From: Guyparkeria halophila
Lineage (GTDB): Bacteria; Pseudomonadota; Gammaproteobacteria; Halothiobacillales; Halothiobacillaceae
Assembly: GCF_034479635.1 (NCBI RefSeq)
Contig: NZ_CP140153.1
Span: 1,123,501 to 1,187,500 of the forward strand
Direction: 5' to 3'
DNA: 64,000 bases
The notes below the pieces were generated by a model that was given only the letters and a program-made list of their open reading frames with translations, made no database searches and had not been told where the DNA came from. A program made the position numbers and the translations under genes. Positions 1 through 64,000 of this stretch are shown one piece after another (the first letter of the stretch is position 1; each line of letters begins with the position of its first letter).

Positions 1-482
1 CCGTCGGCGGTCTCCTTGGCGTGCAGCAGGATGTCCTCGATGCCGGCGAAGTACTTCATCGGGTTGGACAGGGCGGTGCCGCCGAGCAGTTCGCCGCTAG
101 CGAGTTTCGGCAGGACGGTGTCCTTCAAATGCTGGTTGTCGGAGTTCTCGACATACCAGGCCACGGCGTCCTGGCACCAGGTCATGAAGCCGGTGGACAT
201 GCACTCGGCCGAGATGCGGTCCATGTCGTCGATGGCCGCGGCGATATCCATGCCGGCCGGGTTCTGCGAGGAAAGGTGGTGGCGATAGGCCCCGGCTGCA
301 CCGATTTCGTGCAACAGGTCGGCAGGGTATTCGCCATGGTCGATCGCGATCACCTTCGGCTTGAGCGCGCGACGGATGACCGTGTCGAGATCGGCCGGTG
401 CCTCGGATTTCAGAAAGCTCGGCACAGCGGGTGGTGCCGCATTCGGTCGAGCCGCCACGGGGTCGTGGGTAGCGAGGTTCAT
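1..482 (-). CDS. Acyl-CoA dehydrogenase-family flavoprotein (SfnB-like), N-terminal part only
   Basis: An open frame runs from the ATG at 482 to the window edge without a stop (160 codons), so the C-terminal part is missing. A GGAG Shine-Dalgarno lies 8 nt upstream of the ATG. The visible part matches the N-terminal helical and start of the middle domain of acyl-CoA dehydrogenase/DszC-type flavoproteins: a short leader, then helices, then the stretch GELLGGTALSNPMKYFAG, where this superfamily begins to form the flavin and substrate pocket. In sulfur-related members (SfnB, DszC) the fold works as a flavin-dependent monooxygenase or desulfurizing enzyme. The gene follows an OsmC-family gene by 54 bp in the same direction and is probably co-transcribed. 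Family is fairly secure; the SfnB-like subfamily and any sulfur role are inference. Confidence 0.7.
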   Translation of the reverse strand, partial: MNLATHDPVAARPNAAPPAVPSFLKSEAPADLDTVIRRALKPKVIAIDHGEYPADLLHEIGAAGAYRHHLSSQNPAGMDIAAAIDDMDRISAECMSTGFMTWCQDAVAWYVENSDNQHLKDTVLPKLASGELLGGTALSNPMKYFAGIEDILLHAKETAD

Positions 483-536
483 GGAATCATCTCCGAAAGA
501 GGGCCCGGACGTACCGGGCCGTTGACGTCGCGTCGA

Positions 537-1100
537 TCAGGCGAGATGGCAGGAGAGATCGACCGGGCGGGTCATGGTGTTGGCCACCGGTGACCACTTC
601 TCGGCGGTATCCAGCAGGTCCTGCAGGTCTTTGTCACTGATCGGGTCGACCGTCTCGACGTCGAAGTAGACGCGGATGGCGGTAAAGCCCAGCGGCTTCG
701 ATTCGTCGAGATCGCCGGTGCCCCAGACGGCGGTGACGTTGATGTCCGCTTCCATGTTCAGCTCGAGCTTGCTGATCTTGATCTGGCGGGCGGTGGCATT
801 GGCGTGCACGCCGACGGCCAGACAGGCGCCCAGGGCGGCCAGGGTGGCCTCGGACGGGTTCGGGGCGGTGTCGTCGCCCAGCAGGTGCGGCGGCTCGTCA
901 ACCACCACCGGGTCGAGATCGCGGATGTAGGTCAGGTTGCGAAAGCGGCCTTCGCAGACGGTCTTCGCCTTGAGTGTGACCACCGCGTCCGGGTTGGCCT
1001 TGCCCTTCTCGCTCAGCGCCTTGAGGCCGTCGGCATCGATTTCCTTGATTGCCTGGCGGATGCAGGACGGGGCGACGGGTTGGGCGGTTGTTGTGCTCAT
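537..1100 (-). CDS. OsmC-family protein lacking the usual second catalytic cysteine
   Basis: 187 aa, with GGAG 9 nt before the ATG. The OsmC/Ohr fold is indicated by the N-terminal helix, the PNPSEATLAALGACLAVGVH segment carrying the first conserved cysteine (C93), and a C-terminal alpha/beta half ending in KWSPVANTMTRPV. In peroxidatic OsmC/Ohr enzymes the second active-site cysteine sits in a CPxxN-like motif. Here that position is S170 (SPVAN), so the classical dithiol peroxidase mechanism looks unavailable. A remote C184 near the terminus could substitute, but that is speculative. The gene is first in an operon with the downstream flavoprotein and is preceded by a sigma-54-type promoter candidate. 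The physiological substrate is unknown; a sulfur or persulfide role would fit the neighbour but is not shown. Confidence 0.85.
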   Translation of the reverse strand: MSTTTAQPVAPSCIRQAIKEIDADGLKALSEKGKANPDAVVTLKAKTVCEGRFRNLTYIRDLDPVVVDEPPHLLGDDTAPNPSEATLAALGACLAVGVHANATARQIKISKLELNMEADINVTAVWGTGDLDESKPLGFTAIRVYFDVETVDPISDKDLQDLLDTAEKWSPVANTMTRPVDLSCHLA

Positions 1101-1179
1101 GAGTATTCACTCCGGTTTTGGATTGGCTTGGACGTGGGCCGGGATCTCGCTGGACGAGTCCCGCCCTCGCCTACTGCAT

Positions 1180-1195
1180 TGCAGAGGCTGTGCCA
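1180..1195 (-). promoter_or_regulatory. Candidate sigma-54 (-24/-12) promoter for the OsmC operon
   Basis: On the minus strand the sequence is TGGCACAGCCTCTGCA. This keeps the invariant GG and GC of the RpoN consensus TGGCACGNNNNTTGCW at the correct spacing, with one mismatch in the -12 TT. Transcription would start near 1168, giving a leader of about 70 nt before the OsmC gene. Paired palindromes lie about 90-135 bp upstream, at typical enhancer distance. Confidence 0.55.
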
Positions 1196-1270
1196 ACAAA
1201 CCGAAATGGCGTCAACGCGCCGTTTGCGAGTATTTGGGGCAGGGTTGCCCCGTGGTGGGGCGCGCAGTGT

Positions 1271-1315
1271 CGGACAATGTCCGGTGTTTGTGCGGGGCGG
1301 GGCGGACAATGTCCG
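1271..1315. promoter_or_regulatory. Two identical 13-bp palindromic operators, 32 bp apart
   Basis: CGGACAATGTCCG occurs at 1271-1283 and again, identically, at 1303-1315. Each is a perfect inverted repeat (CGGACA/TGTCCG) around one central base. The 32-bp start-to-start spacing is three helical turns, placing both sites on the same DNA face. Their distance from the -24/-12 element suggests binding sites for a bacterial enhancer-binding protein. They could instead serve the divergent cynS gene. The cognate regulator is not in this window. Confidence 0.6.
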
Positions 1316-1379
1316 ATTTGAGGTGGGTCGTCAGGTGAGGGTGTCATCTAACCCTATGAAATAAAGTGAAAAACGATGC

Positions 1380-1396
1380 TTGGCAGGCTTCTTGTA
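1380..1396 (+). promoter_or_regulatory. Weak -24/-12-like element upstream of cynS
   Basis: TTGGCAGGCTTCTTGTA has the TTGGCA and TTG blocks of a sigma-54 promoter at the right spacing, but the invariant GC of the -12 element is GT. It lies about 70 bp before the cynS start. It may be a degenerate RpoN promoter, which would suit nitrogen-regulated cyanate use, or chance. Confidence 0.25.
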
Positions 1397-1464
1397 ACGA
1401 CAGGGGGCAGTGGCCCTGTCGGCCACGACGACAAAACCCGAGATCCCGCTACGGAGATGCCCTC

Positions 1465-1908
1465 ATGATGACCAAGCACGCACTGACCGACCTGATCCTG
1501 GAAAAGAAGACCCAACTCGGCCTGTCCTGGGCCGATATCGCCAGCGGCGTCGGCCTGTCCCCGACCTTCGTCACCTCGGCCTGCCTGGGCATGAACAGCC
1601 TCAAGCCCGAGTTCGCCGACAAGCTGGTCGCCATCCTGGAGTTGCCGGGCGAGGCCAAGGCCGCGATTGAGGCCTGCCCGATGAAGACCTGGGAGCAGAC
1701 CGTGCCGACCGACCCGCTGATCTACCGTATCTACGAGGTGATGGGCGTCTACGGCCCGACCATCAAGGAGCTGATCCACGAGGAATTCGGCGACGGCATC
1801 ATGAGCGCGATCGACTTCTCGCTCGATATCGGCCGCGAGGCCAACCCGGCCGGTGATCGCGTCGTGATCACCATGAATGGCAAGTTCCTGCCCTACAAGT
1901 CATGGTGA
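1465..1908 (+). CDS. cynS: Cyanate hydratase (cyanase)
   Basis: 147 aa. The enzyme converts cyanate and bicarbonate to ammonia and CO2 in the cytoplasm as a decamer. The N-terminal helix-turn-helix-like half (about residues 7-75) is followed by the catalytic half. The three catalytic residues are present as R88, E91 (YRIYEVMGVYG) and S114 (DGIMSAIDF), with the same spacing as R96, E99 and S122 of the E. coli enzyme. The ATG at 1465 has GGAG 8 nt upstream; the frame is open further upstream, but those residues do not match the family. The adjacent ATG at 1468 is an alternative. No cyanate transporter, CynR or carbonic anhydrase gene adjoins it. In a sulfur oxidizer cyanate may come from thiocyanate breakdown, which is inference. 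Confidence 0.95.
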   Translation: MMTKHALTDLILEKKTQLGLSWADIASGVGLSPTFVTSACLGMNSLKPEFADKLVAILELPGEAKAAIEACPMKTWEQTVPTDPLIYRIYEVMGVYGPTIKELIHEEFGDGIMSAIDFSLDIGREANPAGDRVVITMNGKFLPYKSW

Positions 1909-1952
1909 TTCCACGGTGACACCGCGGGTCGCCTGATGCGGCCCGGCAAGCG

Positions 1953-1981
1953 AAAAGGCGCGTCACGGACGCGCCTTTTTT
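1953..1981. terminator. Bidirectional rho-independent terminator after cynS
   Basis: An 8-bp GC stem (GGCGCGTC 1957-1964, GACGCGCC 1968-1975) with loop ACG is flanked by AAAA on the left and TTTTTT on the right. It can terminate cynS from the left and the converging gene ending at 2005 from the right. Confidence 0.9.
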
Positions 1982-2004
1982 CATGGGCCGAGAAGTGCAC
2001 CGGT

Positions 2005-2385
2005 TCAGATGGGGTGCAGCGTCATGACGAAGGTCCCGCTCGGGTCCTCGTCGCGCCGGCCGTCGACGGTGTCCCGCATCCGGCCGGCGAACTGGTCGCG
2101 CGAGGATTTAACGATGGCCTGGTCGCCGGAGATCATGTGGGCGTTTCGTAGCGATGCCGGCGGCTCGGGCACGATGATCGCGACATCGCCATCTTCGGTA
2201 TAGCCGACATAGCCATGCAGGTCATGTCGGTCGTTGTTGATAAACAGCCGAAAATCCTCGCTGTGCCCCTCGCTCATGCGTCGATCCAGGCTCATCTCCT
2301 CACCGAGGCCCTTGAGGTATTCGTCCGCCTCTTGCAGCAGTTCATCGCTGAACCGCGACTTGTCATTGATCCGGTCTGCCGACAT
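2005..2385 (-). CDS. Hypothetical acidic soluble protein
   Basis: 126 aa from the ATG at 2385, which has a GGGAGGG Shine-Dalgarno about 7 nt upstream; the frame continues further upstream but without a comparable ribosome site. There is no signal peptide, membrane segment or cysteine motif. The first 50 residues are charged and probably helical (DELLQEADEYLKGLGEEM). The middle looks like beta strands (DFRLFINNDRHDLHGYVGYT, then GDVAIIVPEPP). I do not recognise the family. It converges on cynS through a shared terminator and is divergent from the membrane-protein gene at 2625. No function is proposed. Confidence 0.65.
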   Translation of the reverse strand: MSADRINDKSRFSDELLQEADEYLKGLGEEMSLDRRMSEGHSEDFRLFINNDRHDLHGYVGYTEDGDVAIIVPEPPASLRNAHMISGDQAIVKSSRDQFAGRMRDTVDGRRDEDPSGTFVMTLHPI

Positions 2386-2624
2386 CGCTCGGCCCTCCCT
2401 TGTGCGCGGATGGGCGGTCCTGGCCCACCCTTCCATTCGACTGATAGTAGCCCAACGACCGGGGATGTCCTGTGATGGATGCGCACGTCGTTAAGACGCC
2501 TCGAGGGGTTGGCCTTTGACCGTCTTCAATCGGATGCAGCAAACAACATAGCTGGCTAATGATATGCTTACTTTTCACATGAACGGGAGCGGCCGCGTGG
2601 AATGCCGCAGGAGAGGGAGTTTGC

Positions 2625-3026
2625 ATGCTGATGCTGGAGGTTAAAGACGTCGGGTGGTGGTACTGGCTGGTGACGGCCGTGTTGCTCGGTTACGGGCTAT
2701 TGGTCGACCCCGTGGGGCTGCTGCTGGCGGTGGGTCTGACCCTGATCAACCTGGCTCACTTCGCCGTGCGCGCGGACCGGTTGACCGCCTTTCCGGTGCA
2801 GGTGCGATTCTTCTATCTACTGCTGCTACTGGTCGCGCTGCCCGAGCCGATGCGCTGGTTGTTCTGGATTCCGATGATCGGCACCTGGGCCCAGGTGCTG
2901 GTGGGCTACTGCACCATGGCGCGCTTGGTGTCGCTGCTGCCCTGGAATCGGAGCGAACCGCTGACTTGGCGTCTGGTGTGGCGCCGGTTTGCCTCCATGC
3001 CGGTGCGCGGCAGCGTGGCCGATTGA
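2625..3026 (+). CDS. Small integral membrane protein of unknown function
   Basis: 133 aa with a strong purine-rich ribosome site (AGGAGAGGGAG) 5 nt before the ATG. Four hydrophobic segments are visible, at about residues 11-30, 30-48, 62-75 and 78-98, the last two separated by a PEPMRW turn. A basic C-terminal tail (WRLVWRRF) is probably cytoplasmic. No family is recognised. It lies alone between a divergent hypothetical gene and a bidirectional terminator that separates it from dabA. A role in carbon uptake is not supported by anything except proximity. Confidence 0.7.
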   Translation: MLMLEVKDVGWWYWLVTAVLLGYGLLVDPVGLLLAVGLTLINLAHFAVRADRLTAFPVQVRFFYLLLLLVALPEPMRWLFWIPMIGTWAQVLVGYCTMARLVSLLPWNRSEPLTWRLVWRRFASMPVRGSVAD

Positions 3027-3064
3027 AGCGATACGCCTCGCGATTGACGATGACCGGATAAAGA

Positions 3065-3100
3065 AAAGGGCGCGGATGAATCCGCGCCCTTTGTCGTTTT
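3065..3100. terminator. Bidirectional terminator between membrane-protein gene and dabA
   Basis: A 12-bp stem, AAAGGGCGCGGA (3065-3076) with TCCGCGCCCTTT (3081-3092), has loop TGAA. It is T-rich downstream on the plus strand, and on the minus strand the stem is followed by TTTTCTTTAT. It serves both converging units. Confidence 0.9.
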
Positions 3101-3130
3101 CGGTGTCGTTACCGGGGAATGTCGGTGACC

Positions 3131-5608
3131 TCAGGCCGTTTCGGCCACCCAGTCACCATGACCGCGCCGACGGAACACTTCGCCCGCGTCATCGAGGCGC
3201 AGCAGCGTCAACCAGCGGTTGTCGATCAGGTGTTGCAGCGTCTCGTTGCCGGCGATGATGGTGTCGATCGCCTCGGCGGGCGCCTCGATGAAGGCCGACA
3301 GGCGCAGCGGCTCGTGGCGCCAGTCCTCGCCGTCGTGCAGCGACTGCATCGACAGGCCGACCCGCAGGTCGCCGCCGTTGCCCTCGAGCACGCCAACCAG
3401 GCCGCCGACCACGTTGTGCAGCACCTTGTTGCCCGAGCCCTGGCGCTCGTTGTCGACCGTCGAGCCGTAGTACTGCAGGTTGATCCAGCTCGCCACCACC
3501 AGCGGGGCGGTCAGGATCAGCTCGAGCACGCCGAAGCCCTCGTCCTGGCGCCAGTCGTAGTCGTGCAGGAACGACCGGCCGGCCAGATCCAGGTCGCGGG
3601 TGCGCTCGCGCGGGGCGGCGATGAAGGCGGCGTTGCCGGCCAGCCCCCATTCCGGGCGCACCTCGGACCAGTCCCGGCCCCGATGCGTCACGGACTTGCG
3701 GGCCGCTTCGCGGTCCGCCGGGTTGTCGTTCAGGTTCTCGCGCAGCGTGACCAGCCGCTCGAGACGGGTGAGGTCACCGGCCTGTCCCAGTGCCTGGCGC
3801 AGCTCGGCGAGTTTCGATGGCTCAACCGTCCCCTCGTCGAGGTCGAGCAGGTCGACCTCGTCGGTGGTGGTGTCGTGCAGCGCGGCGACAAAGCGTGTGT
3901 CCTCCGGAATCTCGATGCCCCGCTCGGCGAGCCCCGGCCGGATTGCCGGATCATTGAGCAGGTCGGCGGCCACCCGCGCACTGATCTCGCCGGTCTGCCC
4001 GGCGCAGGCACCGCAATCCAGGCCCGCCCGGTGCGGGTTGTTGGTCGTGGTGCTGCCGTGGCCTGCCAAGAGCACGATCGGGGCGAGCTGCCCGGTCAGT
4101 CCCAGGCCGCGCAAGATGCCTTCGGCCATGCCCACGCGGGCGTCGAGGTCGGCCTCGGTGGCGAGCGCCGGGTGCACCCGGGCGCGTTCCTCGTCGGTGA
4201 GCCCGGCCTGGTCCGGCGGCGGGGCCGGCGTGTGCCAGCCGAGCGTGTCGCCGATCAGCTTGGGGATGTAGGTCAGGCCGGCCGACTCGACGAAGGTGAA
4301 GCAGGAGGCGGCCGAGAGCTTGAACTGCTTCCACGACAGGGTGTTGCCGACGCGCTGCTCGCGGCGGGTGGCGAGATCCTCGTCGCCCTCGACGCGATCG
4401 GCGACCTCGATGCCCGGGTTGAGCAGCACCGGCGTGTGCGTGCGGCAGGTCGACTCGCCCAGGCGGCTATAGGAAAGCGGCACGCCGAAGAACCCGGCAA
4501 AGCCGATGGTCTGCGCACCGGGAAAGCTCGTTTCCAGGTGACGGCGAAAGACCTCCGAGCGCACGTCGATGCAGAACGCGGCCTGGACCGGCGGACGGCC
4601 GGCCTCGGCGCGCGTGCCGGTCGCGGCATGGAAATGCCGGATGACCGGATCGCGGAAGGCGATTTCCGTGGCCGTGAGCATGACCTCGTCGATGACCGCC
4701 TCGTGCTGGGCGGCGGCGATCGCCTCGTGGTGACGCTCGATCTCCCGCTGCCATTCGCGCCGGATCGCGGCGCTGTCGGTGGCCTTGAGGGCGAGTGCTT
4801 CCCAGACCAGCCGCACGGCGAGCAGGTCGGTGAGGTCCTGGTTGCTCCCGCCGGTCAGTTCCGCGCCCCACAGGCGGTAACGGCAATAGGCGGCCCAGCC
4901 GTTGATCGATTTCAGCGCGGCGAACAGGTAGTCCGCGTGCACCGAGTCGGGCAGCTGCAGGGTCTCGATCGCCCAGGCGATGGCCTCGATCGGGTCGACC
5001 GGCACGTCACGCAGGTAGCGACGGGCCTTCCCCAGACCGGCCGCCTGGGCGCTGCGGTCGATCAGCGTGTATTCGCGCCAGGCGCGATACAGCGCCTCGC
5101 TTTCGTCGGGTGCGTTCCAGATCGCCTGACCGCGGTCGAAATGCGCGGCGAGGAAATGGCTGATCTGATCGACCACGAAGATCGAGATCGGCGCCGAGCC
5201 GGGACGGTCGAGCTTTTCCACCAGCATGGGCACCGGCGTGCTGGTCGCACGGGGCGACTCGAGGGCGTCGATGACCGTTTCGACGGCCACGGGGCGGCCC
5301 AGCTGCTCGACGGCCCGTTCGATGTGGGAGCGGGCCAGGCGGCCGTCGCGCCAACGTGCGGCGTACCACTCGTGATCCATGGCGGTGCGCTCGCCGGCGA
5401 TCGCGCCCAGATAGCCACTGGCCTGGCTGAAGGTCTGATCGATCAGGCCGAGGTAGGGATTGACCGCGACGAACGAGTCCAGCGGCCAGAGCGGGGCGAT
5501 CTTGCGACCGGCCGACTCGGCCAGTTGACGCACCTGCTCGAGATCGAGTCGCTCGCGCGTTTGCGATGCTTGGGCGTTGGTTTGCTGTGCTTGCGTTGCC
5601 AGAGTCAT
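3131..5608 (-). CDS. dabA: DabA, zinc-binding carbonic-anhydrase-like subunit of the DAB inorganic-carbon accumulation complex
   Basis: 825 aa (DUF2309/UPF0753). The ATG at 5608 has GGGAGGA upstream; the frame extends further but overlaps dabB. DabA couples vectorial CO2 hydration to ion flow through the membrane partner DabB, raising cytoplasmic bicarbonate for carboxysomes. The expected zinc ligands of the beta-carbonic-anhydrase-like site are visible: C346 and D348 in FCIDVRSE, and H517 and C532 in LLAGHGSTTTNNPHRAGLDC. They keep the spacing of C351, D353, H524 and C539 in the Halothiobacillus neapolitanus protein. There is no signal peptide, consistent with a cytoplasmic face. It lies 31 bp downstream of dabB in one operon, with a shared terminator at 3065-3100. 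Identification is strong; activity is inferred from conserved residues. Confidence 0.95.
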   Translation of the reverse strand: MTLATQAQQTNAQASQTRERLDLEQVRQLAESAGRKIAPLWPLDSFVAVNPYLGLIDQTFSQASGYLGAIAGERTAMDHEWYAARWRDGRLARSHIERAVEQLGRPVAVETVIDALESPRATSTPVPMLVEKLDRPGSAPISIFVVDQISHFLAAHFDRGQAIWNAPDESEALYRAWREYTLIDRSAQAAGLGKARRYLRDVPVDPIEAIAWAIETLQLPDSVHADYLFAALKSINGWAAYCRYRLWGAELTGGSNQDLTDLLAVRLVWEALALKATDSAAIRREWQREIERHHEAIAAAQHEAVIDEVMLTATEIAFRDPVIRHFHAATGTRAEAGRPPVQAAFCIDVRSEVFRRHLETSFPGAQTIGFAGFFGVPLSYSRLGESTCRTHTPVLLNPGIEVADRVEGDEDLATRREQRVGNTLSWKQFKLSAASCFTFVESAGLTYIPKLIGDTLGWHTPAPPPDQAGLTDEERARVHPALATEADLDARVGMAEGILRGLGLTGQLAPIVLLAGHGSTTTNNPHRAGLDCGACAGQTGEISARVAADLLNDPAIRPGLAERGIEIPEDTRFVAALHDTTTDEVDLLDLDEGTVEPSKLAELRQALGQAGDLTRLERLVTLRENLNDNPADREAARKSVTHRGRDWSEVRPEWGLAGNAAFIAAPRERTRDLDLAGRSFLHDYDWRQDEGFGVLELILTAPLVVASWINLQYYGSTVDNERQGSGNKVLHNVVGGLVGVLEGNGGDLRVGLSMQSLHDGEDWRHEPLRLSAFIEAPAEAIDTIIAGNETLQHLIDNRWLTLLRLDDAGEVFRRRGHGDWVAETA

Positions 5609-5639
5609 GGCAGTGTCCTCCCGGGTGGTAACCGGCGAA

Positions 5640-7298
5640 TCAGTATTGGGTGGCGGCTGTCTGCGTCTTGACCGCCTCGGTACGCGAGCGGTGCTGACCG
5701 ACCTTGTGCGGCCACAGGCGGTGCGCGGCGCGCTCGACCAGCAGGTCGACATACAGCCCGTTGTACAGATGCACGAACAGTCCCTTGCGGCCCGAGCCGT
5801 TGAAGTGATCGCGACCGGGGCCCTGCAGCCAGGCCAGGAACAGGAAGCTGATGGTGGTCAGCGCCAGCATCAGGCCGTAGGCCGGTGTCAGGGTGTCCGG
5901 GATCGCGCCTACCGTCGGGCCGAACAGGGTGACGAACGCCTCGTGCAGCGCGAAGTAGACGACCGCCATGATCGCGGCCAGTCCCGCGGCCCGGGCGATG
6001 CCGACGCCGGTCGGGGCGATGGCGATCGCCTTGAGTACCAGTTGGGCGACGGCCAGAGCGACGATGGCGACCAGGGCGATCAGTGCCGGCTCGTGGCTGA
6101 CCGACAGCCCCAGGGCCGCGGCCAGTGCCGTGGTCAGTACGAGACTGGCGACGATCGTGGCCGCCCAGGTGCCGATACCGATGCGGCGACGCGCGGCGGG
6201 CTTGGGCTGGCGCAACTGGTCGGGGATGCTGCCGGCCGCGAGGAAGGCATGCGCCTTGTAGAGCGAGTGGCCGACCAGGTGCAGCAGCGCCAGCGCGAAC
6301 AGCCCCAGGCCCAGCTCCAGCAGCATGAAACCGAGCTGACCGGTGGTCGACCAGGCCAGCGAGGACTTGACCGCCGTCTGCGTGAGCATGACCAAGGAGG
6401 CGATCACCAGGGTGGCCAGCCCGACGATGGCGAGCAGGAACAGCGCGCTGCCCTGGGCGAGCAGGAAGTCGCTGGTGCGCAGTACGATGATCGCGCCGCT
6501 GTAGACGATGCCCGCGTGCATCAGGGCCGACACCGGCGTGGGTGCCTCCATCACCTGCAACAGCCAGCCGTGAAACGGGAACTGCGCGCTCTTGAGGATC
6601 GCGGCAAGCACGATCAGGAAGGCCGCGGCATGCATGCCCAGCGGCATGCCGTCCTGGGCGTGCGCCCACTCGGCGATCGCGTCGAACTGCAGACTGCCGA
6701 CCTGCTGGCCGATCAGCACGGTTGCCGCCACTAGGCAGGCATCCGCGCTGCGGCTGAACAGCGATTTCTTGTGCGTGGCCATGACCGCGCGCGGCCGGTC
6801 CGGGTAGAACAGCAGCAGCTTGTGCAGTGAGAAGCCGGTCAGGATGATCGCGAGCGTGAACAAGGCGAGGTTGGCGGCGATCACGACCACCATGAAGAAG
6901 CCGGCGGTGAGTGCCAGCAGGCGGAAGAAGCGTGCCTGCTGGGGATCGCCATCGAGGTATTTCTCGCTGTAGCGAGCGATCAGGGTCACGACCAGGGCCA
7001 CCAGTACGGCAAGTGCCATGGTGAGCTGGTCGACCTGGATCGACAGCGCCAGCGCGCCAATGTCCGCCGGCAGGGGCAGGGCGGCAATCGTCAACGGCGC
7101 CCGGTCACCGGCGAGGAAGAGGATAGTGGCGGTAACGGCCAGCGCCAGCGCACCGATGGCCGACCAGCGCACACGGCGACGATAGCGGCCTGCCGCCTCG
7201 ACCCCTGCGCTGGTGGCAGGGATTGCCGCCATCAACAGGAGCAAGGGCATCAGGGCGAGCAGGATGCCGGCAAGCGGCCAGGTGGTGAGTGTGTTCAT
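5640..7298 (-). CDS. dabB: DabB, NuoL/Mrp-type membrane subunit of the DAB complex
   Basis: 552 aa, a multi-pass membrane protein of the proton-conducting transporter family (NuoL/M/N and MrpA/D relatives, PF00361). The ATG at 7298 follows GGAGGG; residues upstream in the open frame are not hydrophobic and lack a ribosome site. About 14 hydrophobic segments begin at PLAGILLALMPLLLLMAA. The transporter core includes FPFHGWLLQVMEAPTPVSAL and HAGIVYSGAIIVL, matching the conserved TM7-TM8 ion-path region. The C-terminal part is shorter than in NuoL and lacks its long lateral helix. In the DAB system it provides cation or proton coupling for DabA. First gene of the dabB-dabA operon, divergent from a LysR gene. 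Confidence 0.93.
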   Translation of the reverse strand: MNTLTTWPLAGILLALMPLLLLMAAIPATSAGVEAAGRYRRRVRWSAIGALALAVTATILFLAGDRAPLTIAALPLPADIGALALSIQVDQLTMALAVLVALVVTLIARYSEKYLDGDPQQARFFRLLALTAGFFMVVVIAANLALFTLAIILTGFSLHKLLLFYPDRPRAVMATHKKSLFSRSADACLVAATVLIGQQVGSLQFDAIAEWAHAQDGMPLGMHAAAFLIVLAAILKSAQFPFHGWLLQVMEAPTPVSALMHAGIVYSGAIIVLRTSDFLLAQGSALFLLAIVGLATLVIASLVMLTQTAVKSSLAWSTTGQLGFMLLELGLGLFALALLHLVGHSLYKAHAFLAAGSIPDQLRQPKPAARRRIGIGTWAATIVASLVLTTALAAALGLSVSHEPALIALVAIVALAVAQLVLKAIAIAPTGVGIARAAGLAAIMAVVYFALHEAFVTLFGPTVGAIPDTLTPAYGLMLALTTISFLFLAWLQGPGRDHFNGSGRKGLFVHLYNGLYVDLLVERAAHRLWPHKVGQHRSRTEAVKTQTAATQY

Positions 7299-7396
7299 GG
7301 TGTCCCTCCGGTCAGGCTGGTTGATCGGGTCCACTGGAGGAGTCCAGACGGTCCCGCCGGCAACAGGCAAGGTAGTGACGTGCCCAATCAATCACC

Positions 7397-7730
7397 AATT
7401 CGAATTCCCGAAGCGGTCCATTGAGTATCATCTATGTTTGGGTTTTCACGCGATATCCCGGGCAATGCATGAGGGCGTTTTTCCTCCAGATCGGCTCTCA
7501 GGCCCGACGTGGCGGGCTATCGTTAACGCATAGACCACCGTCGATGGTGGGAGCCGCTCCGGTCTATGGATAGACCAGAATCGATGGGTGTGGTGGGAAA
7601 TCCCAATGGGATAAAGGGAAGATTGCGCCATCGCGCGAGCGGCGAATCCCCGCTGCCTGCCCCAGTGCCCGCCTCGGCGTCCATTCGGATCGACCTGGTT
7701 GCCGCTGTTGCATAGAATCTGTTCTATGCA
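7397..7730. promoter_or_regulatory. Divergent dab/lysR control region with dyads and direct repeats
   Basis: The 461 bp between dabB and lysR hold no gene. ATAGACCAnnnTCGATGG occurs at 7530-7547 and 7570-7587 (15 of 18 identical, 40 bp apart). The second copy overlaps a perfect inverted repeat, GGTCTAT-GG-ATAGACC (7561-7576). A 9-bp perfect dyad, TGCATAGAA/TTCTATGCA with a 4-nt loop, lies at 7709-7730, 30 bp before the lysR start. An AT-rich palindrome, AATTCGAATT, is at 7397-7406. All the larger dyads share ATAGA, as expected for one regulator binding several sites, most likely the LysR protein. No clear -35/-10 pair could be assigned. Confidence 0.55.
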
Positions 7731-7759
7731 GGCGATGAAAGATGGCAAGGAGAGAAATG

Positions 7760-8710
7760 ATGGTTGAAGACGCGCGGCAATCGGAGGCGCGCTACCTGCT
7801 GCGGCATGCCACCCTGCGACAGATCGAGATCCTCGAGGCGGTGGCGCGGCTGGGGAGCTTCACGCGGGCGGCCGAGGAGTTGTTTCTCACCCAGCCGACC
7901 GTCTCGGCCCAGGTCAAGAGCCTGTCGGAGACGGTCGGCATGCCGCTGTTCGAGCAGATCGGTCGCAAGATCTTTCTTACCGATGCCGGCAACCTGGTCG
8001 CGCGCGGTTGTCGCGACGTGATCGATGCGCTGTCGAATCTCGAGATGTCGCTCAACGATCTGAAGGGTCTGAAGAAGGGGCGGTTGCGTTTGTCGGTGAT
8101 CACCACCGCCAAGTACTTCGCGCCGCTGGCGATGGGGGATTTCGCCAAGCAGTTCCCTGATATCGAGATGGAGCTCAAGGTCTCCAATCGCGACACGCTC
8201 TTGAAACGCATCGAGGACAACCTCTCGGATCTCTACATCATCGGCCACGTCCCTGACAGCGGGCTCGATCTGGAGCTGATTCCCTTTGCGCCCAACCCGC
8301 TGGTGGTGATCGCCCACCGCGACCATCCGCTGGCCCGCGAGCGCCATATCCCGATCGAGCGCATCGCCGAGGAGCCGTTCATCATGCGCGAGCCGGGGTC
8401 GGGCATCCGGCACAAGGTCGAGGAGCACTTTGCCCAGCACGGGCTCAAGCTCAAGCAACGGCTGGTGCTGGAGGGCAACGAGTCGATCAAGCATGCCGTG
8501 GTCGGGCAACTGGGTATCTCGGTGGTCTCCGAGCACGCGCTCAATCTCGAAAGCGAGGCCGGGCCGCTGGTCAAGCTCGATGTCGAGGGCTTTCCGCTGC
8601 AGCGCTACTGGAACATCGTCTACCCGCGTGGCAAGGCCCTGTCGGTGATTGCCCGCGAGTTTCTCGCCTTCCTCAAGGAACACGGCGGTGACTATCTCAA
8701 GATCGGTTGA
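7760..8710 (+). CDS. LysR-type regulator (CbbR/CcmR-like), probable regulator of dabBA
   Basis: 316 aa. A winged helix-turn-helix (about residues 15-75, including TRAAEELFLTQPTVSAQVKS) is followed by a periplasmic-binding-protein-like effector domain. The start is set at the ATG at 7760, because the ribosome site AAGGAGAG (7747-7754) lies inside the longer frame opening at 7742; the ATG at 7757 is only 4 nt from the AGGAG. The nearest family resemblance is to CbbR/CcmR, which sense metabolic signals of CO2 limitation. Divergence from dabB over dyad-rich DNA strongly suggests control of the dab operon and autoregulation. The ligand is unknown. LysR family is certain; the target is inference from context. 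Confidence 0.9.
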   Translation: MVEDARQSEARYLLRHATLRQIEILEAVARLGSFTRAAEELFLTQPTVSAQVKSLSETVGMPLFEQIGRKIFLTDAGNLVARGCRDVIDALSNLEMSLNDLKGLKKGRLRLSVITTAKYFAPLAMGDFAKQFPDIEMELKVSNRDTLLKRIEDNLSDLYIIGHVPDSGLDLELIPFAPNPLVVIAHRDHPLARERHIPIERIAEEPFIMREPGSGIRHKVEEHFAQHGLKLKQRLVLEGNESIKHAVVGQLGISVVSEHALNLESEAGPLVKLDVEGFPLQRYWNIVYPRGKALSVIAREFLAFLKEHGGDYLKIG

Positions 8711-8740
8711 TCGACGCCGACAAAGGATCGGGCGACGCAT

Positions 8741-8767
8741 GGCCTAACGGGCCTAACGGGCCTAACG
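8741..8767. repeat. Three perfect tandem copies of a 9-bp unit
   Basis: GGCCTAACG is repeated exactly three times, just after the lysR stop. A short dyad follows (CGGCCA/TGGCCG, 8769-8783). The block lies between the lysR stop and the HDOD gene; it is probably slippage-prone non-coding DNA. Confidence 0.9.
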
Positions 8768-8845
8768 CCGGCCAGCCTGGCCGTCGTGGTAAAGTCTCGC
8801 CGCCCAACCTAATCACTCCGCACGCATCGGGATCTCGCCCCAGAC

Positions 8846-10297
8846 GTGAAAGACAGTTTCCGCCCCACCCTGATCAAACGGATTGCCCAGAATCCGGACT
8901 TTCCGGCGTTCGCGCGCACGGTTCAGGAAGCATATCGGCTCACCGATGACGAACTGGCCTCGGCCAACGACCTGTCCGCGCTGATCCTGCGCGATCCGGC
9001 ATTGACCCACCGCATTCTCCGCCTGGCGAATGCCGCGCACTACCGTCACCTGGGTGGCCAGATCAACACGGTCACCCGCGCGGTCACGGTGTTGGGCTTC
9101 GAGGAGGTGCGTCTCGCCGCCCTGGCACTGTCCCTGTTCGAGCAGATCGAGAGCAAGCGCCACAGCCGGTTGCTGCAAAGCCGTTTCATGCAGGCGATCT
9201 ACCAGGCATTCCTCGCCCAGGGGCTGGCCCGCGAGCTGGGCGGCCTGTCCGCCGAGGAGATGTTCCTCTGCGCGCTGTTCCAGGATTTCGGGGCCTTGCT
9301 GGTCTATCGCCATGCCCCCGAGCACCTAGCCGAGATCGAACGCGCCCGCCGCGAGGACGGCCTGGACGAGGACACTGCCATCCAGAAGGTGGTCGGGGTG
9401 CTGCCGGTGGCGCTCGCACGAGACGTCTGCCGGCAGTGGGGTCTGCCCGAGTCCGCGCGACGGTTTCTCACCACCGCGCGGGCCTCGGGCAAGATTACCC
9501 GGTTGACTCCGGCGGCCCGTGCCCTGCGACTGGCACAACTGGCGCGCGCCTCGGCCGAGGTGATCGCCCGGGGTGAGTCGGTCGAGGCCATTCGGCGTGA
9601 CACGCTCGATCTCGCCCACCGCTGCGAGGTGGAGACAGCGGTATTCGAAGAGGCCAGTGCCGCGGCGCGTGACCACATGCTCGAGTACGAGGAACTGCTG
9701 TCGTCGGCCGAGCGGCCCGCCTTCCTGCAGCGGATGGAAGCCGACCAGGACACGCCGATGCCGGTCGAGGAGACCGTCTCCAGTGCCCCGCAGCCCGAGG
9801 AACGCTCGGAACGCCTGATTGCCTGCATCGAGCAGACCACCCAGGCCTTGACCGAGGAAGAACCCCTCGGCCAGATCTTTGCGCGGATGCTCGAGGCGAT
9901 GCACGAGGGCCTGGGCCTGGATCTGGCCGTGCTCTACATGCTCGAGCGCAAGGCCTGGCAACTGGTGCCGCGCCTGGGGCAGGGTGCGTCTTTCGCTGAA
10001 TTCAAGCCAGACATGACCGTGTCGCTCGCGGAGACCAGCCGCGTGGCGCAGGTCTTCCAGTCGGGCGAAGACCGCAGCATCCACCGGCCGAAGATGCCCA
10101 GCGACGATATCCTCGATTGGCAGTTCCGGGGCTCGAGTGACGTGGCGATGGTCTATCCCCTGCACGTCAACCGCGCCCCGTTCGGCCTGTTCTACCTCGA
10201 GGGTCCGGCCGCGGTCTTCACCGAGGGCAACATCAACAGCCTGCGCACCCTGCGCAACCAGGCCGCCCTGGCCCTCAAGTCGCGTTCGCGACGCTGA
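8846..10297 (+). CDS. HDOD-GAF signalling protein
   Basis: 483 aa. The N-terminal HDOD domain (about residues 10-210) contains DLSALILRDPALTHRILRLANAAHY and INTVTRAVTVLGFEEVR, typical of this catalytically silent HD-like signalling domain. A linker of about 100 residues precedes a GAF sensor domain (about 330-480, including GQIFARMLEAMHEGLGLDLAVLYML). Such proteins usually connect second-messenger or redox signals to motility or stress responses. The start is a GTG with a poor ribosome site; no better start is visible. Its last 23 bp overlap, tail to tail, the end of an EAL-GGDEF gene on the other strand, so the two may be antagonistically expressed. The ligand of the GAF domain is unknown. 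Confidence 0.88.
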   Translation: MKDSFRPTLIKRIAQNPDFPAFARTVQEAYRLTDDELASANDLSALILRDPALTHRILRLANAAHYRHLGGQINTVTRAVTVLGFEEVRLAALALSLFEQIESKRHSRLLQSRFMQAIYQAFLAQGLARELGGLSAEEMFLCALFQDFGALLVYRHAPEHLAEIERARREDGLDEDTAIQKVVGVLPVALARDVCRQWGLPESARRFLTTARASGKITRLTPAARALRLAQLARASAEVIARGESVEAIRRDTLDLAHRCEVETAVFEEASAAARDHMLEYEELLSSAERPAFLQRMEADQDTPMPVEETVSSAPQPEERSERLIACIEQTTQALTEEEPLGQIFARMLEAMHEGLGLDLAVLYMLERKAWQLVPRLGQGASFAEFKPDMTVSLAETSRVAQVFQSGEDRSIHRPKMPSDDILDWQFRGSSDVAMVYPLHVNRAPFGLFYLEGPAAVFTEGNINSLRTLRNQAALALKSRSRR

Positions 10298-12143
10298 CGA
10301 ATGGCGGGTTGCCGTTCTCCGGATTAGCGACTTGCGGCCCATCGTTCTCGAGCAGGTACCAGGTATTCCCTCCGGCAGCCTTTGCCGCCTTCTTCGCCCG
10401 GGTCATCAGCGAGGAGAGATGCTGCTGGTGCGAGAGCGTGTCGGCGCGGACATGCACGGCGCCAATCGATAGTGACATCAGCGGGAAGCGTCGCGGTTCG
10501 CCCTGCCGATCCTTGCCGACGATGCCGCCGGCCTCTCGGTCGACCGCGCTGTAGAAACGGCCGATGCTCGAGGCGAACTCGGCGATTAGTTGGGCGGCAA
10601 TGGCCTCGCCACGGGACGACAGGCGGGTGATGAGGACAAAGTCGTCCCCCCCGATGTGGCCGACGAACTCCCCGCCGCTCACCCGTTGCAACAAGTGACT
10701 GACGTGGCGGATGATCTTGTCGCCGTCCTCGTAGCTGTAATGGTCGTTGTACGGCTTGAAATGATCGAGATCGATATAAAGCGCCGTGAAGGCGCGTCCC
10801 TCGTCGAGAAGGCGTTGCAGTTCGGCGCGGATCGGGATGTTGCCCGGCAGGCCCGACAGCGGATTGGCGTAATGCGCGCTTTGCACCTTGATGTCGGTGA
10901 TCAGGCGCAACAACTCCGTGAATGTGCCCACGCCCACGTAGCGGCCGTTGTCGACAAGGATGACCGCTTCCTTGCGATGGCCGAAATCGGAGTCGGTGAT
11001 CAATCGTGACACCGTCTCCAGGGGCGTTCGTACATCCACGATGATCGGATGGCGATCCATCAGGCGATTGATTGGCTTGCGGTGGAAAAGGTCGTAGCCG
11101 TAGCGGTAGAGCAGGCGATTCATGAATTCCCGGCGCCACACCATGCCCAGCACCTGGCCGTCGGGTTTCACGACCGGATAGAAATCGATGTGGGGCACCC
11201 GCAGGAAAATATCCGCCACGTCGGCCACCGAATGGAACGGGAGCAGCGATTCGTGCGGCTCGGCGAGGGTCCTTGCCGTCTGGCCGGTTGGTCCCTCGTC
11301 GCGCCTGGTGGCCGGATGGTCGGCGGGCGTGTGGGTGGGGAATGGCGGTACTGGGGCCGGGTGGGCATACAGGTAACCCTGCGCCATTTCGACATTCAGC
11401 CCGACCAGTACCTCGAGGTCGGCGGCCTCTTCCAGTCCTTCGCCCACCACCTGGCTGCCCAGGGAGTGGGCGAGACGGACGATCGCCTCCAGGAAGCGGC
11501 GTTTTTCATCGCTGGCGTGGATGCCGTGGACGAAGTAGCGATCGACTTTGATCATGTCCGGACGGGTTTCGGCCCACAGGCGCAGACCGTTGTAGCCGGC
11601 GCCCACGTCGTCGAGCGCCACGCGGAAGCCCTCGCGCTGGAAATGGCTGACCGCCTGTGCAAGCGCGCCGATATCGGCCGTCGGGTGGAGCTCGCTGATC
11701 TCCATGACCACCCGGTTGCTGTCCATGCCGAGGTTCTCGACGCATGGGCCGGTGAGGTTGTGCAGGTGTGCGCCCGTCTGCACCGATTCGATCATGACAT
11801 TCAGGAATAGGCTTCCGTCGCTGCCGGCGGGTGACTCGGCGAACCGCCGAATCGCGAGGCGTTGCGACAGGACGTCGAGCTCAACCAGGCAGCCATGCCG
11901 CTCGGCGGCACGGAACAGATCCAGTGGACGATGCAATGGCCCGTGTGGCCCGCGCAGCAGGGCCTCCCAACCCAGAACCCGACCGCTGTCACAGGCGACC
12001 AGCGGCTGGAACAGCGTTGTCAGGTCCCGTTCCCGGAAGATGCGACGAAGTTCGGTCCCTTCGGCACTAGCCGTGGCGATCTTCGTGCAGGCCGAGTCCG
12101 CGATTTCTTGGCAGCGCTGACAGCAAGTCCCCGATTGACTCAT
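10275..12143 (-). CDS. EAL-CBS-GGDEF cyclic-di-GMP signalling protein
   Basis: 622 aa from the ATG at 12143; the longer frame opens with TTG and no ribosome site. Domain order: EAL phosphodiesterase (about residues 35-270, with WEALLRG, NVMIES, EISEL, DDVGAGYNGLRLW, IKVDRYF, VGEGLEE); a paired CBS region (about 300-425); C-terminal GGDEF (about 435-600). The EAL catalytic acidic residues look intact. The cyclase motif is GGDDF rather than GGDEF/GGEEF, so cyclase activity is uncertain. The CBS pair could bind adenine nucleotides and set activity by energy charge. A CxxC near the N terminus (CCQRC) may bind metal. No transmembrane segment, so probably cytoplasmic. Confidence 0.93.
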   Translation of the reverse strand: MSQSGTCCQRCQEIADSACTKIATASAEGTELRRIFRERDLTTLFQPLVACDSGRVLGWEALLRGPHGPLHRPLDLFRAAERHGCLVELDVLSQRLAIRRFAESPAGSDGSLFLNVMIESVQTGAHLHNLTGPCVENLGMDSNRVVMEISELHPTADIGALAQAVSHFQREGFRVALDDVGAGYNGLRLWAETRPDMIKVDRYFVHGIHASDEKRRFLEAIVRLAHSLGSQVVGEGLEEAADLEVLVGLNVEMAQGYLYAHPAPVPPFPTHTPADHPATRRDEGPTGQTARTLAEPHESLLPFHSVADVADIFLRVPHIDFYPVVKPDGQVLGMVWRREFMNRLLYRYGYDLFHRKPINRLMDRHPIIVDVRTPLETVSRLITDSDFGHRKEAVILVDNGRYVGVGTFTELLRLITDIKVQSAHYANPLSGLPGNIPIRAELQRLLDEGRAFTALYIDLDHFKPYNDHYSYEDGDKIIRHVSHLLQRVSGGEFVGHIGGDDFVLITRLSSRGEAIAAQLIAEFASSIGRFYSAVDREAGGIVGKDRQGEPRRFPLMSLSIGAVHVRADTLSHQQHLSSLMTRAKKAAKAAGGNTWYLLENDGPQVANPENGNPPFVSVANAT

Positions 12144-12329
12144 CAGTGCGTGATCCCTTTGGGGCCATTGCGGCCCGTGACTCGTCGTTAAATATGGCAA
12201 GTATGCGTCGGCTGGATGAACACGCCATGACGATCGCCGTCACGTTTGCCGTGGGCTGACCCACAAGCGGAAGAACCACGCTCAGGCGGGTTACCATGAC
12301 GCGCTGATCCCATCTCCAGAGACCGACCA

Positions 12330-12671
12330 ATGACTGCCAATCCCATTTGCGCCGAATGTGGCTCGACCTTCACCTACCACGACGGCACGCTGTTCGTCTG
12401 CCCGGAGTGTGGCCACGAATGGTCGGGCGAGGCCGAGGCGTCGACCGGTGCCGATGAGCCCGCTGCGCGGGATGCCAACGGCAATCCGCTGGCCGACGGC
12501 GATACCGTGACCGTGATCAAGGATCTCAAGCTCAAGGGCGGTTCGGGGACGGTGAAGGTGGGCACCAAGGTCAAGAACATCCGCATCGTCGAGGGCGACC
12601 ACGATATCGACTGCAAGGTCGAGGGGTTCGGCCCGATGAAGTTGAAGTCCGAGTTCGTCAAGAAGGCGTGA
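12330..12671 (+). CDS. yjdM: PhnA/YjdM-family zinc-ribbon protein
   Basis: 113 aa. An N-terminal zinc ribbon uses two CxxC pairs (CAEC at residues 7-10 and CPEC at about 24-27). The C-terminal PhnA domain (about 45-113, [20 protein letters not shown] to the KSEFVKK end) is a small SH3-like barrel. The family was named for alkylphosphonate utilisation, but its members are generally not part of phosphonate degradation and the true function is unclear. No phn genes adjoin it. Divergent from the EAL-GGDEF gene and 46 bp upstream of a phosphoribosyltransferase gene. Confidence 0.93.
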
Positions 12672-12717
12672 ACGTCCACGCGGGACTTGGGACAGGGTCC
12701 ATCCAGGGAGGAACGGC

Positions 12718-13344
12718 ATGACTCGACGCGACTCGTTGCCGGTGCGGGCCATCACGGTCGAGGAGGTCGTCGCGGGTGCCGACCGCCTGGGACGAATGGT
12801 GCGATCGAGCGGCTTTGTGCCGGATACCGTCATCGCCGTGGCCCGCGGCGGGTTCATGCCCGCGCGGTTCATCTGCGATTTCCTGGACGTCTCGCGGCTG
12901 ATGAGCGTCAAGGTGCAGCACTACGCCGCCGGTGCGCATGCCGGGGCCGGGGCCCGCGTCACCGTGCCCCTGGGTGGTCCGATCGAGGGTGAACGCGTCC
13001 TGGTGGTCGACGACGTCAACGATAGTGGCCAGACCCTGCAGGCCTTGGGCCCGTACCTGGGTGGCCTGCGCCCGGCCTCGGTGCGCACCGCGGTGCTGCA
13101 TGAAAAGCAGGTGACGGCGTGTCCGGCGGACTTCGTGGCCGAATCCATCCAGGAATGGCGCTGGATGCTTTATCCCTGGGCGGTGGTCGAGGACGTCGGC
13201 CAGTTCCTGCGCGACATGCAGCCGGTGCCGGCAACGCGCGGGGAGGCCGTTTCCCGGCTGCATGCCGAGCATGGCTTGCAACTGGATGATGCCGAGCTCG
13301 ATCGCGTGCTGTTCTTTGGCGGCATTCGCCTCGATCAGGACTAG
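12718..13344 (+). CDS. Phosphoribosyltransferase-domain protein
   Basis: 208 aa with a good ribosome site (GGGAGG). The type I phosphoribosyltransferase fold is shown by the PRPP loop RVLVVDDVNDSGQTL (about residues 99-113) and the upstream VIAVARGGFMPARF segment. It resembles the XGPRT/HPRT-like small group often annotated as a purine phosphoribosyltransferase. A C-terminal extension of about 60 residues (after LYPWAVVEDV) is characteristic of this uncharacterised subgroup. The base substrate cannot be read from the sequence. It ends 10 bp from the converging lipoprotein gene. Confidence 0.85.
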   Translation: MTRRDSLPVRAITVEEVVAGADRLGRMVRSSGFVPDTVIAVARGGFMPARFICDFLDVSRLMSVKVQHYAAGAHAGAGARVTVPLGGPIEGERVLVVDDVNDSGQTLQALGPYLGGLRPASVRTAVLHEKQVTACPADFVAESIQEWRWMLYPWAVVEDVGQFLRDMQPVPATRGEAVSRLHAEHGLQLDDAELDRVLFFGGIRLDQD

Positions 13345-13354
13345 CGGGGAGGAC

Positions 13355-13960
13355 TCAGTAGGTCACCTCACGCACCTGCCGGACCCGGTCGGGCGGCCCG
13401 ATCAGTTCGACCAGTTCCTCGTACGTGAGCGGCAGCGGGTGGCAGGTCGAACCGTCCGCTGTGCACAGGACTGGTGAATGCCGTCCCCCGTGGCAATGCG
13501 AGCACAGGGCAATGAAGCTCGGCCCCTGCGCCTCGAAATGGACGTAGATGCCTCCTCCCTCGAATGCCGTTTGCCGGCTTGCCTTTTCCTTCCACTTGTC
13601 CGGCCATTGCGGTGGCGGCACGAAGGCCGGCAGGTAGCGCGCGGTGACGCTCGGGGTGAGTGCATCGAACGCAATGGGTCGGTCGGCGGCGGGGAAGCGG
13701 ATGGCGAGCGGGGGGAGTTCGTCCGGTCGCCGGCCCCGGTTGTCGATGCGCACCAGGTAGTACAGATCGTGCGCCGGCTGCTCGAGCGGCTCGCCGAACG
13801 CGGTCAGCTGGTCGGCATCGACACGCGAGACGTGTGAGCAGCCCGCCATAAGGAAGGCCGAGGTGAGCAGCGCGAGCACCAGAAGGGATGGGATGACGCC
13901 TCGCTGTTTCGGGAAGGCCGTTGCCGCGAGTTTAGCCTCGATTTCAGCCTCCTGGGCCAC
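13355..13960 (-). CDS. Putative lipoprotein with a CxxCH motif
   Basis: 201 aa. A hydrophobic signal segment ends in the lipobox LMAGC (C41), so the mature protein is probably lipid-anchored. The C-terminal part has CSHCH (C153, C156, H157), formally a c-type heme attachment motif, then C166 and C173-H174. These could bind heme or a metal, or form disulfides in the periplasm. The assigned GTG start overlaps the permease gene by 17 bp. AGGAGG lies just inside this frame, so the real start may be further in and a non-standard codon cannot be excluded. No family recognised. Translation is probably coupled to the permease. Confidence 0.65.
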   Translation of the reverse strand: MAQEAEIEAKLAATAFPKQRGVIPSLLVLALLTSAFLMAGCSHVSRVDADQLTAFGEPLEQPAHDLYYLVRIDNRGRRPDELPPLAIRFPAADRPIAFDALTPSVTARYLPAFVPPPQWPDKWKEKASRQTAFEGGGIYVHFEAQGPSFIALCSHCHGGRHSPVLCTADGSTCHPLPLTYEELVELIGPPDRVRQVREVTY

Positions 13961-15272
13961 CGATCGCCGCGAGCACCCCCTGGGTGAGCAATGCGCCGCC
14001 GGACAGCAGCAGACCCGCCCAGGGGATCCACCGGGGCACGTTCGGCACGTCCTCGGGCTGGCCGCGACGCTTGAGGACGATCAGCGAGGCATTCACGGTG
14101 ACGAAGACGGCCAACATGATCGCGCTGGTGAGATTCGCCAGGGTCGCCAACGGCAGGAAGAGTGCCAGTAGCAGGATGGCGGTGGTCACCGCGAGGGTCG
14201 CGACAACCGGGGTGTGCGTGCGGGGGTGCACTCGTCCCAGTACCGGCGGTGCCCCGGCCCGGTCGCGTCCCATGTCCATGAGCAGGCGCGTGGCCATGAT
14301 GATCTGGCCGAGCGCGCCGTTGACGATGATGAACAGGCTGATCAGTCCCAGCGGCACGCCCGGGTGGCCCATGGCCTCGACCACCGCCACCAGCGGGGCG
14401 TGGGCGCCGGCCAGGTCCTCCGGGGCGAGCACGCTGGTCGCGGCGATCGCCACCAGCGCATAGACCGTCAGCGAGATGATCACCGCACTGATGATCGCGC
14501 GCGGCATGGTGCGCTTGACGTCGCGGACCTCCTCGGCGAGGTTCGACATGTCCTCGAAACCGATGAACGAATAGAAGGCGAGGAAGGCGCCCAGGAACAG
14601 CCCGGTGACCATGCCGAACTCGAGCCCGTGCAGTGATTCAGCCAGCCGTACCGGCGCATCCCCCATGGCCGGGGCGGCCACCCAGACGACGTAGCCCAGC
14701 CCGCCCATGCCGAGCAGGGTGGTGGCGGCCATGAACCAGGCGCTCTCGCGCATGCCCGCGATCGCGATGCCGCCCAGCGCCAGGGTGACGATGATCAACG
14801 TCCAGGCGCGCGGCAGATCGATGAACAGCGAGGCATAGCGCTCGAAGCCGGTGAGGATGGTGGCCCCCGAGACGGTGCCGGTGGCCACCAGTCCCCAGCC
14901 GATGGCGATGCACAGCCCACGGCGGCCGAACGCCTGTCGGGCGTAGTCGATCGGTCCGCCGGCCTCCGGGATGCGGGCGGTGAGTTCGCTGAATGACAGG
15001 GCGGTGAACGAGGCGACCAGCGCGGCGAGGATGAAGGCAAAGGGCGTGAGCAACCCGGCCGCCCCGGCGACCTCGCCGATCACCACGTAGATCCCCGCGC
15101 CCAGGATGGTGCCCAGACCGTAGAGCGTGAGCAGCAACGGGCCCAGCTCGCGCTGGAGCACGGGTTGGCGTGGGGCGGGGAGTCCCGGGGACGGGGTCTC
15201 GGGGAAGCCCTTGCCGGGGGAGCCACTGGATGGACCCCGGGTGGCGTGCCGGTCGTGAGGATCGCGCGTCAT
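13944..15272 (-). CDS. APC-superfamily amino acid/polyamine permease
   Basis: 442 aa with about 12 transmembrane segments. The first membrane helix carries the unwound-helix motif GTILGAGIYVVIGE typical of APC transporters, and FYSFIGFEDMSNLAEEVRD matches the conserved TM6 region. The N-terminal 40 residues are hydrophilic and Pro/Gly/Arg-rich. The start ATG lacks an obvious ribosome site. The substrate is probably an amino acid but cannot be specified. The 3' end overlaps the downstream lipoprotein gene. Divergent from mltF. Confidence 0.9.
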   Translation of the reverse strand: MTRDPHDRHATRGPSSGSPGKGFPETPSPGLPAPRQPVLQRELGPLLLTLYGLGTILGAGIYVVIGEVAGAAGLLTPFAFILAALVASFTALSFSELTARIPEAGGPIDYARQAFGRRGLCIAIGWGLVATGTVSGATILTGFERYASLFIDLPRAWTLIIVTLALGGIAIAGMRESAWFMAATTLLGMGGLGYVVWVAAPAMGDAPVRLAESLHGLEFGMVTGLFLGAFLAFYSFIGFEDMSNLAEEVRDVKRTMPRAIISAVIISLTVYALVAIAATSVLAPEDLAGAHAPLVAVVEAMGHPGVPLGLISLFIIVNGALGQIIMATRLLMDMGRDRAGAPPVLGRVHPRTHTPVVATLAVTTAILLLALFLPLATLANLTSAIMLAVFVTVNASLIVLKRRGQPEDVPNVPRWIPWAGLLLSGGALLTQGVLAAIGGPGG

Positions 15273-15383
15273 GCCGTGAGTGTAGCGTTGCGGCGGGGTG
15301 GTGCCGAGCCGTCGGCTATTGTGGGCTACCCTTGTACCCGACCCGATGCCGCGTTTCTTGCCACACCATGTGGAGTTTCTTGC

Positions 15384-16736
15384 ATGCCCGCCATTCTATG
15401 GATGATCCCCGTCGGGGCGTTACTGCTGGCCGGTTGCACCGACCGGCCGTCGTCCGCCGCCGTGGCCTCGCCGTTCGACACCCAGGCGTTGGTAGTCGCG
15501 ACGCGCAATGGCCCCACGGCCCACTACCTGGGCCGAGAGGGGAAGGCGACCGGTCCCGAACACGACCTGGTCACCGCCTTCGCCAAGAGCCGCGGCTGGT
15601 CGGTGCAGTGGCAGGTATTCGAGTCGACCGCCGATGTCCTCGACGCGCTGGAGACGGGACGGGCGCACCTGGCGGCCGCCGGACTGACCCATCTGCCGGC
15701 CCGGGATGAACGCTTCGTGCCGGGGCTGGTGCACGGTGAGGTGATCCAGCAGGTGGTCTGTCATCGCGATGATCGCCCCTTGCCGGACACGCCGGAGGAG
15801 CTGGCCGGGGTGGAGCTGCAGGTGACGGGTGATTCGAGTTACGTCGCGCGGCTGGAGGAGTTGGCGCGCACGGTGCCGGATCTGGCGTTCGTCGCCGATC
15901 CCTCACGCAGCAGCGAGGTGCTGCTGACACAGGTGGCGACCGGGGAGGTGGGCTGTACCGTCGCCGACTCGTCGATCGTCCGTATGGTGCGGCGCTACTG
16001 GCCCCATCTCGAGGTGGCGATGAATCTCGACACGGTCGAGTCGGTGGGCTGGTATGCCGCCGCCTCGCGACCAGCCCTGGCCGAGTCCACGCGTGACTGG
16101 CAACAGAGTGGTGCCGGCAGGAGGGCCATTGCGGCGATGCGCGAGCGCTACTACGCGCACATCGGCGAGTTCGATTTCGTCGATCTGCGGGCACTCAACC
16201 GTCGGCTCGATGAGCGGTTGCCGCGCTATCTGGATGAATTCGAGCAGGCATCCGAGGAAACCGGGCTGGCGGTGGATCTGCTGGCCGCGATGGCCTACCA
16301 GGAGTCGCACTGGGACCCGGAGGCGACCTCGCCCACGGGGGTGCGCGGCATCATGATGCTGACCCGGCCGACCGCCGAATCGCTCGGGGTGGAGGATCGG
16401 CTCGATCCGCGCGAGTCCATTCTCGCGGGCGCTCGGTACCTGGCCGACCGGCGCGAGCGGCTGCCCGACGACATCCCCGAACCCGATCGCACCTACCTGG
16501 CGCTGGCGAGCTACAACCTCGGTCGGGCGCATGTGCTCGATGCACGCCGACTGGCCCGAGAACTCGGCCGCAACCCGGACTCCTGGGCCGAGATGCGCGA
16601 GGTGCTGCCGCTGAAGGCCGACAAACGCTATTACCCGCAGACGAGATACGGTTATGCGCGCGGGTACGAGTCGGTGCACTACGTCCGGCGCATCCGCAAC
16701 TACCGGGATGTCATCGCCCAGGCACTGCCTGATTGA
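15384..16736 (+). CDS. mltF: Membrane-bound lytic murein transglycosylase F
   Basis: 450 aa from the ATG at 15384, preceded by GGAG at 8 nt; upstream codons in the frame are not signal-like. A lipoprotein signal ends in LLLAGC (C18). The first half (about residues 35-265) is a solute-binding-protein-like regulatory domain. The second half (about 285-440) is an SLT domain with the catalytic glutamate in AMAYQESHWDP and the GVRGIMMLT and ASYNLG motifs. It cleaves the beta-1,4 bond in peptidoglycan, forming 1,6-anhydromuramyl products, at the outer-membrane inner face. Those products are later handled by AmpD, which is also in this window. Confidence 0.95.
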   Translation: MPAILWMIPVGALLLAGCTDRPSSAAVASPFDTQALVVATRNGPTAHYLGREGKATGPEHDLVTAFAKSRGWSVQWQVFESTADVLDALETGRAHLAAAGLTHLPARDERFVPGLVHGEVIQQVVCHRDDRPLPDTPEELAGVELQVTGDSSYVARLEELARTVPDLAFVADPSRSSEVLLTQVATGEVGCTVADSSIVRMVRRYWPHLEVAMNLDTVESVGWYAAASRPALAESTRDWQQSGAGRRAIAAMRERYYAHIGEFDFVDLRALNRRLDERLPRYLDEFEQASEETGLAVDLLAAMAYQESHWDPEATSPTGVRGIMMLTRPTAESLGVEDRLDPRESILAGARYLADRRERLPDDIPEPDRTYLALASYNLGRAHVLDARRLARELGRNPDSWAEMREVLPLKADKRYYPQTRYGYARGYESVHYVRRIRNYRDVIAQALPD

Positions 16737-16764
16737 GCTCGAGTGACCGGCCCGCGGTCACCGC

Positions 16765-17382
16765 TCAGCCCTCAACCGATCGTTCCGGTTTGTCCGCGGC
16801 GGCACGCCTTCGCCCCGGTTCGGCCTCTTCGTGGCAACGCATCATCGGATCGACCGGTGTCAGGCTGATCTGGGCGTCGCCGTGCGTGATCAGGTCGCGC
16901 AGCAGCATGATGATCCCGGCGACGCAAAGGAACAGGCCGAAGTTCAGCGCGGTGGCCTGGAAGTGTCGCAGTATGAAGAACAAACCGGCCTGATCGGCCG
17001 GGATCCACAGGATCGGCGCCATGACGCCGAGCAGGGCGATGAACGAATAGACCATGAAGCGGATGAAGTGCAGCGGCACCCGCTTGATCGACAGGCCGTA
17101 GACGATGGTGGCGACGATCAGCACGCTGGCCATGGCCTGCGCGGCGATCATCGCCCGGTCGGTGATCGCCTTGATGCGCGATTCCTCGTAGGTTGCCCCG
17201 CTCGTCTCGGTGAACACCTCGAGCAGGATGGCGTTGCCGGCGAGGTAGGCGAGGCTCAGGAAGAACGGGATCATCAACAGGGGATTGTGCCGCATCAGCT
17301 TGAAGCCGGTGGCGCTGTACCAGACCAGCAGCCAGAGCGGGATGGAGAGCACGTAGATGAAGGTCGCAATCGTGATGGCCAT
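16765..17382 (-). CDS. Five-helix membrane protein of unknown function
   Basis: 205 aa from the ATG at 17382; an ATG at 17418 in the same frame has its AAGGA directly adjacent, too close to work. Five hydrophobic segments lie at about residues 3-25, 33-55, 77-98, 104-126 and 135-163. The C-terminal 40 residues are hydrophilic and basic. The length and pattern do not match a family I can name. It converges with mltF. No signature residues, cofactor sites or operon partner to suggest a role. Confidence 0.7.
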   Translation of the reverse strand: MAITIATFIYVLSIPLWLLVWYSATGFKLMRHNPLLMIPFFLSLAYLAGNAILLEVFTETSGATYEESRIKAITDRAMIAAQAMASVLIVATIVYGLSIKRVPLHFIRFMVYSFIALLGVMAPILWIPADQAGLFFILRHFQATALNFGLFLCVAGIIMLLRDLITHGDAQISLTPVDPMMRCHEEAEPGRRRAAADKPERSVEG

Positions 17383-17530
17383 GACGAGCCGGTTTCCTGC
17401 GAGGTGGGTGGCGGGCATTCCTTAGCCAGTTAAGCAATCCGGTGCGTGGCAGTGTATCGAGTTGATCCACCCTCGAACAGGGGCCGGACCGGGCGGGTCG
17501 GTGGACGGCGTCGATGCCCGTGCGAGCACG

Positions 17531-17557
17531 AAAAAGCCCCGGCAGGGTGCCGGGGCT
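17531..17557 (-). terminator. Rho-independent terminator of the small lipoprotein gene
   Basis: On the minus strand a 10-bp GC-rich stem (17557-17548 with 17544-17535), loop CCC, runs into TTTTT. It lies 25 bp beyond the stop of the 17583 gene. Confidence 0.9.
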
Positions 17558-17582
17558 GGTGTGGTCTGCGAGACGGCGGGAA

Positions 17583-17795
17583 TCAGTAGTCGGTTTCTTC
17601 TTCCATCTTGTCGCCGGCTTCTTCGGCCTTGCCACCCATCTCGTCGGTGGCCTCCTCGACTTCATCGCCCGCTTCTTCCATGGTCTGGTCGATCTGCTCG
17701 CCGGCCTTCTCGGCCGGGCCTTGCTCCTCGGAGCAGCCGGCAACCGTCAGACCCAGGGCCATCATCAGTGCGATCAATGCGTTACGTGCGTTCAT
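17583..17795 (-). CDS. Small lipoprotein with an acidic repetitive coiled segment
   Basis: 70 aa, with GGAGAG 7 nt before the ATG. A signal peptide ends in the lipobox LTVAGC (C21). The mature 50 residues are almost entirely helical and acidic, built of related units (EKAGEQIDQTMEEAG, DEVEEATDEMGGKAEEAG). This recalls entericidin-like or YtxH-like surface lipoproteins, but there is no firm family match. It is a monocistronic unit with its own terminator. A role in envelope stress or as an abundant structural lipoprotein is speculative. Confidence 0.85.
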   Translation of the reverse strand: MNARNALIALMMALGLTVAGCSEEQGPAEKAGEQIDQTMEEAGDEVEEATDEMGGKAEEAGDKMEEETDY

Positions 17796-17906
17796 CGTTT
17801 GCTCTCCATGTCGTGCCGGTACTCCCCGGCAAATGGGTGTTGGACTCGAAAATTGAACAGGCAGCCTCGCGCTGCCGGCCCTTGGAGGATCATGCGATCG
17901 ACAAGT

Positions 17907-18509
17907 TCAGAATCCGTCGACGTGCCGCACCTCGTCCAGAGAAAGCTGGCCGGGGCGTGGCCAGACGTCGGCGGCCTTCTTGCCGATCGCGACCATGAAC
18001 GAGATCAGGTGGTCGTCCGGCAGGTTGATCAGGCGGCCGACGGCCTCGAAATCAAAGCCGTCCATGGGGCAGGAATCGAGCCCCATCTCCCGTGCGGCCA
18101 GCATCAGGCTCTGCCCGGCGATGCCGCAACTGCGCATGACCTCGTCGCGCTCGACCTGGGGCTTGTCACGGTAGTAGGCATCGATCGCGCCGGCCATCAT
18201 CTCGCGCACGTCGGCCGGGGCATCCCGCCAGACGCGTTCTGCCTCGTCCTGCCAAACATCGCGCCGGCCGGTGAGAATGACCAGCATCGCCGCGTCGGTC
18301 ACCTGGGCCTGGTCCCAGGCCACTTCGCGGATCGCCTGGCGGCGGGCAGGGTCCCGCACCACCACGAACCGCCAGTGCTGCAGGTTGAAGGCAGTCGGCG
18401 ACTGCATCGCCAGTTCGATCAGTCGATCCTGTTCGGCCTCGGGCAATTGGTGTTCCGGGTCGAATTGCTTGATGGCGCGTCGGGTTGCAATCGCCTCGCT
18501 GACTCGCAT
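17907..18509 (-). CDS. Nitroreductase-family FMN oxidoreductase
   Basis: 200 aa with GAGGAG upstream. The family is indicated by the N-terminal RRAIKQFDPEH (FMN phosphate-binding arginines), SPTAFNLQHWRFVVV (flavin/dimer region) and the C-terminal FMVAIGKKAADVWPR. Members are cytosolic dimers that reduce nitro compounds, quinones or enoates with NAD(P)H. The physiological substrate is unknown. It lies alone between the small lipoprotein gene and hslR, all leftward, with no sign of a shared operator. Confidence 0.92.
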   Translation of the reverse strand: MRVSEAIATRRAIKQFDPEHQLPEAEQDRLIELAMQSPTAFNLQHWRFVVVRDPARRQAIREVAWDQAQVTDAAMLVILTGRRDVWQDEAERVWRDAPADVREMMAGAIDAYYRDKPQVERDEVMRSCGIAGQSLMLAAREMGLDSCPMDGFDFEAVGRLINLPDDHLISFMVAIGKKAADVWPRPGQLSLDEVRHVDGF

Positions 18510-18604
18510 GCAGTCTCCTCGTGCAATGGATTTCGGTAGGGGAGTATAGGCACCGAGTCGGTCGTTCGCCGCCGGGGGCCGGGGCTTGCGCGGGGACGAT
18601 CGGC

Positions 18605-19033
18605 TCAGAATGACTTGCCGCGCAGGGCCCGCAGCAGGGCGCGCGCCTGCTTGGCCGGCTTGTGATGGGGATTGAGCTCGCGTTCGGCCCGCTGTTGCTC
18701 GGCGACCAGTCGGCGCTTCTCGATGCTCTCCGGTGTCTCGTGGTAGAGCTGTGACGCTTCGCTGGCCGGACCGCGTTTGGGGTTGAGTGCATCGACATCG
18801 ACCACGAACCGCAGGCCGGCCTTGCTGATGGTCAACCGGTCGCCGGGCCGGACCGACTTGCCGCGCTTGGTCACGGTCTGGCCATTGAGCTCGATCTTGC
18901 CACCGTCGATCGCCGTCGAGGCCAGCTGGCGCGTCTTGAAGAAACGCGCGGCCCAGAGCCAGGTATCGAGCCGTTGGCTGTCCTGGGTGGTCGATGAGGA
19001 GGAAGGTTGACGTTTCTTGGCGGTTTTTTTCAC
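18605..19033 (-). CDS. hslR: Ribosome-associated heat shock protein Hsp15 (S4 domain)
   Basis: 142 aa from a GTG at 19033; no ATG is in a suitable position and the ribosome site is weak. The S4 RNA-binding domain (about residues 20-80) begins with RLDTWLWAARFFKTRQLA, nearly as in E. coli Hsp15, followed by GGKIELNGQTV and RPGDRLTI. The C-terminal tail has the family's PASEASQLYHETPESIEKR. Hsp15 binds free 50S subunits carrying a nascent chain and helps recycle stalled subunits. Divergent from the GST gene with about 100 bp between. Confidence 0.9.
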   Translation of the reverse strand: MKKTAKKRQPSSSSTTQDSQRLDTWLWAARFFKTRQLASTAIDGGKIELNGQTVTKRGKSVRPGDRLTISKAGLRFVVDVDALNPKRGPASEASQLYHETPESIEKRRLVAEQQRAERELNPHHKPAKQARALLRALRGKSF

Positions 19034-19132
19034 TGCAACGGCGGCAATAGCGGTGGCCTGTAGGCTACGATTCGGGTCTGATTCGGACGACGCGATGCGC
19101 GTCGCCCGCCGTTTTCTCGATGTGGAGGCATC

Positions 19133-19798
19133 ATGCAACTCGAACTGATCAGCTTCAAGCTCTGTCCCTTTGTCCAGCGCTCGGTGATCACCCTCAAGCA
19201 CAAGGGCGTACCGTTCGACACCACGTTCATCCAGCTCAACGACCCGCCAAGCTGGTTCGATGAGGTCTCGCCGCTGGGCAAGGTGCCGGTGCTCAAGGTC
19301 GATGGCGAGGTGTTGTTCGAGTCGGCCGTGATCAACGAATTCCTCGATGAATCCTTCGGCGAGCGCATGCTGTCGGACGATGCCTTCGAGCGCGCCCGGC
19401 AGCGGGCCTGGATCGAACTGGGGTCGGCAGGAATCATGGCGATGTTCGGCGCGATCACCGCCCCGGAGGAGTCGGCCAGCAAGGCCAAGCGTGATGAACT
19501 GGCCAAGCTGTTCGGTCACCTGGAGAAGCATCTCGCCAAGAAGCCGCCGGCACCGTACTTCGCCGGACAGACGCTCTCGCTGGTGGATACGTCGTTCGCG
19601 CCTTTGTTCCAGCGCCTGTTCGCCCTGCCGGAGTCACTGCTTGACTGGAATGCCATTCCGACGGTGATGCGCTGGGGTGAGCGGCTGACCGACGAGCCGG
19701 TCATTCGCGAGTCGCTACCGGAGGGTTTCGACGAGCTGTTCCCGATGATGCTGAGAAAGCAGAACGGCTGGTACGCGCAGCAGTACCTGGCCGACTGA
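19133..19798 (+). CDS. Glutathione S-transferase family protein
   Basis: 221 aa with GGAGG upstream. The N-terminal thioredoxin-like domain (residues 1-80) has the potential catalytic cysteine in SFKLCPFVQRS and the conserved GKVPVL and LFESAVINEFL glutathione-contact motifs. The C-terminal helical domain includes LSLVDTSFAPLF. A cysteine in this position is typical of omega/beta-like GSTs active in thiol transfer or deglutathionylation rather than conjugation. The substrate is unknown. Confidence 0.93.
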   Translation: MQLELISFKLCPFVQRSVITLKHKGVPFDTTFIQLNDPPSWFDEVSPLGKVPVLKVDGEVLFESAVINEFLDESFGERMLSDDAFERARQRAWIELGSAGIMAMFGAITAPEESASKAKRDELAKLFGHLEKHLAKKPPAPYFAGQTLSLVDTSFAPLFQRLFALPESLLDWNAIPTVMRWGERLTDEPVIRESLPEGFDELFPMMLRKQNGWYAQQYLAD

Positions 19799-19824
19799 CG
19801 CTCGCCAACCGTCTTGGGCGGGGC

Positions 19825-20250
19825 TCAGCCCCGCTCGAGGCGGTGATTGATCACGCTGCCGGCACCGGCGCCCAGCACGATGCCGGCGCCCACCCACAGC
19901 GCGAACCACTTGCCCTCGCCGATCATCGCCAGTGCCGTGCCCGGGCAGACCCCGGTACCGGCCCATCCCAGCCCGAACAGCACGGCGCCGACGATCAGTC
20001 CGCGCTTGAACGGCTTGTGCTGGATGGTGATCGGCTGGCCGGTGTTGCGCGCGTGCCAGCCTGAACGCCAGGCAAGCCAGGTGAGGGCGGCGCCCAGACC
20101 GACGGCCGTGGCGATCACCCACAGCAGGCGCAGGTCGTCGAACAACAGCAGGTCGCTGATGATCGCCGGGCTGGTGGCCCCGGCGCGGCTGAGCAGAAAG
20201 CCAAAACCGATGCCGAAGGCAAGGAACAGGGCATTGCGTCGATTGATCAT
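19825..20250 (-). CDS. YeeE/YedE-family permease half (PmpB-like)
   Basis: 141 aa, four transmembrane segments. It carries the family's cysteine motif as GVCPGTALAMIG. It starts 3 bp after the stop of the partner half gene. The two small proteins together correspond to one full YeeE-type transporter, which imports thiosulfate or related sulfur species in characterised members. Split pairs are called PmpA/PmpB in some proteobacteria. The stop codon sits in the loop of a GC dyad (19818-19834) that may weakly terminate. Confidence 0.82.
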   Translation of the reverse strand: MINRRNALFLAFGIGFGFLLSRAGATSPAIISDLLLFDDLRLLWVIATAVGLGAALTWLAWRSGWHARNTGQPITIQHKPFKRGLIVGAVLFGLGWAGTGVCPGTALAMIGEGKWFALWVGAGIVLGAGAGSVINHRLERG

Positions 20251-20253
20251 GGC

Positions 20254-20772
20254 TCAGACCCCCAGGATCCAGGCGGCGAGCTGGGCCGTGCCCACTGCGA
20301 CGGCGAAGAAGACGGCCGAGGCCACCAGGCTTGCCGGTGCCCCCATTGCGACACCCGCGATGGTGTGGCCCGAGGTGCAGCCGCCGGCCAATCGGGCACC
20401 GAGGCCGATCAGTAGGCCGCCTGCCAGCCACCAGATCGCCGAGCCGAGCGTGGACTCCGGCACCAGGGCGGTGTAGAAGCGCCCGAATTCCGCGGCAGTG
20501 CCTTGCCAGGCAGGGGCGCCATCCGTGAGGGCCGCGATCAGGCCGCCGATCACGATGCCGATCAGGAACACGATCCGCCAGTCGCCGTCGCGATCCCGTG
20601 TCGCGCCGGGCTGGAGATAGCCCGCGAGGTTGGCAAACCCGGTGGAGCAGGACAGGGGCTGGTCGGTCAGCCAGCGCTGAGCGAAGGCGAGCAGGGCGAT
20701 CAGCGCGCCCACCAGCACGGGCGTCCACAGCGGGGAAAAGAGCGCGTCGATGAGCGTTGTGAACGTATCCAT
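20254..20772 (-). CDS. YeeE/YedE-family permease half (PmpA-like)
   Basis: 172 aa from the ATG at 20772; an in-frame GTG at 20805 is less likely and neither has a strong ribosome site. There are about five hydrophobic segments. It holds the two motifs diagnostic of the family, SCSTGFANL and GGCTSGHTIAG, with cysteines proposed to relay sulfur-ion substrates through the membrane. It is the first gene of a two-gene operon with the PmpB-like half. In a sulfur oxidizer it may move thiosulfate, sulfite or a persulfide, which is inference. Confidence 0.82.
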   Translation of the reverse strand: MDTFTTLIDALFSPLWTPVLVGALIALLAFAQRWLTDQPLSCSTGFANLAGYLQPGATRDRDGDWRIVFLIGIVIGGLIAALTDGAPAWQGTAAEFGRFYTALVPESTLGSAIWWLAGGLLIGLGARLAGGCTSGHTIAGVAMGAPASLVASAVFFAVAVGTAQLAAWILGV

Positions 20773-20916
20773 TGTCGACAATTCTTTGCTTAACGGACCG
20801 GGCACCTTAGCGGCCGTAGCGTATCGGCGCCAACAGATGTTTTTTACACGCCCATAACGACGAACACCCCCGGCAGGCGGGGGTGGGTGGCGTCATTCGA
20901 GTGACAGGGCGCCGGT

Positions 20917-21201
20917 TCAGTCAGGCCGTTCGCGGCCTTCGCCCTTCTCGGGCAGGGTGATGTTGAGCTCGAACAGTTCGAACTGCTCGTTGTGCTCGAC
21001 CTCGAACTTGACCGCGTCGTCCTCGACATGGACGTACTTGCGGATCACCTCGAGGATCTCCTTCTGCATTTCGGGCAGGTAGTGCGGTGTGCGTTCCTGG
21101 CCCTGGCCGCGTTCGTGCGCGATCAGGATCTGCAGGCGCTCCTTGGCCATCTTGGCCGAGGGTTCCTGGGAACGGTTACGAAAGATATCCAGCAGACCCA
21201 T
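20917..21201 (-). CDS. minE: Cell division topological specificity factor MinE
   Basis: 94 aa. MinE stimulates MinD ATPase and drives pole-to-pole oscillation. The N-terminal amphipathic membrane-targeting segment (MGLLDIFRNR) is followed by the anti-MinCD helix (AKERLQILIAHERGQ, about residues 19-33) and the dimerisation domain. GGAG 8 nt before the ATG lies near the minD stop; the genes are 3 bp apart. Last gene of zapD-minC-minD-minE. A GC dyad at 20865-20885 downstream lacks a U-tract and is only a weak terminator candidate. Confidence 0.97.
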   Translation of the reverse strand: MGLLDIFRNRSQEPSAKMAKERLQILIAHERGQGQERTPHYLPEMQKEILEVIRKYVHVEDDAVKFEVEHNEQFELFELNITLPEKGEGRERPD

Positions 21202-21204
21202 GGC

Positions 21205-22020
21205 TTAACTCCGACCGAACAGGCGACCGAGAAAGCCTTTCTTCTCGGTCTCGATGAAACGCATGGGCAGTTCTTCGCCCAACAGGCGGCCAACCGCGTC
21301 GTGGTAGGCCTGACCGGCATCGGTATTCTCGTCCAGGATCACCGGTCGGCCGGCGTTCGAGGCCTGCAGCACGGCGTTGGACTCCGGGATGACGCCCAGC
21401 AGCGGGACGGCCAGGATCTCGAGCATGTCCTCGACCGAGAGCATCTCGCCGGTGCCGACGCGTTCGGGGGCGTAGCGCGTGATCAGCAGGTGCTCCTTGA
21501 TGGCGGTCTCGCCATCCTTCGCCCGGCGCGACTTGCTCGCGAGGATGCCCAGCATGCGGTCGGAATCGCGCACCGAGGAGATCTCGGGGTTAGATACCAC
21601 GATGGCCTCGTCGGCGTAGTACATCGCCAGTTGCGCGCCGCGCTCGATGCCGGCGGGCGAATCGCAGACGATGTAGTCGAAGCCTTCCTCTCGCAGGTCG
21701 TTGAGGACCTTGCCGACGCCTTCCTCGGTCAACGCATCCTTGTCCTTGGTCTGCGAGGCGGGCAGGACGTAGAGGTTGTCGACTTCCTTGTGGCGGATCA
21801 GGGCCTGGTTCAGGCCGGCATCGCCCTGGATGACGTTGACGATGTCGTAGACCACGCGGCGCTCGACGCCCATGATCAGATCGAGGTTGCGCAGGCCGAC
21901 GTCGAAGTCGATCACCACGGTCTTCTTGCCGGCCATGGCTAGGCCGCTCGAAATGGCGGCGCTGGTCGTCGTTTTACCAACGCCGCCCTTGCCGGAGGTT
22001 ACCACCAGGACTTTGGACAC
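21205..22020 (-). CDS. minD: Septum site-determining ATPase MinD
   Basis: 271 aa starting at a GTG with GGGAG 8 nt upstream. It has the deviant Walker A GKGGVGKTTTS (residues 10-20), the switch DSPAGIE and the C-terminal amphipathic membrane-binding helix KKGFLGRLFGRS. MinD binds membrane as an ATP dimer and recruits MinC to block FtsZ at the poles. Standard length for the family. Between minC and minD are 143 bp without a gene. Confidence 0.98.
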   Translation of the reverse strand: MSKVLVVTSGKGGVGKTTTSAAISSGLAMAGKKTVVIDFDVGLRNLDLIMGVERRVVYDIVNVIQGDAGLNQALIRHKEVDNLYVLPASQTKDKDALTEEGVGKVLNDLREEGFDYIVCDSPAGIERGAQLAMYYADEAIVVSNPEISSVRDSDRMLGILASKSRRAKDGETAIKEHLLITRYAPERVGTGEMLSVEDMLEILAVPLLGVIPESNAVLQASNAGRPVILDENTDAGQAYHDAVGRLLGEELPMRFIETEKKGFLGRLFGRS

Positions 22021-22163
22021 GGATTAACTCCCTAATCGCGAAAGATTGTTGACGTCATACTGCCCCGAGGGGCGGGGTCGTCAGGTGGGGCGGACTGTGC
22101 CACAAAGGCGAGCCCTTTCCCAACGACCGCGAAATTCTTCCCTGAGCACCCAATGCGCGGCAC

Positions 22164-23006
22164 TCAGTCGAACGGATGGGCCACCAGTTGGCCATCGACC
22201 AGTTCCACCACCACGCGCTTGCCCCAGGCCGGGTGCCTTGCCAACTGCTCGCCATCGAGGAAGGTGCCGCAGATGGCGATGATTTCCGGCTCGAAGGACT
22301 CGCAGAAGATCCGGGCCTCGGTCTGGTTGCCGGCGCCGGCCGCCGCGGTGCCCTTGAGGGCGCCATGGATGTAGATCGAGCCGTCGGCCACCACGCGCGC
22401 CCCGGCACCGACGGTATTCATTACCACCATGTCCTGGCCTTGGGCGTAGAGCTCGGTACCCGAGCGCACTGGGTGGCGCAGGATCATAGGGGCGACCGGG
22501 CCGGCCGGCCCGACCGGGGCAGGTGATCCGGCTTCGGCAGGCGGGGCCGGTTCCGCGGACTCGACGGGTTCCGGCTCGGCGGCCGGCTCGGGTTCGCTCT
22601 TGGCGGGTGCCGGGGCGTCGGCCAAGGGCTGATCGTCGAATACCGGCAGGTCGGCCCCGCGTGCCTGGGTCTTCTGCTGGTCATTGCCGTGAACCACGCC
22701 GACCGGTTCCAGCCGATAGTTGCGCAGCAGGCTCACAAGCGCGGGGAAATCGATCCACTTGCCGCTGTCGGCAATGGCTGCCAGGTCGATCACGCAAGGT
22801 TGTCGCTCGTCACCGACTCCGGGGTTGCCGAACCGCTCGCTCAGGCTGCGGGTGAGCTTGAGCAGGTGCGTCTCGTACAAGTGAACATGGGTGAGCGCGA
22901 GAGAGCGCTGATCGATGTCGAGGGCCGGGGCGCCTGTCCTGGCGGCCTTGCGGGTGGTTGCGGTCATTGATGAGCTCGATTTTCGTCCTGACGATGGTAA
23001 AGCCAT
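22164..23006 (-). CDS. minC: Septum site-determining protein MinC
   Basis: 280 aa if started at the ATG at 23006, which has AAGGG upstream; an in-frame ATG at 22967 gives 267 aa and is a real alternative. The N-terminal FtsZ-inhibiting domain (THVHLYETHLLKLTRSL) is joined by a long Pro/Ala/Glu-rich linker to the C-terminal beta-helix MinD-binding domain (VRSGTELYAQGQDMVVM, GSIYIHGALKG, QTEARIFCESFEPEIIAICG). The linker is longer and more Pro-Glu-rich than in E. coli. It follows zapD closely and is probably co-transcribed. Confidence 0.95.
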   Translation of the reverse strand: MALPSSGRKSSSSMTATTRKAARTGAPALDIDQRSLALTHVHLYETHLLKLTRSLSERFGNPGVGDERQPCVIDLAAIADSGKWIDFPALVSLLRNYRLEPVGVVHGNDQQKTQARGADLPVFDDQPLADAPAPAKSEPEPAAEPEPVESAEPAPPAEAGSPAPVGPAGPVAPMILRHPVRSGTELYAQGQDMVVMNTVGAGARVVADGSIYIHGALKGTAAAGAGNQTEARIFCESFEPEIIAICGTFLDGEQLARHPAWGKRVVVELVDGQLVAHPFD

Positions 23007-23070
23007 GCTCGCCCTTGTCTGTGCCCGCTCCCCTCCCGGACGATCAGCCGGTGAAGGGGAGTCCCGGGTG

Positions 23071-23850
23071 TCACAAACGGCAGAGGGCAAGGCGGAATTC
23101 GATGTCCTCGTGGACCTGACGGGGGTGGCCGTTCTCGCGGTCCAGCGTCATGAAACGCACGGTGAAGCGGTGCTTGCCGGCGCTGATTTCGGGATAGCAG
23201 ATAGTGTCGTCGTCGATCATCACGCGCAGCAGTTGGTAGGGCGTGGCGCTCTCGATGCTCTGCTGCAGGAAGCCTTCCTCGGCCACCACCGACATCGTAT
23301 CGACGCTGTTGCGGATCAGGCTGATGACCAGTTCGTTGGCCTGGCGGATGTCGGTAAACGGCTCGAGCCATACCGCGATGTCCTCGCGGCGCTCGGCGTC
23401 CGGCAGGCTGAGCCAGTAGTGCAGGCCGGGGATGTCGAATTCGCACAACGCGCCCGGAATCGAGGCACGCTGGCGCACGGCATTCAGCAGCTCGTGGGTC
23501 TTCAAGTGCGCGCCGGGCTGGGCGTGATAGCCGTGCAGTGCCTTGATCAGGCGATTCTGCTGATCGAGCAGGGCATTGAGCTTGTCGCGATCGACGCCGG
23601 GCGAATCCGGCACGCTCATCAGTCGGCCCTGCTGGCGCTCGAGCTCCTTGATCAGCTCGCGCTTGATGTCGATGCGCGAGAGCACATCGGCGGCTTCAAG
23701 CAGCAGCAGCACGGTGCAAAGCGTGTCATCCCGCGAGCTGCTCTGCAGATGATGATCGATGCGGGCGAACAAGTGGTCGAGCCTGAGGCAGGCCCGGATC
23801 CGTTCGTTCAGTGGTTGCTCGTAGATTTTCAGAGGTGCGTTCCGATCCAT
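23071..23850 (-). CDS. zapD: Cell division protein ZapD
   Basis: 259 aa, matching the ZapD/YacF (DUF1342) family over its whole length: an all-helical N-terminal domain (YEQPLNERIRACLRLDHLF) and a beta-rich C-terminal domain (YWLSLPDAERREDIAVWLEP). ZapD crosslinks FtsZ filaments and promotes Z-ring assembly. In E. coli it sits with coaE; here it heads a cluster with minC, minD and minE. The ribosome site is weak. It is preceded by the inverted-repeat element at 23890-24157. Confidence 0.95.
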   Translation of the reverse strand: MDRNAPLKIYEQPLNERIRACLRLDHLFARIDHHLQSSSRDDTLCTVLLLLEAADVLSRIDIKRELIKELERQQGRLMSVPDSPGVDRDKLNALLDQQNRLIKALHGYHAQPGAHLKTHELLNAVRQRASIPGALCEFDIPGLHYWLSLPDAERREDIAVWLEPFTDIRQANELVISLIRNSVDTMSVVAEEGFLQQSIESATPYQLLRVMIDDDTICYPEISAGKHRFTVRFMTLDRENGHPRQVHEDIEFRLALCRL

Positions 23851-23889
23851 TGGATGCCGATGCGAGTCGAGGGTGTGCCGGCCGTCTTA

Positions 23890-24157
23890 GGGAAACTCTG
23901 CACGAATGCCATGCCGCTCTGGCCAAGCGAGCCGTTCGTGATCAAGGCGTGTCGTCGCCAGCGTGCCGGTGGCCACGTCAAGACGACGCAACGCCGAGCA
24001 AGGGCGGCTCGCCTGGCCCCGCAGGGCGAGCCTTGATCCGGGCATCTGCTGTGTTGCCGTCCTTGGAAAGGGAATAACCCTTCCGCGTCGGGCGGCCGCC
24101 TTGCATCTGCCCGGCTCAAGGCTCGCAGAGCGGTATGCCATTCGTGCAGAGTTTCCC
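23890..24157. mobile_element. MITE-like element with 32-bp terminal inverted repeats
   Basis: The ends 23890-23921 and 24126-24157 are inverted copies matching at 30 of 32 positions; both begin, reading inward, with GGGAAACTCTGCACGAATG. The 268-bp interior has no credible reading frame but holds further dyads (GGCTCGCC/GGGCGAGCC near 24013-24032, AAGGGAATAACCCTT near 24067-24081). No obvious target-site duplication. The structure fits a non-autonomous insertion (MITE), or less likely a structured RNA or intergenic repeat. It fills most of the 370-bp gap between zapD and metH. Confidence 0.6.
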
Positions 24158-24220
24158 TGCATTCTCAGCCTGCTTGCGGGATAACTCAACTCCCGCGAGC
24201 AGGGGGCTGCCGCGTGACGG

Positions 24221-27916
<3,696 letters not shown>

Positions 27917-28046
27917 GGGCGACGCGCGGTCCTGGATCGGCCGGGCCGGCGTCCTGCACAGGCGGGGCAGGCCGCACGGCCCGGCGCGGTGAGTTTGAGG
28001 AGCGGCAGTATAACGTAGAGCCCCTGCCAGGAGGGGAGGGGCGGGC

Positions 28047-28601
28047 TCAGTGCCTGCGCGAGTCGCGTTGGGACTGGCGCAGGCGCAGACGGCGCTGGGC
28101 GAGCCGGCGGCGCTTGTGGATCGAGATATTGATCCGCCAGAGCACGCGGATGATGGTAAAGCCGAGCAGCGCGCTGACGAATGACAGGGTGAGCAGCCCG
28201 ACTCCCAGCGGCAGCCAGATCGCGGGCAACTGGCTCATGGCATAGCCGACGCTCATCTCGCCGGTCGGCGGGGCAAGCTCCGCGCCGGTGAGCATGGCGC
28301 CGATCTGGTAGGCAAGCCAGAGCAGGGGGGGGATCGTGACCGGATTGGTGGCCCAGACCATGGCCACGGCCAGGGCGATGTTGACCCGCATGGCGATCGC
28401 GCCCACGGCCGCGATCAGCATCTGACCGGGAAGCGGAATAAAGGCGAGAAACAGACCGAGGGCGACGCCGCCGGAAACAGAACGGCGGTTGAGGTGCCAG
28501 AGGTTCGGATCGCCGAGGAATTGCGCCACCGGGCGCAGGAACGGTTGGTTGACGATCCGCTGGCGATTGGGTGTCAGTCGACGGAAGAACTTGCGTGGCA
28601 T
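28047..28601 (-). CDS. DUF2062 membrane protein
   Basis: 184 aa. The DUF2062 pattern is clear: [26 protein letters not shown], then [21 protein letters not shown]. Three or four membrane segments are flanked by basic, Arg-rich termini. GAGG precedes the ATG by about 5 nt. The family is widespread and uncharacterised; some members sit beside lipid or competence genes. It lies between marR and metH in the same direction. No functional claim. Confidence 0.9.
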
Positions 28602-28692
28602 TCTGGCCTCGTCAAACCTCGGCTTGCCGATCCGGGCAGTCCTGGCGTGCCGGCGTTGTCCGTGAAGGCCGGCGACCGTTGTGTCGCCTCAT

Positions 28693-29145
28693 TCAGAGAC
28701 TCTTGAGCAGGTCTCGTACCTTGCGGCTCAGCGTCATGTAGTCGCGCTTTTCCTCGTCGGTCAACTCGCCGATCACCCGGTGACGAAAACGGGCCAGCGC
28801 CTGGTCGGCCGCCTCGATGCGCGCATGGGCGTCAGGCTTGAGCCAGATGGTCTTGGCGCGACGGTCCGATTCGGAGATCCGCCGCTCGATCCAGTCGCCT
28901 TTTTCCAGGCCGTCGAGCAGCTTGACCAGCGTTGGCCCTTCGATGGCCAGTTCGCCGGCGAGTTCCTTCTGCGTGCGGCCTTCACCCTCGTCGCGCAGGA
29001 TGCGGAGCACCGCCCACGCCGAGGCCGTCAGGTCGAATTCGCTCAGGGTGTCGTTGACCTGAACGCGCCACAGCCTGGAGACGTCGAAAACCAGGCGGGT
29101 GATTTCGTCTTCGCGTTGCTGGGCCGGATCGGTAGATTGGGTCAT
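28693..29145 (-). CDS. MarR-family transcriptional regulator
   Basis: 150 aa from the ATG at 29145; the frame is open further upstream, but those residues are unrelated to the family. The winged helix-turn-helix spans about residues 30-110 (LTASAWAVLRILRDEGEGRTQKELAGELAIEG as recognition region, followed by the wing ERRISESDRRAKTIWL). It resembles the SlyA/HosA subgroup, which responds to phenolic or oxidative ligands. Divergent from pyrG over about 260 bp. Target genes are unknown. Confidence 0.9.
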   Translation of the reverse strand: MTQSTDPAQQREDEITRLVFDVSRLWRVQVNDTLSEFDLTASAWAVLRILRDEGEGRTQKELAGELAIEGPTLVKLLDGLEKGDWIERRISESDRRAKTIWLKPDAHARIEAADQALARFRHRVIGELTDEEKRDYMTLSRKVRDLLKSL

Positions 29146-29208
29146 GGTTTGGTGCCGGCTGTCATGGGAATCAAACATCCGTATGGTCGCATTACTTGGG
29201 CGTTTTGA

Positions 29209-33303
<4,095 letters not shown>

Positions 33304-33421
33304 GGCCTGCGCCTCGGCTTTCCGGACGCACTGACCCGATGCCTCTCACCCGATCGGCGCCGCGCATCGAATCCCCCTGGGTCGTCGTGGATGCGGCGGC
33401 GTCGGCATCGCCGAGGGTCTT

Positions 33422-33763
33422 GTGCGCCTGCTGACCGTCATCCTCGTGCTGATGGTCGCCGGCCTGCAATGGCGGGTCTGGTTCAGCGAGGCCTCGATGG
33501 GCGAGGTGAGCGCCAAGCAGGAACGTCTCGCGACCCTGCAGGCCGAACAGACCCGGCTCGAGCGACGTAACGAGACCCTGATCGCCGAGGTGGGCAGCCT
33601 GCGCGAGGGCGTGGATGCCGTCGAGGCTCAGGCACGCCTGACACTGGGGCTGGTGCGCGAGGAAGAGCGTTTCTACCAGGTGGTCGAAGCCGTTCGCCCC
33701 GATACGATTACCCCGCCCGCGGTCGACCCGACCCGCGTGACGTCCCCCTCGATCGGCGAGTGA
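33422..33763 (+). CDS. ftsB: Cell division protein FtsB
   Basis: 113 aa from a GTG with GAGGG 4 nt upstream. A single N-terminal transmembrane helix (LLTVILVLMVAGLQW) is followed by a coiled-coil (about residues 30-70) and the conserved ARLTLGLVREEERFYQVV. FtsB, with FtsL and FtsQ, forms the trimer that activates septal peptidoglycan synthesis. Position between eno and ispD is typical. The C-terminal tail is Pro/Thr-rich. Confidence 0.93.
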   Translation: MRLLTVILVLMVAGLQWRVWFSEASMGEVSAKQERLATLQAEQTRLERRNETLIAEVGSLREGVDAVEAQARLTLGLVREEERFYQVVEAVRPDTITPPAVDPTRVTSPSIGE

Positions 33764-33841
33764 TTCCTTGATGAATCCCTCACGATCGTTGCGCGTTCCT
33801 GTGCCCGTGGGTGTTTGCATGCGGTCGGGCGGGGCAGGGCG

Positions 33842-34642
33842 ATGAGCGCCACCGCCTGGCCGCCCGCCGCGGCGACCCCGGCCGAAGCCGGGCGGTGGTG
33901 GCTGGTCGTGCCCGCCGCCGGTTTCGGCCGGCGCATGGGGGGCGACACGCCCAAGCAGTACCTGAGCCTGGGCGGGCGGTCGGTGCTGGAGGTGACCCTG
34001 TCGCGGTTTGCCGATTTGCCGGGTCTCGCCGGGGTGGTGCTGGTGACCGGCGACGGCTTCCCTGTGGGCGCGCTGAATGCGCCGCAGCTTGGCGGTGTGC
34101 CGATCCATCGGGTCGACGGCGGTGCCAGCCGGGCCTTGAGCGTGCGTAACGGGCTGGCCCTGTTTCGTGATCGCTGGGCGAGCCTGTCGGCCGGGGAGCG
34201 CCACGAGCCGGCCGAGGGGGTGGGCGATGGGCTGGGTGAGTGGGTGATGGTGCATGACGCCGCGCGGCCCTGCGTGACACCGGCGGACCTGCATCGACTG
34301 CTGGCCGCCGCTCGCTACCCGGACGGCGCGCTGTTGACCGCGCCGGTGCGCGACACCATCAAGCGGGTCGATGCGAATGGGCGGGTGGTCGAAACCGTCG
34401 ATCGCCGGGTGTTGCGCCATGCCTTGACCCCGCAGCTGTTCCCGGTGGGCGTGTTGCTCGAGGCGATCGAGCAGGGCTTGGCGGCCGGGGCGGAGATCAC
34501 CGACGAGGCCTCGGCGCTCGAACGCCTGGGCCTGTCGCCGCTGGCCGTCGACGCCGGCACGGACAACCTCAAGATTACCCACCCGGAGGATCTCGGCATC
34601 GCCCGGACGATCCTCCGGCGGCAGGGGGTACTCGATGATTGA
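33842..34642 (+). CDS. ispD: 2-C-methyl-D-erythritol 4-phosphate cytidylyltransferase
   Basis: 266 aa from the ATG at 33842, with AGGG just upstream; the open frame begins earlier at a TTG. It transfers CMP to methylerythritol phosphate in the MEP isoprenoid pathway. The nucleotide loop is [18 protein letters not shown] and the second signature is [10 protein letters not shown] Gly/Glu-rich insert of about 25 residues precedes that motif and is longer than in E. coli. It overlaps ispF by 8 bp. Confidence 0.96.
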
Positions 34643-35138
34643 TCCCTTTTCGTTGCGTATCGGCCACGGTTTCGACGTGCACGCCTTCGAGCCGGGCGAT
34701 CACCTCTGGATCGGTGGCTGCCGGATTCCGTTCGAACGGGGTTTTCGGGCGCATTCCGATGGGGACGTCCTGCTGCATGCGATCTGTGATGCCCTGCTGG
34801 GTGGGGCCGGGCTTGGCGACATCGGCCGGCACTTTCCGGATACGGACCCCACTTGGTCGGGGGCCGACAGTCGCGACCTGCTGCGTCGGGTGGTCGTCCT
34901 GCTCGAACAGGGCGGTTGGCGGCTGGTCAATGTCGATGCGACCGTGATTGCCCAGGCGCCCAAGCTTGCGCCCTGGATCACTCCCATGCGCGAGTCGATC
35001 GCGGCGGCCGGCGGTTGGTCGACCGAGCAGGTGAACGTCAAGGCCACCACCTCGGAGAAACTCGGCTTTACCGGACGGGGTGAGGGCATCGCCGCCGAGG
35101 CAGTCGCCATGCTGGCACGTACGCCGCGGGCGGATTGA
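34635..35138 (+). CDS. ispF: 2-C-methyl-D-erythritol 2,4-cyclodiphosphate synthase
   Basis: 167 aa. It cyclises the product of the MEP pathway to the 2,4-cyclodiphosphate as a zinc-containing trimer. Metal ligands are in GHGFDVHAF (D and H) and the [17 protein letters not shown] motif; the C-terminal [17 protein letters not shown] is the family signature. Its start lies inside the ispD end. Confidence 0.98.
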
Positions 35139-35290
35139 TTTATGGGGGGCGGCCAAGTAGTCTTGTCGCCCGTTTCCCGGGGCGGATGACGCAACTCGCG
35201 ACATTGCGTGCCCGGAGTGACCGATTTCGACACGATTTCGACATCAGACTCGCGAAACTAGCTCTCGAACATTTGAAGTGGAACCATCGG

Positions 35291-36058
35291 ATGCGTAAAC
35301 CGATCGTCGTAGGAAACTGGAAGCTCAATGGCGCGTTGGCCGACAACGAGTCGCTGGTGCTGGGCATGCTCGACGGCATGCCGCAGCTCGAAGGCATCGA
35401 CGTGGCGGTGTGCCCGCCGTTCGTCTTTGTGCCGCAGGTAGCCCGGCTGGCCGATTCGACCGCGCTGGGTGTCGGCGCGCAGAACTGTTCCGAACACGAT
35501 AATGGCGCGTTCACCGGCGAAGTCGCAGCGTCGATGGTGGCCGACGTGGGGGCGCGCTACGTGATCCTCGGTCACTCCGAGCGTCGTGCCATGTACGGCG
35601 AGACCGACGAGATCGTCAGCGCCAAGGTCAAGGCCGCTCTGGCCGCCGGGCTCACGCCGATTCTCTGCGTTGGCGAGACCCTCGAGGAGCGTGAGGCCGA
35701 CGAGACCGAGGCAGTGGTGCGTCGCCAGCTGGCCGCCGTGATCAGCGGCAACGGCATCCAGGCCTTCGATCGGATCGTGATCGCCTACGAGCCGGTCTGG
35801 GCGATTGGCACCGGGCGGACGGCCTCGCCGGAGCAGGCACAGGACGTCCACGCGTTCATCCGCGGTCAGTTGGCCGATCACGACGCCGGTATCGCGCAAT
35901 CGGTACGCATCCAGTACGGCGGCTCGATGAAGCCCGGCAACGCAGCCGACCTGCTCGCGCAGCCGGACATCGACGGCGGCCTGATCGGCGGGGCGTCGCT
36001 CAAGGCCGAAGACTTTCTGGGAATCTGCCGCGCCGCGGCGGACACGGTAGGTAAGTAA
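35291..36058 (+). CDS. tpiA: Triosephosphate isomerase
   Basis: 255 aa from the ATG at 35291. The TIM-barrel catalytic residues are K in GNWKLNG, H in ILGHSERR and E in [11 protein letters not shown], and the phosphate loop is [10 protein letters not shown]. It interconverts dihydroxyacetone phosphate and glyceraldehyde-3-phosphate, in glycolysis and the Calvin cycle. The 152-bp upstream gap has an 11-bp direct repeat (GATTTCGACA, 35223-35244). It overlaps secG by one base (TAATG). Confidence 0.98.
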
Positions 36059-36477
36059 TGACCACATTCGTAATTATCATCCACGTGCTGCTGGGTCTGG
36101 CCCTGATCGGGCTTGTGTTGATCCAGCATGGCAAGGGCGCGGATGCCGGCGCGGCGTTCGGTTCGGGCGCGTCTGGCACCGTTCATGGGGCGCGTGGGCC
36201 GGCAAACACCCTGCAGAAAGTGACTGGGTGGATGGTGGTGGCCTTTTTTGGCACCAGTTTGTTGCTTGCCTACGTGATTAACACTTCCCAGGAGCCCTCG
36301 AGCGTGGTAGATTCTGCACCCGTTTCCGAGAGCGGAAACGCGCCAGGGCAAGACGGACGCACCCCGTCCGACAAGCCGGCAGGCACGCCGACCGACGTCC
36401 CATCCCCGAACTCGGCGGCACCCTCTGGGCAGCAAGACGGCAGCACCCAATCGCCGTCGGACGTGCCCGGACAGTAA
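36058..36477 (+). CDS. secG: Protein translocase subunit SecG
   Basis: 139 aa. Two transmembrane segments (about residues 3-22 and 55-75) flank the conserved GKGADAGAAFGSGASGTVHG loop. SecG assists SecYE in export. The C-terminal 60 residues are a Pro/Ser/Asp-rich tail, common in this family and poorly conserved. Its placement between tpiA and tRNA-Leu is widespread in gammaproteobacteria. Confidence 0.95.
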   Translation: MTTFVIIIHVLLGLALIGLVLIQHGKGADAGAAFGSGASGTVHGARGPANTLQKVTGWMVVAFFGTSLLLAYVINTSQEPSSVVDSAPVSESGNAPGQDGRTPSDKPAGTPTDVPSPNSAAPSGQQDGSTQSPSDVPGQ

Positions 36478-36520
36478 CGGCGGGCAATCGCCGTTGCGGC
36501 CGGATCAAGCGATGATCCGG
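36476..36520 (+). other. Two consecutive RNA hairpins between secG and tRNA-Leu
   Basis: AACGGCG/CGCCGTT (36476-36495, 6-nt loop) is followed by CCGGATC/GATCCGG (36500-36520, 7-nt loop). Neither has a U-tract. They may stabilise the secG 3' end after tRNA processing or act as weak attenuators. Confidence 0.5.
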
Positions 36521-36532
36521 TTGACAACCAAA

Positions 36533-36617
36533 GCGGACGTGGTGGAACTGGTAGACACGCTATCTTGAGGGGGTAGTGGCGAAAGCCGTGTGGGTTCGAG
36601 TCCCACCGTCCGCACCA
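36533..36617 (+). tRNA. tRNA-Leu (anticodon GAG)
   Basis: 85 nt including an encoded CCA. The acceptor stem pairs GCGGACG with CGTCCGC. The anticodon stem CTATC/GGTAG encloses the loop TTGAGGG, giving anticodon GAG for CUC/CUU codons. A long variable arm and the T-arm GGGTTCGAGTCCC confirm a class II leucine tRNA. Probably co-transcribed with secG. Confidence 0.97.
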
Positions 36618-36753
36618 AACACACTTTTCCGGTTCGATTGGCTATTCTTGTACGTTGCCGTGGTGATTTCTCCCGGTGCGCGCAAGGCGGTCGAACGCGC
36701 AGAAAAAACCGGTCGGGATCGACCCGGCCGGGTTTCGAGCAAGAGGGTGTCAG

Positions 36754-37110
36754 ATGCTTGAAGGCTACATTCCCATCCTGATCTTCTTCGGTGTGGCCAC
36801 CCTGTTCTCCCTGGGGCTCCTGGTCATCGGTCAGGTATTGGCACCCAACCGGCCGGATGCGGCCAAGCTGGATGCGTACGAATGCGGTTTCGCGCCCTTC
36901 GAGGACGCGCGCATGAAGTTCGACATCCGCTACTACCTGGTCGCCATCCTGTTCATTATCTTCGATCTGGAGATCGCCTTTCTGTTCCCCTGGGCCGTTG
37001 CGCTCGAGGACATCGGCGGCTTCGGGCTCGCGGCCATGGCCATTTTCCTGGGCGTGCTCGTGATCGGCTTCATTTACGAGTGGAAGAAGGGGGCGCTGGA
37101 ATGGGAGTAG
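36754..37110 (+). CDS. nuoA: NADH-quinone oxidoreductase subunit A
   Basis: 118 aa, three transmembrane helices. The conserved inter-helix region [21 protein letters not shown] bears the loop cysteine near the quinone channel. AGAGGG precedes the ATG at 36754. First of 14 nuo genes for proton-pumping complex I, which in chemolithoautotrophs often runs in reverse to make NADH from quinol. It overlaps nuoB by 10 bp. Confidence 0.97.
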
Positions 37111-37580
37111 AAGGCGTTCTGGAGAAAGGCTTTGTCACCACCTCGGCCGACAAGCTGATCAACTGGGCCCGTACCGGCTCGCTCTGGCCGATGACCTTCG
37201 GTCTGGCCTGCTGCGCGGTCGAGATGATGCATGCCGGTGCGGCCCGCTACGACCTGGACCGCTTTGGCGTGGTGTTCCGTCCCAGTCCGCGTCAGTCCGA
37301 CGTGATGATCGTGGCCGGCACCCTGGTCAACAAGATGGCTCCGGCATTGCGCAAGGTCTACGACCAGATGGCCGAGCCACGCTGGGTGATTTCGATGGGG
37401 TCCTGCGCCAATGGCGGCGGCTACTACCACTACTCCTATTCCGTGGTGCGTGGCTGTGATCGGATCGTGCCGGTCGATATCTACGTACCTGGGTGCCCGC
37501 CGACGGCCGAGGCGCTCTTGTACGGAATCATCCAGTTGCAGAACAAGATCCGTCGCACCAACACCATCGCGCGTGCCTGA
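37101..37580 (+). CDS. nuoB: NADH-quinone oxidoreductase subunit B
   Basis: 159 aa, the peripheral-arm subunit that holds terminal cluster N2. Cluster cysteines appear in [11 protein letters not shown] (adjacent pair), [11 protein letters not shown] and [11 protein letters not shown]. The start lies inside nuoA, indicating coupled translation. The electron passes from N2 to quinone at the interface with NuoD. Confidence 0.98.
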
Positions 37581-37613
37581 CGGGTACCGGCAAGCACAGG
37601 GGTAGCCTCATCC

Positions 37614-38309
37614 ATGAACCTGCAAACGGCCCTCAAGGAAACCATCGGCGAGTACATCGTCGATCAGACCTTCGACCGCGGTGAGCTCACCATCGAGGTC
37701 GAGGCCAAGCATTGGCGCGATGTCGCCGCGCGTCTCGAGTCGAGCGAGGCCACGCGTTTCGAGCAGTGCGTCGATCTGTGCGGTATCGATTACCTCGAGT
37801 ACGGTCGCGATGAATGGGCCGGCGAAGAGACGGTTTCCTACACCGGCTACAGTCGCGGCGTTGAGCCGAACACCAGCGGCTGGCTGAAATTCGGCGATGA
37901 GCCGGACCTCGGTGACCTGGGTCGCCCGCGCTTTGCCGCGGTCGCCCATCTGCTTTCCTACACCCACAACTGGCGCCTGCGCGTGCGGGTCTATTGCCCG
38001 GACGACCAGGCCCCGGCGGTGCCGTCGGTGGTGTCGGTCTGGGCCGGGGTCAACTGGTTCGAGCGCGAGGCGTTCGATCTGTTCGGCATCCTGTTCGATG
38101 GCCACCCGGACCTGCGTCGGATCCTGACCGACTACGGCTTTGTCGGGCATCCGTTCCGCAAGGACTTCCCGCTGATCGGGCATGTCGAGGTGCGTTACGA
38201 CGACGAGAAGCAGCGGGTCGTCTACGAGCCGGTGTCGATCGAGCCTCGGGTGCTGGTGCCGAAGGTGCACCGTGACGACAGCCGCTACATTGACCTCGAC
38301 GAGGGCTGA
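37614..38309 (+). CDS. nuoC: NADH-quinone oxidoreductase subunit C
   Basis: 231 aa. The 30-kDa subunit signature is [22 protein letters not shown], seen as [20 protein letters not shown], followed by the [10 protein letters not shown] turn. It has no cofactor and supports the quinone-binding region. Separate from nuoD here, unlike the fused NuoCD of E. coli. Confidence 0.97.
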
Positions 38310-38312
38310 TAG

Positions 38313-39566
38313 ATGCCGGAAATCGCCAACTACACCCTGAATTTCGGTCCCCAGCACCCGTCGGCCCACGGCGTGTTGCGCCTGGTGCTCGAGATGGACG
38401 GCGAGACCGTCGTGCGCGCCGACCCGCATATCGGTCTGCTGCACCGCGCCACGGAAAAGCTCGCCGAGAGCAAGCCCTACAACCAGTCGATCGGCTACAT
38501 GGACCGGCTCGACTATGTCTCGATGATGTGCAACGAGCACGCCTACGTGCGCGCCATCGAACAGTTGCTGGATCTCGAGATTCCCGAGCGCGCCCAGTAC
38601 ATCCGGGTGATGTTCGACGAGATCACCCGCATCCTGAACCACCTGCTGTGGCTCGGGGCCCACGCGCTGGACATCGGCGCGATGGCGGTGTTCCTGTACG
38701 CCTTCCGTGAGCGCGAGGACCTGATGGACTGCTACGAGGCAGTCTCCGGGGCTCGCCTGCACGCCACCTACTACCGCCCGGGCGGTGTTGCACGTGACCT
38801 GCCGGATTCGATGCCCAAATACCAGGCATCCAAGTGGCACAGCGAGCGCGAAGTCACCCGGATGAACGAGGCGCGCCAGGGCTCGCTGCTCGACTTCCTC
38901 GAGGACTTCACCGAGCGCTTCCCCAAATACGTCGACGAGTACGAGACGCTGCTCACCGATAACCGGATCTGGAAGCAGCGCACCGTCGATATCGGCATCG
39001 TCTCCAAGGAGCGTGCGCTGCAGATGGGCTTTACCGGCCCGATGCTGCGCGGCTCCGGCGTCGAGTGGGACCTGCGCAAGCACCAGCCCTACGCGGTGTA
39101 CGACCAGCTCGACTTCGACATTCCGGTGGGCAAGAGCGGTGATTGCTACGACCGTTACCTGGTGCGCGTCGAGGAAATGCGGCAGTCCAATCGCATCATC
39201 CGCCAGTGCATCGACTGGTTGCGGAAGAACCCGGGCCCGGTGATGGCCGACGACCACAAGGTCGTGCCGCCACGGCGCGAAGAGGTGAAGGCGGACATGG
39301 AGTCGCTGATTCACCACTTCAAGCTGTTCACCGAGGGGTATACCCTGCCGCGCGGCGAGGCCTATGCCGCGGTCGAACACCCGAAGGGCGAGTTCGGCAT
39401 CTACCTGGTTTCCGACGGGGCCAACAAGCCGTACCGTCTCAAGATTCGTGCGCCGGGCTTTGCCCACCTGTCGGGTCTCGACGAGATGTCACGCGGCCAC
39501 ATGCTGGCCGACGTCGTGGCGATCATCGGCACCCAGGACATCGTATTTGGAGAGGTCGACCGCTGA
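38313..39566 (+). CDS. nuoD: NADH-quinone oxidoreductase subunit D
   Basis: 417 aa, the 49-kDa subunit that forms the quinone cavity with NuoB. Motifs include [14 protein letters not shown] near the N terminus and the [14 protein letters not shown] and [18 protein letters not shown] segments. The residues corresponding to the quinone-head ligands (H in GPQHPSAHG, and Y) are present. Its stop overlaps the nuoE start by one base. Confidence 0.98.
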
Positions 39567-40063
39567 TGACCGAGAGCAAACTCCACCTGCTGACCGATCA
39601 CAGCCGCGAGGAGATCGACGGCTGGCTCGCGCGCTATCCCGAGGACCAGAAGCAGTCGGCCTCGCTGGCCGCGCTGCGGATCGTGCAGCATCAGAACGAC
39701 GGTCACGTCACCGTCGACCTGATGGACGCGATTGCCGAATACCTCGGGATGGAGCCGATCTCGGTCTACGAGGTCGCCTCGTTCTATTCCATGATCGAGA
39801 CCAAGCCCTGTGGGCGCCACCACGTCTCGGTCTGCACCAACATTGCCTGCTCGCTGATGGGCTCCGACGAGATCGTCGACCACTGCGAGAAAAAGCTCGG
39901 TATCAAGACCGGCGAGTCCACTTCCGACGGCCGGATCCTGCTGAAAAAGGAAGAGGAATGCCTGGCGGCCTGCGGCGGTGGCCCGATGATGCAGGTCGAT
40001 CACGTTTACTACGAGAATCTGACGCCCGAAAAGGTTGACGAGATTCTCGACAAGCTGGATTGA
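39566..40063 (+). CDS. nuoE: NADH-quinone oxidoreductase subunit E
   Basis: 165 aa, the thioredoxin-like [2Fe-2S] subunit (N1a). Cluster cysteines appear in [11 protein letters not shown] and in CLAACGGGP. An N-terminal helical bundle precedes them. It starts inside the nuoD stop (TGATG), again suggesting coupled translation. With NuoF it forms the NADH-oxidising module. Confidence 0.97.
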
Positions 40064-40067
40064 CGCC

Positions 40068-41375
40068 ATGAGTTTTAATTACGTCAGTTCCACCGCGGTC
40101 TGTTTCGCCACGCTCGAGCACGAGCAGCCGTGGTCGCTGGAGGCGTACCTCGCCTCCGGCGGCTACCAGGCCTGGAAGAAGATCCTCGAGGAGAAGACCG
40201 ACCCGGCCCTGATCATCGAGGAGGTCAAGACCTCCAATCTGCGTGGTCGCGGCGGTGCCGGCTTCCCCACCGGGCTCAAATGGTCGTTCATGCCGCGCAA
40301 CGCCCCGGGCCAGAAGTACATCGTCTGCAATTCGGACGAGTCCGAGCCGGGCACCTTCAAGGATCGTCAGATCCTGATGAACAACCCGCACGCGCTGGTC
40401 GAGGGCATGGCGATCGCGGGTTACTCCATCGGCGCGACCAAGGGCTACAACTACATGCGCGGCGAGTTCTCGGACCTGGTGTTCGAGCGCTTTGAACAGG
40501 CCGTGCGGGAAGCCTACGAGTACGGCATGCTCGGGGAAAACATCCAGGGTTCGGGCATCGACTTCGACCTGTATGGCTCGTTGGGCGCCGGCGCCTACAT
40601 CTGTGGCGAGGAAACCGCGTTGCTCGAGTCGCTCGAGGGCAAGAAGGGCCAACCGCGCTTCAAGCCGCCGTTCCCGGCCAACTTCGGCCTGTACGGCCGG
40701 CCGACCACGGTCAACAACACCGAGACGCTGTCGTCCGTACCCGCGATCATGCGCAACGGCGGTCAGTGGTTCGCGGATCTGGGCGTGCCCAACAGTGGTG
40801 GCGTGAAGATCTGGTCGGTATCGGGGCACGTCAACAAGCCCGGGGTATTCGAAATACCGATGGGCACGCCGTTTGCCGATCTGCTGGAAATGGCCGGCGG
40901 CATGCGGGGCGGCAAGAAGTGCAAGGCCGTGATTCCGGGCGGCACCTCGTCGCCGGTGATCCCGGGCGAGATCATGCTCGAGACCAACATGGACTACGAC
41001 TCGATCGCCAAGTCGGGCACGTTCCTGGGCTCGGGCGGGTTGATCGTCATGGACGAGGACACCTGCATGGTCAAGGCGCTGCGTCGGGTGGCGCAGTTCT
41101 ACTACAAGGAATCCTGTGGCCAGTGCACGCCGTGCCGGGAAGGCACCGGCTGGCTGTTCCGCATGCTCAACCGGATCATCGACGGCAAGGGCACGCTCGA
41201 GGATCTCGACCGTCTCGACGACGTGGCCAGCAAGATCGAGGGGCGGACCATCTGCGCCTTCGGCGATGCCGCCGCCACGCCGGTTCGGAGCTTTATCAAG
41301 CATTTCCGACCGGAATTCGAGTACTACATCAAGCACGGCCACAGCATGGTCGACCGCGCATCCCAGGCGGCCTAA
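40068..41375 (+). CDS. nuoF: NADH-quinone oxidoreductase subunit F
   Basis: 435 aa from the ATG at 40068, immediately after nuoE; the open frame begins earlier, inside nuoE. The FMN/NADH fold is marked by [15 protein letters not shown] and [14 protein letters not shown], and the [4Fe-4S] N3 site by [15 protein letters not shown]. This subunit binds FMN and NADH. Confidence 0.98.
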
Positions 41376-41403
41376 GGCCGGCCGTGCAATCAGGTTTCCA
41401 GGT

Positions 41404-43794
41404 ATGAGTGACGAGCAGATTACCTTTGAAGTCGACGGCATGACCCTCCAGGGCAACCCGGGGGACATGTTGATCGAGGTGACGGACAAGGCGGGGATCA
41501 ACATCCCGCGCTTCTGTTATCACCGCAAGCTGTCGATCGCGGCCAACTGCCGCATGTGCCTGGTGGAGGTCGAACGCGCGCCCAAGCCGCTGCCGGCCTG
41601 TTCGACGCCGATCTCCGAGGGCATGAAGGTTTCCACGCGCAGCCCCAAGGCGATCAGCGCACAGCGCTCGACCATGGAGTTCCTGCTGATCAACCACCCG
41701 CTCGATTGCCCGATCTGCGATCAGGGCGGCGAGTGCGAGCTCCAGGACGTGGCCATGGGCTACGGCGAGGGCGTCGGCCAGTACTCCGAGGCCAAGCGCG
41801 TGGTCAAGGACAAGGACATCGGTCCGCTGATCGCGACCGACATGACCCGCTGCATCCACTGCACCCGCTGCGTGCGTTTCGGCGAGGAAATCGCGGGCCT
41901 CAAGGAACTGGGCGCGACCGGGCGTACCGACCAAATGGAGATCGGCACCTATATCTCCAAGAGTGTTACCTCCGAGCTGTCCGGCAACGTCATCGACCTG
42001 TGCCCGGTCGGTGCCCTGACGGCCAAACCTTCGCGTTACACGCATCGCCCGTGGGAACTGGTGCAGCACAAGCACCTGTCCACGCACGATGCCTTCGGCT
42101 CGAACCTCTACATCCACACCCGCGAAGGGCGGGTGATGCGTACCGTTCCGCGTGACAACGACGCGGTCAACGAGACCTGGATCGCCGATCGCGATCGTTA
42201 CGCCTATACCGGCCTGTTCACCGACGATCGACTGACCCGTCCGATGGTCAAGCGTGACGGCGAGTGGGTGGCCGCGAGCTGGGAGGAGGCACTTGAGGCC
42301 GCCGCCCAGGGCATCCAGCAGATCGTCAACCAACAGGGGCCCGCGTCCCTCGGCGCGCTGGTCTCGGCCAATGCGAGCCTCGAGGAGCAGTACCTGGCCG
42401 CGCGCATCGTCCGCGGCATGGGCTCGAACAATATCGACCACCGTCTGCGCCAGACCGATTTCTCCGGTGATGCCGACGACCCGGTCATGCCGTGGCTCGG
42501 TATGGACATCCCCGCGATCGCCGATCTGAACGCGGCCGTGACAGTCGGCATGGCGGTGCGCGAAGAGGTACCGCTGTTCGCCCATCGTCTGCGTCAGACG
42601 GCGCTGAACAACCAGGCGCACGTCACCCTGATTCATCCCTACCAACAGGATCTCACCTTCCCGGCGCGCCAGGCCCCGAGCCAGGCGGCCGAGGGTGGCG
42701 ATCTGGGTAGCCTGCTGGCGCTGCTCAAGGCGGCCGGTGGTGACATTCCGTCGAATCTGGCCGATCACCCGGTCGGGTCGATCGAGGAGGCCGCGGCGAT
42801 CGTCGCGGAGCTCAAGGATGCCGAGAAGGGCGCGATCTTCTTGGGTGCCGTGGCGCAGAACGCCCCCGACTTCGCCGCGCAGCGAGCCGTGGCGGCCGAG
42901 CTGGCACGCCTGACCGGCGTTCAACTGGGCATCGTCGCTCAGGGGGGCAACGCCGCCGGTGCCTGGCTTGCCGGGGCCGTGCCGCACCGCGCCGCCGGTG
43001 GCGCCGATGCCGTCGGTCACGGTCGTCACGCCGCCGACATGCTGGCCGATCCCTGCGAGGCGATGATCCTGCAAGGCGTCGAGCCGGAATTCGACTCGGC
43101 CGCCGGGCAGGCCGCCATCGAGCGGCTGGAGCAGGCCGGTTGCGTGGTCGCCATCACCAGTTACGTCACCCCCGCGATGAAGCGTTACGCGGACGTGCTG
43201 TTGCCGATGGGCACCGCGGTCGAGACGGCCGGCACCTGGGTCAACGGCGAAGGCCGCTGGCAGTCGGTCAACGGCGCGGTGCGCGCATTGGGCGAGTCGC
43301 GTCCGGCCTGGAAGATCCTGCGGGTGCTGGGCAACATGCTCGACCTCAACGGCTTTGACTACATGGCGGTCACTGAGGTGCGCCGCGAGCTCCAGACGCA
43401 ATGCCAGGAAGTGGCGCTCGAGAACAAGACCGCGTCCCTTGCCGACGCGCGCTTCGAACTGCCGGACCAAGCCGGGCAGGGCGCCTACCAGCGGATTGCC
43501 CCGGTCGCGATGTACGGCATCGATCCGGTCATCCGCCGGGCGGCCCCGCTGCAGGGCACCGAAAAGACCCAGTTGCAACGGCACGTGCTGGTCAACCCGG
43601 CCGATGCCGAGCGCGAGGGCTGGGCGGACGACATGACCGCGGCGATCGAGCAGGACGGCGTGCGCGCCGAGTTGCCAATCCGCGTCGACCCGCGCGTCAC
43701 GCCGGGCAGTGTGGTGGTGTTCAGTGGCGTGCACGCCGGTGAACTGGCACCGCGTGCCGGTAAGGTCGAAATTCAGGTGGAGGTCGCCGCATGA
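41404..43794 (+). CDS. nuoG: NADH-quinone oxidoreductase subunit G
   Basis: 796 aa. N-terminal [2Fe-2S] (N1b; [15 protein letters not shown]), then HxxxCxxC for N5 ([14 protein letters not shown] region), then [10 protein letters not shown] with a later CPVGAL for N4. The rest is a molybdopterin-oxidoreductase-like domain with no bound cofactor expected. The ribosome site is weak and only 28 bp separate it from nuoF. It overlaps nuoH by 4 bp. Confidence 0.97.
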
Positions 43795-44846
43795 TCACCG
43801 AATGGCTTTCCCCGGTCATCGGCTGGATGTCGCCGTCATGGCAGTACCTGGTGGTGCACGTGCTGCTGACCCTGGTCATCATGATGCCCATCATCGTGGC
43901 GGTGGCCTACCTTACGCTCGCCGAGCGCAAGGTGATCGGTTACATGCACGTGCGCATCGGTCCCAACCGGGTCGGGCCGCGCGGGTTGTTCCAGCCATTC
44001 GCCGATGTATTCAAGCTGATGTTCAAGGAGGTGATCACCCCGACGGTCGCCAACAAGTTCATCTTCTATCTCGCGCCGATCCTGATCCTGGTCGCGGCCT
44101 TGGTCGCCTGGGCCGTCATCCCGTTCGACGACGGCTGGGTGCTGGCCGATATCAACGCGGGTCTGCTGTACGTGTTGGCGATCGGCGCGGCGGGCGTCTA
44201 CGGCGTGATCCTGGCCGGCTGGGCCTCGAACTCCAAGTACGCCCTGCTGGGCGGGATGCGCTCGGCGGCGCACAAGGTGGCCTACGAGCTCGCCATGGGC
44301 TTCGCACTGGTCGGTGTGCTGATGGTCGCCGGCAGCCTGAACCTGTCCGAGATCGTGCGCGGCCAGGAGGGCAGCATCTTGCACTGGTACTGGCTGCCGC
44401 TGCTGCCGATGTTCGTGGTCTACTTCGTCTCCGGCGTGGCCGAAACCAACCGGGCGCCATTCGATATCTCCGAGGGCGAGTCTGAAATCGTGGCCGGCTT
44501 CCACGTCGAGTACTCCGGCATCGCGTTTGCCCTGTTCATGTTGGCCGAGTACGCCAGCATGATCCTGATCTCGGCACTTGCGGCGGTGATGTTCCTCGGC
44601 GGCTGGCTGTCACCATTCCAGGGCACGTTCCTCGAGCCGGTGTTCGCCTTCGTGCCGGGTATCGTCTGGTTCCTGCTGAAAATCTCGGCGCTGCTGTTCG
44701 TCTTCATCTGGTTCCGGGCGACGTTCCCGCGTTTCCGCTACGACCAGATCATGCGACTGGGCTGGAAGGTCTTCATTCCGGTAACGATCCTGTGGATCGT
44801 GGTAGAGGGCGCGTTCTTCTACTTCGAAGTCGGTCCGTGGTTCTAA
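43791..44846 (+). CDS. nuoH: NADH-quinone oxidoreductase subunit H
   Basis: 351 aa, about eight transmembrane helices, linking the quinone site to the proton channels. [20 protein letters not shown] is the hallmark first loop, and [20 protein letters not shown] carries the conserved acidic residues of the E-channel. GGAGG lies in the end of nuoG. Confidence 0.98.
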
Positions 44847-44858
44847 GGGGTCTCTGAC

Positions 44859-45347
44859 ATGAACGCGATCAAGCATTTCTTCAAGACCTGGTTCCTGTGG
44901 GAGCTGTTGCTCGGCATGTCGGTGACCGGCAAGTACTTCTTCGGTCACAAGTACACCGTCCAGTACCCGGAGGAGAAGACACCGCAGTCACCGCGCTTCC
45001 GCGGTCTGCACGCACTGCGGCGCTACGCCAACGGTGAGGAGCGCTGTATTGCCTGCAAGCTCTGCGAGGCGGTTTGCCCGGCGCTGGCGATCACCATCGA
45101 ATCCGAACAGCGCGAGGACGGCACACGCCGGACCACGCGGTACGACATCGACCTGTTCAAGTGCATCTACTGCGGCTTCTGCGAAGAGGCCTGCCCGGTG
45201 GATTCCATCGTCGAGACAAGGGTTTACGAGTACCACTTCGAGAATCGTGGCGAGAACATCATGACCAAGGACAAGCTCCTGGAGATCGGTGATCGCCTCG
45301 AGCCGCAGATCGCGGCGGACCGGTTGGCGGATGCCGCCTACCGGTAA
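44859..45347 (+). CDS. nuoI: NADH-quinone oxidoreductase subunit I
   Basis: 162 aa with two ferredoxin-type [4Fe-4S] motifs, [12 protein letters not shown] and [12 protein letters not shown], for clusters N6a and N6b. AAGGGG precedes the ATG. The N-terminal amphipathic segment lies on the membrane. A 178-bp gap follows before nuoJ, unusual for this operon. Confidence 0.98.
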
Positions 45348-45525
45348 CGGCCCTCGCTTAGGGATAATCGGTACGGTGTAATCGGCACGGGGTGACGTGC
45401 CGGCGGGCGGCGGTCGTGGTAACGTCCCGTCCGGTCGTGGCACGGTGCTCGGCACCTGGAACAACGAACGAAACAACGGTCAACCGGCTCAGGGGCGGGC
45501 GCCCGCTCCCAGCAGAAGGATAGTC
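45348..45525 (+). repeat. Repeat-rich spacer between nuoI and nuoJ
   Basis: 178 bp in an operon where other junctions overlap or are at most 36 bp. It has an imperfect 14-bp tandem (TAATCGGTACGGTG then TAATCGGCACGGGG, 45365-45392, 12 of 14 identical) and CGGTCGTGG at 45411-45419 and 45432-45440. No credible gene is visible. It could be a processing site, an internal promoter or relaxed filler. Confidence 0.6.
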
Positions 45526-46182
45526 ATGTCGCTCTATCAGATCCTTTTTTACGTATTCGCCTCGGTCGCGGTGATCGCCGCCATTCGCGTGGTGACGGTC
45601 AGGAACCCGGTGCATGCCGCGCTGTTCCTGGTCCTGACGTTCTTCTCGACCGCACTGATCTGGATCCTGATGGAGGCGGAGTTCCTCGGCATCGTGCTGT
45701 TGCTTGTCTACGTCGGCGCGGTGATGGTGCTGTTCCTGTTCGTCGTGATGATGCTCGACGTCAATATCGCGCCGCTGCGCGAGGGCTTCATCCGCAACCT
45801 GCCGGTGGGCGTGTTCGTCGCGCTGGTGATGATCGTCGAGCTGGCATTGATTCTCGGCCCGGCGAGCTTCGGCCTGGACATCTACCCGTCACCGGAGCCG
45901 GCGCCGGCCGATGCGGGCAACACGCTCGCCATTGGCCAGGTGCTTTACACCAAGTTCGTCTACCCGTTCGAGATCGCGGCGTTCATCCTGCTGGTCGCCA
46001 TCGTCGCGGCGATCGCGCTCGCCCACCGTCGCCGCCCGGGCGTCCACTACCAGGACATCGACGCTCAGGTACGCGTGCGTGCCGAGGATCGGGTCCGCAT
46101 TGCCGAGCTGGACGCCGACAAGACGCGCCGTGGCGATGTCGCGGGCGACTCCAAAGCCAACCAGGATAAGGAAACGTCATGA
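45526..46182 (+). CDS. nuoJ: NADH-quinone oxidoreductase subunit J
   Basis: 218 aa from the ATG at 45526 with AAGGA upstream; the frame is open earlier without homology. Five transmembrane helices are visible, with [20 protein letters not shown] as the family hallmark. A charged C-terminal tail of about 40 residues (Arg/Asp/Lys-rich) makes it longer than the 184-aa E. coli protein. It overlaps nuoK by 4 bp. Confidence 0.96.
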
Positions 46183-46484
46183 TCAGCCTGTCCGAGTTCC
46201 TGATCTTCGGCGGTCTGCTGTTCTCGATCAGCGTCGCCGGCATCTTCCTCAACCGCAAGAACGTGCTCGTGCTGCTGATGGCGATCGAGCTCATGCTGCT
46301 CGCGGTCAACGTGAATTTCGTGGCGTTCTCGCACTTCTCCGGCGACATTGACGGGCAGGCGTTCGTGTTCTTCGTCCTGACAGTGGCCGCGGCCGAGGCG
46401 GCGATCGGTCTTGCCATCCTGGTGACGCTGTTCCGCAATCGACGCACGATCAACGTCGAAGACCTGACCGAGATGAAGGGCTGA
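46179..46484 (+). CDS. nuoK: NADH-quinone oxidoreductase subunit K
   Basis: 101 aa, three transmembrane helices, with the conserved acidic channel residue in [19 protein letters not shown] and a second in [13 protein letters not shown]. Standard length. It belongs to the antiporter-like proton path. Confidence 0.98.
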
Positions 46485-46488
46485 TTCA

Positions 46489-48450
46489 ATGGAAAAGGTT
46501 TACCTTGCCGTCGTACTTGCCCCGCTGATCGCCTCGATCATCGCGGGCCTGTTCGGACGACAGATCGGTCGGTCCGGCGCTCACTGGGTCACCATCATCG
46601 GCGTGGCGATCGCGCTGGCCGCCTCGGTGTACGCCTTCTACATGCACGTCTTCGGCGGACTGTCGACCTTCGACGGGACCGTCTATACCTGGATTGCCTC
46701 CGACCTGTTCGAGTTCAACATCGGCTTTCTGGTCGATAACCTCACCGTGATGATGATGGTGGTGGTCACCGCCGTCTCGCTGATGGTGCATATCTACACC
46801 ATCGGCTACATGCACGACGATCCCGGCTACCAGCGCTTCTTCAGCTACATCTCGCTGTTCACCTTCTCGATGCTGATGCTGGTGATGTCGAACAACCTGC
46901 TGCAGTTGTTCTTCGGCTGGGAAGCGGTCGGCCTGGTCTCGTATCTGCTGATCGGTTTCTGGTATAGGCGCGAGTCGGCGATCTTCGCCAACCTCAAGGC
47001 CTTCATCGTCAACCGGGTGGGTGACTTCGGCTTTCTGCTCGGCATCGCCGCTATCCTCGCCTACACCGACTCGCTGCACTACGCGACCGTATTCGAGCGG
47101 CTGCCCGAGCTGGCCGACATCACGGTCGAATACTGGCCGGGCGTCGAGTGGTCGCTGATCAGCGTGATCGCGATCCTGCTGTTCATCGGTGCGATGGGCA
47201 AGTCGGCCCAGGTGCCGTTGCACGTGTGGCTGCCGGATTCCATGGAAGGCCCCACGCCGATCTCGGCGCTGATCCACGCGGCAACCATGGTGACCGCGGG
47301 CATCTTCATGGTGGCGCGCTTCTCGCCGCTGTTCGAGCTTTCCGATGCGGCGCTCTCGTTCATCCTGATGATCGGGGCGGTGACCGCGATCTTCATGGGG
47401 CTCCTGGGCATCGTGCAGCACGACATCAAGCGCGTGATCGCCTATTCAACGCTCTCGCAGCTGGGCTTTATGACTGCCGCGCTCGGTGTCTCGGCCTACA
47501 GCCCGGCACTGTTCCACCTGATGACCCACGCCTTCTTCAAGGCGCTGCTGTTCCTCGCGGCCGGTTCGGTGATCATCGCGCTGCACCACGAGCAGGACAT
47601 GCGCAAGATGGGCGGTCTGGCGAAGAAACTGCCGATCACCTTCGCGACCTTCTTCATCGGTGCACTGGCGTTGATCGGCTTCCCCGGTACCGCCGGCTTC
47701 TATTCCAAGGAGTCGATCATCTACGCGGTGGCCGCCTCCGAGCTGCCGGGCGCCGAGTTCGCCTACTGGGCCCTGTTCATCGGCGTGTTCGTGACGGCGT
47801 TCTACACCTTCCGCATGCTGTTCCTGGTGTTCTTCGGCGAGTCGCGCATGGATGCCCACACCGCCTCGCACGCCCAGGAATCGCCCAAGGTGGTGACCGT
47901 GCCGCTGGTGCTGCTGGCCGTGCCGTCGCTGATCATCGGTTTCCTGGTGATCGAGCCGATGCTGTTCGGTGCCTATTTCGATGACTCGATCCGGGTGCTG
48001 GCCACCCACGGCGCGATGGCGACGCTGGAAGACCAGTTCAAGGGCGCCTGGGGCATGTTCCTCTACGGTTGGACCACGCCGGTGGTCTGGATGGCGCTGG
48101 CCGGCGTGGCCGGTGCGGCGATCATGTACCTGGGCATGCCCAAGGTGCTGCCGCCGCTGTTCGCCCGTGTGTTCGCCTGGCCCAAGCGGATCCTCGAGGA
48201 AGGCTACGGCTTTGACAGCTTCAACAACACCGTCATCGCCGGCGGCTCGCGGCTGCTGGGCCGGGGTCTGTGGCAGGGTGCCGACCTGCGCGCGATCGAC
48301 GGCTGGCTGGTCAATGGCACGGCCGCGGTGGTGGGCTACATGGCCCGCACCTGGCGCCTGATCCAGACCGGTTACCTCTATCACTACGCGTTTGTCATGA
48401 TCCTTGGCCTGATCGGGTTGCTGACCTGGATCGTGTTCATTGGCGCGTAA
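46489..48450 (+). CDS. nuoL: NADH-quinone oxidoreductase subunit L
   Basis: 653 aa. The antiporter-like core includes GWEAVGLVSYLLIGFW, GKSAQVPLHVWLPDSMEGPT and AYSTLSQLGFMTAALGV, with the channel Lys and Glu present. The C-terminal lateral helix that clamps NuoM and NuoN corresponds to the last 120 residues. AAGGG precedes the ATG. It is a paralogue of DabB in this window. Confidence 0.98.
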   Translation: MEKVYLAVVLAPLIASIIAGLFGRQIGRSGAHWVTIIGVAIALAASVYAFYMHVFGGLSTFDGTVYTWIASDLFEFNIGFLVDNLTVMMMVVVTAVSLMVHIYTIGYMHDDPGYQRFFSYISLFTFSMLMLVMSNNLLQLFFGWEAVGLVSYLLIGFWYRRESAIFANLKAFIVNRVGDFGFLLGIAAILAYTDSLHYATVFERLPELADITVEYWPGVEWSLISVIAILLFIGAMGKSAQVPLHVWLPDSMEGPTPISALIHAATMVTAGIFMVARFSPLFELSDAALSFILMIGAVTAIFMGLLGIVQHDIKRVIAYSTLSQLGFMTAALGVSAYSPALFHLMTHAFFKALLFLAAGSVIIALHHEQDMRKMGGLAKKLPITFATFFIGALALIGFPGTAGFYSKESIIYAVAASELPGAEFAYWALFIGVFVTAFYTFRMLFLVFFGESRMDAHTASHAQESPKVVTVPLVLLAVPSLIIGFLVIEPMLFGAYFDDSIRVLATHGAMATLEDQFKGAWGMFLYGWTTPVVWMALAGVAGAAIMYLGMPKVLPPLFARVFAWPKRILEEGYGFDSFNNTVIAGGSRLLGRGLWQGADLRAIDGWLVNGTAAVVGYMARTWRLIQTGYLYHYAFVMILGLIGLLTWIVFIGA

Positions 48451-48486
48451 CGCCCCTACCGATAACAAGCGAAGGAAAACGGTTCG

Positions 48487-50007
48487 ATGCTGACCTCCTG
48501 GCCCATACTGAGCCTGCTCGTCTGGTTGCCGATTGCGGCAGGCCTTGCCGTCATGCTGTTCGGCGAACGGCGTGGCGCCTCGGCGCGCTGGTTCGCGCTG
48601 ATCGTCTCCGTCGTGGTCTTTTTGATCAGCCTCGGCCTGATTGTCGGGTTCAACACGCAGACCGCGGCGATGCAGTTCGTCGAGCACCTGCCATGGATCC
48701 CGGCCTTCGGCATCAATTACGCGCTGGGCGTCGACGGTATCTCGATGCCGCTGATCGTGCTGACCACCTTCACCACCATCCTCGTCGTGGTGGCGGCTTG
48801 GGACGTGATCAAGGACAAGGCGCACCAGTACCTGGCGGCCTTCCTGATCATGGAAGGCATGATGAACGGCACGTTCGCCGCGATGGATGCCATCGTCTTC
48901 TACTTCTTCTTCGAAGGCATGCTGATCCCGATGTTCATCATCATCGGGATCTGGGGCGGCCCGCAGCGCGTCTACGCGACGATCAAGTTCTTCCTGTACA
49001 CCTTCCTCGGCTCGGTGTTCATGCTGGTCGCGCTGATCTACATGTACTTCCAGGCCGGCAGTTTTGCCATCCCGGTGCTGCACGAGTTGCCGCTGACGCT
49101 GACCGAGCAGATCCTGATCTTCCTGGCCTTCCTGATCGCCTTCGCGGTCAAGATCCCGATGTGGCCGGTGCATACCTGGCTGCCGGACGCCCACGTCGAG
49201 GCGCCCACCGGCGGCTCGGTGATCCTGGCGGCGATCATGCTCAAGATCGGTGGCTATGGGTTCCTGCGCTTTTCGTTGCCGATGACGCCCGATGCGGCGG
49301 CGACACTCGACTGGCTGATGATCGCGCTGTCGCTGATCGCGATCGTCTACATCGGCCTGGTAGCGATGGTCCAGTCGGACATGAAGAAGCTGGTCGCCTA
49401 CTCGTCGATCTCGCACATGGGCTTCGTCACCCTGGGCCTGTTCCTGATCTACATGATCGTGGCCAACCCGGACAACGCCTCGGCCAGCGGCGTGACCCTG
49501 GCGCTCGAGGGCGCGATGGTGCAGATGGTCTCTCACGGCCTGATCTCGGCGGCAATGTTCCTCTCGATCGGCGTGCTCTACGACCGGTTGCACACCCGCG
49601 ACATCTCGGCCTACGGCGGGGTGGTGAACACCATGCCGTGGTTCGCGGCGCTGGTGGTGCTGTTCGCCATGGCGAACGTCGGTCTGCCGGGCACCTCGGG
49701 CTTCGTGGGCGAGTTCATGGTCATCCTCGCGGCGTTCAAGGCGAACTTCTGGATTGCCTTTGCTGCGGCCCTCACCCTGATCATCGGTGCGGCCTACACC
49801 CTGTGGATGGTCAAGCGCGTGATCTTCGGCGAGGTGAAGAACGAAGGCGTGAAGACCCTTCAAGACCTGAATTTCCGCGAGGCCTGGATCCTGGGCGTGC
49901 TCGCGTTCCTGATCGTGCTGATCGGCGTCTGGCCGAACCCGCTGGTCGAGGTCATGCACGCCTCGATCGAGAACCTGGCGCAACAGGCGCTGACCACCAA
50001 GTTGTAA
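48487..50007 (+). CDS. nuoM: NADH-quinone oxidoreductase subunit M
   Basis: 506 aa, 14 transmembrane helices. Core motifs include YFFFEGMLIPMFIIIGIWGG, KIPMWPVHTWLPDAHVEAPT and AYSSISHMGFVTLGLF, with channel residues intact. AAGGA precedes the ATG. Second of the three antiporter-like proton-pumping subunits. Confidence 0.98.
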   Translation: MLTSWPILSLLVWLPIAAGLAVMLFGERRGASARWFALIVSVVVFLISLGLIVGFNTQTAAMQFVEHLPWIPAFGINYALGVDGISMPLIVLTTFTTILVVVAAWDVIKDKAHQYLAAFLIMEGMMNGTFAAMDAIVFYFFFEGMLIPMFIIIGIWGGPQRVYATIKFFLYTFLGSVFMLVALIYMYFQAGSFAIPVLHELPLTLTEQILIFLAFLIAFAVKIPMWPVHTWLPDAHVEAPTGGSVILAAIMLKIGGYGFLRFSLPMTPDAAATLDWLMIALSLIAIVYIGLVAMVQSDMKKLVAYSSISHMGFVTLGLFLIYMIVANPDNASASGVTLALEGAMVQMVSHGLISAAMFLSIGVLYDRLHTRDISAYGGVVNTMPWFAALVVLFAMANVGLPGTSGFVGEFMVILAAFKANFWIAFAAALTLIIGAAYTLWMVKRVIFGEVKNEGVKTLQDLNFREAWILGVLAFLIVLIGVWPNPLVEVMHASIENLAQQALTTKL

Positions 50008-50017
50008 GACGTTCCCT

Positions 50018-51454
50018 ATGACACTCGCCTCACTGAACCTGCAACCGGTCCTTCCCGAAATCGTCCTCGCGGCGATGGCGTGCCTGATCCTGCTCGTCGA
50101 TCCGTTCCTGCCCAAGCGGGGCCCGACGGTGAGCTTCGTGCTCTCGATCCTGACGCTGATCGCGCTGTTCGTGATCACGCTGGTGCAGATGGATGACAGC
50201 GTGCGGATGAGCTTCGGCGACATGGTGGTCAACGATCCCATGGCCGATCTGATGAAGCTGGTGGTCTACGTGCTGGTCGCGGGGGTGTTCGTCATCTCGC
50301 GCACCTACCTGCGCCAGCGTGGCATCGACAAGGGCGAGTACTACATGCTCGGCCTGTTCGGCGTGCTGGGGATGATGATCACCATCTCCTCGAACCACCT
50401 GTTGCTGCTGTATCTTGGGCTCGAGCTGATGTCGCTGGCGCTCTATGCCATGACGGCGTTCAAGCGCGACGATGGCCGCGCCTCCGAGGCGGCAATGAAG
50501 TACTTCGTACTCGGCGCGCTGGCCTCGGGCATCCTGCTTTACGGCATGTCGCTGCTCTATGGCGTGACCGGTGACCTGACCCTGACCGCGATTGCCGAGT
50601 CGGTCGCCGGTGGCGACGATTCCATGGCGCTCAAGGCCGCCCTGGTACTGATCGTGGTGGGTGCGGTGTTCAAGATGGGTATCGCCCCGTTCCACATGTG
50701 GCTGCCCGACGTCTACGAGGGCGCGCCCACGGCGGTGACGCTGTATCTCGCCGCGGCACCCAAGGTCGCCGCGCTCGCCCTGGTAATGCGCCTGCTGGTC
50801 GATGGCATGGGGCCGCTGTTCGCCGATTGGCAGCCGATGCTGATCGTCGTGGCGATGCTCTCGATGGCGATTGGCAACGTGGTGGCCATTGCGCAGACCA
50901 GCTTCAAGCGGATGCTGACCTACTCGACCATCGGCCACGTCGGCTTCATCCTGCTGGGTGTGCTGGCCGGCACCAACGAGGGCTACGCCGCGGCGCTGTT
51001 CTACACCATCGCCTATGCGGTGATGACCATCGGTGGTTTCGGCATCATCCTGCTGCTGGCGCGTCAGGGCTTCGAGGCCGAGAGCATGGATGACCTGAAG
51101 GGGCTGAATGACCGCAGCCCGGTGATGGCCTTCGTCTTCCTGCTGCTGATGTTCTCGATGGCCGGCATTCCGTTCACCTTCGGTTTCTGGGCGAAACTGG
51201 CCGTGCTGCAATCGATCGTCGGCGTCGGGCTGTGGTGGCTCGCCACCTTCGCCGTGGTCACCGCGGTGATCGGGGCGTTCTACTACCTGCGCGCGGTGAA
51301 GATGGTCTACTTCGACCAGCCCGAGGACACCAGCCCCATCCAGGCCGATATCAACGTGCGCGGCGTGCTGGCGCTCAGTGGTGCCTCCATGCTGATCTTC
51401 GGCCTCTATCCGACCGGCCTGACCGCCCTGACGGCCGGCGCCTTCGGCCTGTAA
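50018..51454 (+). CDS. nuoN: NADH-quinone oxidoreductase subunit N
   Basis: 478 aa, 14 transmembrane helices. Core motifs include YLGLELMSLALYAMTAF, KMGIAPFHMWLPDVYEGAPT and TYSTIGHVGFILLGVL. It is the last canonical complex I subunit. No strong ribosome site precedes the ATG, 10 bp after the nuoM stop. Confidence 0.98.
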   Translation: MTLASLNLQPVLPEIVLAAMACLILLVDPFLPKRGPTVSFVLSILTLIALFVITLVQMDDSVRMSFGDMVVNDPMADLMKLVVYVLVAGVFVISRTYLRQRGIDKGEYYMLGLFGVLGMMITISSNHLLLLYLGLELMSLALYAMTAFKRDDGRASEAAMKYFVLGALASGILLYGMSLLYGVTGDLTLTAIAESVAGGDDSMALKAALVLIVVGAVFKMGIAPFHMWLPDVYEGAPTAVTLYLAAAPKVAALALVMRLLVDGMGPLFADWQPMLIVVAMLSMAIGNVVAIAQTSFKRMLTYSTIGHVGFILLGVLAGTNEGYAAALFYTIAYAVMTIGGFGIILLLARQGFEAESMDDLKGLNDRSPVMAFVFLLLMFSMAGIPFTFGFWAKLAVLQSIVGVGLWWLATFAVVTAVIGAFYYLRAVKMVYFDQPEDTSPIQADINVRGVLALSGASMLIFGLYPTGLTALTAGAFGL

Positions 51455-51490
51455 CCCGACCCTTCCACACGCCATCGACACGAGGCCTGC

Positions 51491-51808
51491 ATGATCGCCG
51501 ACTGGATTATCGTGAGCTACCTGATCGGCCTGTTCGTCCTCGCGAACCTGCCATTCGTCAACCAGCGCCTGTTTCTCGTGATCCCGGTCGCCGAACCGGG
51601 TCGTCAGAAGTCGTTCTGGTGGCGGATCGTCGAATGGTTGGTGTTCTTCGTGATCGGTATGGGTGTCGGTATCTACCTCGAGTACTCGATCGGGGGCGTC
51701 GAGCCCAAGGGCTGGGAGTTCTGGGCCGTGGCGGTCTGCATCTTCGCCGTCTTCTCGGTGATCGGGTTTATCTGGCAGTACCAGCTACGCAAACACCTCA
51801 AGGTCTGA
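51491..51808 (+). CDS. DUF2818 membrane protein at the end of the nuo operon
   Basis: 105 aa with GAGG before the ATG. Three transmembrane segments (about residues 5-22, 48-65, 75-95), with NLPFVNQRLF and the FIWQYQLRKHL end typical of DUF2818. This family recurs directly after nuoN in proteobacteria, so it may be an accessory or assembly factor of complex I. That role is inference. Confidence 0.85.
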   Translation: MIADWIIVSYLIGLFVLANLPFVNQRLFLVIPVAEPGRQKSFWWRIVEWLVFFVIGMGVGIYLEYSIGGVEPKGWEFWAVAVCIFAVFSVIGFIWQYQLRKHLKV

Positions 51809-51840
51809 GCGCTTCTCGCGCCCACCAGGCAAAACCAGGC

Positions 51841-51878
51841 AAAACCGCCAGTCGAGCAAGGCTCACTGGAGGTTTTTT
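51841..51878 (+). terminator. Rho-independent terminator of the nuo operon
   Basis: A long stem, AAAACCGCCAGT with ACTGGAGGTTTT (one mismatch), is topped by GAGC/GCTC around AAG and ends in TTTTTT. It lies 32 bp after the DUF2818 stop. A short direct repeat (CCAGGCAAAA) precedes it. Confidence 0.9.
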
Positions 51879-51988
51879 CATGCGGGTGCGGTGTCCGGTC
51901 TCTGCCGTGGCCCTCGACGAGTCTTCGGGGCCGCATGTCGGCTTTTACCCGAGGCGGAGGACGACGGGGTCGATGTCACCGGTGATGA

Positions 51989-54046
51989 TCACTCGCGATG
52001 TTCCCGGCGTCCGGGCGCTCGCCCGTCTCCCGATTCGGCGGCGTTGCTGTGGCGGTTGCCAGCGCCATTGGGCTGGTTGGGTGGGTAGAGCAGGCCGGAG
52101 GGACGCTGACGGATCAGCTGCCAGTAGGCCCGCACGAGATTGAGCGGACGCGCGATGCGCGTGCCGCGCGCCCGCAGGGCGACATTGAGGGCCAGGGCAA
52201 AACTCACCGTGAGGTTGACCGCGCCGATCAGCAGCACGAAACCCAGCAACAGGGCGAACATCAGCGGCCCGGCGAATTCCTGGGACATGGCGTAGCCCAG
52301 GTCCGCCGAGGAGAAGGCGACGTGGCGTATGTCGAGCGGCAGCCCGAGCAGGTAGCCGACGTAGCCGGTCGACCCGAGCATGATGCCGAAGGCGAAGTTG
52401 CTGATCAGGGCGCCGTAATGGCCATCGATGTAGGCGGCCAGACGATGACGGGCGCCTTGCGGCAGCAGCCGTTGCAGCAGCGGGTGTTCCCGTAGGCGTG
52501 CCTCGAGACCCAGGTAGGCCGCGCGGTTGTCGAAGAAACCCGCGATCAGGCCCGAGAGAAACAGCCAGACGCCGGCAATGGCGGCATAGAACAGCGCCAG
52601 GCCGGTGACCGGGTTGATGCCCGTGAGGATGTAGGCGGCCCGCTCGGGGGTGATCAGCGAGGTGCCCGTCTGTTGTTGCCAAACCGTGGCGATCAGGAAG
52701 GCAAGCGAGAGGGCGGCGATGACGTTGCCGGCGATGGCGACGAACTGGGTGCGACCCACGCGCAGCAGGAGGTCAGCCAGTTTGCGGGGATTCGCCCGGC
52801 CATGCTCGCCCAGCTCGACCTGCTCGGCAATGCTCGCCGCCGTCATCGCCGGCTGCTTGGTGGCCACCGTCCCGTGCAGAATGTGGATCAGGACGAAACC
52901 CAGCCCGTAATTGAGACTGACCAAGACGGTCTCGGGCAGGCGCGCAAAGCCGCTCTCGAGGATGTGGATCTTGAGCAGGGCCATCACGGCGATCACCAGC
53001 CCCCCGGCCAGCCCCGAGGCCAGCATTCGGAAATACGCGGGCCGGTCGCCGGCGATGTAGTGTTCGCCCTTGTCACTGGCGTTCTCGGTGACGCTGCGCG
53101 CCAATTGGCGCACGCTGCGCCGGATCAGCGGGCGAATGCCGTGCCGCTCGGCACTGGCCTCGACCAGTTCGGTGAACAGGGCGGTCGCGCGCTCATTGCA
53201 TTGTTCGCATGCCTTGGGGTCGAGGATGTCGAGCAGTCGTTCGATCCGGGCGATGGTCTGGCCGAGTCGTTCCAGCAAGTGGGTCAACGAGATGCTGGTC
53301 CCGCGCGTGACCGCTCGCCGGTGCAGGCGTTCGACCTCCTCGTTGCACTGTTCGAGCAAGACGCGGATGTGGGCGTCGTCGTACAAGTCCTCGATCTTGC
53401 CGTCCATCCAGCCGACGTAGTCACGCACGTGCGCGCCGACCTCTCGCTGCAGGGCGATGAAACTGGAATCGCGCGTGGCCATGCTCGGATCGAGGCGCAG
53501 GATGTCGGGCTCGAACTCCTCGGCGGCGATCCAGATGGCCAGCATCTCCAGGGCGTAGAGCGCCTCGCGGGTCAGCCGGTCCGTCCCTTTCTGGCCGGGC
53601 TGGTCGGGCGACGACGGCCAGAATGTCCGCATCAGCCGTTCCCAGCAGGCCGGTGGCACCTGCGCCACCCACTCGGGATCGTCCGCCTCGTGGAAGGCGA
53701 GATAGAACACGTCACGCACGTTCATCGGGTCGGCCGGCGCGGGATTCAGGCGCTCGTAGACACGTTGGCCCAGCTCGCGCAGGAATCCGCGCCGCGAAAA
53801 CAGGCCCAAACCAGCCAGGACCTGGAAAAAGCGCGCCTGGTCGAGCCAGTCGCCCAGACGCTGATGAAGGGCGTCCTGCAGGGTGGGGTCGGCCTCGACG
53901 GCCGTCTGCAAGCGCTCGATGCGTTCAATCGCCGCCGAGGCATCTTCGTCCGAACCGGGACGCAGCCAGTCCACCAGGGCGACCAGCGTGCCGACCGGAT
54001 CGTCCGCATGGCGTTCGGTGAGCGTCCGGAGCAGCTGCTGGGGCAT
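51989..54046 (-). CDS. PF10136-type membrane protein (labelled site-specific recombinase Gcr in databases)
   Basis: 685 aa. The N-terminal half (about residues 1-310) is soluble and helical and includes a CEQC motif. The C-terminal half has about six transmembrane segments (e.g. GLAGGLVIAVMALLKIHILE and LNYGLGFVLIHILHGTVATKQPAMT). This matches the PF10136 family. Its recombinase name is probably a historical mislabel: no tyrosine or serine recombinase motifs are seen. Last gene of nudJ-mnmA-hflD-PF10136. Function unknown. Confidence 0.85.
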   Translation of the reverse strand: MPQQLLRTLTERHADDPVGTLVALVDWLRPGSDEDASAAIERIERLQTAVEADPTLQDALHQRLGDWLDQARFFQVLAGLGLFSRRGFLRELGQRVYERLNPAPADPMNVRDVFYLAFHEADDPEWVAQVPPACWERLMRTFWPSSPDQPGQKGTDRLTREALYALEMLAIWIAAEEFEPDILRLDPSMATRDSSFIALQREVGAHVRDYVGWMDGKIEDLYDDAHIRVLLEQCNEEVERLHRRAVTRGTSISLTHLLERLGQTIARIERLLDILDPKACEQCNERATALFTELVEASAERHGIRPLIRRSVRQLARSVTENASDKGEHYIAGDRPAYFRMLASGLAGGLVIAVMALLKIHILESGFARLPETVLVSLNYGLGFVLIHILHGTVATKQPAMTAASIAEQVELGEHGRANPRKLADLLLRVGRTQFVAIAGNVIAALSLAFLIATVWQQQTGTSLITPERAAYILTGINPVTGLALFYAAIAGVWLFLSGLIAGFFDNRAAYLGLEARLREHPLLQRLLPQGARHRLAAYIDGHYGALISNFAFGIMLGSTGYVGYLLGLPLDIRHVAFSSADLGYAMSQEFAGPLMFALLLGFVLLIGAVNLTVSFALALNVALRARGTRIARPLNLVRAYWQLIRQRPSGLLYPPNQPNGAGNRHSNAAESGDGRAPGRREHRE

Positions 54047-54075
54047 GGGAAGATCCTGTCAGAAAGGCGGATGGT

Positions 54076-54702
54076 TCAGAGGCGTCGAACCATTTCCTCG
54101 GCACGGGCCAGGTACTTGCCCCGCATGAACAGCAGGCGCCAGCGCCGGCCACCCACCTGGTCGAACAGGATGGTGGCACGCACGCCGGCGAGCAGCAGGG
54201 CGCGCACCGACGCGGAGATAGCCATGTCCTCGAGATGATGCTTCTCGCCGTTGATCACGAACTTCTGCGGCAGGTGGCTCAAGGTGCCGCGGTAGAGGTT
54301 GTTCAGATCGGCCATCAGGCCGCTGTCGGCACCGTGCTCGTCAAAGGCGGGCTTGAGTTCCTCCAGGCGGGAAAACAGCTTGCCCGCCATCTCGTCATCG
54401 CGACGAAACGCCTTGGTCACGGCGAACAGGGTCACCAGGTAGCGGGTCAGCTCGAGGTCATGCGGCGCCCGCGACTTGCCGGCCAGCAGTTCGGTCAGGC
54501 GCTTCATGCCAAAACGCACGCCGGTAATCCCGCCGTAGATGCTGGCCGTGTCGGGTGCATCGAAGGCGAACAGCGAGCCGATGCTCGCCTCCAGGGCCTG
54601 GCTGTCCGCCACGCGCCCCTCGTAGGCGAGTGTCTGGATCAGCTGCACGGCCTGGGTCATGCCGGCCATGGCGATCAATTGGTCGTCGGTATCTTGTGGC
54701 AT
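54076..54702 (-). CDS. hflD: High frequency lysogenization protein HflD homolog
   Basis: 208 aa, helical, matching HflD/YcfC (AGMTQAVQLIQTLAYEG at the N terminus, SIYGGITGVRFGMKRL in the middle, VRALLLAGVRATILFDQVGG near the end). It is a membrane-associated protein that modulates lambda CII in E. coli; its normal function is unclear. It sits 27 bp after mnmA, as in E. coli. Confidence 0.95.
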   Translation of the reverse strand: MPQDTDDQLIAMAGMTQAVQLIQTLAYEGRVADSQALEASIGSLFAFDAPDTASIYGGITGVRFGMKRLTELLAGKSRAPHDLELTRYLVTLFAVTKAFRRDDEMAGKLFSRLEELKPAFDEHGADSGLMADLNNLYRGTLSHLPQKFVINGEKHHLEDMAISASVRALLLAGVRATILFDQVGGRRWRLLFMRGKYLARAEEMVRRL

Positions 54703-54729
54703 GCGTCCCGAATCGGTTGGATTGATGAA

Positions 54730-55857
54730 TCAGTCCCGGGGCAGGGCGCGGGTAATCACCGCGCCACCCAGGCAGATGGGGCCATCATAGAACACCACCG
54801 ACTGCCCGGGGGTGATGGCGCGTTGCGGCGCCTCGAACGTTGCGATCAGCCGATCGCCCCGTTGTTCGATGGTCACCGCCTGGTCGGGTTGGCGATAACG
54901 GATCTTGGCGGTCAGCGGGCGATCGGTCGGCGGCGGCTCGATCCAGTGGACCTGCTCGGCCTCGAGCCGGTCGGCGAACAGGGCCGGGTGGTTCTTGCCC
55001 TGCGCGACCAGGAGCACGTTGTCGGCGAGATCCTTGTCCACCACGTACCAGGGCTCGTCGCCGTGGGTCTTCATCCCGCCGATCTTCAGGCCCTGGCGCT
55101 GACCGATGGTGTGGTACATCAGGCCCTGGTGGGTGCCGATGGACTCGCCGTCGAGGGTCTGGATCGGCCCGGGTTGGGCGGGCAGGTAGGTCTTGAGGAA
55201 ATCGGCAAAGCGCCGCTCGCCGATGAAACAGATCCCGGTGGAATCCTTCTTCTTCGCCGTGATGAGGTCGTGAGCGGCGGCAATCTCGCGTACGCGCGGT
55301 TTTTCCAGCCCGCCGAGCGGGAAGTGCGCCGAGCCGACCTGCTCGCGGCTCAATGCGTGCAGGAAATAGCTCTGATCCTTGTTGGTATCGATGCCGCGCG
55401 CCAGGTGCACGCCGTCGGCATCGTCGATCCGCCGGGCGTAATGGCCGGTGGCGATCGCATCGGCCCCCAGTTCGCGGGCGTGGTCGAGAAAGGCGCGGAA
55501 CTTGATTTCGCGGTTGCAGAGGATGTCCGGGTTGGGCGTGCGCCCGGCCTGGTACTCGTGCAGGAAATGGGCGAATACGCGGTCCCAGTACTCGCCGGCG
55601 AAGTTGGCGTAGTGGAACTCGATGCCGAGGCGGTCGGCCACCGCCATCGCATCCAGCATGTCCTCCTTGGCCGCGCAGTACTCGGCGTCGTCATCGTCTT
55701 CCCAGTTCTTCATGAACAGGCCCTCGACACGGTAGCCGGCCTGTTTCAGGAGCAGGGCGGCCACCGACGAGTCCACGCCGCCGGACAGACCCACCATGAT
55801 GCGAGGGGCATCCTCGGGGGCGCGCGGGATCAGGTTGTCGGATTGGGTGTCGGTCAT
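54730..55857 (-). CDS. mnmA: tRNA-specific 2-thiouridylase MnmA
   Basis: 375 aa. It thiolates U34 of tRNA-Lys, Glu and Gln. The PP-loop ATP site is [15 protein letters not shown]. The catalytic cysteines are in [11 protein letters not shown] and [10 protein letters not shown]. It overlaps nudJ by 4 bp (ATGA), so translation is probably coupled. Confidence 0.98.
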
Positions 55858-56312
55858 CGGATCGAGTGCAACAGGTCGAGGGGGTGGCGGCGCCCGCGTT
55901 CGAAATCACGGATGGCGGCGGTCACGAACGGAGAGCGGTGCGGGAGGTCGGATCGCTCCAGCGCCACGCGGCTCATGAAGTGCGCGGCGAGGATGCCCTC
56001 GTCGAGGGGCGCGTCGTCCGGCGCCTCGCCGATCTTGCCGATGATAGCGACCCGCAGCACGCGTCGACCCTGGTTCGGGTTGTCATGGTACAGCCCCAGC
56101 AGGTCAGTCGGCGCGAAGGCAAAGCGGGTCTCCTCACGCACCTCGCGGATCACCGCCTCAATCAGGGTTTCGCCCGGCTCGACGTGTCCGGCGGGCTGGT
56201 TGAGGTAACGCTGGCCGCGGATGCGTTCCTCGACGATCAGGTACTCGTCGTCTCGGCGGGCGATGCCGGCGACGGTCAGCGAGACGAGCGGTCGGTCGGT
56301 GGACTGTTCCAT
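55854..56312 (-). CDS. nudJ: Nudix hydrolase NudJ (phosphatase)
   Basis: 152 aa with the complete Nudix box [20 protein letters not shown] (about residues 42-61) preceded by LNQPA. NudJ hydrolyses nucleoside diphosphates/triphosphates and HMP-PP in E. coli. The nudJ-mnmA-hflD order matches E. coli, supporting the assignment. Confidence 0.92.
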
Positions 56313-56404
56313 GGCGGCATTATAACGATGGTGGCAAATGGTCGTGGTGGCGAGTGAGTCGGCCTGAGCTGTAGGCCCAAAGGGAGAGGGGGGGGGCTGG
56401 CGTT

Positions 56405-56436
56405 GTGACGTCTAGACGTCACTATGTTGCTATACT
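56405..56436 (+). promoter_or_regulatory. Operator palindrome and -10 box of the toxin-antitoxin pair
   Basis: GTGACGTCTAGACGTCAC (56405-56422) is a perfect 18-bp palindrome. TATACT (56431-56436) is a good -10 box about 37 bp before the antitoxin start. The palindrome covers the -35 position, so antitoxin binding would block transcription. That is the usual autoregulation of RHH systems. Confidence 0.75.
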
Positions 56437-56472
56437 TCGTTCGCTGTACGACCTTCCATTGCGAGATCCGGC

Positions 56473-56706
56473 ATGAACACCGAGACGAAGCGTTCCACCA
56501 TCTACTTTGATGCGCAATTGCACCAGGCCTTGAGAATGAAGGCGGCCCATTCCCATCGTTCGATTTCCGAGATCGTCAACGACGCGGTCAAGGCAGCGCT
56601 GGCAGAAGATCAGGAGGATCTGGCGGCATTCGATGAGCGCGTCGCCGAGCCGACAATTAGCTACGAAGCCCTGCTCGCCGACCTGAAGGCGCATGGCAAG
56701 CTATAA
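56473..56706 (+). CDS. Ribbon-helix-helix (CopG-like) antitoxin
   Basis: 77 aa. An N-terminal RHH DNA-binding domain (RSTIYFDAQLHQALRMKAA, then RSISEIVNDAVKAAL) is followed by an acidic C-terminal tail that would wrap the toxin. Its 3' end overlaps the toxin gene by 14 bp. The palindrome upstream fits a dimer-of-dimers operator. Confidence 0.9.
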   Translation: MNTETKRSTIYFDAQLHQALRMKAAHSHRSISEIVNDAVKAALAEDQEDLAAFDERVAEPTISYEALLADLKAHGKL

Positions 56707-56953
56707 GCTCCGCTTTCGCCAGTCGGTTAGTCGTGATCTTCGCCCTATCCCGAAACCGGACGTCGAGCGGATTCTGCGGCGTATAGACGCGCTGGCTGAC
56801 GATCCCCGCCCACCCGGTTGCGAAAAGCTCTCTGGACAGGAACGCTATCGTCTGCGCCAGGGTAACTACCGGATTCTGTACGAAATCGTCGATGACGAAC
56901 TCGTGGTGACCGTCGTCAAAATCGGTCATCGTCGGCACGTTTACCGGCGTTGA
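56693..56953 (+). CDS. RelE/ParE-superfamily toxin
   Basis: 86 aa, basic. The RelE/ParE fold is shown by KLRFRQSVSRDLRPI at the N terminus, KLSGQERYRLRQGNYRILYE in the core and KIGHRRHVYRR at the end, with Arg/His/Tyr residues suited to mRNA cleavage as in RelE. Whether it is a RelE-type RNase or a ParE-type gyrase poison cannot be read with certainty; the C-terminal HRRHVY favours RelE. It ends 12 bp from the converging mutS stop. Confidence 0.9.
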   Translation: MASYKLRFRQSVSRDLRPIPKPDVERILRRIDALADDPRPPGCEKLSGQERYRLRQGNYRILYEIVDDELVVTVVKIGHRRHVYRR

Positions 56954-56965
56954 CCGCCGATCCGC

Positions 56966-59617
56966 TTATTCCTGACGCTTCGCCTTCCACTCGTAGAGTA
57001 GGTCGAGCGCGGCCCGCGGGCTGATCTCGTCCGGATCGAGGGCGTCGAGCGCCTCGAGCAACGGGTCGGGTTCGGCCTCGGCGAGCTCGCCTGGGGCCTC
57101 GGCCGCGAACAGGTCCAGTTGCGGCACCTCGCCCCCGGCATGCGACTGCCATTCGAGCTTTTCCAGCAGCCCGCGCGCGCGACGGATGGTGGGACGGGGC
57201 AGGCCGGCCAGCCGGGCGACGTCGATGCCGTAGCTCTGGTTGGCCGGGCCGTCCTTCACGCCATGCAGGAAGACCAGCTCGCCCTTGTGCGTGATCGCCT
57301 CGAGGTGGACGTTGATCAGCGTCGCGAACTGCTCGGAGAGCGTGGTCAGCTCGAAGTAGTGGGTGGCGAACAGCGTCATCGCGCGGTTTTTCTGCAGCAG
57401 ATGCTCGGCCACCGCCCAGGCCAGGGCCAGTCCGTCGAAGGTCGAAGTGCCGCGACCGATCTCGTCGATCAGCACCAGCGAGCGCTCGGTGGCGTGATGC
57501 AGGATCTCGGCGGTCTCGGTCATTTCGACCATGAAGGTCGAGCGACCGGAGGCGAGATCGTCGGAGGCGCCGATGCGGGTGAAGATGCGGTCGATCGGGC
57601 CGATCTCGGCCCCCTCGGCCGGCACGTGCGCCCCGGCATGGGCCAGCAGGACGATCAGCGCGGTCTGGCGCATGTAGGTCGACTTGCCGCCCATGTTCGG
57701 GCCGGTGATCAACAGCATGCGCCGGTCTGGGGCCAGCTCGGCATCGTTGGGCACGAATATCGCCTGGCTGTTGGCCTCGACCACCGGGTGGCGTCCCTGT
57801 TGGATATCCACGCCCAGTGCGCCCCGGAATCGCGGTGCGTTCCAGCCGTGGCGTTCGGCCACATCGGCCAGCGCGGCCAGCGTGTCCAGATCGGCCAGGG
57901 CATTGGCACGCCGGCGCAGCTCCGACTGATGCCCGGCCAGGTCGACCAGCAACGCCTCGAAGCATTCGCGCTCGCGGGCCAGCGACCGGTCGCGTGCGGT
58001 CAGCACCTCCTGCTCGAAAGACCTCAACGTGTCGTTGGTGTAGCGCTCGACGGATTTCAGTGTCTGGCGCCGGGTGAAGGTCTCGGGCATGCGCGCCGAC
58101 TGGCTGCGCGGTACCTCGAAGTAGTAGCCGTGCACGCGGTTGTAGGCGAGCTTGAGGTTGTCGATACCCGACTGGCGCCGGGCGTCCTCCTCCATGGCGG
58201 TGAGCGTGGTATCCGCCCGCTGGGAGAGGCTGCGCAGGCGGTCGAGCTCCTCGTCGAATCCGGTGGCGATCACGCCGCCGTCGCGCAGCCAGACCGAGGG
58301 CTTCTCGGCGATGGCGGCATCCAGCAAGTCGCGTACCGCGGGCAGATCGGCCAGGTCATCGATCAGGGCGGTGATCAGCGGCTGGTCACAGGCCTCCAGC
58401 GTCGCGGTCAGGGCGGGTAACTGATGCAGCGAGTCGCGCAGGGCGGCGAGGTCGCGGGGCCGGGCGGTGCCCAGCACGATGCGCGTGGTGATCCGCTCGA
58501 TGTCGTTGACCTGACGCAGCGCGTCGAAGAGGGCGGCCGGCAGGTCACGCTCGCGCAGCTCACCGATTGCCTGATGCCGGGCGGCAAGCGCCTCGTGGTC
58601 GCGCAGCGGGCGGGCCAGCCACTCGCGCAGGCGTCGTGCGCCCATGCCGGTGGCGGTCCGATCCAGCAGGCCGATCAGGGCCCCGTCCGGGCGCCCCTGG
58701 CTGTCCTCGAACAGCTCCAGGTGGCGGCGGGTGTGCACGTCGAGCAACAGGGCGTCACTGGTCTGCTCGACGGCCAAGCCGTCGATGTGGCCCAGATGCG
58801 TCTTCTGCGTGTCGTTGACGTACTGCCAGAGCGCGCCGGCGGCGCCCAGGGCCGCCTCCAGCGACTGGCGGTTGTCGGCATGGATGCCGAAGCCCGCCAG
58901 GTCCCGGGTGCCGAACTGGGCGCACAATCGTTCGGTGGCCGTCTCGCTCGAGAAGTGCCAGATCGGGCGTTCGCGGCTGAATCCCTCGGCGCGGAACAAC
59001 CCATCGGTCAGTGCCTCGATGCGCAGTCCCTCGGGCAGCAGCAGTTCGCGCGGGTCGACGCGGGCCAGTTCGGTGGCCAGCTCATCCGGCCCGTTCGGCG
59101 CCATGATCGCAAAGCGGCCGCTGGACAGGTCCAGATGGGCCAGACCAAGGCGTTCGCGGCCACGCGAACGGCTGCGCGCCACCGCCACCAACCGGTGCGC
59201 CTGACGCTGTTCGAGCAGGGCCTCGTCGGTGACCGTGCCCGGGGTGACAACCTTGACCACCTCGCGCTTCATCGGCCCCTTGGCCTGCACGTCGCCGACC
59301 TGCTCGCAGATGGCGACCGATTCGCCGGCCTTCAGCAGGCGCGCCAGGTACGACTCGTAGGCATGCACCGGCACGCCGGCCATGGGGATGGGCTCGCCGG
59401 CCGAGGTGCCGCGTTGCGTCAGGTTGAGATCGAGCAGCCGGGCGGCGTGGCGTGCGTCCTCGAAAAACAGCTCGTAGAAATCGCCCATCCGGTAGAACAG
59501 CAGCACGTCCGGGTAATCTTGTTTGATCCCGAGAAACTGCTGCATCATGGGCGTATGCGCGCTGAGAGGGTCCGCGTCTCCGGCTGGGGCGGGTCGGGGC
59601 GATGTCGGGTTCGTCAT
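56966..59617 (-). CDS. mutS: DNA mismatch repair protein MutS
   Basis: 883 aa from the ATG at 59617; an ATG at 59626 in frame is also possible, and neither has a clear ribosome site. It recognises mismatches through the Phe-x-Glu motif at about residues 47-49 (GDFYELF). The ABC-type ATPase has Walker [14 protein letters not shown] and the [12 protein letters not shown] Walker B/signature region. It acts with MutL. The TA pair converges on its 3' end. Divergent from pncC. Confidence 0.98.
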
Positions 59618-59692
59618 GCGCGGCATTGTAACCAAAACCCCGGCCCCGAATTGATTCGGGATCGGCCGGGGCACGAGGGATAAGCAAGCAGG

Positions 59693-60370
59693 ATGGACGA
59701 TCAAGACAACGCGCAACCGATGCAGCGACCGCCGGCATGGAACGGCATTGACGCGATGACCGACGGCGATCTCGATCGTCACTCACGCATCCGCTGTCTG
59801 GGCCAGGCGCTGGCGACACGCGGCCTGCGTCTGGCTGTGGCGGAGTCCTGTACGGGCGGGCTGTTGGCGGCGAATCTCACCGAGCAGGCCGGCAGTTCGT
59901 CCTGGTTCGAGGGCGGTTGGATCACCTACAGCAACCGGGCCAAGCAGCGTGATCTGGCCGTGCCTGCGTCGCTGTTTGCCGAGGTGGGCGCGGTGTCGGG
60001 CGAGGTGGTCACGGCCATGGCGGGCGGGGCGATCGAGCGGGCCGACGTCGATTACGCCGTGGCCATCAGTGGCGTGGCCGGGCCGGGCGGTGGCAGCGAC
60101 ACCAAACCGGTCGGTACGGTGTGGATCGGCTGGGGCTATCGTCCCCCCGCGGAATCCGGCGCCACCCAGGCCGGCCCCACCACCTTCGCGAGCCGCTTTC
60201 GTTTCCCCGGTGAGCGGCAGGCCGTGCGCGAGGCGGCGGTCGACGTCGCGCTGCAAGGGCTCTGCGCCCACTTGGGCGGCAAGGGCTGGAGCCAGCAGGT
60301 CGCCAGCGAATGGTCATCGGCCCACTGGCCGGTCGCCGGACTCAAGTGGGAGGAGGAGCCCCGCGCATGA
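59693..60370 (+). CDS. pncC: Nicotinamide-nucleotide amidohydrolase (CinA C-terminal family)
   Basis: 225 aa. It deamidates NMN to nicotinate mononucleotide in NAD salvage. The family motif [15 protein letters not shown] carries the catalytic serine; SGVAGPGGG and KPVGTVWIG follow. The N-terminal 20 residues are variable, and the start could be the ATG about 63 nt downstream. It overlaps ampD by 4 bp (ATGA). Confidence 0.93.
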
Positions 60371-60927
60371 ACATTGATCCCGCCACCTATCGCCTCGACA
60401 GCGCCCGCTATGTCCTCTCACCCAATCACGACCAGCGTCCCCGCGAGGAACGCATCGAACTGGTGGTGATCCACGGCATGTCCCTGCCGCCTGGCCAATA
60501 TGGCGGCACGGCGATCGAGCGGTTCTTCACCAACGAACTCGATCCGGCCGAACACCCGTATTTCGAACAGATCCGCGAGTTGCGTGTGTCCGCCCACGTG
60601 GTGATCTATCGTGACGGTTCGGTCACGCAATTCGTACCCTTCGACCGGCGCGCCTGGCATGCGGGACAGTCGCGCTTCGGCGAGCGCATACGCTGCAACG
60701 ACTTCTCCATCGGCATCGAGCTCGAAGGCACCGATACCGAGCCCTATACCGCCGTGCAATACGAGGTGCTCGGCAAGATGCTGGTCGCGATCAAGCGCGC
60801 CTATCCGACAGTGAACGCCGTGCGCGGCCACAGCCATATCGCCGCAGGTCGAAAGACGGACCCGGGCCCCGCCTTCGACTGGGGGCAGCTGGCATCCCGG
60901 TTGCCCGAAGGGGTCGCTACCGCATGA
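60367..60927 (+). CDS. ampD: 1,6-anhydro-N-acetylmuramyl-L-alanine amidase AmpD
   Basis: 186 aa. A cytosolic zinc amidase that cleaves the peptide from anhydromuropeptides in cell-wall recycling. Zinc ligands are visible as H in VVIHGMSLPP and the H and D of RGHSHIAAGRKTDPGPAF; RAWHAGQSRFG and FSIGIELEG are further family motifs. It recycles products of transglycosylases such as MltF. Paired with ampE. Confidence 0.97.
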   Translation: MNIDPATYRLDSARYVLSPNHDQRPREERIELVVIHGMSLPPGQYGGTAIERFFTNELDPAEHPYFEQIRELRVSAHVVIYRDGSVTQFVPFDRRAWHAGQSRFGERIRCNDFSIGIELEGTDTEPYTAVQYEVLGKMLVAIKRAYPTVNAVRGHSHIAAGRKTDPGPAFDWGQLASRLPEGVATA

Positions 60928-60967
60928 CATCCTGTTCATCTCCGTTAAACGTTGGGGCATCCACCCG

Positions 60968-61897
60968 ATGAAACTCCTGGTCCTGATCCTCGTCGTCGCC
61001 ATTGATCGCCTCCTGGAATTCTTCCAGCGCTGGCGTGCCGATCGGTGGCCGCATCTCGCCACGATCGAGGTGTTCGATACGTTGGCCGGCATGATCGGCG
61101 TGACCGCTGCGCGCCTGATCGTCTGGCTGCTGCTGCCGGCGGCTTTGCTGGTCTGGCTGGGGCCGGGCGGTGATGGCTGGATCGGCTGGCTGGTGTCGCT
61201 GGTCGTGCTTTTACTGGTGATCACGCCGCGCAACACCTCGGAGATCAACCGTCAATTGCTGGATGCCGCCGCCCGCGACGATCAAGAAACCGTCGAGTCC
61301 GCGCGCCGGGTGCTGTTCGACGAGACGCCCGTCGACCCGGCCGCGGCGACCACGCGGCAGACCGGCGAGCGCATCATCGTGTTGGCCTTCAGCGAATGGT
61401 TCCTGGTGCTGTTCTGGTTCGTGTTGCTGGGGCCGGCCGGGGCGTTGTTCTATCGACTGACCGAATGGCTGGCGCGCGAGGAGGGCGTAAAGCATCGGGA
61501 CGGTGAAGAGCAGCCCCAGCCGGCGCAAACGGGCTGGCTGCATCGCGGACAGCGCAAGGTGCACGCGCTGATGGTCCTGCCGGCGGCGCCGGTGTTCACC
61601 GTGCTGATGCTCTTGGCAGGCTCGTTCCAGCGCGGCCTGAGCGCCTGGCGCGGGGACGCGGCGCAAGGCCGCGAGCACGGGGCCCTGGATGACTGGGAGG
61701 CCGGATCGATCGGCCTGATCGCCCGGGTCGGTCACGCGGTGATCGACGTCGAGCGGGCCGACGAGTGCCTCGACGAGAACGCCTGCCTGGCCGACCAGCG
61801 CACCTGGTATCGAGCCGCCCACGCCATCGTGTGGCGAGCGCTGTTGTTCGGCTTGGCCCTGGTGGCGGTGCTTACCATGATCGGCTGGGTGCCATAA
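60968..61897 (+). CDS. ampE: AmpE-family regulatory membrane protein
   Basis: 309 aa with about four transmembrane segments (residues about 1-15, 45-80, 120-150 and 285-309). AmpE is an inner-membrane protein of the CobD/CbiB fold family, proposed to act with AmpD in signalling peptidoglycan recycling. The internal insert from about 150 to 230 is charged and less conserved. It starts 40 bp after ampD. Confidence 0.92.
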   Translation: MKLLVLILVVAIDRLLEFFQRWRADRWPHLATIEVFDTLAGMIGVTAARLIVWLLLPAALLVWLGPGGDGWIGWLVSLVVLLLVITPRNTSEINRQLLDAAARDDQETVESARRVLFDETPVDPAAATTRQTGERIIVLAFSEWFLVLFWFVLLGPAGALFYRLTEWLAREEGVKHRDGEEQPQPAQTGWLHRGQRKVHALMVLPAAPVFTVLMLLAGSFQRGLSAWRGDAAQGREHGALDDWEAGSIGLIARVGHAVIDVERADECLDENACLADQRTWYRAAHAIVWRALLFGLALVAVLTMIGWVP

Positions 61898-61986
61898 CGG
61901 GCAGCCCGGCAGGTTTCGGGGGCGCAAGCACTGGTTGGCGCGGCCGTCTAAACTTGCAGCCGTTTCTTGCTCTAAGAGGAATCATC

Positions 61987-62193
61987 ATGAAAACGCAGCA
62001 AATTATCGGGCTGGCCCTGCTTGTACTGGGTCTCATCCTGCTGTTCTTCGGCTACCAGGCGTCGCAAGGGCTGGAAGACCAGCTCTCCGAGGCGGTCACC
62101 GGGGAATACACCGACAACACGATGATCTACTGGATTGCCGGTGGCGTGAGTGCGGTTGTCGGGCTGGCAATGCTGGCGTTCGGTAAGAAGTGA
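61987..62193 (+). CDS. DUF3185 small membrane protein
   Basis: 68 aa with AGAGGA before the ATG. Two transmembrane helices (about residues 5-22 and 46-64) flank the family motif YQASQGLEDQLSEAVTGEYTD. DUF3185 proteins are widespread in proteobacteria and of unknown function. A GC dyad at 62219-62241 follows. Confidence 0.92.
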   Translation: MKTQQIIGLALLVLGLILLFFGYQASQGLEDQLSEAVTGEYTDNTMIYWIAGGVSAVVGLAMLAFGKK

Positions 62194-62218
62194 CACTCGC
62201 CTCCTAACCGACGTCCCC

Positions 62219-62241
62219 GGCGACGGTGTCTTACCGTCGCC
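62219..62241 (+). terminator. Terminator-like hairpin after the DUF3185 gene
   Basis: A perfect 9-bp stem, GGCGACGGT with ACCGTCGCC, has a 5-nt loop. No U-tract follows, so intrinsic termination would be weak. Confidence 0.5.
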
Positions 62242-62350
62242 TTCCGCTCGCTGCGAAACCATCTCACAGGTTTTCGGGGAGCGGTGTTTGTCGTTTGCTG
62301 CCCTAGCGAGACTGATAGAATTCCGCCTCGAATTCGAACCGCGAGCGTCC

Positions 62351-62980
62351 ATGTCCTCCCAGACCACCCGACTCGACCTGATCCGCCACGGCGAACCCGT
62401 TGGCGGCCGCCGCTTTCGTGGCGATGCCGTCGACGACCCGCTGAGTGAACTCGGCTGGCAGCAGTTGGAGCGACGCGTGGAATTGCTGGCGGATCGCGGG
62501 CTGGCCGATTGGGACGTGATCGCGACCTCGCCGATGCGCCGCTGCCGGGCCTTTGCCGCCTCCGTCGCCGAGCGTCGCGGGCTTGAGCTCGTCGTCGACC
62601 CCGACCTGCGCGAGATCGGGTTCGGTCCCTGGGAAGGCCTGCGCCACGCCGAGATCCCCGAGCGGTATCCCGAACAGCACGCGGCGTTCCTCGCCGACCC
62701 GGTCGACGGTCGTCCCCCCGGCAGCGAACCGATGACCGACTTCGTCGAGCGGGTCACGCGCGGGCTCGAGCGCCTGGAAACCAATCACGCCGGCCAGTCC
62801 GTGCTGGTGCTCTCGCACGCGATCGTCATGCGCGCCGCCTGCGTCTGGGTGCTCAACGCCCCGCTGGCGGCGATCGCGCACGTGGAAACCGAATACGCCG
62901 CCATGCTCTCCATCCGCCACAACCACCGCGGCCGGCGCTTGCTCGGCCTCGACAATGGCCTGCCGGGAGACGAGGCGTGA
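62351..62980 (+). CDS. Histidine phosphatase family protein (phosphoglycerate-mutase-like)
   Basis: 209 aa from the ATG at 62351. The catalytic RHG motif is LIRHGEP near the N terminus and the second histidine is in LVLSHAIVMR. The group resembles CobC/alpha-ribazole-5-phosphate phosphatase, which completes cobalamin synthesis and would pair with MetH, but cobC cannot be distinguished from related phosphatases by sequence alone. It overlaps the next gene by 4 bp (GTGA). Confidence 0.88.
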   Translation: MSSQTTRLDLIRHGEPVGGRRFRGDAVDDPLSELGWQQLERRVELLADRGLADWDVIATSPMRRCRAFAASVAERRGLELVVDPDLREIGFGPWEGLRHAEIPERYPEQHAAFLADPVDGRPPGSEPMTDFVERVTRGLERLETNHAGQSVLVLSHAIVMRAACVWVLNAPLAAIAHVETEYAAMLSIRHNHRGRRLLGLDNGLPGDEA

Positions 62981-64000
62981 CGCGGCGGGTCGTTGACGTG
63001 GAACTGGCCGTATTGGGCCTCGAGCCGATCGATGCGCCTGGCGATGACCGCAGCGGCTTTTCCCGCCCCGTCTGGACCTGGCCGACAGGCGGCGCGGCCG
63101 GGCAAGCGACCGGTGAGCGACCATTGGCCCATCTGCTCGCTGGTCGCTTCCAGCGTGTTGCCGCCGCCGACGATGCGGTCCACGAGATTACCTGTGACGA
63201 TCCCGATGTGCTGGCGTTGGTGGCCGTGCACCGCGCGGCTCGCGACGAGAGCGCATCGGCCAGCAGCGCGCATGGTTATGCCACCGCCCGCGCCCTGGGC
63301 GATTGGTGCCTTGCCGGTGGCACGCGTTCGGGTTTCGCGGAGCAGGTGGAGGCCTGGCGCGAACGAGGTTTCGAGCGGCTGCTGTGTTTCGATCCCGTCC
63401 ACCTCAAGCCGGAAACCGATCATGCGATCACGTTGGGCCCGCGCTTTCTCGGCTTGACCGAGGCGGAACTCGACGGTCTGCTTGCCGAGCTGAATCCCTG
63501 GCTGGCCGAAGACGGCATGCGGGCCGTGCGCCTGGGACGTCAGCCCTACCTGCTGGCCGAATCGCGGGTCGATGGTGTCGGTCCGGCGAACGCGGCATTG
63601 CAGCGCAGTGGGGCACCCTTGGCCTGCCTGTTGAATCGCAACGCCGGGGTCTTCCTCGACGAGGAACGCAGCGACCCCGTGTTGCGCCAGTGGCTGACCG
63701 AACTGCAGATGTGGCTTTATCCGCAGCCACTCAACGATCGGCGCGCCGCGCAGGGTCAGCCCATCCTGAGCAGTTTCTGGCCACATGGGTTGAGTGCCCT
63801 GTCCAATGGGTTGCCGTCCCCCCAGGTCGATCAACGGCAGATTTTGACCGACTCGCCGGCGGTGCTCGCCGCATGCGAGGCAACGGTGTGGCAAGCCGAC
63901 GAGATGGATGCGGCACGTGAGGCGATCCGTGCCGGCAGGTGCGTGCGGGTGCTGCTGACCGAGGCGGCGTGGTGTCGACTGGAGGGCGACGTGGGCGGTT
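62977..64000 (+). CDS. COG4255/RpfE-like protein, partial at window end
   Basis: An open frame runs from the GTG at 62977 (overlapping the phosphatase stop) past the window edge for 341 codons with no stop. A GTG at 62998 is a second start candidate. The segment LNRNAGVFLDEERSDPVL followed by WLYPQPLNDRRAAQGQPIL is typical of the family annotated as a regulatory protein of RpfE type or phosphoglycerate mutase-like (COG4255), often beside recJ. Function unknown. The C-terminus lies outside. Confidence 0.75.
   Translation, partial: MTRRVVDVELAVLGLEPIDAPGDDRSGFSRPVWTWPTGGAAGQATGERPLAHLLAGRFQRVAAADDAVHEITCDDPDVLALVAVHRAARDESASASSAHGYATARALGDWCLAGGTRSGFAEQVEAWRERGFERLLCFDPVHLKPETDHAITLGPRFLGLTEAELDGLLAELNPWLAEDGMRAVRLGRQPYLLAESRVDGVGPANAALQRSGAPLACLLNRNAGVFLDEERSDPVLRQWLTELQMWLYPQPLNDRRAAQGQPILSSFWPHGLSALSNGLPSPQVDQRQILTDSPAVLAACEATVWQADEMDAAREAIRAGRCVRVLLTEAAWCRLEGDVGG

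Follow-up and report, generated by a model that had tools for sequence, protein, structure and literature searches.

Here we show that the 266-bp element lying between metH and zapD in the window (the whole 64,000-nucleotide stretch of Guyparkeria halophila DNA that was analysed) carries a folded core that recurs, with near-constant internal spacing, in other families of the Gammaproteobacteria. MITEs, to which the element belongs, are non-autonomous transposons that are commonly regarded as what is left of a single parent IS after decay. Taken by itself, the window element is a MITE of IS5 type and of an ordinary kind; what sets it apart is a folded core that recurs across the class as a module joined to ends of several kinds, which goes beyond what the earlier note, made from the letters alone, had proposed. 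The explanation we prefer, with a probability of roughly 0.75, is that of an IS5-type MITE moved in trans, with a folded two-arm core, exchangeable ends and arms that act as single strands; the enzymes, the cause of the arrangement and the function of the arms we infer from sequence.

The element proper, from GGAA to TTCC, spans positions 23891-24156 (266 bp, without assigned strand) as delimited by its inverted repeat and the target-duplication test; it contains no transposase gene and is too short for one, while some open reading frames overlap it. Its terminal inverted repeats (23891-23921 on the + strand and 24126-24156 on the - strand) form the two sides of stem P1. If letters of the target are included the repeat covers 23889-23921 and 24126-24158, 33 nt that are 94% complementary, which bears out the 30 matches in 32 positions first claimed for it. 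The internal dyads, also noticed at that time, are part of a single three-way junction into which the whole element folds on either strand, at -179.9 kcal/mol on the + strand against a shuffled mean of -114.7 (z -12.2) and with a z of -12.5 on the - strand; on each strand 0 of 200 shuffles were as stable. Within the junction lie hairpin arm A (23930-24008, +) and, 28 nt away and inverted relative to it, hairpin arm B (24037-24116, -), both identified by covariation and by R1, a covariance model built from one arm. R1 gives them 72.6 bits (one arm A sequence belongs to the 31 from which the model was built) and 73.1 bits respectively, and the next best place in the 64-kb window reaches 14.1 bits. 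Rfam yielded no match above the gathering score for the window element or for ten loci of other genera, every weak match falling far below that score.

The ends had been said to match far beyond chance, and a search of the organism's own genome (2,452,836 bp in one contig) with the 17-nt end, allowing up to two mismatches, confirmed it: 58 places were found, 28 forward and 30 reverse, against 0 in the backward control, so that the sequence is multicopy rather than single. At least 44 copies with both ends were read as loci; 26 measure 264-271 bp, 17 are shorter (42-198 bp) and one is longer (332 bp). The arm model recognises two arms in all 26 long copies and in the 332-bp copy, one arm in all seven copies of 161-198 bp, a partial arm in the 126-bp copy and no arm in the nine copies under 100 bp. 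A BLAST search with the whole element matched 13 of 57 genomes, counting the own one; 10 of these belong to the 11 genus genomes, of which the one without a match (G004) is 64% complete. In a pattern search of named genomes all 67 stretches recovered came from Guyparkeria or related Halothiobacillus/Halothiobacillaceae. There was no match in 72,556 plasmid records, nor in viral contigs searched with one exact arm pattern. The genes around 69 full-length copies, nearly all from Guyparkeria, showed no clear orientation (26 tandem, 12 convergent and 12 divergent, with 11 copies inside a called ORF and 8 undetermined), the comparison gaps in the window being 13 tandem, 11 convergent and 14 divergent as judged by a crude ORF caller. 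The two bases after GGAA vary among the own-genome copies (GG, AC, CC, TC, GC, GA) but agree between the ends of an individual copy for 36 of the 44; at these two positions related genera have GG, CC and GC in their IS5-type loci. One end-sequence copy in genome G024 (L043) lies close to a contig edge and runs into what looks, by its motif, like the coding end of an IS3-type transposase.

Immediately outside GGAA/TTCC the flanks follow the consensus C/T-T-A-G/A (YTAR), and they agree with each other at a level of 0.57-0.64 in the four positions that a 4-bp duplication would occupy; other spacings are near background, apart from spacings 2 and 3, whose outermost position reaches 0.48-0.51. Exact direct 4-mers flank 29 of 134 distinct copies, which were taken from the fetched loci of several genomes and include some orthologous to the same insertion, where 2000 permutations averaged 8.0 and never exceeded 17. 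When the left 4-mer is non-palindromic, direct repeats occur in 18 of 103 copies against a permuted 2.9 (maximum 9). Exact inverted agreement of the flanks (14/134, or 3/103 for non-palindromic left 4-mers) also exceeds the permuted level, which is what one would expect of a near-palindromic target. Restricting the count to the own genome, so that orthologues play no part, leaves 7 exact repeats in 44 copies against 2.8 (60 of 5000 permutations reach 7), and 4 in 33 with non-palindromic left 4-mers (CTGG, TTTG, TTAC, ATAA) against 1.0 (68 of 5000 permutations). This excess is modest, in keeping with a family in which many of the copies would be old. The window copy has a left 4-bp target site TTAG of YTAR type (23887-23890, +), placed by the rule from the family-wide flank test, and CTGC (24157-24160, +) at the expected place of its duplicate; the two have only one or two of four letters in common, and its own target duplication is decayed or cannot be seen. 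An IS630 MITE was first suspected from the CTAG/TA flanks. Because the direct repeats are 4 bp long, with non-palindromic ones among them, the family was reassigned to the IS5 type, and a 2-bp TA duplication without a longer direct repeat, the mark of IS630, is not what the Guyparkeria copies display.

The own genome yielded neither an IS5-type (DDE_Tnp_1) nor an IS630-type (DDE_3) transposase, and the proposal that the mover is encoded elsewhere thus holds in a strong sense. Within the genus DDE_Tnp_1 is present in 1 of 11 genomes (G002), where it has different terminal repeats, and DDE_3 in 0 of 11, while DDE_3 is present in 3 of 27 genomes of the family. The search for a full-length IS with the same ends had a divided outcome: no autonomous IS with the exact GGAANNTCTGCACGAAT end was recognised in the genus or in 369 genomes of the class, a sample that took in 3 of the 11 genus genomes, but IS5-family elements with similar ends are found in other genera. 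Thus L147, from another genus of Halothiobacillaceae, is bounded by GGAAGGTCTGATCAAT ends and flanked on either side by TTAA, and its transposase of 331 aa scores 298 bits with the NCBIfam IS5 family (cut-off 140); at L150 and L154, CTAG or CTAA precedes GGAACCTCTGATTGAATCC. The outer 10 nt, GGAANNTCTG, are alike in the element and the IS5-type ends, whereas the inner part differs, reading CACGAAT in the element and GATCAAT, GATTGAA or GATCTAT at the IS5-type loci. The exact end pattern occurs in nine of the 369 class genomes, namely the three of the genus, G172 (24 places) and five with a single place, for which a second end was found in the locus in 0 of 5 cases. G172, which belongs to another family, has elements of the same plan; seven loci were read and no IS was seen in them, and DDE_Tnp_1 is absent. 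Since no transposase with the exact ends was found, the mover is lost, rare or outside the genomes and the two transposase families searched.

The core of the element consists of two hairpin arms of about 78 nt, inverted and 28 nt apart, which resemble each other once one of them is read on the opposite strand. In each there is a variable stem, with CAAGGCG on its 5' side and GCAAC(G/A)C on its 3' side, and CAAGGCG / GCAACGCC is the conserved motif pair. The stems of this core change in sequence yet stay paired. When an RNAalifold structure is fitted to 64 main-subfamily copies, standard pairs fill 6760 of its 7034 cells in those same copies, and many columns vary; columns 43/119, for example, are C-G in 27 copies, T-A in 34, G-C in 1 and otherwise in 2. 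In a set of 31 arms whose alignment was not structure-fitted, 87.4% of cells are paired against 63.8% after shuffling, both sides change in 25 of 30 pairs, and the covariation score is 0.628 against 0.207 shuffled and at most 0.160 for structures slid by 1-3 columns; fold and register decided which of 51 diverse candidates were kept, two of those kept being shifted by 6 nt, and this choice favours pairing. For 124 arms (96 distinct) of other genera the figures are 96.1% against 65.1% and a score of 0.801 against 0.212, in an alignment made by the model itself and therefore leaning towards pairing and towards the pair types on which it was trained. The covarying stems bear out the suggestion of a family of structured repeats, which the earlier note had set beside the MITE as an alternative and which holds together with it, the MITE being upheld by many copies, terminal inverted repeats, target duplications and site polymorphism.

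The same core, with its near-constant spacing, is found in other gammaproteobacterial families. R1 matches 108 of 369 sampled gammaproteobacterial genomes (86 of 272 genera) at E<=1e-3, 64 genomes (54 genera, 49 families) at E<=1e-8 and 44 genomes at E<=1e-10, these E-values being rough owing to a short calibration, and gives no match in 261. At 64 different loci of other genera, several of them from the same genomes, of which several give many arm pairs, 50 of 51 adjacent arm pairs are ordered + then -, and the gap between the arms is 28 nt in 41 pairs and 29 nt in 6. The sole exception to the order is a pair spanning two neighbouring elements in L316 (G148), where two arm-bearing elements stand abreast with arm hits at 251-328 (-), 407-485 (+) and 514-590 (-). 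L314, L322 and L334 duplicate L290, L296 and L297 and were excluded from the counts of arm layout, of TA flanks and of base pairs in all different arms given below. Element length in the other genera tabulated is 261-267 bp save in three cases (281, 283 and 335 bp), in a table that includes those duplicates. Longer copies were also seen at L132, L315, L319 and L350, and in G172 the arm-bearing element at positions 1501-1838 of L255 has an extra inserted stretch.

As the sequences themselves make plain, one folded core has been combined with several kinds of ends, which probably belong to two transposase superfamilies. Ends were read in 18 of 20 two-arm loci and in further copies. IS5-type ends are present in G172, G371, G254 and G240; unlike ends in other genera read GTGT(A/C)CTG or GTGTAGTG, CTAAGACAAACGAT, TTAACCCGGCAA, GTACTC(C/T)(G/T)TC, CTAACCCGAACAC and GTACCGTGACCC. 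The G282 end, GGGCACCTCTATTC, has the same first nine bases as L145, a locus bearing DDE_Tnp_1. Across 35 different copies in six non-IS5 end classes TA stands on both sides in 24 and a 4-bp direct repeat in 0, while the same tally for IS5-type ends gives exact 4-bp repeats in 3 of 6, all TTAA; as TTAA and TA are palindromic, these small flank sets are not by themselves proof of duplications. L144 is an IS630-family element (NCBIfam IS630, 282 bits) with CTAGTGTAGTGCTTCA at both ends, and its first 12 bases are those of an arm-bearing element of G227. No other TA-flanked end class agrees with an IS630 beyond seven or eight bases, the extent to which two IS630 loci in G222 resemble other end classes. 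DDE_3 genes are present in 5 of 18 host genomes checked; none was found in G110, G233, G227 or G051, and in G047, which bears the IS630-matching end class, the one DDE_3 gene showed no matching ends. In a one-arm element of another genus (L311) the first 16 nt, GGAAGCTCTGATCTAT, are identical to those of L146, a Halothiobacillaceae locus with an IS5-type transposase sequence. L311 (G137) and L310 (G351), from one genus, are one-arm MITEs with IS5-type ends, and L310 lies directly upstream of an ORF that begins like what we take to be a chromosome-segregation SMC protein.

A folded single strand tolerates G-U pairs and tolerates A-C much less, while in double-stranded DNA the two are mirror images of each other. 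Reading each arm of other genera on its own strand, we counted 138 G-U against 15 A-C in all different arms and, with arms more than 70% alike removed but the duplicate loci included, 28 against 2; the model used to find these arms is itself biased towards pairs. For Guyparkeria, events were counted in the 64 copies nearest the window copy, of 88 distinct full-length ones, leaving out pairs with under 70% Watson-Crick cells (under 60% in the counts for other genera and for the 31 arms). Watson-Crick losses counted on the tree in the Guyparkeria arms went to G-U 101 times and to A-C 64 times (p 0.005), an excess that two other sets of pairs reproduce at p 0.02-0.03. For arm B alone the ratio is 51:38, which is not significant (p 0.20), and for the 31 arms after 85% redundancy removal it is 11:7 (p 0.48). 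The terminal stem in Guyparkeria has 19 G-U and 18 A-C and hence no bias. Because G-U exceeds A-C in the arms and not in the terminal stem, the data suggest that the arms, each in its own orientation, and not the ends, are selected as folded single strands. The single strand in question would be RNA or single-stranded DNA, which the G-U data do not separate. For RNA there is precedent in processing, passages of PMC2229807 and PMC10969869 describing RNase III cleavage of NEMIS and an effect of RNase E on ERIC.

According to the model we favour, this multicopy family, with its matched terminal repeats and 4-bp YTAR target duplications at the flanks, would be cut and pasted in trans by an IS5-family transposase acting on GGAANNTCTG-type ends, as both the ends and the target suggest. 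The conserved folded core between the ends, its two arms facing each other on opposite strands, would be what endures of the parasite, and the ends would serve as interchangeable adapters that fit it to the transposase at hand; elsewhere in the class the same core appears partly with other, TA-flanked ends, one class of which is IS630-like. Each arm would act as a folded single strand, either as RNA in a readthrough transcript or as single-stranded DNA during replication, and the inverted layout would give every strand one correctly oriented arm 5', whichever the direction of insertion. We put at even odds the wider proposal of a transposase-independent module with a conserved core of about 200 nt that swaps its ends, using IS5-type enzymes here and IS630-type enzymes there, while the arms keep a constant job as RNA or single-stranded DNA hairpins by which insertions are tolerated or copying is promoted.

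At the site itself, zapD (23071-23850, -; Pfam ZapD) lies downstream of the element and metH (24221-27916, -; Pfam B12-dependent methionine synthase domains) upstream. The two genes are adjacent in all 11 genus genomes, and comparison of the junction, as first advised, showed that the element is not conserved throughout: it is present in 4 (G000, G002, G003 and G007), reduced to a shrunken, degenerate remnant between the same flanks in G010, and missing in 6 (G001, G004, G005, G006, G008 and G009). As G001, which is without the element, nests among element-bearing genomes in the tree of the flanking genes (branch support 0.97 and 1.00; its pairing with G002 is weak, at 0.17), the simplest reading is an ancient insertion followed by loss or by replacement through recombination, and some of the six element-less sites are probably losses. 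By this reading the window copy is old and vertically inherited, and it shows no clear duplication; its flanking 4-mers, in the direction from metH to zapD, are GCAG and CTAA, while those in G002 are CAAG and CTAA. Between orthologues the terminal stem shows paired changes, CTC/GAG in G000 against CTT/AAG in G003 and G007, and arm B reads GAG/CTC in G000, GCG/CGC in G003 and GTG/CGC, with a T-G pair, in G002 and G007. Single changes that break pairs occur too, for example in the terminal stem of G002. Upstream of zapD stands a promoter-like pair of hexamers, TTGAGT-17-GAGAAT (24161-24189, -), so described from its conservation in the genus, where the hexamers are kept in 10 of 11 genomes; a scan for consensus promoters and terminators called nothing, this pair included. 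The element begins 4 bp downstream of the second hexamer, and if the pair is a promoter the zapD transcript would have its 5' end at the edge of the element or just within it, and would include the whole element or almost the whole.

That position, together with the paired changes in the orthologous copies of G000, G002, G003 and G007, is what speaks for a cis-acting RNA, a 5' UTR regulator of zapD rather than a mobile element. The earlier note had reasoned that a single copy with no related IS, conserved in all relatives, would point that way, and this is not the combination we found: dozens of copies lie elsewhere, and the element is missing from the junction in six of 11 genus genomes and decayed in another. 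As the primary explanation the regulator is already contradicted and hardly credible, though the element may have a secondary local effect on zapD. A second reading keeps the MITE and makes its fold a by-product, with template switching that mends long palindromes leaving stems complementary without function. It would suit the many double changes with few single-side intermediates, of which columns 43/119 are an example, the terminal stem without bias and the weakness of the bias in the Guyparkeria arms. Template switching, however, leaves unexplained the invariant motif positions, the near-fixed spacing of 28-29 nt, the likeness of the arms on opposite strands and the excess of G-U in other genera, and we judge this reading unlikely.

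It might also be supposed that the arms of other families are convergent hairpins and not one module, for stem sequences are far apart between families and the R1 E-values are rough. Against this, motif positions, arm length and the +/- layout are common to them, the gap is 28-29 nt in 47 of 51 pairs and the total length is mostly 261-267 bp; nothing else in the 64-kb window exceeds 14.1 bits, and 261 of 369 genomes have no match. Convergence therefore seems to us very improbable. We give scant credence, too, to a REPIN- or BIME-like repeat moved by a RAYT (REP-associated tyrosine transposase). Such repeats resemble ours as inverted pairs of hairpins, spread widely through the class and present in several to many copies per genome, but here there are terminal inverted repeats and target duplications of DDE type, and the arms, at about 78 nt and without a GTAG-like head, contrast with the shorter REPs. 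REPs are described as 20-40 bp in PMC3733652, and most of those tabulated with RAYTs in PMC2817692 start with GTAG; as short hairpins headed by GTAG or a similar sequence they differ from our arms in both motif and size.

Among known systems, the IS5-type MITE favoured here is closest to the IS5 family (NCBIfam NF033581) and its derived MITEs, with which it has GGAANNTCTG-type ends and 4-bp YTAR targets in common, as at L147; it differs in having no transposase gene and in its inner end, CACGAAT. The arm elements of other genera with TA-flanked ends like CTAGTGTAGTGC of L144 recall the IS630 family (NCBIfam NF033545) and its MITEs, whereas the ends of the window copy are of IS5 type and the duplication seen in its family is 4 bp long. 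RUP, an IS630 MITE of pneumococcus, measures 107 bp according to PMC2229807. Correia/NEMIS and ERIC, as portrayed in PMC2229807 and PMC10969869, are likewise small repeats with terminal inverted repeats and stable RNA folds. In the comparison given in PMC2229807 the bacterial repeats other than CIR form one stem-loop with paired 5' and 3' ends and no arms, whereas the terminal stem here bears two inverted arms. The CIR repeats of Caulobacter/Brucella do have two arms and a linker; the table in the same source lists them, with a footnote, as lacking terminal inverted repeats and gives them a GANTC motif, in contrast to the terminal repeats and target duplications seen here. REP/BIME/REPIN sequences with a RAYT share the inverted hairpin pairs and differ in size, in head sequence and, judged by the ends, in transposition mode. 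No description of the two-arm module was found in the open-licence literature searched; insertion sequence, transpos-, MITE and mobile are all absent as terms from the main text of the Guyparkeria pangenome paper (PMC9032823), and the Thiomargarita paper (PMC4853749) describes other MITEs.

An interior fold that is kept while the ends differ across many families raises the question of what a MITE needs besides its ends, and whether a folded interior contributes to its success can be tested. R1 meanwhile makes it possible to annotate a class of repeats that has no name in Rfam or in the open-licence literature searched.

One further structure lies beside the window element. The dyad TGCTTGCGGGA / TCCCGCGAGCA (24171-24201) extends across the first of the two promoter-like hexamers that precede zapD, and may be either a terminator of metH or an operator; it occurs in varied form in several relatives, both with and without the element.
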